Shown here in pieces: positions 1 through 35,223 of a stretch of DNA of 35,223 bases. The stretch comes from a virus, in the IMG/VR virus record IMGVR_UViG_3300035681_000075, positions 1 to 35,223 of that record. One strand, given 5' to 3'. Under the pieces are notes generated by a model that worked only from the letters and a program-made list of their open reading frames with translations, had not been told where the DNA came from and made no database searches. Position 1 is the stretch's first letter, and each line of letters starts with the position of its first letter. The position numbers and the translations under genes were made by a program.

Positions 1-323
1 ACCCATCTGATTTCGCCATTAGCATGGCCTTCCATAGCGAAGCCTGAGTATTCGTAATAAACAGGAGTACACAAAGCATCATAAAGGTTTTCGTAATGGT
101 AGTTAGATATATCAATATCTGTACCATCTCTAAATAAAACCTTTACTTTGTCTGGACCGCCTTCATCATTACCTCCGCTATACATAACAGTAACACTAGA
201 TACTTTATGTTTGTGAAGGTGTTCAATTACAATTGGTTTTACTTCTAGAAAGTTATCATAACCAAAAGTTATATCTTCATTTTCTTCTGTGTCTTCAATG
301 TCTGGTAGTTTTGTGTGAGTCAT
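1..323 (-). CDS. Hypothetical protein, DUF6878-like (C-terminus cut by window edge)
   Basis: The reading frame opens with ATG at 321-323 on the minus strand and stays open to the window edge, giving 107 visible residues. An AAGGAAC ribosome site lies upstream. The acidic N-terminus is followed by a segment VSSVTVMYSGGNDEGG and later PVYYEYSGFAMEGHANGEI. This arrangement (a V-x-V-x-YSG-x-x-D-x-G strand, then a late GEI strand) resembles what I remember of the DUF6878 family of phage and plasmid proteins, whose function is unknown. The start overlaps the stop of the preceding lipoprotein gene as TAATG, so the two are translationally coupled. The family call is from memory of the motif only; that this is a gene is well supported. 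Confidence 0.6.
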   Translation of the reverse strand, partial: MTHTKLPDIEDTEENEDITFGYDNFLEVKPIVIEHLHKHKVSSVTVMYSGGNDEGGPDKVKVLFRDGTDIDISNYHYENLYDALCTPVYYEYSGFAMEGHANGEIRW

Positions 324-466
324 TACCAAGTTCCTTTCATGCTGATACCAAGATTTAGTTTGTTAATAACAGCAGGGTCGTGAGGATAAACCTCTGTGGT
401 TGCATTAGACTCCATAGTCTTTGTGCACCCTGCACACCCCAGTAATAAAATCACCAGCATCTTCAT
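323..466 (-). CDS. Small predicted lipoprotein (47 aa)
   Basis: This is a 47-residue ORF with a very strong Shine-Dalgarno site (GGAGGATTAGGT before ATG), two bases after the stop of the 469-741 gene. The N-terminus MKMLVILLLGCAGCTK is a short hydrophobic stretch ending in lipobox-like LLGC (or CAGC). This predicts a signal peptidase II substrate with the lipidated Cys at residue 11 or 14. The mature part is only about 35 residues and polar. Phage lipoproteins of this size include outer-membrane spanins and superinfection-exclusion proteins. No inner-membrane spanin partner is visible next to it, so neither role can be assigned. Stop and next start overlap as TAATG. Confidence 0.6.
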   Translation of the reverse strand: MKMLVILLLGCAGCTKTMESNATTEVYPHDPAVINKLNLGISMKGTW

Positions 467-468
467 AC

Positions 469-741
469 CTAATCCTCCAAAATTTCCAATCCCTTATCCC
501 CACATTTAACAAAATAACTTTTAACGATATGACCAGCATTAGGTACAACGGGATTGTTAATACTAGTCCACAAGTTTATCCTCCACTTATCCCCGAACAC
601 ATTGACACAAGTAACTCGTAGTAAAGTTCTAAGTTTAATACCCTCGTCAAAGGCTACTTGTAGTATTGCTTCTACAATGTCTTCTTTTGTTTCGATCTTA
701 CTCGGTTTGTTTTTCTTTGGGGTAGGGGTAGTAGATGTCAT
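469..741 (-). CDS. Hypothetical protein (90 aa)
   Basis: A 90-residue ORF starting at ATG 741 behind AAGGAGATAACA. The N-terminal ~20 residues are rich in Thr, Pro and Lys (a flexible, basic lead). They are followed by a compact mixed segment with IVEAILQVAFDEGIKLRTLL and a strand-like VTCVNVFGDKWRINLWT. No family is recognised. It lies two bases upstream of the small lipoprotein gene and is probably co-transcribed with it. Confidence 0.6.
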   Translation of the reverse strand: MTSTTPTPKKNKPSKIETKEDIVEAILQVAFDEGIKLRTLLRVTCVNVFGDKWRINLWTSINNPVVPNAGHIVKSYFVKCGDKGLEILED

Positions 742-805
742 TGTTATCTCCTTAGTTAAGGTTAAAGGGTTTGCGTGAACTAAGGGGCGATCTTAGTTCA
801 ACATA

Positions 806-1246
806 CTATACTTCTTGACTATACATTTTGTCACTATTACACTCGCAAATTTCTGTAGCACAATCGTCTTGTATCTCTTGGACATCTTTGTGTCTGATGC
901 CAGTAGCCTTGGCGATAATAGCCACAATCTTTTTAGTCATGTCAGAGTTAAGGTTGTGAGATTCAACCATGCTAATCTCTGCTAATATCTTTAGCATCTC
1001 TGGTGCTGCCGAAGCCAACCTTGCGTTTGCTTCTGTCTGTCTTTCTAGCACCCTGCTATTGATAGGGTTTCTTGATTGAGGTACTTCTACTTCAATCAAA
1101 GTAGTACCTAACTTAGAGAAGGTTGTAATCTGGTTGGTGTATATACTAAAGCGTGGCTTACTAAAACCATTGCTTGGTGTAATACTTAGTTCCCAAACAT
1201 CACCGTTGTGTTCTAAACTCTCAAGAAAGCTAATATAGTTTTCCAT
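806..1246 (-). CDS. Phage protein with ANAxLxxAAPEML motif (146 aa)
   Basis: The start is ATG 1246, preceded by AAAAGGAA. The first ~65 residues form a beta-rich part (VWELSITPSNGF...). After it comes EANARLASAAPEMLKILAEI at about residues 72-91, then a helical C-terminal part with ATGIRHKDVQ and a Cys-containing tail. The ANARLxxAAPELLxxL block is a hallmark of a very common family of small phage proteins of unknown function. It recurs in this window at 1900-2187 and 2557-3051. The usual N-terminal HTPGPW signature is absent here, so this is a diverged member. Confidence 0.65.
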   Translation of the reverse strand: MENYISFLESLEHNGDVWELSITPSNGFSKPRFSIYTNQITTFSKLGTTLIEVEVPQSRNPINSRVLERQTEANARLASAAPEMLKILAEISMVESHNLNSDMTKKIVAIIAKATGIRHKDVQEIQDDCATEICECNSDKMYSQEV

Positions 1247-1269
1247 TTCCTTTTATCCTTTAGAGCTAA

Positions 1270-1298
1270 GGGTTAAATAAAATCTTCGTTGGGCGAAG
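1270..1298 (-). terminator. Weak intrinsic terminator candidate
   Basis: A 5-bp stem CTTCG/CGAAG (1284-1288 with 1294-1298, 5-nt loop) is followed on the minus strand by ATTTTATTT. It lies in the 107-bp gap after the 1354-1566 gene. The stem is short, so this is a weak call. Confidence 0.3.
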
Positions 1299-1353
1299 GG
1301 AGAGAGGTTTAATACGGAGTCGTAGCTTGCTTATTTGTTTACATTTCTTCTCC

Positions 1354-1566
1354 TTATAAAGCTTCATCAAATACACGGGTATAAAATAATGGTCCGTGGT
1401 CTTCGTAACTTTTCTTATACACACCCACTGCAATACCATCATCAATCTCAGAAATTTTAATGGAGAACTTTTTAAGAGAGAACCATCCCATACCATCAAC
1501 TAAGTTGTAGTCGTTATCTTCTAAGTCTATCTCTTGATTGCTTGCTTTGTTGTTAAGAGGGTTCAT
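1354..1566 (-). CDS. Hypothetical protein (70 aa)
   Basis: An acidic 70-residue protein starting at ATG 1566, with only a purine-rich AAGAAAGAAAAAG upstream. The sequence has an Asp/Asn/Glu-rich start and a strand-turn pattern FSIKISEIDDGIAVGVYKKS. I do not recognise it. I preferred this frame over an overlapping frame at 1266-1499 because the latter lacks a ribosome site and has a composition typical of an out-of-frame reading. Confidence 0.5.
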   Translation of the reverse strand: MNPLNNKASNQEIDLEDNDYNLVDGMGWFSLKKFSIKISEIDDGIAVGVYKKSYEDHGPLFYTRVFDEAL

Positions 1567-1589
1567 ACTTTTTCTTTCTTAGAATTGCT

Positions 1590-1898
1590 TTAATCTACAA
1601 ACATCACTCTAATGTTTTCTGTATAAGGTTCGTTAGTTATGAAGAACCCATAGGGGTTATAGTCAGATACCGTTGAGGTATAAAACACTAGCCCATCTTC
1701 TTCCCAAATAGTCCATACTTTTTTAGAATCTTTTAAGGAGTTTATATACTCAAGCTCTTCTCCGTTAGGTTCAAAAAGAGTTGTAGTGTTACCTAACTTA
1801 CTTTTGAAATGATTCTCTACTAAAGAAAACCTTAAACAAAATTCTTCATGGCTTATGGTAGTAAAGTACATAGTGTTAGCTAGTTCGTTGATAGACAT
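1590..1898 (-). CDS. Hypothetical protein, paralogue of the 3748-4116 product (102 aa)
   Basis: I chose ATG 1898, two bases after the preceding stop and just behind AGGAGAATAAT, rather than the longest frame, which would start inside the upstream gene. The product aligns along its whole length with that of 3748-4116: a Phe-rich helix with LVxNH, then LFEPNGEELEYINSLKDSKK against LYETYGEDVDYIRSISDTNT, then VWTIWEEDG against VWTYVEGDEG, and a C-terminal PYTEN / RYTED. Function is unknown. The duplication is directly visible. Confidence 0.65.
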   Translation of the reverse strand: MSINELANTMYFTTISHEEFCLRFSLVENHFKSKLGNTTTLFEPNGEELEYINSLKDSKKVWTIWEEDGLVFYTSTVSDYNPYGFFITNEPYTENIRVMFVD

Positions 1899-1899
1899 A

Positions 1900-2187
1900 T
1901 TATTCTCCTGTTGCTTTGTTGATAGCTGCGATAGCAGCTTCCCTTTCGTGCCGGTTATCAAAAGTTGGTTCTGTTGAGTAAAGCAATTCTTGTAACGCAG
2001 TTAACAACTCCGGTGCTGCTGCTGTAAGCTTTGCATTGGCATCTAGCTCTGACCAACCGTTTTCTTTTGAGAAGAAGAATGGCATCTTACTATGCTCATC
2101 ACAACCGTAGGCTAGATAGAAGATTCCATTAACTGTTTTGATGTTACGACCATCAAGTAATTCCCAAGGACCTTTTGTATGTTTCAT
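1900..2187 (-). CDS. HTPGPW/AAPELL-family phage protein (95 aa)
   Basis: This is a canonical member of a widespread small phage protein family. The N-terminus is MKHTKGPWELLDGRNIKT, followed by a beta-type middle, then ANAKLTAAAPELLTALQELL (about residues 51-70) and a C-terminal AIAAINKATGE. Family members occur in many phages and have no established biochemical role. The start ATG overlaps the stop of the 2184-2390 gene by 4 bp (ATGA). The same two modules, in the same order, are joined in one polypeptide at 2557-3051. Confidence 0.75.
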   Translation of the reverse strand: MKHTKGPWELLDGRNIKTVNGIFYLAYGCDEHSKMPFFFSKENGWSELDANAKLTAAAPELLTALQELLYSTEPTFDNRHEREAAIAAINKATGE

Positions 2188-2390
2188 GCTTGTCCTCTTT
2201 GTTTAAATGTCTTTGTATCTGCCCAGCGTAAAGGCTCTTCGTGTTGGTCATAACCATCTACAAGTTCAATCAAGTGATCTACTTCTGATAGGCTTCCGTA
2301 TATTTTTATTCCGTAGTCTGATCCTTCTAAAGTAATCTTCATGTGTTGAGGATACTCTTGTAGCTTTGCTACAAATTCTGCAAGGGTCAT
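2184..2390 (-). CDS. Hypothetical protein with EYP...LRWADT motif (68 aa)
   Basis: The start ATG 2390 overlaps the preceding gene's stop (ATGA). The sequence runs MTLAEFVAKLQEYPQHMKI, then DYGIKIYGSLSEVDHLIELV, then EEPLRWADTKTF. It is clearly homologous to the N-terminal ~65 residues of the 2557-3051 product (MILKEFLDRLKEYPPNMEI, TSIYGRLDKKG, EGLRWANTRTL). Function is unknown. Its coupling to the AAPELL gene downstream mirrors the fused version. Confidence 0.65.
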   Translation of the reverse strand: MTLAEFVAKLQEYPQHMKITLEGSDYGIKIYGSLSEVDHLIELVDGYDQHEEPLRWADTKTFKQRGQA

Positions 2391-2554
2391 GCTTCTTCTC
2401 CTTTGATTTCGTTTACTACTATATGATCACCACCAAGTACTTCTTCAGATTGAACAATGGTTTCTCTATTTAAGAACTTCTTTAATGCTGCTTCTTTACT
2501 TTTAGCGTTGACAACTGTCCGTTCAATTACGGTCTGCAAGATTTCAAACTTCAT
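2387..2554 (-). CDS. Hypothetical small protein (55 aa)
   Basis: The start is set at ATG 2554, two bases after the previous stop and behind AAAAGGAGAATAACA. The longer frame to 2614 would run back into the upstream gene without a ribosome site. The product begins MKFEILQTVIERTVVNAKSK and looks like a small alpha/beta protein. The pattern 'VxAKSKEAALKKFL' is common in small phage proteins without a named function. It sits between the split and fused versions of the duplicated module. Confidence 0.55.
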   Translation of the reverse strand: MKFEILQTVIERTVVNAKSKEAALKKFLNRETIVQSEEVLGGDHIVVNEIKGEEA

Positions 2555-2556
2555 TG

Positions 2557-3051
2557 TTATTCTCCTTTTGCTTTTTTGATTATTGCTTTTGCAAACATAT
2601 AAACACCAGAACAATGTCTATCCCCTTCTAGTTCTTTAACATGATCAGCTAGGTCTATTAGAGTAGTCAACAAGTCTGGCGCATATGCAATGAGTCTAGC
2701 ATCTGCTAGACCGTGAGGGCCTTCAGATATTTCTGCTACTACTGTAGATAACCCTGCTGCTAATTGCTCTTTGTCGCCATGAGTTATCTGATACTTTTCG
2801 TATGTAAATCTTGTGTCTAGAACATAGCTCCAAGGTTTTGGTGAGTGAGGTATGGGATCATCTTCGAGTACTAAAGTTCTAGTGTTTGCCCATCGCAAAC
2901 CTTCGTGGTGTGAGTCTTTACTTTGTACAAGGGCATAGCCTTTTTTATCAAGCCTTCCATATATAGAAGTAATTTCTCCTGACTCCCCTAAATGAATTTC
3001 CATGTTGGGTGGGTATTCTTTTAGGCGATCTAAAAATTCTTTAAGAATCAT
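2557..3051 (-). CDS. Natural fusion of EYP/LRWA and AAPELL modules (164 aa)
   Basis: Residues 1-65 match the 2184-2390 product and residues ~70-164 match the 1900-2187 product. The latter part has IPHSPKPWSYV in place of HTPGPW, then LADARLIAYAPDLLTTLIDL, and ends AKAIIKKAKGE. The linker is short (LEDDPIPHSPKP). The gene starts at ATG 3051, overlapping the previous stop by 4 bp (ATGA). Function is unknown. The fusion suggests that the two separate products act together or sequentially. Confidence 0.7.
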   Translation of the reverse strand: MILKEFLDRLKEYPPNMEIHLGESGEITSIYGRLDKKGYALVQSKDSHHEGLRWANTRTLVLEDDPIPHSPKPWSYVLDTRFTYEKYQITHGDKEQLAAGLSTVVAEISEGPHGLADARLIAYAPDLLTTLIDLADHVKELEGDRHCSGVYMFAKAIIKKAKGE

Positions 3052-3464
3052 ACTGATACTCCTTCTGTTATTTGAATACCCTCTCGGGCTATGGTGTTAA
3101 TGAACTCAAGTCTGCGGGTTAAAGCCTCAACCTTTTTTGTTTTAACCGTAAAACAATGGGAATAACTTTCGGTAATACATTGCCGTAGTCTTGTTGTAAT
3201 CTCTGGTGCTTCTCTGAAGTACAAGCTGTAATCTTTTCCTTCCCTATAAGCATCTAGTTCATTCATCATAAGCATTACATGGCTATACATTTGAGAAGCT
3301 AAAGCATCACGAATATCTACTGCGCTATACATAATAAAAGTATTAAGTAGTAACTCCATATGCTTACTTGCTTCCCTGCATTGAGGGGCTAGAGCATCAG
3401 AATAAGATGTTGATTTTAAAGCCCATTGCATATCACGAAGTGTCATCTTTTTTATGTCATCCAT
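3048..3464 (-). CDS. Hypothetical helical protein (138 aa)
   Basis: The start is ATG 3464 behind GAGGAAGAGTAAC, which also carries the stop of the upstream gene. The protein looks almost entirely alpha-helical: an amphipathic N-terminus MDDIKKMTLRDMQWALKST, a Met-rich middle and a basic C-terminal helix KTKKVEALTRRLEFINTIA. No family is recognised. It is in the same operon with a 4-bp overlap downstream. Confidence 0.55.
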   Translation of the reverse strand: MDDIKKMTLRDMQWALKSTSYSDALAPQCREASKHMELLLNTFIMYSAVDIRDALASQMYSHVMLMMNELDAYREGKDYSLYFREAPEITTRLRQCITESYSHCFTVKTKKVEALTRRLEFINTIAREGIQITEGVSV

Positions 3465-3465
3465 G

Positions 3466-3732
3466 TTACTCTTCCTCGAATGAATAGTAAAAGCGTGGAT
3501 GGTGTTGGAACATAAGAGTACCTTTCTTACCTGTTGCTATTTCTTGTACATAAACAAACGGTGCAGCAAAGCCAATGATTTCATACGCTGTATGTATGTC
3601 CTCGCAGTCATAAACATTACCGAAGTCTTTGGTTAATTCTTCCCTAGTCTTAGGGTTGCTGTTAATAATAGAAGCCATCTTCATACGCATGCAATCCACC
3701 ATGTGATCTGATGGAACAGATTCAGTACTCAT
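3466..3732 (-). CDS. Hypothetical protein (88 aa)
   Basis: ATG 3732 follows AGGAGTAATT. It is a small acidic protein with a helical first half (MRMKMASIINSNPKTREEL) and a strand-rich second half (FAAPFVYVQEIATGKKGTL) ending in Glu residues. Not recognised. One base separates its stop from the next start. Confidence 0.5.
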   Translation of the reverse strand: MSTESVPSDHMVDCMRMKMASIINSNPKTREELTKDFGNVYDCEDIHTAYEIIGFAAPFVYVQEIATGKKGTLMFQHHPRFYYSFEEE

Positions 3733-3747
3733 AATTACTCCTGTGGT

Positions 3748-4116
3748 TTAGTCTTTAAGAAAGCCTTTGATACGGCTTCCGTGTTCAGCGATAAGTTGGT
3801 CAAGGGTTTCTGGTTCTTCATCACACCCCGTGGTGTCTATCTTTACCTCGTAGTCTTCCGTATACCTTTCCTTAGATACCAAGTACCCAATGCGGTTAAC
3901 GAAATACATTCCAGATAAAAGGTAAGTACCTTCATCACCTTCTACATAAGTCCATACGGTATTGGTATCCGAGATAGACCTAATGTAATCCACATCTTCC
4001 CCGTAGGTTTCATACAGACAACACTTGTCATCCACACACCAGCCTGTGTCATTCCTAAGGTGGTTAGGTACTAAGGTGAACATAGAATCAAACTGATCTT
4101 CAGTTAACGACTTCAT
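3748..4116 (-). CDS. Hypothetical protein, paralogue of the 1590-1898 product (122 aa)
   Basis: The start ATG 4116 lies behind AAGGAGAATGTAG and overlaps the upstream gene by 17 bp. It matches the 1590-1898 product over about 95 residues (see that entry). It adds a Cys-containing insert WCVDDKCCLYET and a C-terminal tail of ~25 residues (EEPETLDQLIAEHGSRIKGF) that the shorter copy lacks. Function is unknown. Confidence 0.6.
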   Translation of the reverse strand: MKSLTEDQFDSMFTLVPNHLRNDTGWCVDDKCCLYETYGEDVDYIRSISDTNTVWTYVEGDEGTYLLSGMYFVNRIGYLVSKERYTEDYEVKIDTTGCDEEPETLDQLIAEHGSRIKGFLKD

Positions 4117-4360
4117 CTACATTCTCCTTAGGCTTATAGTCTGGGTTAAACTTCCCAAAGATTTCTAAGATCAAAGCAATCTCTGCCCTGGTTACATCAA
4201 AGGTAAAGCTTGTATCCCGATAATTTGTTTTAAGGTTCTCATACTTCTTCCACCTATCAGCAATCATCTCAAGTAAGCAAGCGTTGATAGTGCTTTGCAT
4301 TTTTAAGTTTGGGTTAGATGAAGTTATAAGCGAGTTGAAGAATGGATCTAGTTGGCTCAT
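4100..4360 (-). CDS. Hypothetical protein (86 aa)
   Basis: ATG 4360 has AAGGAGAATAACA upstream. The predicted protein is mostly helical, with an N-terminal PFFNSLITSSNPNLKMQSTI and a basic patch in the middle (DRWKKYENLKTNYR). Not recognised. Its last codons overlap the start of the next gene by 17 bp. Confidence 0.5.
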   Translation of the reverse strand: MSQLDPFFNSLITSSNPNLKMQSTINACLLEMIADRWKKYENLKTNYRDTSFTFDVTRAEIALILEIFGKFNPDYKPKENVDEVVN

Positions 4361-4362
4361 TG

Positions 4363-4614
4363 TTATTCTCCTTGCTCTAAGTCGTTAGGGTTATTGATGT
4401 CGGCAAGTTTAGATGTTAGTCCTACAATTAAATATGCAAGCATAGTATTTGTTAGGGGTTTGCCTTCGGTGGAGTCTTCAACTATCTCTTGTATTTTGCA
4501 CACGAACTCATATATCTCTTTGTCAAATTGAAGTCCCATTTTATGTTCTTCAAAAGACAAACAAAATATTTGCTCGTCTAGTAATGTTTTTATTACATCA
4601 TCAAGCTCGGGCAT
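4363..4614 (-). CDS. Hypothetical protein, tandem paralogue A (83 aa)
   Basis: ATG 4614 follows AAGGAGCGTGT. Residues ~25-80 align with the neighbouring 4624-4848 product: KMGLQFDKEIYEFVCKIQEI against KMQVRLFDREACHFIQRIHEI, then KPLTNTMLAYLIVGLTSKLADINNP against KPLAPIVLDILLTTLKTKLSEINNP. Both are helical and end in (A/S)(D/E)INNPN(D/N)L. Function is unknown. Tandem duplication is evident. Confidence 0.6.
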   Translation of the reverse strand: MPELDDVIKTLLDEQIFCLSFEEHKMGLQFDKEIYEFVCKIQEIVEDSTEGKPLTNTMLAYLIVGLTSKLADINNPNDLEQGE

Positions 4615-4623
4615 ACACGCTCC

Positions 4624-4848
4624 TTAAAGTAAATTGTTAGGGTTATTGATTTCAGATAGTTTTGTTTTTAAAGTTGTTAATAAGATGTCTAAAACTATAG
4701 GTGCTAAAGGCTTGTCCATATTAAAATCTTGTAGTATTTCATGTATCCTTTGAATGAAGTGACAAGCTTCTCTATCAAATAGTCTTACTTGCATTTTCAT
4801 CTTATCGATAGAGGTTGATCTTTTTCTTTTTGGTTTATTTTTTAGCAC
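4624..4848 (-). CDS. Hypothetical protein, tandem paralogue B (74 aa)
   Basis: This gene uses a GTG start (4846-4848) behind AAAGGAGCTTAACC, two bases after the upstream stop. It has a highly basic N-terminal tail (MLKNKPKRKRSTSIDK) that copy A lacks, then the shared helical domain ending in SEINNPNNLL. Function is unknown. The basic tail might allow nucleic-acid contact, but that is only inference. Confidence 0.55.
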   Translation of the reverse strand: MLKNKPKRKRSTSIDKMKMQVRLFDREACHFIQRIHEILQDFNMDKPLAPIVLDILLTTLKTKLSEINNPNNLL

Positions 4849-4850
4849 GG

Positions 4851-5405
4851 TTAAGCTCCTTTAAAAGTTTCGTATTGTGATCGTTGTTTGTTTGATACTT
4901 GCCAAAGGTTTATAGCCCATCGGCTAGGTGATACATTGGAAGTCCAATGTAAGTTTTTGCAGTTGAACTCGTATACTTCCCCACCAACTAGATCAGTCTC
5001 ACTAACCTCTGAGGGGGTTACCAATTCTTTTGGTGGAACCCATTTGTATTCTGGGTAAGACTTCTCATATCCAAAAGTTGTATTGCCTAAGTTAATACCT
5101 ACTGCTTTGTAATCAGCGTAGGCTGCATCTCTATGCGGTTTAATTGTTCCCCCTAGAGAAGCAAGTCCAAGTTCTGGAATGAAGCCTATCTCTTTACCAA
5201 TCTCTACGATCTCACTCCACAACTCTTGGTCGTTGTTTGCTTTTCTCCAAGGCATACTTGCTCCCAGCGGTGCTTCGTATTGTAGCCAAGACCTTCTTCT
5301 ACCTGGCGCATAGTTAGATACATCTGTGGTTAGCTTGAGTCTTTCCGTTAGCAGTCTTACCAAGTTCTTTATTCTTGATTCAGATATCTGCGTAAGGATT
5401 CTCAT
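4851..5405 (-). CDS. Putative 2-oxoglutarate/Fe(II)-dependent oxygenase-like protein (184 aa)
   Basis: Residues 89-93 give K-P-H-R-D, an HxD iron-binding pair (H91, D93) at the start of a strand pair ending in VGINLGN. Residues ~141-168 give GGEVYEFNCKNLHW...SRWAINLW, which supplies the distal iron His (H153) and an Arg nine residues later (R162) that would bind the 2-oxoglutarate carboxylate. This HxD...H...R order and the double-stranded beta-helix pattern fit small aspartyl/asparaginyl-hydroxylase-like oxygenases. The substrate is unknown. The DNA cytosine methyltransferase two genes upstream makes oxidation of 5-methylcytosine one hypothesis; a protein substrate is equally possible. The start ATG 5405 has AAGGAG and an ATGA overlap. 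Confidence 0.5.
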   Translation of the reverse strand: MRILTQISESRIKNLVRLLTERLKLTTDVSNYAPGRRRSWLQYEAPLGASMPWRKANNDQELWSEIVEIGKEIGFIPELGLASLGGTIKPHRDAAYADYKAVGINLGNTTFGYEKSYPEYKWVPPKELVTPSEVSETDLVGGEVYEFNCKNLHWTSNVSPSRWAINLWQVSNKQRSQYETFKGA

Positions 5406-5659
5406 ACATACTCTCCTTGAGGTATGGGTAAGTCACAAGCTGTGAGTGTGATATGTTTATCTGGTACAACTCCCAACAGCTTGTGCCTCTTAAACTCTTG
5501 CAAGAGATTCCCTGCTGTACCCAATAGGTTTGACATGCAGCCTACCAAATACTTTATGTTGCCTTTCTTATCGCAACTCATTAGAAAGTATTCTGGTACG
5601 CAAGCATCGAAACCATAGGTGTAAGTTTTCTCGTTAACAATTACTTCATGTCTTGACAT
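5402..5659 (-). CDS. Hypothetical protein (85 aa)
   Basis: The chosen start, ATG 5659, forms TAATG with the methyltransferase stop and has GAAGGAGTGTATC upstream. A longer frame to 5710 would overlap the methyltransferase. The product has a strand-rich start (HEVIVNEKTYTYGFDACVPE), three Cys residues and a C-terminal VVPDKHITLTACDLP. Not recognised. It lies between the methyltransferase and the oxygenase-like gene and is coupled to both, so it could be an accessory factor. Confidence 0.5.
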   Translation of the reverse strand: MSRHEVIVNEKTYTYGFDACVPEYFLMSCDKKGNIKYLVGCMSNLLGTAGNLLQEFKRHKLLGVVPDKHITLTACDLPIPQGEYV

Positions 5660-6564
5660 TAGATACACTCCTTCATTTGGGTTAGGATTTCTTTTGCCAC
5701 TGGTGGACACACTGCATTACCCAGCATGTGAAGTGCTAGGCTCTTGCTCTTGGGAAGCAGATAGTCAGACGGGAATCCCATAGCGTTCTTGTACTCACTC
5801 AAAGAAAGCATTCGCATCTTATCCCTATTGATAAGAGCAAACTTTTCCTTCGTGGTTATAGTTCCAAGAGGCTTCTTAATACTTCTACCGCCCCGCTCAG
5901 ATCCGTAGTACGCAATCAAGAAGTCATCGCCATGATCCTTAATACCATTCGCCCACTTGCGTTTAGTACTAGCAGCCTTATCAGATACCATTGACCACTT
6001 GTATTCCCCTTCTTCAATCAAGTCTTTGAAAGGGATATGTTCTTTGAAGGGGTTTGTTTTGACACGCAAGGGTTGGTCTTTAGACCCAGTAATAAAAACC
6101 CTTACTCTAGATTGAGCTACACCAAAGTCGGCAGCGTTCAACACATTGGCAGCTAGGTTATACCCCAGCTTTTCCATACAGCTTTTCCACTGAGGATACA
6201 ATTCCCAGTCAAGAAACTCTGTGACATTCTCTACTACAAAAGCTTTGGGCCTGGTGGTTTCAACGCAAGCAACAACAGCCCATGCTGTACTCCTTGCTGC
6301 ATCATGTCTTGGTTGATCTGTTCCCCGAGCTTTGCTATGCCCTTGGCAAGAGGGGCTGGCTAACAGAACATCGTACTGGGGCAGGGTCGTAAAGTCTGCT
6401 TGCTGTAAGTCCTGACAACTGTGAAAGGTCTTGGGGTGATTGCATTCATGTACATGCACCGCATCCTTCCAATGGTTAGCTGCCCATACAACTTCACACC
6501 CTGCTTGTACTGCTCCGGTACTAAAGCCACCAGCCCCTGCGAATAGGTCTATAACTTTTAGCAT
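5659..6564 (-). CDS. DNA (cytosine-5) methyltransferase
   Basis: The order of C5-methyltransferase motifs is clear. Motif I is DLFAGAGGFS (residues 6-15, SAM binding). Motif IV is ASPSCQGHS with the catalytic Cys at 73. Motif VI is VVENV (110-114), motif VIII is QSRVRVF (151-157), and motif X is LGNAVCPP near the C-terminus. At 301 aa it is short, so the target-recognition segment between motifs VIII and IX is small (roughly residues 160-240). The catalytic loop reads P-S-C-Q, with Pro two residues before Cys rather than the common P-C-Q; related phage enzymes carry SPxC variants. Its likely role is methylation of phage DNA, protecting it from host restriction or preparing it for further modification. 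It overlaps the upstream gene by 7 bp. Confidence 0.92.
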   Translation of the reverse strand: MLKVIDLFAGAGGFSTGAVQAGCEVVWAANHWKDAVHVHECNHPKTFHSCQDLQQADFTTLPQYDVLLASPSCQGHSKARGTDQPRHDAARSTAWAVVACVETTRPKAFVVENVTEFLDWELYPQWKSCMEKLGYNLAANVLNAADFGVAQSRVRVFITGSKDQPLRVKTNPFKEHIPFKDLIEEGEYKWSMVSDKAASTKRKWANGIKDHGDDFLIAYYGSERGGRSIKKPLGTITTKEKFALINRDKMRMLSLSEYKNAMGFPSDYLLPKSKSLALHMLGNAVCPPVAKEILTQMKECI

Positions 6565-6851
6565 CCGCAGTACCCCTCATTCCAGTCGCCGTCTTGCCTC
6601 CAACATTCATCTTTACTAAAAGTTCGACCGCACTCCCAACAGTTCTTTGTCTCTTCTACTGGTGTACTATCCCCACCTTTGTTCTTATCAATCGTGGCAA
6701 TAGCAAACTCACCTTTGTTAAAGATGATCTTGCCTACCTTCTCTTCTTTTACTGACCCGCTTTTTAGGTATACCTTAACACTTGTTCCGGTCTGTAACCC
6801 TTCGCCCTTAAGTCCCCAGTCACCAGTACGCAGTTTGCAATAAGTAATCAT
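6558..6851 (-). CDS. Hypothetical protein with GDWGL-type beta domain and Cys-rich tail (97 aa)
   Basis: The N-terminal half (KLRTGDWGLKGEG, then SVKVYLKSGSVKEEKVGKI) matches a small beta-barrel-like pattern seen in many phage and bacterial proteins (K-x-x-x-G-x-W-G, then V-x-V-x-x-x-x-G). The C-terminus has Cys at CWECGR, CW and CGC, fit for a zinc-binding knuckle. It directly precedes the methyltransferase with a 7-bp overlap and is first of this sub-operon after a 159-bp gap. Function is unknown. Confidence 0.6.
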   Translation of the reverse strand: MITYCKLRTGDWGLKGEGLQTGTSVKVYLKSGSVKEEKVGKIIFNKGEFAIATIDKNKGGDSTPVEETKNCWECGRTFSKDECWRQDGDWNEGYCGC

Positions 6852-6894
6852 GCTTTCTTCCTTTAAGTTTTGGGATCATACAAATAGAAACAAC

Positions 6895-6932
6895 AATGGA
6901 CAGGGAAAATAAAATAATTTTCCTTGCCCATT
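6895..6932 (-). terminator. Long stem-loop, terminator or attenuator
   Basis: Two 16-nt arms (6895-6910 and 6917-6932) pair with two mismatches around a 6-nt loop. On the minus strand it follows the 7011-7370 gene and precedes the methyltransferase sub-operon. The downstream tract (GTTGTTTC) is only partly T-rich. The neighbouring 6933-7010 stretch is very AT-rich and contains a 9-nt direct repeat AAAGGTTTC. Confidence 0.45.
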
Positions 6933-7010
6933 ACAAAGAGAAACCTTTCACGAAACCTTTTTAATAATGTATATTAAGTATAAGATTAGTCTTTAATAAA
7001 TAAGAAGTGA

Positions 7011-7370
7011 TTAACGCTGACTCTTTCTTTCAATGCTTGTAGCCCAGTGAACAATAGGATACTCCCTTCCGTTAGCCATGACCGTCTTACTAATCTTCTT
7101 AAGCCCTTGCCCTTCAAGGCAATCAAGAAGACCAACCAACGGTCCGTAGTTTCGGAAGGGAAATAATCTCTTAGGGATTTCTAGATCAGATAGGTCTTCA
7201 CTCAACTCTGCAAACGCTACCCAGTTCTTGTGCATGTCTTTGACATCAAGATTCATTTTGGTATTACCACTGGCATAGGTTGAGAGCAACAACCTTCCTT
7301 GATACCCTGTCCCAAAGAATCGGAAAGTTACATTCCCAATCTTAATCTGTTTCTTTGTTTCGTCCACCAT
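7011..7370 (-). CDS. Hypothetical protein (119 aa)
   Basis: The start ATG 7370 is selected by GGAGGGTATTAAAG. Earlier in-frame starts lie deep inside the upstream gene. Residues 1-60 are strand-rich (IKIGNVTFRFFGTGYQGRLL), followed by ISKTVMANGREYPIVHWATS near the end and a basic C-terminus. Not recognised. It overlaps the upstream gene by 29 bp. Confidence 0.55.
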   Translation of the reverse strand: MVDETKKQIKIGNVTFRFFGTGYQGRLLLSTYASGNTKMNLDVKDMHKNWVAFAELSEDLSDLEIPKRLFPFRNYGPLVGLLDCLEGQGLKKISKTVMANGREYPIVHWATSIERKSQR

Positions 7371-7734
7371 CTTTAATACCCTCCTGGATAATGGTTTCAT
7401 ACTCAGGCATCTTCCTAAGCTGTTCAAAGAAAACCTTGAAGCAAGACATGACTATCATTGGTGAAGCACACAACCCAATTGAATCGATCATAGTCCGTAA
7501 CGATTCTATTAACTTCATCCTTCTAACAATAGTCAAACCAGATTCGCCTTGGTCTTTCATTGTGAATAAGTACTCTTCACACTTACCGCATATCTTATCT
7601 TTATCATTGAAGGCTAAGGTATCAGCCCTTTCCATCCCGCAGAAGTCACACTTATAATTTTTCATCTCTGCACAAAAGCCTAGCTTATCCGCAACCAACT
7701 TTGCAAAGACATCGTGGTCAAGTATATTCATCAT
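7342..7734 (-). CDS. Hypothetical protein with N-terminal zinc-ribbon-like Cys pairs (130 aa)
   Basis: Residues ~28-52 contain CDFCGMERADTLAFNDKDK and then CGKC. These two CxxC pairs about 20 residues apart are a probable zinc ribbon. The rest is helical (VRRMKLIESLRTMIDSIGLC). The gene begins ATGATG at 7734/7731 behind AGGAGAGTGG. Zinc ribbons of this sort serve nucleic-acid or protein contact; the partner here is unknown. Confidence 0.6.
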   Translation of the reverse strand: MMNILDHDVFAKLVADKLGFCAEMKNYKCDFCGMERADTLAFNDKDKICGKCEEYLFTMKDQGESGLTIVRRMKLIESLRTMIDSIGLCASPMIVMSCFKVFFEQLRKMPEYETIIQEGIKDGGRNKETD

Positions 7735-7924
7735 CCACTCTCCTGTTTTTAATTGTCGTTCTTTCTAACTCCACCACTTCTCGTAGCCCTGCATGAACCT
7801 TACGAAGCTTTTCAATGATGAGCTTACGAACCCACTCATCATCAAGACTAACCTCACACTTAAGCATGGCCCCTAGGTCATCCCCTGCTTCAAGCCCTTC
7901 TCGTATTAGTCTTATGTTTGGCAT
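7718..7924 (-). CDS. Hypothetical helical protein (68 aa)
   Basis: A 68-residue ORF (MPNIRLIREGLEAGDDLGAM...) predicted to be helical, with a charged C-terminus. The ribosome site before ATG 7924 is weak (GTGGTATAAGCA), but three bases separate it from the upstream stop, so coupling is likely. Not recognised. Confidence 0.45.
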   Translation of the reverse strand: MPNIRLIREGLEAGDDLGAMLKCEVSLDDEWVRKLIIEKLRKVHAGLREVVELERTTIKNRRVDDEYT

Positions 7925-7927
7925 TGC

Positions 7928-8149
7928 TTATACCACAATACTTGCTAGGTCATAGTTCCGAATCAATCTGTCTGCCCCAAGGCAGTGTCTCTCATATCTC
8001 TCCCGTATCTCTTCGCATATATCCCTGTTACTAAATGACCACCCTTTCAATTCCGAGGGCTTCATTCCTAACAGCTTCGCTAGCATTCGTTTGGCTGACA
8101 ACTGCAACACTCTGTTTGCTTTTGATTGTCTTGATCTCTTCCTCATCAC
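7928..8149 (-). CDS. Hypothetical basic protein (73 aa), overlapping the upstream gene
   Basis: It starts ATG 8149 behind an excellent GGAGGTAAGTG, although this start lies 119 bp inside the 8031-8291 gene in another frame. The product begins MMRKRSRQSKANR and is strongly basic and helical, suggestive of a nucleic-acid-binding protein, with no recognised fold. The strong ribosome site supports translation. The long overlap is unusual for this compact operon, where overlaps are otherwise 1-29 bp. Confidence 0.5.
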   Translation of the reverse strand: MMRKRSRQSKANRVLQLSAKRMLAKLLGMKPSELKGWSFSNRDICEEIRERYERHCLGADRLIRNYDLASIVV

Positions 8150-8291
8150 TTACCTCCATGTCTACATAATCGATCTGTATTATATCATAAGGTATCCGGT
8201 CCATGTCAAAGACAAATTGTTTTGCATCTTCAATATCATCTGCATGGATATACCATATGCTGTCTTCCCATAAGTATCTGTAGAGGTTCAT
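8031..8291 (-). CDS. Hypothetical protein (86 aa)
   Basis: The N-terminus MNLYRYLWEDSIWYIHADDI and the following EDAKQFVFDM look like a genuine small alpha/beta domain. The last ~40 residues overlap the 7928-8149 gene in another frame and are less protein-like. The start overlaps the 8288-8500 stop by 4 bp. Ribosome site is weak (AGAGAGAATCCT). Not recognised. Confidence 0.5.
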   Translation of the reverse strand: MNLYRYLWEDSIWYIHADDIEDAKQFVFDMDRIPYDIIQIDYVDMEVSDEEEIKTIKSKQSVAVVSQTNASEAVRNEALGIERVVI

Positions 8292-8500
8292 AGGATTCTC
8301 TCTGCCTCCTGTCCAACTAAAAAGAAGAAGTCATCCACATCTGTATCCTCTTCTTTACTAACATCAAGGTCTGGTTCTCCAAACCCTTTAAGGCTTACAA
8401 GTTCTCCATCCTTTACAAACATCTTTCGGGTAAAGGTTTTGTCGTTGATGTTTAAAGTAACCTCAACAAAGTCTGTAACTAATAGATTAGAGTTGCTCAT
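8288..8500 (-). CDS. Hypothetical acidic protein (70 aa)
   Basis: ATG 8500 follows AAGGAGATTATA and forms TAATG with the preceding stop. A beta-hairpin-like first half (VEVTLNINDKTFTRKMFVKD) leads to an Asp/Glu-rich C-terminus (DLDVSKEEDTDVDDFFFLV). Its N-terminal hairpin resembles that of the preceding 64-aa protein weakly. Not recognised. Confidence 0.5.
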   Translation of the reverse strand: MSNSNLLVTDFVEVTLNINDKTFTRKMFVKDGELVSLKGFGEPDLDVSKEEDTDVDDFFFLVGQEAERIL

Positions 8501-8694
8501 TATAATCTCCTTGCGTGTGTGAAGACTGCCTCGTAAAACTCCCCGACATAATAGTTAGCTGGGCCTTCATGGTTCTTACTCCCGCTAAACTTAATCCCCT
8601 TGCCCCGATGCAGGGTGTAGGTGTAAGAGGATCTACCTAGCTGAACCTTAACCGTAACTTCTGTTAGCCCAGTCTTATTTAATGTGGTTGTCAT
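8500..8694 (-). CDS. Hypothetical protein (64 aa)
   Basis: ATG 8694 behind AAGGAGTAAAGA. A basic, beta-rich small protein (LTEVTVKVQLGRSSYTYTLH) followed by a Gly/Tyr-containing C-terminal part. Not recognised. Three bases separate it from the upstream stop. Confidence 0.5.
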   Translation of the reverse strand: MTTTLNKTGLTEVTVKVQLGRSSYTYTLHRGKGIKFSGSKNHEGPANYYVGEFYEAVFTHARRL

Positions 8695-8697
8695 TCT

Positions 8698-8982
8698 TTA
8701 CTCCTTGTAAGGGTTAAGCTCCATAGCTTTTCTAATGTCATCTACATAACTTTTCTTGGTGTAGTTTAATTCCTTTGTAATGATTTTAAGGTAAATGTAT
8801 TCTTGAGAATTGACGAAAGCATAATCATTACCAAGCCCCGTATCATAGGTGTAACCACTTACCCATTCTAAATTAAAACCGTTAACCCTTTGATGGATTC
8901 TTTCCTCCCAGTAGAAGTGAACAGTAAAATTACCAACAGTTATTTGGTCTTCAGTAGGGAATATTATTTTAAGATTGCTCAT
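8698..8982 (-). CDS. Hypothetical protein (94 aa)
   Basis: The chosen start ATG 8982 overlaps the preceding stop as ATGA. The longer frame to 9021 is inside that gene. The product is rich in aromatic residues and strands (ITVGNFTVHFYWEERIHQRV, then LEWVSGYTYDTGLG) with a helical C-terminus. Not recognised. Confidence 0.5.
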   Translation of the reverse strand: MSNLKIIFPTEDQITVGNFTVHFYWEERIHQRVNGFNLEWVSGYTYDTGLGNDYAFVNSQEYIYLKIITKELNYTKKSYVDDIRKAMELNPYKE

Positions 8983-9317
8983 GCTACTTCTCCATAGAAA
9001 GGTGATAGGTATAAGTTCCAACTGTCGTAAGTGTTATCTCCCCGTGGGTTTTTCTTGACCTTGATAAAGCCAAGGCCAAAGATTCCCCTCCATCCCCCTT
9101 CAACTTCTTCCAAGTCGCAGAGGGTATGCCAGCCAACATCTTCCTTACTCATGAACGCAAGTCTGGCTTTCTTGCCCTGCTCTTTGTTAGGAAAGATGAA
9201 CACCCTAACAGTCTCTGTTAGTCTGCCCCACAAGTTTCCTGTCCCACTCTTGGCAAGCATAAGCCTGGTTACTGGAACAAGTTTGTCTGGGAATACTCCG
9301 TGTGTTATTGGTAGCAT
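8979..9317 (-). CDS. Hypothetical protein (112 aa)
   Basis: ATG 9317 lies behind AAAAGGAAAAGACC and overlaps the end of the 9305-11065 gene by 13 bp. The product is beta-rich and Gly/Trp-containing (VRVFIFPNKEQGKKARLAFM, then GGWRGIFGLGFIKVKKN). Not recognised. Confidence 0.5.
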   Translation of the reverse strand: MLPITHGVFPDKLVPVTRLMLAKSGTGNLWGRLTETVRVFIFPNKEQGKKARLAFMSKEDVGWHTLCDLEEVEGGWRGIFGLGFIKVKKNPRGDNTYDSWNLYLSPFYGEVA

Positions 9318-11065
9318 GGTCTTTTCCTTTTGAGGTTAGGTGATTGGGTTTTAGCAAACCGGATTGCATGCTTATGGCTATCCGATGTAGATACAATGGT
9401 AGCTCCTAGCTTAGATACTTCTTCCCAGCTTGCTGCTGGTCTTACGCTCCTAGTATTAGCTAAGTGAATTGACAACCATCGCTGTTGTTTAGCTTTCTCT
9501 GCTCTCCACTCTCTGACCTTATAAGTAACAGCCAACAAGTATTCTTGTTCTTGTTTAGCCCTATCTTCAAACGCATTGCTTGTAGCAAAGGCTACGATCT
9601 CTTCAAACAAGTCTGCGTTCTTACGGTCAACAAAGCTTGCAACCTTACCCGCTGCTTCAAACCTCTTACGCATACCCCACTCATGTGGTATCTTGTCTTT
9701 GTAAAGCCCAAGGATCTTTAGGTACATGTCTTTCATCCGGTGCATCTCAAGCTCATGCTCTTTCCATTCCCAGTCCATAGCTTCTCTATCCCTATCGCTC
9801 ATACAAAGATCGCTGTGGTTTAGAAGGTGGTCATGTCTTTGCTCCCAGATATCCATGCGGGTATGCAGATCGAACAAGACCTTAACAGCTTTGTTATAAG
9901 TCTTTGGTATCTCTGGTGGAGTCCAGTCATAGTTCTCTGTCTCTGCTGGCAACCACTTCTCGTTGCGCTCAAAGTCTGTTAGCCCAGTAGTCACATGCTC
10001 TGGCAGTTCATCTTCCTTAACCTTCCCTTCCCCGATCATCAACCAAGTAGCAGGGCCATGAGCTTCAAACGAGATGGGGCAACTAGTACCACAAGAAACA
10101 AACAGATCCTTAATCCAGTATCCCGAAGTGCTAAACTCACTCCACTCTAGATCCCTGTTTTCAAAGTCCATTCGTTCCCACTGTTTTACATACTCTCTAT
10201 TAGATGTGTCTGGTAACCAAGAGCCTGAGTTAACCCAAGAGTCTTTCAACTCTACCTCACCATTACGCATCTCAAAGTCTTGATCATTGGCTAGGTAGAA
10301 CAAGATACTATCCCTGAGATTGTTGTTATGTGTATCGGTAGCAGTGTTCATGGATCGATCTGCATCTAGTTCCCCGTCATAGACAAGCCACTCAAGATAA
10401 GCTTTGGGTATGCGGTGGTACGGCATGTTTCTAAGTGTACCCATCACGCTCATGTCCCAAGGCATTCTCTCTACACATTGCAAGAGAGTGAAAGCCACAC
10501 CGTCATAATCTTTGTTGATTACTTCCCCTGCTAAGTCTCTGCTTTCAAGCTTCAGATAATCTTTGTTCTTTAGCATCCGTGGATTGACGAAGTGCTTACA
10601 GTCAACAGGTCTGCAATGGTTTGTCTTGAGAAGATGTCTGTCATAAGTCTTACTGATCTCAACTAAGTCTTTGATCTTGAACCAGGTCTTTCCTTTCCAG
10701 TTCCTAGGCATGGTGGTGAACAACTCTGTCTTATTGTCTTGCATGTACCTCTTATATGATCTCAGTACAGTGTGCGTTTTCATTCTGTTGCTGATGTATT
10801 TATCAACACGCACACCCCTGCTTCGGATATGAGGGTCACAATTGTCGGGGTTAAGAACAAAGACTCTGTTCATCTTATTCCTTATCCAGTCAGCATAGAT
10901 ATGTCTTTGCTCCCAGCTAACAAGTAGGTCATCGTCTTTAGTAATAGGTGAGCCAGCAGTAACAACTCTGTAAGTCCAGTTAGGGTTGTGCTTGTACCCT
11001 TCAATAAAATCGGCTAGAAGATTACCAGCCTTGGGCATTGCGCTATCCGATATGAGTAGTGCCAT
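9305..11065 (-). CDS. Large unknown phage protein (586 aa)
   Basis: I chose ATG 11065 behind AACAAGGAGTTTACA; the longer frame to 11155 lacks a site. The protein starts MALLISDSAMPKAGNLLADF, reminiscent of an alpha/beta domain. It has unusually many Trp residues (for example WTYR, WEQRH, WKGKTWF, DWEWKEHELEMHRM) and a helical, charged C-terminal third ending in a basic LKRKRPCYQ. I cannot place it in a family. At this size in an accessory operon it is likely an enzyme or a large binding protein. It is the last large gene before the SSB-like gene, from which a strong terminator separates it. Confidence 0.6.
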   Translation of the reverse strand: MALLISDSAMPKAGNLLADFIEGYKHNPNWTYRVVTAGSPITKDDDLLVSWEQRHIYADWIRNKMNRVFVLNPDNCDPHIRSRGVRVDKYISNRMKTHTVLRSYKRYMQDNKTELFTTMPRNWKGKTWFKIKDLVEISKTYDRHLLKTNHCRPVDCKHFVNPRMLKNKDYLKLESRDLAGEVINKDYDGVAFTLLQCVERMPWDMSVMGTLRNMPYHRIPKAYLEWLVYDGELDADRSMNTATDTHNNNLRDSILFYLANDQDFEMRNGEVELKDSWVNSGSWLPDTSNREYVKQWERMDFENRDLEWSEFSTSGYWIKDLFVSCGTSCPISFEAHGPATWLMIGEGKVKEDELPEHVTTGLTDFERNEKWLPAETENYDWTPPEIPKTYNKAVKVLFDLHTRMDIWEQRHDHLLNHSDLCMSDRDREAMDWEWKEHELEMHRMKDMYLKILGLYKDKIPHEWGMRKRFEAAGKVASFVDRKNADLFEEIVAFATSNAFEDRAKQEQEYLLAVTYKVREWRAEKAKQQRWLSIHLANTRSVRPAASWEEVSKLGATIVSTSDSHKHAIRFAKTQSPNLKRKRPCYQ

Positions 11066-11237
11066 TGTAAACTCCTTGTTTGATTTGGAATGAGTGATAA
11101 GGGAAACAAAACTAATCGAGCATGGGACAACAATACTTTTCACGGACAACAACAAGAAGCGGAACGAACCGAACTAGGAAAAAAGAATATCAGTAAGGAC
11201 AAAAGCTTTTGCTTCTGTTCTCACTGGTAGTATTCGG

Positions 11238-11284
11238 AAAAAAAGAATGCCTTCTAGCTTGCCCTTTGATGGGTGCTAGAAGGC
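11238..11284 (-). terminator. Strong intrinsic terminator
   Basis: A 10-bp perfect stem (11249-11258 with 11275-11284), extended by CCC/GGG, is followed on the minus strand by ATTCTTTTTTT. It ends the transcript of the SSB-like gene at 11292-11795. The TTCTTTTTTT tail recurs at the other terminators of this region. Confidence 0.85.
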
Positions 11285-11291
11285 TGTTCAT

Positions 11292-11795
11292 TTAGAAGGG
11301 CATGTCTGTGCTGCCTTCTTCTTCTTTAGGTTTGTCTTTCTCTACTCTTCCATCCAACTTAAAGGTTGCAATGGTAATGTAAAGATCGGGGATATTACTT
11401 AGCAAGTTTGCCTTGCCAGTTTCTTTTGCCCGTGCTTCGTTCTTCTTTACTTGAGCTTGCTTATCTTCAAGGGTGTTAACCCTTACGGTAACTTCGGTTG
11501 CTTTACCGTTGATGAAGCCATTGCCTCTGAGTACTGGTACTACTTCACCATCTTTGTTGGTGGTTGTACCTTCACGCAGTGCAATCAATGGGTTTACTTC
11601 ACTCATGGGTTTGTTAAGCCCTTCACCTTCGCAGAGTACGAAGCTCTCTGCATCTTGCTTAATCCAATAGGTTTTGTTGGTGTCTCTTCCGGTGTTACCA
11701 GAAGTGAAACCGTCACCTCGTTTCCAAAGTCGAGCGAGTACATTACGCTCGGTTGCTTCGGCTGCACTATTGTTCTTTACGAAATCTGTAAACAT
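11292..11795 (-). CDS. Putative single-stranded-DNA-binding-like protein (167 aa)
   Basis: The C-terminus is KEEEGSTDMPF. An acidic tail ending in (D)xPF is the protein-interaction tip typical of bacterial and many phage SSBs. The body is strand-rich (KTYWIKQDAESFVLCEGEGL, then KATEVTVRVNTLED and DLYITIATFKLDGR), compatible with a beta-barrel, but I see no diagnostic OB-fold signature. If correct, it would coat ssDNA in replication and recruit host repair enzymes by its tip. ATG 11795 lies behind AAAAGGAACTAATC. It forms its own transcript with a terminator behind it. Alternative: an unrelated acidic-tailed protein. Confidence 0.45.
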   Translation of the reverse strand: MFTDFVKNNSAAEATERNVLARLWKRGDGFTSGNTGRDTNKTYWIKQDAESFVLCEGEGLNKPMSEVNPLIALREGTTTNKDGEVVPVLRGNGFINGKATEVTVRVNTLEDKQAQVKKNEARAKETGKANLLSNIPDLYITIATFKLDGRVEKDKPKEEEGSTDMPF

Positions 11796-11835
11796 GATTA
11801 GTTCCTTTTGTTAGTTCTTGTAAGTGTAAAAAGTA

Positions 11836-11900
11836 AGGGAGCTAGGCTGGGTTATTCCCTTTGCTTTCGCTCCCTTTGGTCGTAGTCTTTTAGGACTACG
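11836..11900. terminator. Pair of intergenic hairpins
   Basis: A perfect 7-bp stem CGTAGTC/GACTACG (11881-11887 with 11894-11900) lies next to a second 7-bp pairing AGGGAGC/GCTCCCT (11836-11842 with 11869-11875). They lie between two minus-strand genes. Neither is followed by a T-run on the minus strand, so they may be leader structures of the SSB-like gene rather than terminators. Confidence 0.35.
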
Positions 11901-11905
11901 CTGTG

Positions 11906-12331
11906 TTAGTTAACAGTGATCTGGCTTGCATCAACTACTTTGATCTCAGGCTTTGACTTGCCTTTCTTATCGGTGTAGTTTTGCACATGGCCTTTCACTG
12001 TTATGGTCTTGCCTTGTAAGCTTGCATAGTTCCACTGTGGGCAGCGGTTACGATCAATGTAGATCGTTAGCGAAGCTTGTCTGTAGTCCGAAGTGTCATT
12101 CAAGATGGTGGATTTAGGAAGCTTAGTTACTGGGTCTAAGAAGTCCTTGCCAGACAAGACAGTAAATTTAGTTACTGCATCTTGATTCATCTTTGATGTT
12201 GCAGCCACGCTCGGTGCGACAGGAGTACCTTGGGCATAGTAATACCCGCCTCCGATAGTAGCTGCAACAATGCCAGCAGCAATCTTTTGCTTAAGGTTGC
12301 TGTTTAAAATCATAGCTTTAATGTTTTCCAT
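11906..12331 (-). CDS. Membrane-anchored OB-fold-like protein (141 aa)
   Basis: Residues ~17-34 (IAAGIVAATIGGGYYYAQG) form an N-terminal hydrophobic anchor or signal after a basic start. The exported remainder has a SLQGKTITVKGHVQNYTDKK segment followed by KPEIKVVDASQITVN. This G-K-x-V-x-V-x-G-x-V-x-x-Y...I-x-V-x-D-x-x-Q-I pattern is typical of small OB-fold domains of the tRNA_anti-like type. The OB-fold is inferred by pattern; ligand unknown. An envelope location suggests a role at the cell surface during infection. Confidence 0.45.
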   Translation of the reverse strand: MENIKAMILNSNLKQKIAAGIVAATIGGGYYYAQGTPVAPSVAATSKMNQDAVTKFTVLSGKDFLDPVTKLPKSTILNDTSDYRQASLTIYIDRNRCPQWNYASLQGKTITVKGHVQNYTDKKGKSKPEIKVVDASQITVN

Positions 12332-12370
12332 TTTAGAATCCTTTTCTGATTGGGTTAGGTAGTACCAAGA

Positions 12371-12565
12371 TTAAATAACGGTCTTGGTTTCCGTTGCATC
12401 TTCTTGCTTTGGTGCAGCAGTGAAGAAGTCTTTCAGCTTTTTGAATAGGTAGTCCAGCACCAAGAACGATGCTGGTACAATCGTTAAGTCGAGCTTGCCA
12501 AATTCTCTAGTGAGTTTTATGCTCGCTGGAATAAGGCACACGACTAGCAGTTCGATCCATCCCAT
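12371..12565 (-). CDS. Small predicted membrane protein (64 aa)
   Basis: ATG 12565 has AAGGAGGATACGA and lies 22 bp inside the upstream gene. Two moderately hydrophobic stretches (IELLVVCLIPASIKL and LTIVPASFLVLDYLF) flank a short charged loop, and the C-terminus is polar. Size and two-segment layout would allow a holin-like or other small membrane protein, but no lysis gene is adjacent and the identity is open. Confidence 0.5.
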   Translation of the reverse strand: MGWIELLVVCLIPASIKLTREFGKLDLTIVPASFLVLDYLFKKLKDFFTAAPKQEDATETKTVI

Positions 12566-12765
12566 TCGTATCCTCCTTTCGCCCAGAACGCTTCGGTGCG
12601 CTCCTTGCGAATGTTCATTACACGAAGGAGATCCTCTTCCCTGAGCCGATCAGGGTTACCTTCATGCCGTTTCTTTCGTAATAGTTTTAAGGCTTTTGCA
12701 AGCCTTGCTTCATAAGTCCGTTGCGACTTGCTTGTCGCAATCGTTTCTATAATCTCTACTAACAT
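12544..12765 (-). CDS. Hypothetical basic helical protein (73 aa)
   Basis: ATG 12765 follows AGGAGTACAGC. The product is helical and basic (RLAKALKLLRKKRHEGNPDRL), with Trp residues near the end. Not recognised. It is preceded by copy 1 of the repeated CCCC..GGGG element about 60 bp upstream and is the first gene of this transcript. Confidence 0.5.
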   Translation of the reverse strand: MLVEIIETIATSKSQRTYEARLAKALKLLRKKRHEGNPDRLREEDLLRVMNIRKERTEAFWAKGGYEWDGSNC

Positions 12766-12824
12766 GCTGTACTCCTAGAGTTAGACTGGCTGGGTTATAC
12801 TTCTACAAACAGATGTGGAACAAA

Positions 12825-12842
12825 CCCCAAGACCACAAGGAG
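12825..12842 (-). promoter_or_regulatory. Repeated 18-bp leader/operator element, copy 1
   Basis: On the minus strand it reads CTCCTTGTGGTCTTGGGG, a variant of the consensus CCCCTTGTAGTCTTGGGG shared by six sites in 12.8-15.9 kb. It sits about 60 bp upstream of the 12544-12765 start. The outer CCCC/GGGG can pair as a hairpin in most copies. Its role (promoter, operator or leader RNA) is inferred from its position only. Confidence 0.5.
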
Positions 12843-12906
12843 AACCGAGAGAAGAACAACAACCCTGAGACAACCCCTCTGGTTTATGTGGTTAATACTT
12901 TGAGGT

Positions 12907-12950
12907 TAAAAAGAAACCCCACAACACCTTGGAGTAGGTGTCATGGGGCT
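12907..12950 (-). terminator. Intrinsic terminator
   Basis: The stem is ACACCT/AGGTGT (12924-12929 with 12936-12941) continued by CCCC/GGGG after two mismatches. It is followed on the minus strand by TTTCTTTTT. It ends the transcript of the 12960-13139 gene. Confidence 0.8.
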
Positions 12951-12959
12951 GAGGAAAGG

Positions 12960-13139
12960 CTAACGAGATGCAATCCAGAAGCATGTGTTTGCTTCCATGA
13001 ACAGTAAGCCTACTGTTATTCCCAGTATCATTCCTTCGCTGAATCCATTAAAGAATAAAGCGATAGGTAGAATGGTTAGGGTTAAGCAAGCAGTAATTAA
13101 AGTACCAATGAAGGTACAGTAGTTAATAAACCTATTCAT
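12960..13139 (-). CDS. Small two-TM membrane protein (59 aa), holin-like size
   Basis: I set the start at ATG 13139 behind AAAGGAGTGGCTTG. The gene overlaps the end of the 13132-13629 gene by 8 bp. Two hydrophobic segments are visible, TLITACLTLTILPIALFF (about residues 13-30) and GMILGITVGLLFME (about 36-49), with short polar ends. This is a class II holin-like size and topology, but the context (no endolysin nearby) gives no support. Other small phage membrane proteins look the same. Confidence 0.55.
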   Translation of the reverse strand: MNRFINYCTFIGTLITACLTLTILPIALFFNGFSEGMILGITVGLLFMEANTCFWIASR

Positions 13140-13629
13140 CAAGCCACTCCTTTATGCTGGATTTAATTTTGGCTTGTTGCATTTCTGTATCATAACCTTG
13201 CAAGGTTAGATCAAAAACTAGCACATTCTTTTGCTCATCAACGAACAAAAGATACTTGCCGTCTTTGTATGTACGATCCATGTTTGCCCTATTAATATCC
13301 ATAGGGTCCATGAACCATATTTCTTTCACCCTACTAGGAATTTTTTCCATCATGGATGGTGGTGGAATAAGTATATCCCTATTGCATGGATCGAATGTCC
13401 ATCCATCGGGTAGGATACCTTCTTCATATTCTTTTTCCATGCTCTTAGCTATCTTGATAGCAAGAGGAAGAGGGATGCCTTTTTCTTCATCAGCTTTTAC
13501 TTCAGCCATGATTTCGTTTGCATATTCGTGAGCGCAATAAGCGTTCATCAATAACATGCACGACAGTTGGAAGCCAATAAGACAGACGATCTTCTGGCGA
13601 AAATTAACATGGTTGTTACGACTAAACAT
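13132..13629 (-). CDS. Membrane-anchored hypothetical protein (165 aa)
   Basis: A basic N-terminus is followed by the hydrophobic segment IVCLIGFQLSCMLLMNAYCA (about residues 14-33), an uncleaved anchor or signal. The remaining 130 residues are predicted soluble, with a helical part and a strand-rich part (KYLLFVDEQKNVLVFDLTLQ). Not recognised. Start ATG 13629 overlaps the upstream gene by 8 bp. The coding sequence contains several stem-loops, including the 16-nt perfect palindrome TAACCTTGCAAGGTTA at 13193-13208. Confidence 0.55.
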   Translation of the reverse strand: MFSRNNHVNFRQKIVCLIGFQLSCMLLMNAYCAHEYANEIMAEVKADEEKGIPLPLAIKIAKSMEKEYEEGILPDGWTFDPCNRDILIPPPSMMEKIPSRVKEIWFMDPMDINRANMDRTYKDGKYLLFVDEQKNVLVFDLTLQGYDTEMQQAKIKSSIKEWLDE

Positions 13630-13813
13630 TTGCGATCTCCTTGGTAGGTTTTAATTGGTTTCCGTTCTCAGTCTGGACAACAAGTCCATCTAAGAATCGA
13701 GCGAAGTCATCGCTCGCTAAGATTGAAAACATCTTGCTGGTAGAAACATCTACCAAGCATGTCTTCTTTTCGGTGGGCACTAAGCGTTCTCGAACTTTTC
13801 TTATTCGGGTCAT
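13622..13813 (-). CDS. Hypothetical protein (63 aa)
   Basis: The start is placed at ATG 13813, five bases after GGGAG; the longer frame begins at a TTG. The product is a basic N-terminal helix (MTRIRKVRERLVPTEKK) followed by VDVSTSKMFSILASDDFARF. Not recognised. It is first in its transcript and follows copy 2 of the repeated element by about 50 bp. Confidence 0.5.
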   Translation of the reverse strand: MTRIRKVRERLVPTEKKTCLVDVSTSKMFSILASDDFARFLDGLVVQTENGNQLKPTKEIANV

Positions 13814-13860
13814 AGCATCTCCCTGTGACAAAACTGTGTAAGGCTATCCACGCTGGACAA

Positions 13861-13878
13861 CCCCAAGACTAGAAGGGG
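13861..13878 (-). promoter_or_regulatory. Repeated 18-bp leader/operator element, copy 2
   Basis: It reads CCCCTTCTAGTCTTGGGG on the minus strand, one change from consensus. It lies about 50 bp upstream of the 13622-13813 start. Flanking CTCTCGATT resembles that of copy 1 (CTCTCGGTT), so copies 1 and 2 form a subgroup. Confidence 0.55.
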
Positions 13879-13936
13879 AATCGAGAGGGGAAGATTGAAC
13901 CAAGAGACTGGCCAAGTCATTTTCCCTAGGAAAACC

Positions 13937-14035
13937 TCACTGTAAATCCTTATATGTCATACACTTACAGCGTGTAGGTAATGATCCATAACTAATTGGC
14001 CTCACTTCTGTTAGAAAGAGGACAAGATTATCCAT
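13937..14035 (-). CDS. Possible small peptide gene (32 aa)
   Basis: In the 414-bp stretch between the genes at 13813 and 14228 there is one plausible ORF of 32 codons, beginning MDNLVLFLTEVRPISYG. It has GGAG very close (two bases) to the ATG, and copy 3 of the repeated element 35 bp upstream. A CCTAGG-centred hairpin (about 13918-13935) follows its stop. The same position relative to the element as in the true genes is the main support. It could equally be an untranslated RNA. Confidence 0.3.
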   Translation of the reverse strand: MDNLVLFLTEVRPISYGSLPTRCKCMTYKDLQ

Positions 14036-14069
14036 TACTCCACATATAGGATTGACTTTGGGTTTGAAT

Positions 14070-14087
14070 CCCCCCGACTACAAGGGG
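14070..14087 (-). promoter_or_regulatory. Repeated 18-bp leader/operator element, copy 3
   Basis: It reads CCCCTTGTAGTCGGGGGG on the minus strand. It lies upstream of the possible 32-aa ORF, about 250 bp from the next established gene start, so it may mark an unannotated short transcript. Confidence 0.5.
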
Positions 14088-14153
14088 AAGCAGGGTGTAC
14101 ATTTGTCACGCACTCACAACAACAGCGGAGGGCGTAGCACGGAGCACGAATCC

Positions 14154-14173
14154 AGAGCGAGCGTAGCGAGTGC
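14154..14173. repeat. GCGAGCGTAGCGAG repeat, copy 1
   Basis: The GC-rich string GCGAGCGTAGCGAG occurs here and at 15198-15211, each between a terminator and a copy of the CCCC..GGGG element. It contains an internal direct repeat GCGAGC-GTA-GCGAG. Its base composition is far from the surrounding AT-rich DNA. Confidence 0.6.
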
Positions 14174-14183
14174 AGGGTTTGGT

Positions 14184-14218
14184 AAAAAAGAAACCCCATC
14201 ACCAGAGGTGACAGGGTT
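14184..14218 (-). terminator. Strong intrinsic terminator
   Basis: A 12-nt arm (14192-14203) pairs with 14207-14218 with two internal mismatches and a 3-nt loop, followed on the minus strand by TCTTTTTT. It ends the 14228-14506 transcript. Confidence 0.85.
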
Positions 14219-14227
14219 CTACTAAAG

Positions 14228-14506
14228 TTACCACTTTGGTTGTGGTATCTCTTTAACTGGTATGTATATACCTAAGTTTCTTACTATGATTCTTCTGAAC
14301 TTTAAGAAGTCATCGCCATTTTGGTAGGTGATATACTTAATTCTTCTTTTAGAATTAAAGTTAGATGACCATGCAAATACAAAGAACATATACCATTTTC
14401 TAAATTCGTATTTGGATAGTCTTTCTTTTAAATAAAAGAAAGCTTCCGACCATGAAGACTTTCTTACCTTAGCCCGTACTAGCTTCTTCATTTCTTTTTC
14501 TGTCAC
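14228..14506 (-). CDS. Hypothetical basic protein (92 aa)
   Basis: A GTG start at 14506 is favoured by AAGGAACACCGCC; the longer ATG frame would begin inside the repeated element. The product is basic and aromatic (KKLVRAKVRKSSWSEAFFYL, then RKWYMFFVFAWSSNFNSKRR). Not recognised. It is a single-gene unit with element copy 4 upstream and a terminator behind. The coding DNA has two long perfect stem-loops: 14337-14344 with 14351-14358 (8 bp) and 14421-14429 with 14434-14442 (9 bp). Confidence 0.5.
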   Translation of the reverse strand: MTEKEMKKLVRAKVRKSSWSEAFFYLKERLSKYEFRKWYMFFVFAWSSNFNSKRRIKYITYQNGDDFLKFRRIIVRNLGIYIPVKEIPQPKW

Positions 14507-14557
14507 GGCGGTGTTCCTTATGTAAAGTAAAGGGGAGTAAAGCAAAGTGCTTGTTAT

Positions 14558-14575
14558 CCCCAAGACTACAAGGGT
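14558..14575 (-). promoter_or_regulatory. Repeated 18-bp leader/operator element, copy 4
   Basis: It reads ACCCTTGTAGTCTTGGGG on the minus strand. It lies about 52 bp upstream of the GTG start of the 14228-14506 gene and directly abuts the terminator of the 14618-15091 gene, so the spacing between units is minimal. Confidence 0.55.
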
Positions 14576-14577
14576 TA

Positions 14578-14612
14578 TAAAAAAGAAACCCCTACCCTTG
14601 CGGGTAGAGGTA
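14578..14612 (-). terminator. Strong intrinsic terminator
   Basis: The stem CTACCC/GGGTAG (14592-14597 with 14602-14607; loop GCAA on the minus strand) is extended by CC/GG after one mismatch and followed by TTTCTTTTTT. It ends the 14618-15091 transcript. Confidence 0.85.
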
Positions 14613-14617
14613 GGGTC

Positions 14618-15091
14618 TTAGATAGGTATAACCTTATCCTTTGTTCCACGCTTCATGGTGAAGTTTTCAAGGATGAAGTTTATCCTGTCATTGAGCTTGC
14701 CGATCTGATGAAAGGCAATGTTTAACTTCTCTTGCATTTCCCAGAGTTGGTCTTGGAGTACTGCTTTTTCACTGTGAGCCAGTGGGTTGAGAGTAGCAGG
14801 GGTTGGCTCTGGTGTTGGTTCGCCCATACCAACAGCTTGACGGAAGAGCTTGTAGTAGCTCTCGTATATTTGACCTTGATCCTTGGCCACTTGGCCCTGA
14901 AGAACCTTGATACTTTCCTCATCTCTGGCTTCCACAGCCAGAGAGTATTGGATTTCAAATTCTTTGGCCAACTTTTCAAGGGCATTGGCATGCCCTTTTA
15001 GTTCGGTAGCAGAGCACTTCTGTGCTTTGTCTAATCGTGAACAGATGTTAACGACTTTGGATTGACTTACGGTTACGGTAGCTTCGGACAT
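14618..15091 (-). CDS. Hypothetical coiled-coil protein (157 aa)
   Basis: ATG 15091 follows CTAGGAGTATCTC. The sequence is mainly helical with heptad-like segments (LKGHANALEKLAKEFEIQYS, then LQDQLWEMQEKLNIAFHQIG). These are separated by a Pro-rich hinge GEPTPEPTPATLNP at about residue 90-103. The C-terminus is basic. This looks like a two-helix-bundle dimer; function unknown. The gene carries perfect stem-loops of 9 bp (14922-14930 with 14936-14944) and 8 bp (14978-14985 with 14990-14997). Single-gene unit with element copy 5 upstream. Confidence 0.6.
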   Translation of the reverse strand: MSEATVTVSQSKVVNICSRLDKAQKCSATELKGHANALEKLAKEFEIQYSLAVEARDEESIKVLQGQVAKDQGQIYESYYKLFRQAVGMGEPTPEPTPATLNPLAHSEKAVLQDQLWEMQEKLNIAFHQIGKLNDRINFILENFTMKRGTKDKVIPI

Positions 15092-15146
15092 GAGATACTC
15101 CTAGAATATTTAGTTATGGGACTTGCATGCTGAGTGCTGCAACCAT

Positions 15147-15164
15147 CCCCAAGACATTAAGGAT
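15147..15164 (-). promoter_or_regulatory. Repeated 18-bp leader/operator element, copy 5
   Basis: It reads ATCCTTAATGTCTTGGGG on the minus strand. With upstream GGACTGTA it is nearly identical over about 28 bp to copy 6. It lies about 56 bp upstream of the 14618-15091 start. Confidence 0.55.
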
Positions 15165-15195
15165 TACAGTCCAAGGACGGATGCGGGGTGCGTGC

Positions 15196-15214
15196 AAGCG
15201 AGCGTAGCGAGCGC
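15196..15214. repeat. GCGAGCGTAGCGAG repeat, copy 2
   Basis: The second copy of the GC-rich string seen at 14156-14169, again located between a terminator and an 18-bp element. A small GCAC-GAA-GTGC hairpin follows at about 15229-15239. This fills most of the 202-bp gap between genes. Confidence 0.6.
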
Positions 15215-15244
15215 ATACTGTTAAGGAAGCACGAAGTGCGACAG

Positions 15245-15282
15245 GAAAAAAAGAATCCCCACCACCCGAAGGTGATGAGGAT
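15245..15282 (-). terminator. Strong intrinsic terminator with UUCG loop
   Basis: Twelve-nt arms (15255-15266 with 15271-15282) pair with only G-U wobbles. The minus-strand loop is TTCG closed by C-G, and the stem is followed by TCTTTTTTT. It ends the transcript of the hairpin-tiled gene 15294-15770. Confidence 0.88.
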
Positions 15283-15293
15283 AAGGGGAAGGC

Positions 15294-15770
15294 TTATACT
15301 TTTTCGGCAATAGCAATCGCCGAAAATATTCTTGGCATGGACAGGGTGGTTTCCACCCCGCCTGACCATTCTTGAAACTGGGCACGGGAATGCCCAGAAA
15401 ATTTGGATGCTTGGCACAACTCGACCAGTTGGTCGGCCAAGAGTGCAACATCTTTTTCCATGCCACGGTGCATGGAAACGGCAATGTTTGCCGTTTTTCT
15501 ACGGACACCGTTGTCCGTGAGAAACTTGATCTTTCCTTCACGCAAAAGAAGGGAAGCTCTCAGGGTTTTACCCCTGAGAACTAAACTGCCATGGTTCCCC
15601 ATGCCTTGGCTGTTAATACGAACCGAGGAGTATTCCTCGTTTACATCCCCTGTTACGGGGATGTTCCATGAGAAGCCGAAGCTTCTTAATAAGCCTGCAT
15701 TGTTGAGTGCAACAGTGTCGCACTCAGCAACGGATAGTCCTTCATAAGAAATGTTGTTAAAAGAACCCAT
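15294..15770 (-). CDS. Hypothetical protein from a hairpin-tiled gene (158 aa)
   Basis: The frame has a good start (ATG 15770 behind AAGGAGAAACTC) and encodes a plausible globular protein. It has a Gly/Ser-rich N-terminus, strands (VNEEYSSVRINSQGMGNHGS, LVLRGKTLRASLLLREGKIK), then a helical middle (MEKDVALLADQLVELCQASK) and a C-terminal AIAIAEKV. I recognise no family. The coding DNA is extraordinary: at least 14 perfect or near-perfect stem-loops of 5-11 bp follow one another with little space, so nearly every segment of the mRNA can be paired. Single-gene unit with a structured leader upstream and a strong terminator behind. It may act as an RNA as well as, or instead of, a protein. Confidence 0.6.
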   Translation of the reverse strand: MGSFNNISYEGLSVAECDTVALNNAGLLRSFGFSWNIPVTGDVNEEYSSVRINSQGMGNHGSLVLRGKTLRASLLLREGKIKFLTDNGVRRKTANIAVSMHRGMEKDVALLADQLVELCQASKFSGHSRAQFQEWSGGVETTLSMPRIFSAIAIAEKV

Positions 15771-15784
15771 GAGTTTCTCCTTAG

Positions 15785-15898
15785 TTTAAATGTGCTCAGA
15801 GTCCCTCTGAGCGGGGGAGTGTACTTGACCTCTTTGGTTGCCTAGGCTTTCGCCTACCAAACTTTGAGGGGTATTTCCTCCAAAGCCGTACACCTTTA
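15785..15898 (-). promoter_or_regulatory. Structured 5' leader with three-way junction (riboswitch-like candidate)
   Basis: P1 pairs 15819-15824 with 15888-15893 (GTGTAC/GTACAC). Inside it, one arm pairs 15833-15837 with 15857-15861 and ends in a 5-bp stem with a GAAA loop (15843-15847 with 15852-15856). The other arm pairs 15862-15869 with 15877-15885 with one bulge. A separate perfect 8-bp hairpin (15794-15801 with 15805-15812) lies between the junction and the ribosome site of the 15294-15770 gene. It matches no riboswitch class I recognise. Confidence 0.5.
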
Positions 15899-15918
15899 CA
15901 TGAATTTGGGAATACAAT

Positions 15919-15936
15919 CCCCACGACATTAAGGAG
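15919..15936 (-). promoter_or_regulatory. Repeated 18-bp leader/operator element, copy 6
   Basis: It reads CTCCTTAATGTCGTGGGG on the minus strand, pairing with copy 5 as a subgroup. It stands about 150 bp upstream of the 15294-15770 start, with the structured leader between. This suggests that the leader is an addition to a standard unit. A 7-bp inverted repeat TTCAGTA/TACTGAA (15965-15971 with 15989-15995) lies further upstream in this 389-bp gene-free stretch. Confidence 0.5.
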
Positions 15937-16030
15937 TACAGTCCGAAAGAACGAGCCGAGTCGATTCAGTAGCCTTGACCCGCCAGAATACTGAAGCCTT
16001 ACTCCCCCGCAAAAGACTATCCCTAGTTCC

Positions 16031-16120
16031 ACGGCGGGGGCTTGGAACCCCGTACCACCTAGTGTGGTAGCGTGTTACACCCCACCCCCTGCTTGCACAG
16101 GGAGTGTGTTGGGTGTCCTC
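16031..16120 (-). ncRNA. Three-hairpin RNA element with T-loop, copy 1
   Basis: Read on the minus strand it starts GAGGACACCC. Hairpin A pairs 16111-16116 with 16077-16082 around an inner CCCTG/CAGGG hairpin. Then come seven unpaired bases (AACACGC), hairpin B (16064-16069 with 16053-16058, loop ACTAG), and immediately hairpin C (GGGG/CCCC around TTCCAAG, 16037-16051). The last resembles a tRNA T-arm. The same order, loops and linker recur at 19916-19978. There is no acceptor stem pairing, so it is not a normal tRNA. It lies 40 bp behind the stop of the 16160-18574 gene, in its 3' region. Confidence 0.55.
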
Positions 16121-16159
16121 CACACCAGCCACCTAGCAGAAGCTAGGCAACTGGATCTA

Positions 16160-18574
16160 TTAGATACAAGGATCGAAACTGTTCATTTGAAACTTCTTGA
16201 ACAGCTTAAAGTAGAACGGAAAAGTATTCCTTCTGCAAAGAAGGTGATCAGTCTTTTCTACTTTCTTAAGGTGAGCCACATGTGCAAGCCCTACAAACAT
16301 GGTATGGAACTCATGTTTGATACCCCACTCAGCAAACTTCTTGCATATGCACCTCATATGCTTTTGGATTTCTGAGTCCATCCATTCGTACGCAGCAGGC
16401 TTTAACACCCACTTACCACGACTGAACTTTCTCAAATGAGCAGGGACAGCATCTTTAGCTGTAAGATTACACATTGTTCGATATCTATCTTTCAACATTT
16501 CCAAGGCATCTTTGTTTACCTTGTCGTTAGCGTGAAGCCTAGCACCTGTGAGAAGTGCAAGGTAGTGATTACGAATCCTAACTAGCTCGATCTTGCTGTC
16601 AACTTTACCAAGGGCAACTTTGACTTTCTCTGCACTAGCTTTTACTAGCCGTGAGAACCAAGACAGACCAAGCCTGTTCTTAGCTTTGAGATCAGCTACG
16701 ATGTTAGGATACTCAGTCTTCTCAAAGAAGCTTTTACACTTCTCTAATACCAACTCGTCAATGCACTTGTCTGACCGAAGAACCAAATCTCCAATCATTC
16801 GTGCAGCAGTCATCTTGATCCATTCAATATCTTCTGGATCTCGAGTCTGCTGACAAGTGTCTACGACATCTTCCATTGGGACCATGATGTTGTTCCGCTC
16901 ACCGTTAGGATGAGCTAGATTCCACAAGGTGATAACATTGATTATCGTCCCTGGATTCAAACCTTCCATCTCAACCTCGCATAAGAAATTCTCAAAGGTG
17001 TATTCGCCTTTGTAGTCTTTCTTGGTTCGACTCTTACTAGGCAACTCTGGAAGCTTCTCTCCCCGTGCTAGTAAGATTGCATCCCGCTCGGTTGCCTTCA
17101 ATGGCATCTTTGCGGGAAGCTGGATATCTGGAACCTCTATCGGTGGTGTGCCGATAAAAGTACAAACATTGTATTCACCACGGTCTGACGGATTCCTGTG
17201 CATGAAGCACACGATCTCGTCACCACGCTTACGGAAAATCACACTAAGCTTATCGTCCGCATCCATGCCACCATGGTTACGGAGATTCTCAAAGTATTCA
17301 TCATCCGAAGTAACGAACAGCATGTACTCTTTGCAGTACATCACTGCACCTTTCGGTACAGTGTAGTCAATACCGAGCATTCTAAGAACGCTCTCAGAAA
17401 CCAATTGGCAATAAACAGCACCAGGGATTTGAACCCTAATGCTCAACTCATACAAGTCAGCAACACGCTGCATCCCTGACCGCCATACTCCCTTGAGTAC
17501 GGCAGGCAGAGATCGAATATCGCCCCACTCTTTCCACATGCACAACCACATACGCTGTTGTGTAGTGTGGCTTTCTTCGATCCTTCCGTGGATCAAGTCA
17601 AGCCGTAACTCATCCAACGAGTCTTCTAGCTCATTGGTATCCATAGCAGCGATCTTAGTATCTAAGGTATTGACTACCCAGTGATAAACACTGGAGTCTT
17701 CAACCTTGATATTGAAGCCACAACCAAAGGCTTCTGGGAAATTCCTAACCGCTTGACGGTTAGTGTAACCTTTAAGTTTGCCAGGTTGAGGGTCAATGCC
17801 CACATAGGCATAGTCACCGTCAATACCTAATTCTTTCTTGATATTAGTCTTGTGAGTGACTACATCTTCTTTCATGTCACACACAAAGAACTGACCCTTG
17901 ATAAAACCAATCCGTGGAATGAACAATCTACCGTTGAAGACCAAAGTAGAAGTCAAGAGTCTCATTACTCCCGCTTTCTCTTCAGTGTCCATTCCAATCT
18001 TTTCCAACCGAGCTGCGGTCTGTCGAATAATCTCAAGATACAATCTGCGAGAGATAGCAATAGCTCCATCCATCACTTTCTCATACTTGATCATTCCTTT
18101 TGCAGACAACTTCTTGCCATCTGCTGTTTCCTTTTCCAGAATCTTTACGGAGTCTGGATTGAGAACAGTAACACCAATCTTTGCAAAACCAAGATATGGC
18201 TTAAGCAATTGGCTGGCTCTCTTAGGAGTCTTAAGCCCCATAAGGAGCTTAATACCCAAGGTTTTGAACCAACCAAAAAACTCTACCTTTTCAGAAGAAA
18301 CAGCAAAGATGATTGAGTCACCTTTGTGTACGGAGAAAATAAGATTGCCCTTAAGGGCTAAGAAGAACTCTTTCCTAGCTATAGAGTTTTCATTAGGACA
18401 ATTCTCAGCCTCCCCGATGATGGGGAAAGAGTACACACGGTACTCCTTGCCCAACAAGTCAAGGAAGTGATAAAGCCTCCCGTGAAGGCCAGACAGGTTG
18501 TTAGAGTCCGCAATAAGCTCAAACTCAAAACCTTTCTTAAGAAACATCGAAAGGGTCATATCAAAACTATTCAT
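16160..18574 (-). CDS. Large unknown protein, possible double-psi beta-barrel polymerase relative (804 aa)
   Basis: I chose ATG 18574 with GGAGTATATCGAT; the frame to 18625 has no site. The central part has SIRVQIPGAVY (about 378-388). About 50 residues later comes HGGMDADDKLSVIFRKR (434-450), then CFMHRNPSDRGEYNVCTF. The spacing from R-x-x-x-P to an Asp-rich G-x-D-x-D loop followed by a strand resembles single-chain two-barrel RNA polymerases of the YonO/QDE-1 type, whose loop is DxDGD. Here it is DADDK, so the third metal ligand is not in the usual place. The C-terminal 250 residues are helical and basic. The polymerase idea is a hypothesis only. A large, probably enzymatic, protein is the safe statement. 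Confidence 0.5.
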   Translation of the reverse strand: MNSFDMTLSMFLKKGFEFELIADSNNLSGLHGRLYHFLDLLGKEYRVYSFPIIGEAENCPNENSIARKEFFLALKGNLIFSVHKGDSIIFAVSSEKVEFFGWFKTLGIKLLMGLKTPKRASQLLKPYLGFAKIGVTVLNPDSVKILEKETADGKKLSAKGMIKYEKVMDGAIAISRRLYLEIIRQTAARLEKIGMDTEEKAGVMRLLTSTLVFNGRLFIPRIGFIKGQFFVCDMKEDVVTHKTNIKKELGIDGDYAYVGIDPQPGKLKGYTNRQAVRNFPEAFGCGFNIKVEDSSVYHWVVNTLDTKIAAMDTNELEDSLDELRLDLIHGRIEESHTTQQRMWLCMWKEWGDIRSLPAVLKGVWRSGMQRVADLYELSIRVQIPGAVYCQLVSESVLRMLGIDYTVPKGAVMYCKEYMLFVTSDDEYFENLRNHGGMDADDKLSVIFRKRGDEIVCFMHRNPSDRGEYNVCTFIGTPPIEVPDIQLPAKMPLKATERDAILLARGEKLPELPSKSRTKKDYKGEYTFENFLCEVEMEGLNPGTIINVITLWNLAHPNGERNNIMVPMEDVVDTCQQTRDPEDIEWIKMTAARMIGDLVLRSDKCIDELVLEKCKSFFEKTEYPNIVADLKAKNRLGLSWFSRLVKASAEKVKVALGKVDSKIELVRIRNHYLALLTGARLHANDKVNKDALEMLKDRYRTMCNLTAKDAVPAHLRKFSRGKWVLKPAAYEWMDSEIQKHMRCICKKFAEWGIKHEFHTMFVGLAHVAHLKKVEKTDHLLCRRNTFPFYFKLFKKFQMNSFDPCI

Positions 18575-18634
18575 ATCGATATACTCCACAATTAAAGAAA
18601 AAAAACACACAAACAAAACGATCAAACTTTACAG

Positions 18635-19018
18635 TTAGTGCCAAATGACACCTCCTGTTTTTACAATAAGTGGTATGTCTTCGATCTTTTGCATGATCTC
18701 AAACATGTCGTAACTAGGATCGTAAATTTGATTAGTAAAATGACTAACCAAAATTTCCCTTACTTTGGCTGGATCTTCTTCAAAGCCAAAACCATTCTCA
18801 GCTTTAAATTGAATCCTTCCATACCCGAACAAAAGAAAGTTTTCTAAAAGATCAAGATGCCTATCTCTTCTGACAATCTTGTATACTTTGTCGTACTCAG
18901 ATATCGCAGCATACTTTTCTTTGATACCTTCTAACCTTTCATAAGTCCCCGCTGGAACTTTTGCTAACTTTTCAATTACAATTTTGTCTTGAGTCATTGC
19001 ATACAATCTCGTACCCAT
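18635..19018 (-). CDS. Hypothetical protein, MGTRLY...VPAGTYERL type (127 aa)
   Basis: ATG 19018 follows TTAAGGAGTTTTATT. The N-terminus MGTRLYAMTQDKIVIEKLAK followed by VPAGTYERLEGIKEKY matches a pattern I have seen in other phage and bacterial hypothetical proteins (M-G-T-R-L-Y-P...L-x-x-V-P-A-G-T). These have no known function. The rest is helical. It shares a T-rich upstream sequence (TTTGTGTGTTTTTTTTT) with the gene behind it. Confidence 0.55.
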   Translation of the reverse strand: MGTRLYAMTQDKIVIEKLAKVPAGTYERLEGIKEKYAAISEYDKVYKIVRRDRHLDLLENFLLFGYGRIQFKAENGFGFEEDPAKVREILVSHFTNQIYDPSYDMFEIMQKIEDIPLIVKTGGVIWH

Positions 19019-19069
19019 AATAAAACTCCTTAAGTAAAGTAAAAAAAAACACACAAACAAACGAACAAG

Positions 19070-19345
19070 TTAATCACCCATAGTTGCTGATTCCCAACCC
19101 CGTGAAGGGTAGAAGTTGTTGTGCCACTTCTCTGTGTTAATCGAGCCGTGGTCTTTGATTCGTTTTGCCATCGATCTGGCTTCTGCCATTGACTTAAAAG
19201 TCTCTAGCAATTGAAGTCCTAACTTTGGACTCCACCTTATTCGGACATAAAACACATCACGGCTTGGATCTCCTGAGCCAAACGATGCCGTGCATACATC
19301 ACGATTACCAAGATTCCAACGAACAAACTTTTGAACATTACTCAT
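19070..19345 (-). CDS. Hypothetical protein (91 aa)
   Basis: ATG 19345 follows AAGGAGTTTGCGTT. A small alpha/beta protein (FVRWNLGNRDVCTASFGSGD, then FKSMAEARSMAKRIKDHG) resembling a short two-strand/one-helix domain of the type used by phage accessory proteins. Not recognised. First gene after a terminator; likely co-transcribed with 18635-19018. Confidence 0.5.
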   Translation of the reverse strand: MSNVQKFVRWNLGNRDVCTASFGSGDPSRDVFYVRIRWSPKLGLQLLETFKSMAEARSMAKRIKDHGSINTEKWHNNFYPSRGWESATMGD

Positions 19346-19359
19346 AACGCAAACTCCTT

Positions 19360-19395
19360 AAATAAAAAGAACAAGCCCATGCAACACGCATGAGC
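19360..19395 (-). terminator. Intrinsic terminator
   Basis: Arms 19375-19382 and 19388-19395 pair (8 positions, one mismatch, 5-nt loop) and are followed on the minus strand by TTGTTCTTTTTATTT. It ends the 19425-19847 transcript. Confidence 0.75.
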
Positions 19396-19424
19396 TTTAG
19401 AAAACGAACAAACTTAAACAACAT

Positions 19425-19847
19425 TTAGAAAGGCAAACAGTTACAATCATCCTCGTAATTTTTTCCACAATCACAAGGTGTTCGTAAACCTTCTACTACC
19501 TCTTTATCTTTTTGTGGTTCTATCTCTTCTATGGAATGAAGATACTCACACGCTTTTTCCCTCGAAAGTTCCACTGCACCAGGATAATCGTATTCACGAT
19601 CTGCTCCACTTTCAGCATCTGCACATCTCTGGTTTTCTTCAAAGCGTTCAAATACCAAAGACTCGATATTGCTTCGGTGCTGAATCGCCCACCAACTTGG
19701 TGAGCACTTAGAGCAATACATAGGATTGCCATCCGCTTGTTTACAACTCACACAATAATCTTCGATTAAGTGCGAGTTATATAAGTCAACACAATCATTG
19801 CAAAGACAATCAATAGACACTTCTTGACAATAAATACAATTAGCCAT
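19425..19847 (-). CDS. Cysteine-rich putative zinc-binding protein (140 aa)
   Basis: ATG 19847 behind GAAGGAGTATTGGTT is preferred; the frame to 19904 begins inside a terminator. Cys pairs occur at CIYC, CLCNDC, CVSC and CSKC in the first 50 residues and again as CDC and CNC near the end. This would give two zinc-ribbon-like units N-terminally and a Cys cluster C-terminally, around an acidic helical middle. Function unknown. Zinc ribbons of this type commonly mediate protein or nucleic-acid contact. Confidence 0.6.
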   Translation of the reverse strand: MANCIYCQEVSIDCLCNDCVDLYNSHLIEDYCVSCKQADGNPMYCSKCSPSWWAIQHRSNIESLVFERFEENQRCADAESGADREYDYPGAVELSREKACEYLHSIEEIEPQKDKEVVEGLRTPCDCGKNYEDDCNCLPF

Positions 19848-19872
19848 AACCAATACTCCTTCAGAGTAACTA

Positions 19873-19910
19873 GAAACAAAAACAGTCACACTCAACATGA
19901 GCATGACTGT
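19873..19910 (-). terminator. Intrinsic terminator behind RNA element copy 2
   Basis: ACAGTCA/TGACTGT (19882-19888 with 19904-19910) plus CTCA/TGAG forms a stem with two internal mismatches and a 3-nt loop, followed on the minus strand by TTTTTGTTTC. It closes the transcript of the 19981-20439 gene just after the three-hairpin RNA element. Confidence 0.75.
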
Positions 19911-19915
19911 ATATG

Positions 19916-19978
19916 CCGGACTTGGAACCGTTACGAAGTCTAGTCTTCGTAGTGCATTACACTCCGTAGAGTGTCCTC
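19916..19978 (-). ncRNA. Three-hairpin RNA element with T-loop, copy 2
   Basis: On the minus strand GAGGACACTC begins hairpin A (19969-19974 with 19959-19964, loop TACG closed by C-G, a stable UNCG loop). Next are seven bases AATGCAC, hairpin B (19945-19951 with 19932-19938, loop ACTAGA), and hairpin C with loop TTCCAAGT (stem CGG/CCG, 19917-19930). Order, linker length and the loop strings ACTAG and TTCCAAG are shared with 16031-16120. It begins just two bases after the 19981-20439 stop and is followed by a terminator, as expected for a 3'-end RNA. Confidence 0.55.
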
Positions 19979-19980
19979 TG

Positions 19981-20439
19981 CTATCTAAGAAAAACAGTTA
20001 CAACATCTTTAACAGCCAATTTGTTATCAGCAGCTACACACCCAGCATGTTCTGATGCAAAGAAAGTTACTCCGTCCAAGTTGCTGCGTTCTTTAACTTG
20101 CTTTGGGTGACAACACAGAATTTTTGTTATTTTGACATCAAATTGTTTAAGTACTAAATTCAATGGGCAATGAGTATTATTTGGAAAAAACCAAACATAA
20201 CCATCAGACCCTCCGTGGATTCTTAGAATTACATCTCCATCGGTACTCTTAACTAATTCCCAAGCTGGTGCATTGTATTGATCCATCCAGTCAGCTACAG
20301 CAATAACTTTTGCTACAGTAAACTTTCCAGCAACTGGATACGCTTCGCTAACTTGATTTGCTTTTACATACAAAGCAACTGATACTGGAGCAATAAAAGT
20401 TACAAATACAATAGTCAAACCAATAATAAAATTCTTCAT
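19981..20439 (-). CDS. Exported or membrane-anchored hypothetical protein (152 aa)
   Basis: ATG 20439 follows AAAGGAGTCCGAG; the frame to 20505 has no site. The N-terminus MKNFIIGLTIVFVTFIAPVS is a signal or anchor segment. The remainder is a soluble domain with several Cys (THCPLNL, ILCCHPKQ, GCVAADN) that could form disulfides in the periplasm or outside. Not recognised. Its 3' region carries RNA element copy 2. Confidence 0.55.
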   Translation of the reverse strand: MKNFIIGLTIVFVTFIAPVSVALYVKANQVSEAYPVAGKFTVAKVIAVADWMDQYNAPAWELVKSTDGDVILRIHGGSDGYVWFFPNNTHCPLNLVLKQFDVKITKILCCHPKQVKERSNLDGVTFFASEHAGCVAADNKLAVKDVVTVFLR

Positions 20440-20476
20440 CTCGGACTCCTTTGTTAGATCGAACAACATCAACACT

Positions 20477-20528
20477 CCCCTGTTTGCAACACACACGCAT
20501 CGCACAAGTCACAGGGGGGGGTAGGGGT
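20477..20528 (-). other. Leader hairpin and G-run upstream of the exported-protein gene
   Basis: In the 210-bp gap, CCCCTGT (20477-20483) can pair with ACAGGGG (20511-20517). The second arm sits in a run of eight G (20514-20521), followed by TAGGGG. On the minus strand this is a C-run leader about 75 bp before ATG 20439. A mononucleotide run of this length can be length-variable; no coding frame crosses it. Confidence 0.35.
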
Positions 20529-20590
20529 GTCAATTCACTTTCACACAACCACATAGGAATACCCTCGACCCTGCCCTTAATACGGGGGTT

Positions 20591-20622
20591 AAAAAAAGAA
20601 CGCCTGTCAAAACGACAGGCGC
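20591..20622 (-). terminator. Strong intrinsic terminator
   Basis: A perfect 8-bp stem CGCCTGTC/GACAGGCG (20601-20608 with 20614-20621, 5-nt loop) is followed on the minus strand by TTCTTTTTTT. It terminates the 947-aa gene. Confidence 0.9.
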
Positions 20623-20649
20623 ATAATGAATGTTTAAATTAAGAAATGA

Positions 20650-23493
20650 TTACCTTCGGTTTAGATCAGTCCAGTTATTGATCGGTGTTGTACCTTCTGT
20701 CCTTAAGATTCCTTCTTTCTCTTCAATCCTGTCACGGGTAGTAGCGTTCTTATCAATCCTAAGAGCATGAAAGTCCATAAACTCCATCAAGGTTGGAACA
20801 GTAACATCTGCTCCCGTGATAGGGTCTTGCTTAATTACATATCCTTTAAAATCATTTGCGTTTAAAAACTCTGATGTTTTGAAATACTTAAGCGGAATAA
20901 CATCGTTGATATGTGCTCTTATTTCATTTAACTGGTCAAGGGTAGTAGCTTCTTGGATAAGAGTTGGAATAGAAGCCCTTCCTCTCATAGCAATAAAATC
21001 TCCCCGTCTTCCCATTTGTACAAACGAATCATACTCACTATTCAAAGGATCTGTCTGTGCTTTAAGCCTATCCCTTTCTTGGTTAAGTGCAGAGTTTCTT
21101 GGATCTCGGCTTATATCATCTTGCCGTGTAAACATGTTTTGCAATTCCATGTACCGATTCATGTACTTGGTTATACTGGCACTTTTTCTTGCTTCTTTCA
21201 TTTCTGGAAGTGCGTTAATTCTTTTACCAATTTGAAAACGAAGTCTTCTTGTATACATGCTCATTTGTTCGTTAACAACATCTTGCAATTCTTTTCCCGT
21301 GTACCCTTGCTGTATAAAGTGTAATTGAGAAGCTTCCCTCATTTTTCTAAGGTGATAGTTCTTTTCAATCCCCACTTTTCCAATGGTAGATTCTCCCAGT
21401 GAAGTTAAATCCCTAACCCTTTTACTTTTATCTTTTGCTTCTCGTATTGCTTGTTTTTTAAATTCTTTGCTTTCTCTTTCTCTCCGTGCTTCTGGGTTCA
21501 TCTCTTTTCTTTTTTTAATCTGCTCTTCTTTTTGTTTTCGTGGGGTAAGCTCATTCATACTGGTAGTTCCATCTCGTCTACCAGAAACATAAAGGTTGAA
21601 TAACACTTTATTGTCTTTAATAATATCTTCCATTGCGTTAATAATAGGCATGTTTTTAAGCCTTACACTCAAGCTGCTTAACGACAAAATGTTTTGAATG
21701 TAGTTACAAACAACCATCTTACCGCCATCTCCCCTGTGTACTCTTTCTAGTTCTTCCCTAACTTTTTTCTGTAAGTCATAAATGTTATTGATTCCAAACA
21801 TTCTTATTTTTTTTCCAAAGCTTGCACTTTCTTGAATATTAATTAAAAAAGGATCAACACTAACTTGCACCCTGTCTTTAACTTTTGTAAATACAAACTC
21901 TTGCATGCTTGAGCTAAACGCATACTCAAAGTATTTGTTTTGTACAAACGGCAAAAACTTACTTAAGAAATCTTTACCCATTGCGTTTTCTAATACATCT
22001 CCTTGGTTTTTACTCCAAGCTACTAATATACTTTCCCCTTCTTGTTTTATTTTTTCTCCTATGATTTTTGAAACATAGGCTTTGAATTTATCAACGCTTT
22101 TAATTCCTTGTTTTTTCATTTTAGAAATGGCTGAGTTCTCACTTACTAACCTAAGAACATTTTCTTTTTTAAGTAAATTGCTTTCAACAATTTCATTTCC
22201 AATAGCTGCTATAGTCCTAGCCCCTGCTGCTGTTCGTACATACGCTTTGGGATCAAACCCAATCTTTATCATCCTGTCCATTAAAGCTTTATCTTTAAAC
22301 GCTCGAAGAATTTGATCATCATCTTTTTTAAATATAGCTAACTCACGGTGGTTCACTTCTTTTTTATACGCTGCTTGTACTTTAGGCATATCTACTTTTG
22401 CTGGGTCATTAACAGCATATGAAACCAGTAAACCTAATACTTTACTTTCTTTGCCTAACTTTTTTATTAAGTCTTTTGCTCGTTTAGGGTGCAGCTTAGT
22501 TCCTATGTTTCTAATACCTCTTAAGTCACCAGCATTTAAAAGTTTTATAACCTCCCTACTCAAAACAAAACTATCTCTAATTTGTCCTGGTGCAATATTA
22601 CCCGTGGACAAAGTAGCCATACTTTCAACAATTTGAGTGTTATAAAAGTAAACTGCTTTTGTTAGCTTTCTAACTTTTCTAAACTCCAACATCAATGAGT
22701 TTTTAGCAGCAACAGTAAACGAGTCTTTTGGTAATACATTTAATAAATCATCAAGAGCATTTGAAGCTTCAACGGCATTTGCTGAATTAAGAATTTTTTG
22801 TATAGGTGCAGGTAGTTGTTTAATCTTAGAAATGATCTCTGCAATTTCTCTTTCGGCAGCTTGAAGCTCCGAGGCATTAGACCTTGTTGCAGAAGACTTA
22901 TACAAACCTTCCCACTTTTTAAAATCACTTGTTGTAGGATTTCCTATCTGCCGAATAATATTTGCTCTTGCTTGCCCTGCTGTTCCAACCACTAAATTAT
23001 TTACCGTATTTTGTTCTTTACTTAATACCGACTTTCTTCCTGTCCGTGCAAACCTTGCTTCTTCTACAAACTTAAAATGCTGATCTGCAAAAGCTTTTCT
23101 TCTTTCTAATGCTCCCAAAACATACTTATCCCCGTCTTCATAAGTAGTCACAATTTTATTCCACGCTTGTGGTTTATCTTTTTTAAGCTGTTGCATAAAT
23201 GTAGACTTAAGCCAATTATCTTTTAATACACTAAGATGCTTACTTACATCTGTGACAAAAGTATTTCCTATCAAACTTCTATAAACACTTGGGTTTCTTC
23301 TTCGTACTTCTTTTATCCACTTTGATAATTCGGTGGCACTACCATCAACAGGGAGAGGAAGGATAGAATTACTTTTTCCCATAGCCCGAAGCAATGCACT
23401 TCCTCGTAAATCTAAATCAGTCATAAAACTTGCTATATCCCAAACATTCCTATGCCTGTTCAAAAGGTCTTTGATTCTGGAATTTATTGCCAT
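20650..23493 (-). CDS. Large basic helical protein of unknown function (947 aa)
   Basis: I chose ATG 23493 behind CGGAGATGAAAAA; the frame to 23553 would start in the divergent promoter region. The protein is predicted almost entirely alpha-helical and strongly basic, with a Lys/Arg/Glu-rich stretch at about 680-720 (KEEQIKKRKEMNPEARRERE). No enzymatic motif is seen. It is transcribed away from the portal gene and has its own strong terminator. Codon use is AT-rich like the virion genes, unlike the early genes. Size, basicity and location by the head genes suggest an internal virion or ejected protein, but this is inference only. Confidence 0.6.
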   Translation of the reverse strand: MAINSRIKDLLNRHRNVWDIASFMTDLDLRGSALLRAMGKSNSILPLPVDGSATELSKWIKEVRRRNPSVYRSLIGNTFVTDVSKHLSVLKDNWLKSTFMQQLKKDKPQAWNKIVTTYEDGDKYVLGALERRKAFADQHFKFVEEARFARTGRKSVLSKEQNTVNNLVVGTAGQARANIIRQIGNPTTSDFKKWEGLYKSSATRSNASELQAAEREIAEIISKIKQLPAPIQKILNSANAVEASNALDDLLNVLPKDSFTVAAKNSLMLEFRKVRKLTKAVYFYNTQIVESMATLSTGNIAPGQIRDSFVLSREVIKLLNAGDLRGIRNIGTKLHPKRAKDLIKKLGKESKVLGLLVSYAVNDPAKVDMPKVQAAYKKEVNHRELAIFKKDDDQILRAFKDKALMDRMIKIGFDPKAYVRTAAGARTIAAIGNEIVESNLLKKENVLRLVSENSAISKMKKQGIKSVDKFKAYVSKIIGEKIKQEGESILVAWSKNQGDVLENAMGKDFLSKFLPFVQNKYFEYAFSSSMQEFVFTKVKDRVQVSVDPFLINIQESASFGKKIRMFGINNIYDLQKKVREELERVHRGDGGKMVVCNYIQNILSLSSLSVRLKNMPIINAMEDIIKDNKVLFNLYVSGRRDGTTSMNELTPRKQKEEQIKKRKEMNPEARRERESKEFKKQAIREAKDKSKRVRDLTSLGESTIGKVGIEKNYHLRKMREASQLHFIQQGYTGKELQDVVNEQMSMYTRRLRFQIGKRINALPEMKEARKSASITKYMNRYMELQNMFTRQDDISRDPRNSALNQERDRLKAQTDPLNSEYDSFVQMGRRGDFIAMRGRASIPTLIQEATTLDQLNEIRAHINDVIPLKYFKTSEFLNANDFKGYVIKQDPITGADVTVPTLMEFMDFHALRIDKNATTRDRIEEKEGILRTEGTTPINNWTDLNRR

Positions 23494-23519
23494 TTTTTCA
23501 TCTCCGTGGCATCTTTCTA

Positions 23520-23548
23520 TTGATCCATATCTTAATTTATACCATAAT
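23520..23548 (+). promoter_or_regulatory. Sigma70-like promoter of the virion operon
   Basis: TTGATC (23520-23525) and CATAAT (23543-23548) are separated by 17 bp. They lie 36 bp upstream of the portal ATG in the only gap between the divergent transcription units. No other such good match is seen in this gap on the plus strand. Confidence 0.5.
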
Positions 23549-23583
23549 AGCAATATTAGCGATCTTAAATATAAGGGTTAATT

Positions 23584-24924
23584 ATGGCAAAGCGTAAGCG
23601 TAAACTTCGCCTCCCTCCTGACCAAGCATCAGATAGGGATCTTTCAACGCTTCTATCTTATGGTCCTTCCTTTCTTCCCTATGTTGCTGCATGGACAGAC
23701 TCTCGCATTGAGCAAGTTCGGAACTTTAAGCACTGGATATACATTGCAGTCAGAACTATTGCCAAGCAAGTTGCTTCTCAAATACCTAATGTGTCATGGA
23801 CATACCATCACTCTTTAGCTGCTCCCCGTGCAAACTACCTACGCTCAAAAGCCCTAATACCCCTGCTATCCCATGAAGACTTAGAACCAGTACCGGACAA
23901 ACACCCCTTACTGCGTTTGTTAAAAGACCCCAACGATCCTGACACTTCTTATGATCTTTGGTATGAAACCATCATGTTTCATCACCTCACAGGTATAGCG
24001 TACTGGTGGATGCCAAAGAATGCTCTTGGCCTCCCTGCTGCAATTTGGGTAGTTCCTTCGCATTGGATGTGGCCCATTGTTGGTCAAGACAAACTTATTG
24101 AAGGTTATGAGATCCGACCTATTGAGGGTAATTACTTTCGTAAGTTTTTACCTGTTGACGAAATCGTAGTGTTTAAAGACAAGTCGCCCATCTCAAAGAT
24201 TGATGGTTACTCCCCGCTAACAGCAGGCGCACAGTGGGGCGATACAATGGAAATGATTAACCGCAGTCGTTGGCATGCTTACAAAAACGGAACATTTCCA
24301 ACAGTAGCTGTTCAGTTTGATGGGAAGTTTCAAGACCCTAGTGATGAAGACCTTCGCCGAATTGAATCCAAGTTTATGTCCCGATACACAGGTGAAACCC
24401 GATCTAACCGTCCAATGTTTTTACCGCCAGGTGTTTCGGTTAACCCAATATCTCTTGGCATTAACCAAATGTTATTCGGTGAAACGGCAAACGAAGTAAG
24501 AGACAACCTACTAGCCTTGTTTGGTGTACCCGCCTCCGCAGCAGGGCTTTCTAAAGACATGACATATGGTTCGGTAATGGCATCTCATGCTGGGTTTATG
24601 CAGCAAACTATTAACCCTTTACTCCGTTATTTTGGTCAAGTAATCACTGAGAAGGTTGCTCATCGTTATGATGAATCTTTAAAAGTTTGGTGGGAAGACA
24701 TCACCCCGCACGATCCAGAGCTTGTAGAAAAACAAATTCAAACCGACTTAATGTGTGGTGCTATAACTCCTAACGAAGTTCGTATTATGCGTGGCAGACA
24801 ACCTTTTCCAACAGCATGGGGGGATAACCCAATTCTTCCTGTTAATGTTGCAAGCAATCCAATGGGTGGTACACATGCTCCCGTACCCGCTCCTTTATCC
24901 AATCCAAACGATAACAGAGGATAA
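23584..24924 (+). CDS. Portal protein (HK97-type)
   Basis: The 446-residue product shows the expected HK97-type portal order. The N-terminal helix FKHWIYIAVRTIAKQVASQI is followed by HPLLRLLKDPND, then a wing part LWYETIMFHHLTGIAYWWMP with AIWVVPSHWMWPI. Next come DEIVVFKDKSP, GYSPLTAGAQWGDTM, the stem/crown region NEVRDNLLALFGVPASAAGL, and TYGSVMASHAGFMQQTINPL. It forms the dodecameric ring at the capsid vertex through which DNA enters and leaves. It is the first gene of the plus-strand virion operon behind a weak AAGGGTTAATT site. The terminase that should dock here is not in the window. Confidence 0.95.
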   Translation: MAKRKRKLRLPPDQASDRDLSTLLSYGPSFLPYVAAWTDSRIEQVRNFKHWIYIAVRTIAKQVASQIPNVSWTYHHSLAAPRANYLRSKALIPLLSHEDLEPVPDKHPLLRLLKDPNDPDTSYDLWYETIMFHHLTGIAYWWMPKNALGLPAAIWVVPSHWMWPIVGQDKLIEGYEIRPIEGNYFRKFLPVDEIVVFKDKSPISKIDGYSPLTAGAQWGDTMEMINRSRWHAYKNGTFPTVAVQFDGKFQDPSDEDLRRIESKFMSRYTGETRSNRPMFLPPGVSVNPISLGINQMLFGETANEVRDNLLALFGVPASAAGLSKDMTYGSVMASHAGFMQQTINPLLRYFGQVITEKVAHRYDESLKVWWEDITPHDPELVEKQIQTDLMCGAITPNEVRIMRGRQPFPTAWGDNPILPVNVASNPMGGTHAPVPAPLSNPNDNRG

Positions 24925-24926
24925 TC

Positions 24927-27455
24927 ATGAGTAAATTTGAAATACCATCATCGCTTGAAACAGCCAGTCCCGAACTACTTAGAAGGTTTATTCAAGACCG
25001 AAAAGCTTTTCATAACGATCAACTAAAAAAGTCTGGGGTACTTTCCCTACCTCCCCAGTACTTACGAAACATGGCTCACACCCTAGGCCAATCGCCTTCC
25101 GCTCCCCTAGCTCTTGATTCAGATGATGCTGAAGAGCCAAAGGTAGATACATACAACATGACCGCTCGTTTTGTAATTACAACATCGGGCAAAGATAGAC
25201 ACGGTGACATTGTTTTACCCCGAGGTTGCGTATCCCATCTTAAAAACTATACTCGTAACCCTCGCATATTCTTTGCTCACAAAACCGAAGAGCTTCCTAT
25301 TGCATCTGCCCGTGACCCAGAAGGCAACCTTGCCCTTGAGATTCTTGAAGACAAAATCTACTCTACAGCTTACTTCCACGGAGAAACCCGTGAGTCAGAA
25401 CTAATCTTTCGTCTAATAGCCCGCAAAGAATTACAAGCTTGCTCCATAGGTTTTCTTCCTATCCGAGCTACTCTTATTGAAGATGAAGATGAAGAAGACC
25501 TTATCGACATAACAACAGGGGAAGAGATTCTTAACTTCCGTTCTAACTCTGCTCGTCAAATGCCATGCCTTCGATTTTTAGAATGGGATATGATTGAGTG
25601 GAGCGTAGTGCCTATCCCTGCAAACCAAGATGCACTTGCAGCCCACCTTTCCCGTGGACACATTGAAGGAGAAAAACTTTCTCCTTCTATCAAAAGAACA
25701 TTATCTTCTTTTGTGTCTAAAAAGAAAAATGTTTCAGTTTCACTTTCTCTTCCTTTAATCCAAGAAGAAGAAAGTGAAATTGAAACTCTGGAAAAAGAAA
25801 TTGAAAAAGAAATAGAAGAAAATGAAAACGAAAAAGCTGCTGAGGTAGATAAAGAAAAATTAGACGAAGTGTTTGCAAGCTATAAAAAAGAAACAAACAT
25901 GGGTTATGCAGCCCTTAAGAAATGGTCTGAGAGTGCTTGTTCCAAACGAGCATCTCTTAGTAGAGGTCCTATTAATCGTAACCTAGAACTTTTATCTACT
26001 CCTAAAGATAAGTGGACAGCAAAGCATATTACATGGGCAAACAAGACTATAGCCTTTAACACTCGCATGCTTGGTATGCCTAGAGGTAAAAGAATTTCTG
26101 AAGAATGTCCTTGGTCAAAGCGTGACATTTCCCTAAAAAATTGGGCTTACGACCCAGGCAAGACTCCCGAAAGTAAAAAAGAGTTAGGCGAAGAAATAAC
26201 TCATCAGATGTATGCAGGGCCTAGTCCTGGTGTTGATCTTCCTTTGGCTGAGAAAAAGAATCCTCCCGCTCCACCTAAAGATCAAATAACAGGAAGCGAT
26301 ACTAACAAGCCTAACTCGGCTTCGGATGATAAAGGCAAAATTACAATTAGTCAGTCAACCGAAAAGACTCTTAAGAATAAAATAAAAGAGCATAATGAAA
26401 AGATGAAAGAAAAACCAGCATGGGCAAAGACTACTCTAGGGGCAGTCAAGTCTGTGTATCGCCGAGGGGCAGGGGCTTTCTCTTCTTCCCACCGTCCTAA
26501 CATGACCCGTGCTCAATGGGCTTTTGCAAGGGTTAATGCTTTCTTATATCTTTGTAAAAACGGAAAACCAGAAAACAAAAAATACATAACAGACAATGAT
26601 CTCTTACACAAAGATCATCCTAAGTATTCCAAAGAAAAAAAATCTATTAAGAGTGCTAAAACCCTATCACGCTTAGAAACAAATTCTTTGTTTGGTAAAC
26701 TTTTAGCAAAGCAATACAAGGCAGTAAAGTCTGAGGTCAAGATGGCTATGGCGGTCCTCTTGTCCTTGCAAGAAGGATTACTCCCCGAAAAAATTAAAAT
26801 CGGGGTTTACATCATCCTTGCAAAGCATTATAAATTATTAGATATAACCTCTCCGGTTTATCGCAAGATTTCTAGCCTTGAAGAAATTAAAACGATGTTT
26901 CCGGAAATTGACATTAAGGAGTTTACTACCGTGGCAACCAACGAAGAAAACTGGATTAAGAGCGCAATGGATGAATTACAATCACCCCCTACTCAGGGCA
27001 AGCCAAAAAAGAAAAAGAAAGAAGATGAAGACGAAGAAGAAAAATACGCTTCTTCTAAAGACGATGAAGAAAAAGCAGAAGATGAAGATGCAGAAGAAAA
27101 AGCTGCCGATGACGATGACGAAAAAGAAGACAAAGAAGTAGACGAAGAAGAAAAAGAAATGGATGAAGAAGAAAAAGCTGAAGACGAAGACGAAGAAAAA
27201 ATGGTAGAAACCAAAGATATTCTTAAGTCTATGTCCGCAGTAATGCAATCCATGCACGAATGCTCAAACGCTCACACCGAGCTTCTTAAAGGTCTTCACG
27301 AAAAGATGGACGAATGTATGAAAGCATTTGCTCCTAAAGAAGACAAAGAACAGGAAGAAGACGAAATGAAGTCTATTCTTTCTGGTCTACTAACACTCAA
27401 GTCAAACCAAGACGCTTTAAACCGCCGTCTGTTTGAAGTGACAGGAAAACGGTAA
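24927..27455 (+). CDS. Prohead protease fused to long scaffold-like region (842 aa)
   Basis: Residues ~74-245 are an HK97-family (U35) prohead protease. TARFVITTSGKDRHGDIV starts the domain, FFAHKT supplies the His (118), and ACSIGF supplies the Ser (173). MIEWSVVPIPAN completes it. Family proteases are usually near 200 aa; this one continues for 600 more. Residues ~325-400 (KKWSESACSKRASLS, RNLELLSTPKDKWT) and ~499-562 (RRGAGAFSSSHRPNMTRAQW, NDLLHKDHP) are two blocks seen in structural proteins of other phages. Residues ~692-757 are Glu/Asp/Lys repeats, and the rest is coiled coil. The fused part most likely acts as the scaffold or delta domain during head assembly. Confidence 0.85.
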   Translation: MSKFEIPSSLETASPELLRRFIQDRKAFHNDQLKKSGVLSLPPQYLRNMAHTLGQSPSAPLALDSDDAEEPKVDTYNMTARFVITTSGKDRHGDIVLPRGCVSHLKNYTRNPRIFFAHKTEELPIASARDPEGNLALEILEDKIYSTAYFHGETRESELIFRLIARKELQACSIGFLPIRATLIEDEDEEDLIDITTGEEILNFRSNSARQMPCLRFLEWDMIEWSVVPIPANQDALAAHLSRGHIEGEKLSPSIKRTLSSFVSKKKNVSVSLSLPLIQEEESEIETLEKEIEKEIEENENEKAAEVDKEKLDEVFASYKKETNMGYAALKKWSESACSKRASLSRGPINRNLELLSTPKDKWTAKHITWANKTIAFNTRMLGMPRGKRISEECPWSKRDISLKNWAYDPGKTPESKKELGEEITHQMYAGPSPGVDLPLAEKKNPPAPPKDQITGSDTNKPNSASDDKGKITISQSTEKTLKNKIKEHNEKMKEKPAWAKTTLGAVKSVYRRGAGAFSSSHRPNMTRAQWAFARVNAFLYLCKNGKPENKKYITDNDLLHKDHPKYSKEKKSIKSAKTLSRLETNSLFGKLLAKQYKAVKSEVKMAMAVLLSLQEGLLPEKIKIGVYIILAKHYKLLDITSPVYRKISSLEEIKTMFPEIDIKEFTTVATNEENWIKSAMDELQSPPTQGKPKKKKKEDEDEEEKYASSKDDEEKAEDEDAEEKAADDDDEKEDKEVDEEEKEMDEEEKAEDEDEEKMVETKDILKSMSAVMQSMHECSNAHTELLKGLHEKMDECMKAFAPKEDKEQEEDEMKSILSGLLTLKSNQDALNRRLFEVTGKR

Positions 27456-27673
27456 TGTCTTCGCTTAAAACGAAAAAACATTCTGGTACTTGCTCTACTT
27501 GTTCTTTTTGGGAATCCCAAGAAAAACAAGTAGGGGAGTGCCATCGCTTTCCTCCGGTTCTCATTCAATCCGTACCTGGCAGTCATTTGCTTCCAGAAGG
27601 AAAGATGGGAATTTTCCCCTTAACCCAAGCAACTATTACTTGTGGTGAGTTTAAGTCCTCAACCCTTTTATAA
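27455..27673 (+). CDS. Small Cys-containing protein, CxxC...C...CGE type (72 aa)
   Basis: The start ATG overlaps the preceding stop (TAATG). CSTCSFWESQEKQVGECHRF followed by PP and later ATITCGEF gives four Cys in the order CxxC-x(n)-C-x(n)-C. This matches a common small family of bacterial and phage proteins (C-x-x-C-x-F-W...G-x-C-x-R-x-P-P...C-G-E) thought to bind metal; their role is not established. It sits between protease and major capsid genes. Confidence 0.65.
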   Translation: MSSLKTKKHSGTCSTCSFWESQEKQVGECHRFPPVLIQSVPGSHLLPEGKMGIFPLTQATITCGEFKSSTLL

Positions 27674-27685
27674 AGGAATCTATTC

Positions 27686-29101
27686 ATGGCCGAGAAAAAT
27701 CTTAAGCCCGTGCTGGATGCAATCCAGAACATCACGGACACTCAGTCCAAGTTCCAAAACAAATTGGAAGAAATCGAAGTAGGCTCAAAGTCTGCTCGAA
27801 ACAATTCCACCCTTAACGCTCCCCAAGTGCGTAAAGGCGAAAACACTATGAGTAGCCGAGGCTATAGCTTCGTAAAACTCTTTGGTCTTCTTCGTGGCGA
27901 ACTTGCTCCTGAGCAAGCACGGGTTGAATGGGAAATGGCACAGAACCTTCAAAAGCTTTATGTAGACCGTCTTGGCTACAACAAAGCCCACACTAACACA
28001 ATCATGGCTCCCTTTGGTAGCGATTACATTGCTGAAATCCCTGGCGAAGAAGGCTTTGCAAAGGAAGTAAGGCAAGTTGTATCCGCTGGCATTAGTGGTT
28101 ATGACCGTGAAGAAGTGCGTGGCATTCGTGCCAAGCATTGGGGTGTTCAGAAAGCAATGTCTTGGATCGATGAATCCCAAGGTGGTGCTTTGGTAGCTCC
28201 CCCAATCCAAGGCGAACTTATTGAACTTCTTCGTAACAACGAAGTGTTCATGGCTGCTGGTGCTCGCACCATTGCAATGCCACCAAATGGAAGAATCACC
28301 TTCCCAAGACAAACCAATGCTGGCACAGCTTACTGGGTTGGTGAATCCAACGCAGTTACAGACTCAACACCCGCAACAGGTGATGTGCTCTTGCAAGCTA
28401 AAAAGCTTGGTATCTTGTGCAAAGTTCCTAACGAACTTTTCCGATTTAGTTCTGTTTCGGTTGAAATGTTCTTGCGAGAAGATATCAGCCGTGTACTTGC
28501 TTTGCGTTTGGATAAGTCGTTGTTGGAAGCTGCTGGTTCGACTAACGAACCTAAGGGCTTGATCAACTACGCTAATATTACCAGACACACCGCCAAGACT
28601 CCTGGCACAAACGGTGACACCTTCACACCAGAAGATGTTGCAAACATGATTGGTAAAGTCGAAGAACAAAACGCACAGTTTAAGTCCTTCGTCATGCGAC
28701 CTCTTATGTATGCTGCAATCGCCAACAGGCGAGCCGATGCCGTCACCGCTGGTGATAGCAAAGGACCATTTGTGTTCAACATGTTCCGTGAGTTGAACCA
28801 AAACAGCATTGACTACTCTCGAGGCACCCCTGGCAATCTATACGGCCACCCCGTATTTAAGAGCACCCAGATTTCCGCTAGTAGGTCTAAAGGAAGCTCA
28901 AGCAACCTTTCCTATATCCTTGGTGGTGATTTTGCTGATTACCTCATTGCTATGTCAGGTGCCATCGAGTTTCAAATTTCAACCCAAGGTGACACACCCT
29001 TCACGACCGACCAAACTTGGTATCGAGGGATTATGTACACCGATGGCGCACCTCGCCATGAAGCATCTTTCGTACTTTGCGATAACCTCAATATCGCTTA
29101 A
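27686..29101 (+). CDS. Major capsid protein (HK97-fold)
   Basis: The 471-residue product has a charged helical N-terminus (residues 1-~50, delta-domain-like, probably removed by the protease). Then come the HK97-fold signatures: GGALVAPPIQGELIELLRNN, TIAMPPNGRITFPRQTNAGT, AYWVGESNAVTDSTPA, LRLDKSLLEAAGSTNEPKGL, and the C-terminal FADYLIAMSGAIEFQIST. This order is typical of Phage_capsid family proteins. It follows the protease directly and has AAAGGAATCTATTC upstream. A terminator-like hairpin behind the gene could raise its mRNA level relative to the genes downstream. Confidence 0.95.
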   Translation: MAEKNLKPVLDAIQNITDTQSKFQNKLEEIEVGSKSARNNSTLNAPQVRKGENTMSSRGYSFVKLFGLLRGELAPEQARVEWEMAQNLQKLYVDRLGYNKAHTNTIMAPFGSDYIAEIPGEEGFAKEVRQVVSAGISGYDREEVRGIRAKHWGVQKAMSWIDESQGGALVAPPIQGELIELLRNNEVFMAAGARTIAMPPNGRITFPRQTNAGTAYWVGESNAVTDSTPATGDVLLQAKKLGILCKVPNELFRFSSVSVEMFLREDISRVLALRLDKSLLEAAGSTNEPKGLINYANITRHTAKTPGTNGDTFTPEDVANMIGKVEEQNAQFKSFVMRPLMYAAIANRRADAVTAGDSKGPFVFNMFRELNQNSIDYSRGTPGNLYGHPVFKSTQISASRSKGSSSNLSYILGGDFADYLIAMSGAIEFQISTQGDTPFTTDQTWYRGIMYTDGAPRHEASFVLCDNLNIA

Positions 29102-29115
29102 TTAACAACCATGTT

Positions 29116-29144
29116 GCCCAGAGGCTAACCCCTCTGGGCTTTCT
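29116..29144 (+). terminator. Intrinsic terminator behind the capsid gene
   Basis: A perfect 9-bp stem GCCCAGAGG/CCTCTGGGC (29116-29124 with 29131-29139, 6-nt loop) is followed by TTTCT. It lies 15 bp behind the major capsid stop. The short T-run suggests partial termination, leaving read-through into the connector and tail genes. Confidence 0.65.
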
Positions 29145-29171
29145 AAACTCAAACATAAAGGAACACTATCC

Positions 29172-29591
29172 ATGCCAGCTACTTTTATTGCAGACTTGAA
29201 GAATCAAGGAATGGGTGCAGCTTCAATCGCTCCCGTAACAGCCCCTGCTTCTTCAGTAACCGGAACCGGAATTGACCTTCAGCTTTCCGATGGCCCTATT
29301 AATGCACTCTTGGTAACCGGAACTGCTTCCGGTGGAACAAGCCCAACCCTTGCTGTCAAAGTTCAAGAGAGCGATGACAACAGTAACTTTGTAGACCTTA
29401 AGAGTTATGACACTCTTTCTGGTACAGACCTTAACGGTCAGTTCCAGTTCTTAGGCAAACTCCTTCGCAACAAACGATATGTAAGAGCCGTAGCAACCGT
29501 AACAGGTTCGCCAACTGCTTTGCCATTATCTGTTGTAATCATTGCAAGCAAGAAAATTGCTGGCGATGGTAATGGTGCTTTAGTTAGCTAA
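29172..29591 (+). CDS. Probable capsid decoration-like beta protein (139 aa)
   Basis: The protein is almost all strands and turns: PINALLVTGTASGGTSPTLA, VKVQESDDNSNFVDL, then RYVRAVATVTGSPTALPLSV and VVIIASKK. This pattern (a V-x-x-Q-E-S-x-D-x-S-x-F strand with a later R-Y-V-R-A) is widespread in a small beta-sandwich phage protein encoded right after the major capsid gene. It is usually regarded as a head decoration or stabilising protein. The position directly behind the capsid gene supports this. Start ATG behind AAAGGAACACTATCC. Confidence 0.55.
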   Translation: MPATFIADLKNQGMGAASIAPVTAPASSVTGTGIDLQLSDGPINALLVTGTASGGTSPTLAVKVQESDDNSNFVDLKSYDTLSGTDLNGQFQFLGKLLRNKRYVRAVATVTGSPTALPLSVVIIASKKIAGDGNGALVS

Positions 29592-29618
29592 GTAGTAAAC
29601 CTTAACCCCGAGTAAACC

Positions 29619-30284
29619 ATGCTTACCAGCTTGGCCCAAATCAAGGCATTCTTGAATATATCGGGGTCTGATACTACACAAGATTCTCAATTGAAGGGAC
29701 TCCAAATTGCTGCTGAGTCGATAATACAATCTCGACTTAAACGCAATTTGGAGTCTGCTTCTTATACAGAGTACCACGCTGGTAACTCTCAAAGAACAAT
29801 TGCTCTTCGTAACCGCCCAGTACTTTCAATCACTTCAATCTATGAAGACTTTAACGCATTTAGCGGAACAAAAGATAATTCTTTTGGCCCTGACACCTTA
29901 CTAATCGCTGGGCATCATTACGCTCTTGATATAGACGAAGGCACTACAACATCAAAGTCTGGCCTAGTCATTCGTATTGGTGGAGTCTGGATGGAGATAG
30001 GTAGAGTATACTTCCCTGGCAAACTCTCAGCAGAAATTGGGCCGACATACGGCAACCTTAAAATAACTTACCGAGCAGGCTACGATGTCATACCGCAAGA
30101 CATTCAATACGCTGTCTGCCTTTTAATCTCCATAATGAAGCGCACCCTGCCTTTTGGTGGTAATGTTGCATCAGAAAAAATTGGTGATTACGAATACAAG
30201 ATGTTTGATCCATCTTCAACCAAAGATCCATTAATAAGCTCTGTAGATCAAATACTCTCCCGTTATAGGGAGCAAGCTCTTTAA
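29619..30284 (+). CDS. Head-tail connector (adaptor, gp6-like)
   Basis: The N-terminal helical part MLTSLAQIKAFLNISGSDTT with QLKGLQIAAESIIQSRLKRN is the hallmark of gp6/gp15-type connector proteins that bind beneath the portal. A beta-rich insertion carries RNRPVLSITSIYED and GNLKITYRAGYDVIPQDIQY, followed by a helix AVCLLISIMKR and a C-terminal VDQILSRYR. This gives 221 residues. It is followed by the head-closure gene in the expected order, with TAATG coupling. Confidence 0.8.
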   Translation: MLTSLAQIKAFLNISGSDTTQDSQLKGLQIAAESIIQSRLKRNLESASYTEYHAGNSQRTIALRNRPVLSITSIYEDFNAFSGTKDNSFGPDTLLIAGHHYALDIDEGTTTSKSGLVIRIGGVWMEIGRVYFPGKLSAEIGPTYGNLKITYRAGYDVIPQDIQYAVCLLISIMKRTLPFGGNVASEKIGDYEYKMFDPSSTKDPLISSVDQILSRYREQAL

Positions 30285-30625
30285 TGATATCATCTTCTTT
30301 AATTACAGATACCGTAACCTTAGAACGACCTTACATAACTTTAGACGAAGTATCTGGCTCTAAAAGAGAAGTATGGAATCCCGTAGTAGGTTCACAAAAT
30401 ATCCCTGCTTCTATCCAACCCGTATCTGCACAAGTACGACAAGACTTTGCTTCTCGCCAAATAATAATAACCCACCGGATTTACACTCGTTCAGATTTAA
30501 AGGCCCAGCGTGGTGATCGTGTTCGTCCAAACAAGGGTACAGCAGTTTACATGGTTACAGCATACTATGACCAAGGTGGTCGTGGGCAAGTTTTTATGAT
30601 TGAAGGAAGAGAGGTTAGTGCTTAA
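30284..30625 (+). CDS. Head closure protein (SPP1 gp16-like)
   Basis: The 113-residue beta-barrel-type product has TDTVTLERPYITLDEVSG, IPASIQPVSAQVRQDF, then IITHRIYTRSDLKAQRGDRV and YMVTAYYDQGGRGQVFMIEG. This is the pattern of the Phage_H_T_join/gp16 stopper family (strand, ...A-x-V-x-P, T-H-x-I-x-x-R, G-D-R-V). It closes the portal channel after packaging. Starts and stops overlap as TAATG on both sides. Confidence 0.75.
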   Translation: MISSSLITDTVTLERPYITLDEVSGSKREVWNPVVGSQNIPASIQPVSAQVRQDFASRQIIITHRIYTRSDLKAQRGDRVRPNKGTAVYMVTAYYDQGGRGQVFMIEGREVSA

Positions 30626-31335
30626 TGGCTTCCCCTAACCCACCCACTCACACCCTAAGCAAAACCTCCGCAAGTTCATTTACTGCAAACATTGCTTGCG
30701 AATCAAACCTTAATGTAGACCTTTATGTAAGAAGATCAGCATCTTCTTCTGAGCAATACAATTTGTTTTCAACCCGATCTGGCCCTGGTTCTATTTCCGT
30801 CACAGGAAGAACACCCTACGAATACTATCAAACCTACACAGTTACCCGTGATAGTAACAACAATGTATCTACACCCTACTTTGCCTCTATCGACCTTAAT
30901 GTTCCAAACTCAGCATTATCTGCAATAAGGTCTAAATGGCTTGCAACCCCTGCATTGGTTTCTTTGTTCAAGGGTGGATTATTTGCAAACGAAGCTCCCG
31001 AAGGTGTTGAAGGTAAGCCTTTAGTAATGCCGTATTGCATACTTAGAGAACAAGATACTGACTTTCACTTTATGATGAGCGAACAATACTTTCAAACTAG
31101 CAGCATAGACTTTATCGTTTTTGCCCCTGGTGCAGCATTAACAGAGACTTGTATGTCTCTAATTCGAGAAAATTATGATTGGCAATACCTACCTTTTGTT
31201 AAACCCGAAACCTACACGATAGCCATGCACCCTACCCACAGTTCACTGACAAGTGAAAATTTTCGGTACAAAGATGGTAATTTGATCTTTCGGGGATCTG
31301 TAAACTACGATATTATTATTAACAGGATCCTCTAG
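30625..31335 (+). CDS. Tail terminator-like protein with N-terminal Fn3/Ig-like domain (236 aa)
   Basis: Residues 1-~92 form a fibronectin-III or Ig-like beta-sandwich (PPTHTLSKTSASSFTANIAC, then PYEYYQTYTVTRDSNNNV). Residues ~95-236 begin ALSAIRSKWLATPALVSLFK with GGLFANEAPEG, PYCILRE and, late, NLIFRGSVNYDIIINR. This second part fits the small tail-completion/terminator protein (DUF3168/gpU-like) expected at this position between head closure and tail tube. An N-terminal Ig-like extension on this protein is unusual and might be displayed at the head-tail neck. Confidence 0.65.
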   Translation: MASPNPPTHTLSKTSASSFTANIACESNLNVDLYVRRSASSSEQYNLFSTRSGPGSISVTGRTPYEYYQTYTVTRDSNNNVSTPYFASIDLNVPNSALSAIRSKWLATPALVSLFKGGLFANEAPEGVEGKPLVMPYCILREQDTDFHFMMSEQYFQTSSIDFIVFAPGAALTETCMSLIRENYDWQYLPFVKPETYTIAMHPTHSSLTSENFRYKDGNLIFRGSVNYDIIINRIL

Positions 31336-31360
31336 TTTTTTTCCTTAAGGAGATTTTTCA

Positions 31361-31894
31361 ATGCCAACAACTCTTTCTGTATCCGGTATTAAAGCTGGAT
31401 TTTCTTGGGACCTTCAAAAGACAAACACTTTTGGTTCTAACACCTCCAACAGTGGAAGCTTTTCCTACTCGTCTTCTTTGGCTACCGGAACAGGTGTAGA
31501 CAAAGCAAACCTTTTTTATGCAACGCAAGAAACCATTGCTGCAAGTGGAACACTAAACCTTGATCTTTCAAACAGTAGCACCTATGACCCATTGTCTACA
31601 GCAGTAGCTTTTACCAAAGTAAAACTTATTTATATTGAAGTTGTGACTGACCCAGAAGGAGTAGCCGTAGGCTCTGGTATCACCGTAGGTGGTCATGCTT
31701 CTGCTGCTATGTCAACCTTTTTTGGTGACACCTCAGACACAATTAAAATAAGACAAGGTGGTTGTTTCCAACTTTCTTGTAATACCGCTGCTGGTTATGC
31801 CGTAACAGCAACAACCGCTGACATTATCAAAATTGCAAATGATAGCACTACCGCTGGTGTTATTGTTCGCATTGGTATTGTAGGCGAAGCGTAA
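31361..31894 (+). CDS. Beta-rich virion protein (177 aa)
   Basis: After a Ser/Thr/Gly-rich N-terminus, the second half has VKLIYIEVVTDPEGVAVGSG, ITVGGHASAAMSTFFGD, RQGGCFQLSC and a C-terminal TADIIKIANDSTTAGVIVRI. This pattern (VGG.A..., then GG-F-x-L, then A-D-x-I-x-I-x-N-x-x) recurs in small phage virion proteins encoded near tail-tube genes. A tail-associated or decoration role is inferred from context. SD AAGGAGATTTTTCA. Confidence 0.5.
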   Translation: MPTTLSVSGIKAGFSWDLQKTNTFGSNTSNSGSFSYSSSLATGTGVDKANLFYATQETIAASGTLNLDLSNSSTYDPLSTAVAFTKVKLIYIEVVTDPEGVAVGSGITVGGHASAAMSTFFGDTSDTIKIRQGGCFQLSCNTAAGYAVTATTADIIKIANDSTTAGVIVRIGIVGEA

Positions 31895-31929
31895 TAGTTT
31901 TTTCCAAACCCAATTAAGGAGCTTCTCAA

Positions 31930-32379
31930 ATGGCTACAGCTATTTCCGGTTTTCGTGGTCGTGTTATTGTAGGTACTACAACCCTCTTGGCTTCCAAGTG
32001 GTCTGTTACCTACAAGACCGAATTGCAAGATTGTTCCAGCTTTGAAGAAGAAACAGGCGGTGCTCAAGGAGCTATTACTCCTATTAGCCGATATGTTGCT
32101 TCTTTGTCTGACATGGAAGTTTCAATTGATGCTTTCTACGATGTAGAAACAGGCATTATCCCTGCCCTTAAGCCTGGCTCTTCTGTAGATTGCGAATTGT
32201 TTACTAACAAAGGAGCAAATCCAGCTTTTGGTATTGCAGCGGGTGTAGGTGGAACAGCAAAGAAATTTGCTTTTAAAGTTATTATTGAAAACCTCACTAC
32301 TGATACTGAAGTTAGAGGCGTGATTAAATACACGATTTCTGGTCGTGTAAGTGGTGGTCAGGCCTTGACCCTTGCTTAA
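31930..32379 (+). CDS. Major tail tube-like protein, paralogue 1 (149 aa)
   Basis: The product GFRGRVIVGTTTLLASKWSV, then DMEVSIDAFYDVETGIIPAL, then VIIENLTTDTEVRGVIKYTI is beta-rich with the compact barrel pattern of siphovirus tail tube proteins. It occupies their expected position between the terminator and the chaperones. It aligns with the following gene (32452-32916) over most of its length. SD is AAGGAGCTTCTCA, which is not buried in a hairpin, so this copy should be translated more strongly than the second. It is the better candidate for the main tube subunit. Confidence 0.6.
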   Translation: MATAISGFRGRVIVGTTTLLASKWSVTYKTELQDCSSFEEETGGAQGAITPISRYVASLSDMEVSIDAFYDVETGIIPALKPGSSVDCELFTNKGANPAFGIAAGVGGTAKKFAFKVIIENLTTDTEVRGVIKYTISGRVSGGQALTLA

Positions 32380-32401
32380 TGTTTTTAGTTTTTAACTGGA
32401 A

Positions 32402-32445
32402 GAGCCTTTGGAACTTCCGAAGGCTCCTTCCTTGTAAAAGGAAGG
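32402..32445 (+). promoter_or_regulatory. Two adjacent hairpins, the second covering the ribosome site of the next gene
   Basis: Hairpin 1: 32402-32412 pairs with 32416-32426 (11 bp with one G-T, 3-nt loop). Hairpin 2: CCTTCCTT (32426-32433) pairs with AAGGAAGG (32438-32445), 8 perfect bp, GTAA loop. The AAGGAAGG arm is the Shine-Dalgarno of the second tail-tube paralogue (ATG 32452). The hairpins share base 32426 and are probably exclusive at that base only. Confidence 0.6.
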
Positions 32446-32451
32446 TATTCT

Positions 32452-32916
32452 ATGGCCCGTGCAGCCGGATATGGTGGAAGAGTACTGATCAACGACACCG
32501 TACTTTATGCAAACAAGTGGGCTGTTGATTACACTCTTGAAACTGATGAAGGTACTAGCACTCAAGGAAACCAACCTGTTTACTTTAACCCCGCTAACCC
32601 TCAGACTTACCGACTGAATACAAAACGGTTATATCCCAAAGTAGCAGAAATCTCTATAAACTTTGAAGCATTCTACGACACTTCTCATGGGTGGCTAACT
32701 GCTTCGGCTCAACAAGGCGGTTTCTTTTGGGGTCTATGTCCTGGAAGAGAAGTTAGAATAACTCTTTTTCCAGCAACGCATCTTCGTAATAACGCACTCT
32801 GGTATTTTCAACAAGCTTTGATTGTCCAATGCACCCAGACCGTGGAAGTCAGGCAAGTTGTAAAAATAAGTTTTTCAGCTAAGAACAACGGTCCCAATTA
32901 CACTATTAACATTTAG
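32452..32916 (+). CDS. Tail tube-like protein, paralogue 2 (154 aa)
   Basis: It aligns with the 31930-32379 product: GYGGRVLINDTVLYANKWAV against GFRGRVIVGTTTLLASKWSV, VAEISINFEAFYD against LSDMEVSIDAFYD, and QTVEVRQVVKISFSAK against TDTEVRGVIKYTISGR. The middle contains a unique Asn/Pro/Tyr-rich insert (NQPVYFNPANPQTYRLNTKR) that paralogue 1 has in shorter form. Its ribosome site is held in a hairpin. It is likely a minor tube subunit, tail-tip or tube-capping protein. Confidence 0.55.
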   Translation: MARAAGYGGRVLINDTVLYANKWAVDYTLETDEGTSTQGNQPVYFNPANPQTYRLNTKRLYPKVAEISINFEAFYDTSHGWLTASAQQGGFFWGLCPGREVRITLFPATHLRNNALWYFQQALIVQCTQTVEVRQVVKISFSAKNNGPNYTINI

Positions 32917-32925
32917 GAGTTTGAT

Positions 32926-33369
32926 ATGGCTGAGATTTCTAAAGCCCTTGGTCTGGGCAGCAGTTTTGCACATGAAGGAAAGACTTACACCTGTTCCCCG
33001 TGGACATACAAGATCCAAGGCGAATTTGAACGCTACCTTGAAGATCATGCAATCCGAACAGCAAAACGCATGAGGCAATACCTTAACCAAGAAGAATACT
33101 CTGACCTAATTGCAAAAACACAAAAAGACATTGCAGAAGGTTATTACGCTTTTGGTGCATCACCCTGCATGAGAGCAATGCAAACTCTTACGCACTTTAA
33201 AAAAATACTACAACTGTGCCTTATCGTTAACCACCCTGACATTGACATGGAGTTTGTTGACGAGCTTGTACAGAACCGTCTTGAAGAAATGATGGCAAAA
33301 GTTGGAGAAGCGAACAACGACCCAAACCAGAATGGTCCGGAGGCAACTCAGAACCAGGTCGCCGGATAA
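32926..33369 (+). CDS. Tail assembly chaperone-like protein (gpG position, 147 aa)
   Basis: An acidic/helical 147-residue protein (GKTYTCSPWTYKIQGEFERY, then IAEGYYAFGASPCMRAMQTL, and LIVNHPDIDMEFVDELVQNR) ending in an Asn/Gln-rich tail. This profile and its place just before the tape-measure gene fit the first tail assembly chaperone of siphoviruses, which binds the tape measure during tail assembly. Start behind AGGAGTTTGAT. Confidence 0.6.
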   Translation: MAEISKALGLGSSFAHEGKTYTCSPWTYKIQGEFERYLEDHAIRTAKRMRQYLNQEEYSDLIAKTQKDIAEGYYAFGASPCMRAMQTLTHFKKILQLCLIVNHPDIDMEFVDELVQNRLEEMMAKVGEANNDPNQNGPEATQNQVAG

Positions 33370-33371
33370 CC

Positions 33372-33647
33372 ATGTCTGGGGTTTTTTCAACGCTAGTTAA
33401 AGAGCCTTTTAATCTTTCAATAGAAGAGATTGGAAGGCTCACTCCCTACCAAGTAAAAAACATCTTCTTTCGACCTAAAGAAGCAGATGAACCGGTGGGT
33501 GAGTTTCAAAGTGAGAAAGAACTTTTCTGGAAGGTTCATGTTGATTGGAAAGGGCTTACCGAAGACGAAACGCAAAAGTTGTGGGATCGGCATATTCGGA
33601 AGCAAGAAGAAAGTCTAAAAACACCACCGGAGAACTCCGATGATTAA
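33372..33647 (+). CDS. Second tail chaperone-like protein (91 aa)
   Basis: A 91-residue protein (FNLSIEEIGRLTPYQVKNIF, then FWKVHVDWKGLTEDETQKLW) in the -1 frame relative to the first chaperone, two bases behind its stop. Many siphoviruses make the second chaperone as a -1 frameshift extension of the first. Here the -1 frame is open from 33285, but I see no classic slippery heptamer, and there is an ATG at the start. Reinitiation is the simplest reading. The last 8 bases overlap the next gene. Confidence 0.55.
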   Translation: MSGVFSTLVKEPFNLSIEEIGRLTPYQVKNIFFRPKEADEPVGEFQSEKELFWKVHVDWKGLTEDETQKLWDRHIRKQEESLKTPPENSDD

Positions 33648-35223
33648 TGAAGGTGAAAGCCACAAGAAGCAACGGCTTATGCAAACTCCTTATACGGGTG
33701 CAGAAGCCGTTGGTAAGCTCCTTAAAAACTTTGGCCAAATATCGGAAGCTGTCTCTAGATTTGGTAATACATTAAACGCAATTCACATTGCTGCCGAAAA
33801 CATTGAACATGAGTTTCGCAACCTTGCTTCAATGATGTCTATGACACGGTATTCAATGTCCATGTCTAACAACTCTCCTATGTACGGTGCTGGGGCAAAG
33901 CGCACAAACTTCCCCAGCCCACAAGAACGACTAATAGAATTTGAAGTAGTTGAACGAGCTAAAAACAATATCCGTGATCAACTCAAACAAGAGCGTGGCG
34001 AACAACCTTTTAAAGACAACGCAACCCGCCTTGAAGAATACGAATCATTCTTAGAAGAAAAAGAAGCAGCGTACAAAAACCATAAAGCAAGAATGGATGA
34101 TTTGTACAAAAGAGATGGAAAAGAACCAGTCACCACCGAAACAAAAATAAACGAATACCAAAAATTCTTAGATGAAAAATACACTAGGTTACAAACCTAT
34201 TTAAAAAAAGAACTAGACTTATTTGCTACCATGCAAAAAGCTAGAGGACTTGAAAAAGTTGGAATAAATAAATTAATTTTTGAATACGAAGAATCTTTAA
34301 AATCACAAAACAAAAGAAAAAATAATAACAAAAACAACAACTCTGGTTCTGATTATGTATCTGGTTCTGCCCCTGACTATTCAGAGATGCCAGCAGTACC
34401 CAAAAAGAAAGCAGCTATAGTTGTATTAGACTTTGAAACGGCTGGTGCGCCTGGTGCAGATATACAAAAAGATAAAAACGATTATGTTAAGTCAGCAGAC
34501 ATTATACAAATAGCAGCCGAATTTAGAGATGATGTTGGCAATGTACTAGAAACATTTAATGTGTTTTTAGACAAACGAAGTAAAGAAATAACGCTACCGT
34601 CTAAGCAAGGATTAGGTGGCGACAAGTTTGCTGGTCTTCAAAAGGCTTGGCAAGAAGCAAAAGACAGTGGCAGCATGGTTACTATGGAAGATGCTGCTGC
34701 CAAATTAAAAAGCATAATAGATTCTATAGTTGTACCTGGTGTTACAAAGTTTGTAGTTAAAGACACTTTTGATACTGAGATAGTTCAAAATAACGACACT
34801 GATAAAAACAAATTGCTTCAGCCCGTTCTTGGGCCTTTTATGCAAAACAGTGATGTTATTGATGTTCAAGATGTATTTAAACAATTGTTTGAAAAAGAAA
34901 AAGAATTAGATCCTAGTAAACAAAGTGCCACTCAAAGAGCAATGGCAGATGTTGATAGCACTACTGGTGGAACAAATTACGATAAACAAGTTTTTACTAT
35001 TGAAACAATGTTTTCTGCTCTTAAGCCTGAGTTAGAAAAATTAGCTAATGAATTAAATGAAAGTAGTACAGACCTTGGAAAGTTTCATAACGCTCTTGGT
35101 GATGTGCGAATTGAATCGCTTCTTTATCTTTTTGCCCAAAGAAAATTAAAAACAATAGCAAAAGAAGCTGCTACTAAAAATCTTAACCCAACAAAAGGAT
35201 CTAAAGGTAACACAACTGCTTCA
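33640..35223 (+). CDS. Tape-measure-position virion protein with embedded DnaQ-like DEDDh exonuclease domain (3' end outside window)
   Basis: It is open from ATG 33640 to the window end (528 residues visible). Residues ~1-230 are helical/coiled coil, with an Asn-rich linker at about 230-245. Residues ~258-500 carry a complete DEDDh exonuclease set. Exo I is VVLDFETAG (D264, E266), followed by ADIIQIAAEF. Exo II is KDTFDTEIV (D378). Exo III is FHNALGDVRIESLLYLF (H483, D488). Spacing and neighbouring hydrophobic strands are typical of DnaQ/epsilon-like 3'-5' exonucleases. Position behind the two chaperones predicts the tape measure, a long protein that sets tail length and is ejected with the DNA. 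A nuclease within it would be delivered into the cell. No clear SD; coupled to the upstream gene by an 8-bp overlap. Confidence 0.75.
   Translation, partial: MINEGESHKKQRLMQTPYTGAEAVGKLLKNFGQISEAVSRFGNTLNAIHIAAENIEHEFRNLASMMSMTRYSMSMSNNSPMYGAGAKRTNFPSPQERLIEFEVVERAKNNIRDQLKQERGEQPFKDNATRLEEYESFLEEKEAAYKNHKARMDDLYKRDGKEPVTTETKINEYQKFLDEKYTRLQTYLKKELDLFATMQKARGLEKVGINKLIFEYEESLKSQNKRKNNNKNNNSGSDYVSGSAPDYSEMPAVPKKKAAIVVLDFETAGAPGADIQKDKNDYVKSADIIQIAAEFRDDVGNVLETFNVFLDKRSKEITLPSKQGLGGDKFAGLQKAWQEAKDSGSMVTMEDAAAKLKSIIDSIVVPGVTKFVVKDTFDTEIVQNNDTDKNKLLQPVLGPFMQNSDVIDVQDVFKQLFEKEKELDPSKQSATQRAMADVDSTTGGTNYDKQVFTIETMFSALKPELEKLANELNESSTDLGKFHNALGDVRIESLLYLFAQRKLKTIAKEAATKNLNPTKGSKGNTTAS

What the first reader, a model, noticed from the sequence alone, without database searches (positions are those of the whole stretch)
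33640..35223. DnaQ-like exonuclease domain inside the tape-measure-position protein
All four acidic residues and the His of a DEDDh exonuclease are present in order (D264, E266, D378, H483, D488). They sit in good local motifs: DFETAG, TFD, and HNALGD followed by a helix. The domain follows a coiled-coil region and an Asn-rich linker and precedes more sequence beyond the window. The gene is in the tape-measure position, behind the two chaperone-like genes. Tape measures often carry muralytic or peptidase domains; a DNA/RNA 3'-5' exonuclease there is something I do not know of. Since tape-measure proteins are ejected ahead of the genome, the nuclease could attack host nucleic acids or defence RNAs, or trim the incoming genome ends at the moment of entry.
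Basis: partly seen in the sequence, partly recalled or inferred. Interest (0 to 1): 0.88.

Follow-up and report, generated by a model that had tools for sequence, protein, structure and literature searches.

The report
Exonuclease domain in phage tape-measure proteins
A group of uncultured tailed phages carries a predicted DNA/RNA-chewing enzyme, and in some members a second one, inside the long protein that fills the tail and is thought to enter the cell ahead of the phage genome, which suggests these phages may inject nucleases at the start of infection.

Summary
The ORF at 33640-35223 (528 aa, open at the contig end) carries all five DEDDh residues where stated. Pfam misses the domain, but a PHROG exonuclease profile hits it (E=1.6e-6), and an AlphaFold model from six aligned relatives matches REXO2/oligoribonuclease and DnaQ epsilon as best PDB folds (E 4e-5, prob 1.00). 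Relatives with 83-90% identical capsid proteins have the homologous gene complete: 1307, 1327, 2594, 3134 and 3653 aa, after the same tail genes, with multi-pass hydrophobic segments. All carry the domain. Across domains only 17-29% identical to the window's, four of the five catalytic residues (D, E, H, D) are among nine invariant columns; the fifth (motif II D) is less strict. A model of the short-TMP clade also matches DEDD exonucleases. The three long TMPs additionally carry a staphylococcal-nuclease domain. So this is a TMP with a conserved, probably catalytic DnaQ-like exonuclease. Enzyme-fused TMPs are known (P23-45 RNA polymerase; Tme endonuclease effector), so it is a new variant of a known kind. 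Delivery into the cell and the target (host or defence nucleic acid versus own genome) are inferred. The window's own gene is incomplete.

The parts
33640..35223 (+). Tape-measure-position gene, 5' 528 codons; gene continues past the window end
   Evidence: near-identical contig extends it to 655 aa, still open; homologues 1307-3653 aa complete
33640..34299 (+). N-terminal conserved segment (PYTGAEAVGKLLKNFGQ...) and charged, coiled-coil-like stretch
   Evidence: Homologous N-termini in L005 (33% over 188 aa, E 3e-21), L010, L008 and L014
34300..34407 (+). Low-complexity Asn-rich linker
   Evidence: Translation
34408..35154 (+). DnaQ-like DEDDh exonuclease domain, residues ~257-505
   Evidence: phrog_192; AlphaFold plus Foldseek; alignment A1
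34429..34437 (+). Motif I, D264-x-E266 (DFE)
   Evidence: Invariant in all six aligned domains; positions
34771..34773 (+). Motif II, D378 (TFD)
   Evidence: D in L027 and L029; D with an L029-like spacing in L030 and L031 (manual placement); E/D in L028
35086..35103 (+). Motif III, H483...D488 (HNALGD)
   Evidence: H and D invariant in all six aligned domains
33372..33647 (+). Small gene just before the TMP, tail-chaperone-like by position (SIEEIGRLTPYQV...)
   Evidence: Position; homologues stand directly before the TMP in L012 and L031
32926..33369 (+). Second chaperone-like gene by position
   Evidence: Position; homologue in L012
31930..32379 (+). Probable tail-tube-type protein (paralogue at 32452-32916)
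   Evidence: Position and similar N-termini; no profile match, so inferred

Best explanation
The gene encodes a tape-measure protein with a DnaQ-like DEDDh 3'-5' exonuclease domain built into its N-terminal part. Shown here: the domain fold (predicted), near-invariance of the catalytic residues despite strong divergence, and conservation of the fusion across the lineage. Inferred: the TMP is held in the tail tube, is ejected into the cell envelope at infection as for other siphophages, and the domain then folds and uses two metal ions to trim 3' ends of DNA or RNA at or inside the entry site. In the long-TMP relatives a staphylococcal-nuclease-type endonuclease on the same chain would make the ends that the exonuclease degrades. 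Host or defence nucleic acid is the likeliest target. My confidence is about 0.9 for a DEDDh fold in the TMP, 0.75 that it is catalytic, and 0.4 that the target is host or defence nucleic acid rather than the phage's own genome; the figure below is for a catalytic, tail-delivered exonuclease.
For: Motif residues exactly placed. phrog_192 hit. PDB profile search with A1: not significant, but exonucleases (PolC, DinG and one named exodeoxyribonuclease III) are among its nine hits and PolC aligns on the motifs. Window-type model: the listed PDB hits are DEDD exonucleases, best E 4e-5; viral library top hits DEDDh/DnaQ. Short-TMP-clade model: top PDB hits likewise DEDD exonucleases, best E 1.2e-3. 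Domain present in every one of the five lineages with a complete TMP, and motif I in a sixth partial one, L009. Four catalytic residues among nine invariant columns. Near-identical pair over the domain: 8 synonymous, 2 non-synonymous changes, dN/dS about 0.07, none at the motifs. SNase domain in the TMPs of L005/L006, L008/L019 and L010 with active-site residues. TMP ejection into the envelope and association at the inner membrane: PMC13190303, PMC10770324.
Against: No experiment. The window's gene is cut, so its own TMP length, hydrophobic segments and SNase status are unseen. No Pfam match for the exonuclease domain; hhalign of A1 against three E. coli DEDDh enzymes was not significant (2.6% probability, E 0.018), though it aligned motif I. 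Motif II is not strictly conserved. A folded ~28 kDa domain may not fit a tail tube, so it would have to be unfolded or remodelled there.
Confidence: 0.68

Rival explanations
1. The exonuclease acts on the phage's own DNA: it sits near the leading genome end in the tail or entry pore and trims or resects that end, helping circularisation or recombination at entry.
For: Position in the N-terminal part of the TMP; P23-45 offers a parallel in which a TMP-fused enzyme is proposed to act on the genome as it passes the TMP pore (PMC10770324).
Against: A constitutive nuclease beside the phage's own genome end is risky, and the SNase endonuclease of the relatives fits end-trimming poorly. No genome-end data here.
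Confidence: 0.2
2. The domain keeps the fold but serves a structural or binding role (for example spacing, or binding DNA or a host factor), with little or no catalysis.
For: Motif II varies (E/D in L028, shifted in L030/L031); sequence only 17-29% identical.
Against: Four catalytic residues are among nine invariant columns; low dN/dS; the SNase domains also keep their catalytic residues.
Confidence: 0.17
3. The domain is made with the TMP but removed by proteolysis, acting as a free exonuclease in the infected cell or late in assembly rather than being injected.
For: TMP processing is known in lambda (own knowledge); a low-complexity linker precedes the domain; a folded domain is hard to fit in a tail tube.
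Against: An N-terminal cut would also free the conserved N-terminal segment; no protease site identified.
Confidence: 0.12
4. The motifs are a chance or composition effect in a fast-evolving coiled-coil protein.
For: No Pfam hit; some shuffles match the loose motif (2 of 2000 for this protein).
Against: Profile hit, two fold searches and independent conservation in divergent lineages.
Confidence: 0.03

Closest known systems
Thermus phage P23-45 gp96, TMP with an N-terminal virion RNA polymerase (PMC10770324)
   Same: Nucleic-acid enzyme in the N-terminal part of a giant TMP that also has metallopeptidase and membrane segments; missing from some related phages.
   Different: RNA polymerase, not a nuclease; activity and structure shown experimentally there.
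Tme, TMP-related effector of the Streptomyces davawensis contractile injection system (PMC11126660)
   Same: TMP-related protein with a nuclease domain and membrane helices.
   Different: C-terminal EndA-like endonuclease of a bacterial injection system, not a DEDDh exonuclease of a phage.
DnaQ-like DEDDh exonucleases (DnaQ epsilon, oligoribonuclease/REXO2, RNase T, ExoX)
   Same: Predicted fold and the five catalytic residues.
   Different: Those are stand-alone or polymerase-associated enzymes; here the domain lies inside a tail protein and has long insertions.
Staphylococcal-nuclease-like domain in the hub protein of Bacillus phage element BtI1 (PMC2147016)
   Same: A nuclease domain on a tail structural protein.
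   Different: Hub protein rather than TMP; SNase only.
Muralytic TMPs (e.g. mycobacteriophage TM4; cited in PMC13277306)
   Same: Enzyme domain in a TMP.
   Different: Cuts peptidoglycan, not nucleic acid.

Membership tests
DEDDh (DnaQ-like) 3'-5' exonuclease | RNase H-like fold of the DnaQ type | tested here: met
   Predicted models match DEDD exonucleases best in PDB and in BFVD
DEDDh (DnaQ-like) 3'-5' exonuclease | Motif I DxE, motif III H-x4-D | tested here: met
   Invariant in six divergent domains
DEDDh (DnaQ-like) 3'-5' exonuclease | Motif II aspartate | tested here: inconclusive
   D378 in window, D in L027 and L029; alignment-dependent in L030/L031; E/D in L028
DEDDh (DnaQ-like) 3'-5' exonuclease | Significant match to the curated Pfam RNase_T profile (a recognition criterion, not a mechanistic one) | tested here: not met
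   PF00929 silent on the TMP domain; only phrog_192 is significant. So family membership rests on fold and residues, not on Pfam
DEDDh (DnaQ-like) 3'-5' exonuclease | Metal-dependent 3'-5' exonuclease activity | not testable with these tools
   Needs an assay
Tail tape-measure protein | Position after tail tube and two small chaperone-like genes, before distal tail genes | tested here: met
   (tube and chaperone roles themselves inferred from position)
Tail tape-measure protein | Very long gene with hydrophobic/transmembrane segments | tested here: met
   Homologues 1307-3653 aa, hydrophobic runs in the C-terminal part; the window gene itself is cut
Tail tape-measure protein | Profile match to known TMP families | tested here: inconclusive
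   phrog_794 (tape measure) in L028 only, in an Ala/Gly-rich stretch; none for L030/L031
Tail tape-measure protein | Present in virion; length sets tail length | not testable with these tools
   Needs virions
Staphylococcal nuclease (relatives' TMPs) | Pfam SNase match and active-site D, R, D, E, R | tested here: met
   PF00565 over cut-off in 5 of 12 records; L029 aligned to thermonuclease with residues in place

The most novel reading that the evidence does not exclude
The tape measure of this phage lineage is a delivery chain for nucleases: a DEDDh exonuclease, plus an SNase-type endonuclease in some members, enters with or ahead of the genome and destroys host or defence nucleic acids at the entry site.
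Probability: 0.35. Interest if true: 0.87.

Novelty: new variant of a known kind. Interest (0 to 1): 0.74.

Why it matters
TMPs are usually seen as rulers and pore formers, sometimes with wall-cutting domains. A conserved exonuclease, in some members paired with a second nuclease, in the same chain would mean that such phages carry nucleases in the virion and could act on nucleic acids at the moment of entry, when host defences such as SNIPE (PMC13190303) strike at the same place. It is testable with one purified domain and one point mutant.

Tried and rejected
Pfam and PDB single-sequence searches gave no significant exonuclease hit. hhalign against a three-sequence E. coli DEDDh alignment was not significant. 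The exonuclease alignment was too divergent for a pattern search of contigs; single-domain and TMP C-terminus searches returned only the known lineage. No host found: a genome-contig scan with the capsid protein gave nothing. tblastn of the window, L029 and L030 proteins against cultured phages found no TMP relative; L029 hit only the SNase region. Paper searches for a TMP with DnaQ/DEDDh exonuclease found none; co-mentions in PMC4569894 and PMC6070908 are separate genes. dN/dS between L030 and L031 was not attempted because the domain is only about 55-60% identical there. Chance occurrence was considered and rejected.

Full report
What is there. The window is a 35,223-base virus record. Its last gene, 33640-35223(+), is open at the contig end; a contig 99% identical over the gene extends the protein to 655 aa, also open. 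Pfam gives nothing, but PHROG 192, a DNA-polymerase exonuclease subunit family, matches at 1.6e-6 for the protein and 1.2e-5 for the domain alone.

Relatives. The capsid protein finds 20 loci. In them the gene at the same place is homologous at its N-terminus and can be read to its end in five lineages: 3653 aa (L027), 3134 (L028), 2594 (L029), 1307 (L030) and 1327 (L031). It is by far the largest ORF in the stretches read for L027, L028 and L029; in L030 and L031 it is about equal to the largest, another gene of the tail region. It has long hydrophobic runs in its C-terminal part and a short conserved C-terminus, (V/I)EEA(Y/H)...Q..AL..D. This supports a tape-measure protein; profile evidence is weak (phrog_794 in L028 only; nothing for L030/L031), so the assignment rests on position, size and anatomy.

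The exonuclease domain. Every complete TMP has the domain, with motifs spanning residues 223-441 (L029), 230-463 (L030), 235-469 (L031), 597-828 (L028) and 848-1083 (L027); L009 shows motif I before its contig ends. While the capsid proteins are 83-90% identical to the window's, the domains are 17-29% identical to it, and four of the nine invariant columns are the catalytic D, E, H and D. Motif II is D in three, alignment-dependent in two and D/E in one. AlphaFold2 on the six-sequence alignment gives pLDDT 71, pTM 0.75 for the window-type domain, with the DnaQ order of strands and helices. Foldseek's top PDB hits are REXO2, DnaQ epsilon and oligoribonucleases (E from 4e-5, prob 1.00, target TM-score about 0.6), and viral DEDDh proteins in BFVD. 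The short-TMP-clade domain, modelled from the same sequences with L030 first, gives pLDDT 78, with Pop2/CAF1, Orn, TREX1 and ExoI among its best matches. The best structural hits include both DNA and RNA enzymes, so the substrate is open.

A second nuclease. PF00565 is over its cut-off in 5 of 12 records, inside the TMP frames of the L005/L006, L008/L019 and L010 lineages. The L029 domain (L010 lineage) aligns with thermonuclease with the active-site residues kept. The short TMPs lack it; for the window it is unknown.

Mechanism. Siphophage TMPs are thought to sit in the tail tube in a metastable form, be injected into the cell envelope and form the channel for DNA (PMC10770324); lambda TMP associates with inner-membrane entry proteins during injection (PMC13190303). 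A TMP-borne nuclease would therefore be placed at the entry site. I infer that the exonuclease trims 3' ends there, with the SNase making ends in some relatives. A host or defence target is favoured because an active nuclease pair is a poor tool for gentle end-trimming of the phage's own genome, but this is a judgement, not a result.

Known or new. RNA polymerase in the N-terminal part of a TMP (P23-45) and an endonuclease on a TMP-related effector (Tme) are published; an SNase domain on a tail hub is noted in PMC2147016. I found no report of a DEDDh exonuclease or an SNase in a phage TMP in the library searched, which covers open-licence papers only. I rate it a new variant of a known kind.

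Noticed in passing
L027 res 1602-1701; L028 res ~1415-1530; L029 res 1169-1265: Staphylococcal-nuclease-like domain inside the same TMP, downstream of the exonuclease.
   Followed up: yes
L029 res ~706 (TLFHESIHALF); L027 ~1299 (EEVLHG); L028 ~1008 (EEAFIHG): HExxH zincin-like motif in L029 between exonuclease and SNase; degenerate at the matching place in L027 and L028. P23-45 TMP also has a metallopeptidase domain.
   Followed up: partly
L027 res 2017-2045: Zinc-ribbon-like CxxC...CxxC segment in the TMP (Pfam Zn_ribbon_4, E 0.0015, below cut-off).
   Followed up: no
L010 versus L008, L014, window: Capsid proteins 83-90% identical to the window's, yet contig G+C ranges from 37% to 51%.
   Followed up: no
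window 5662-6564 (-): C-5 cytosine DNA methyltransferase (PF00145, E 1e-52).
   Followed up: no
window 24927-27455 (+): 842-aa protein with prohead protease S78 and a DUF5824 domain; the ORF at this place is 600-919 aa in relatives.
   Followed up: no
L033 14755-16068 (+), contig of L014: Separate stand-alone RNase_T exonuclease gene (E 4.5e-24), not found in the close relative G009.
   Followed up: partly
L001/L004 and window contig ends: Both near-identical contigs break inside the TMP gene, 381 bases apart.
   Followed up: no
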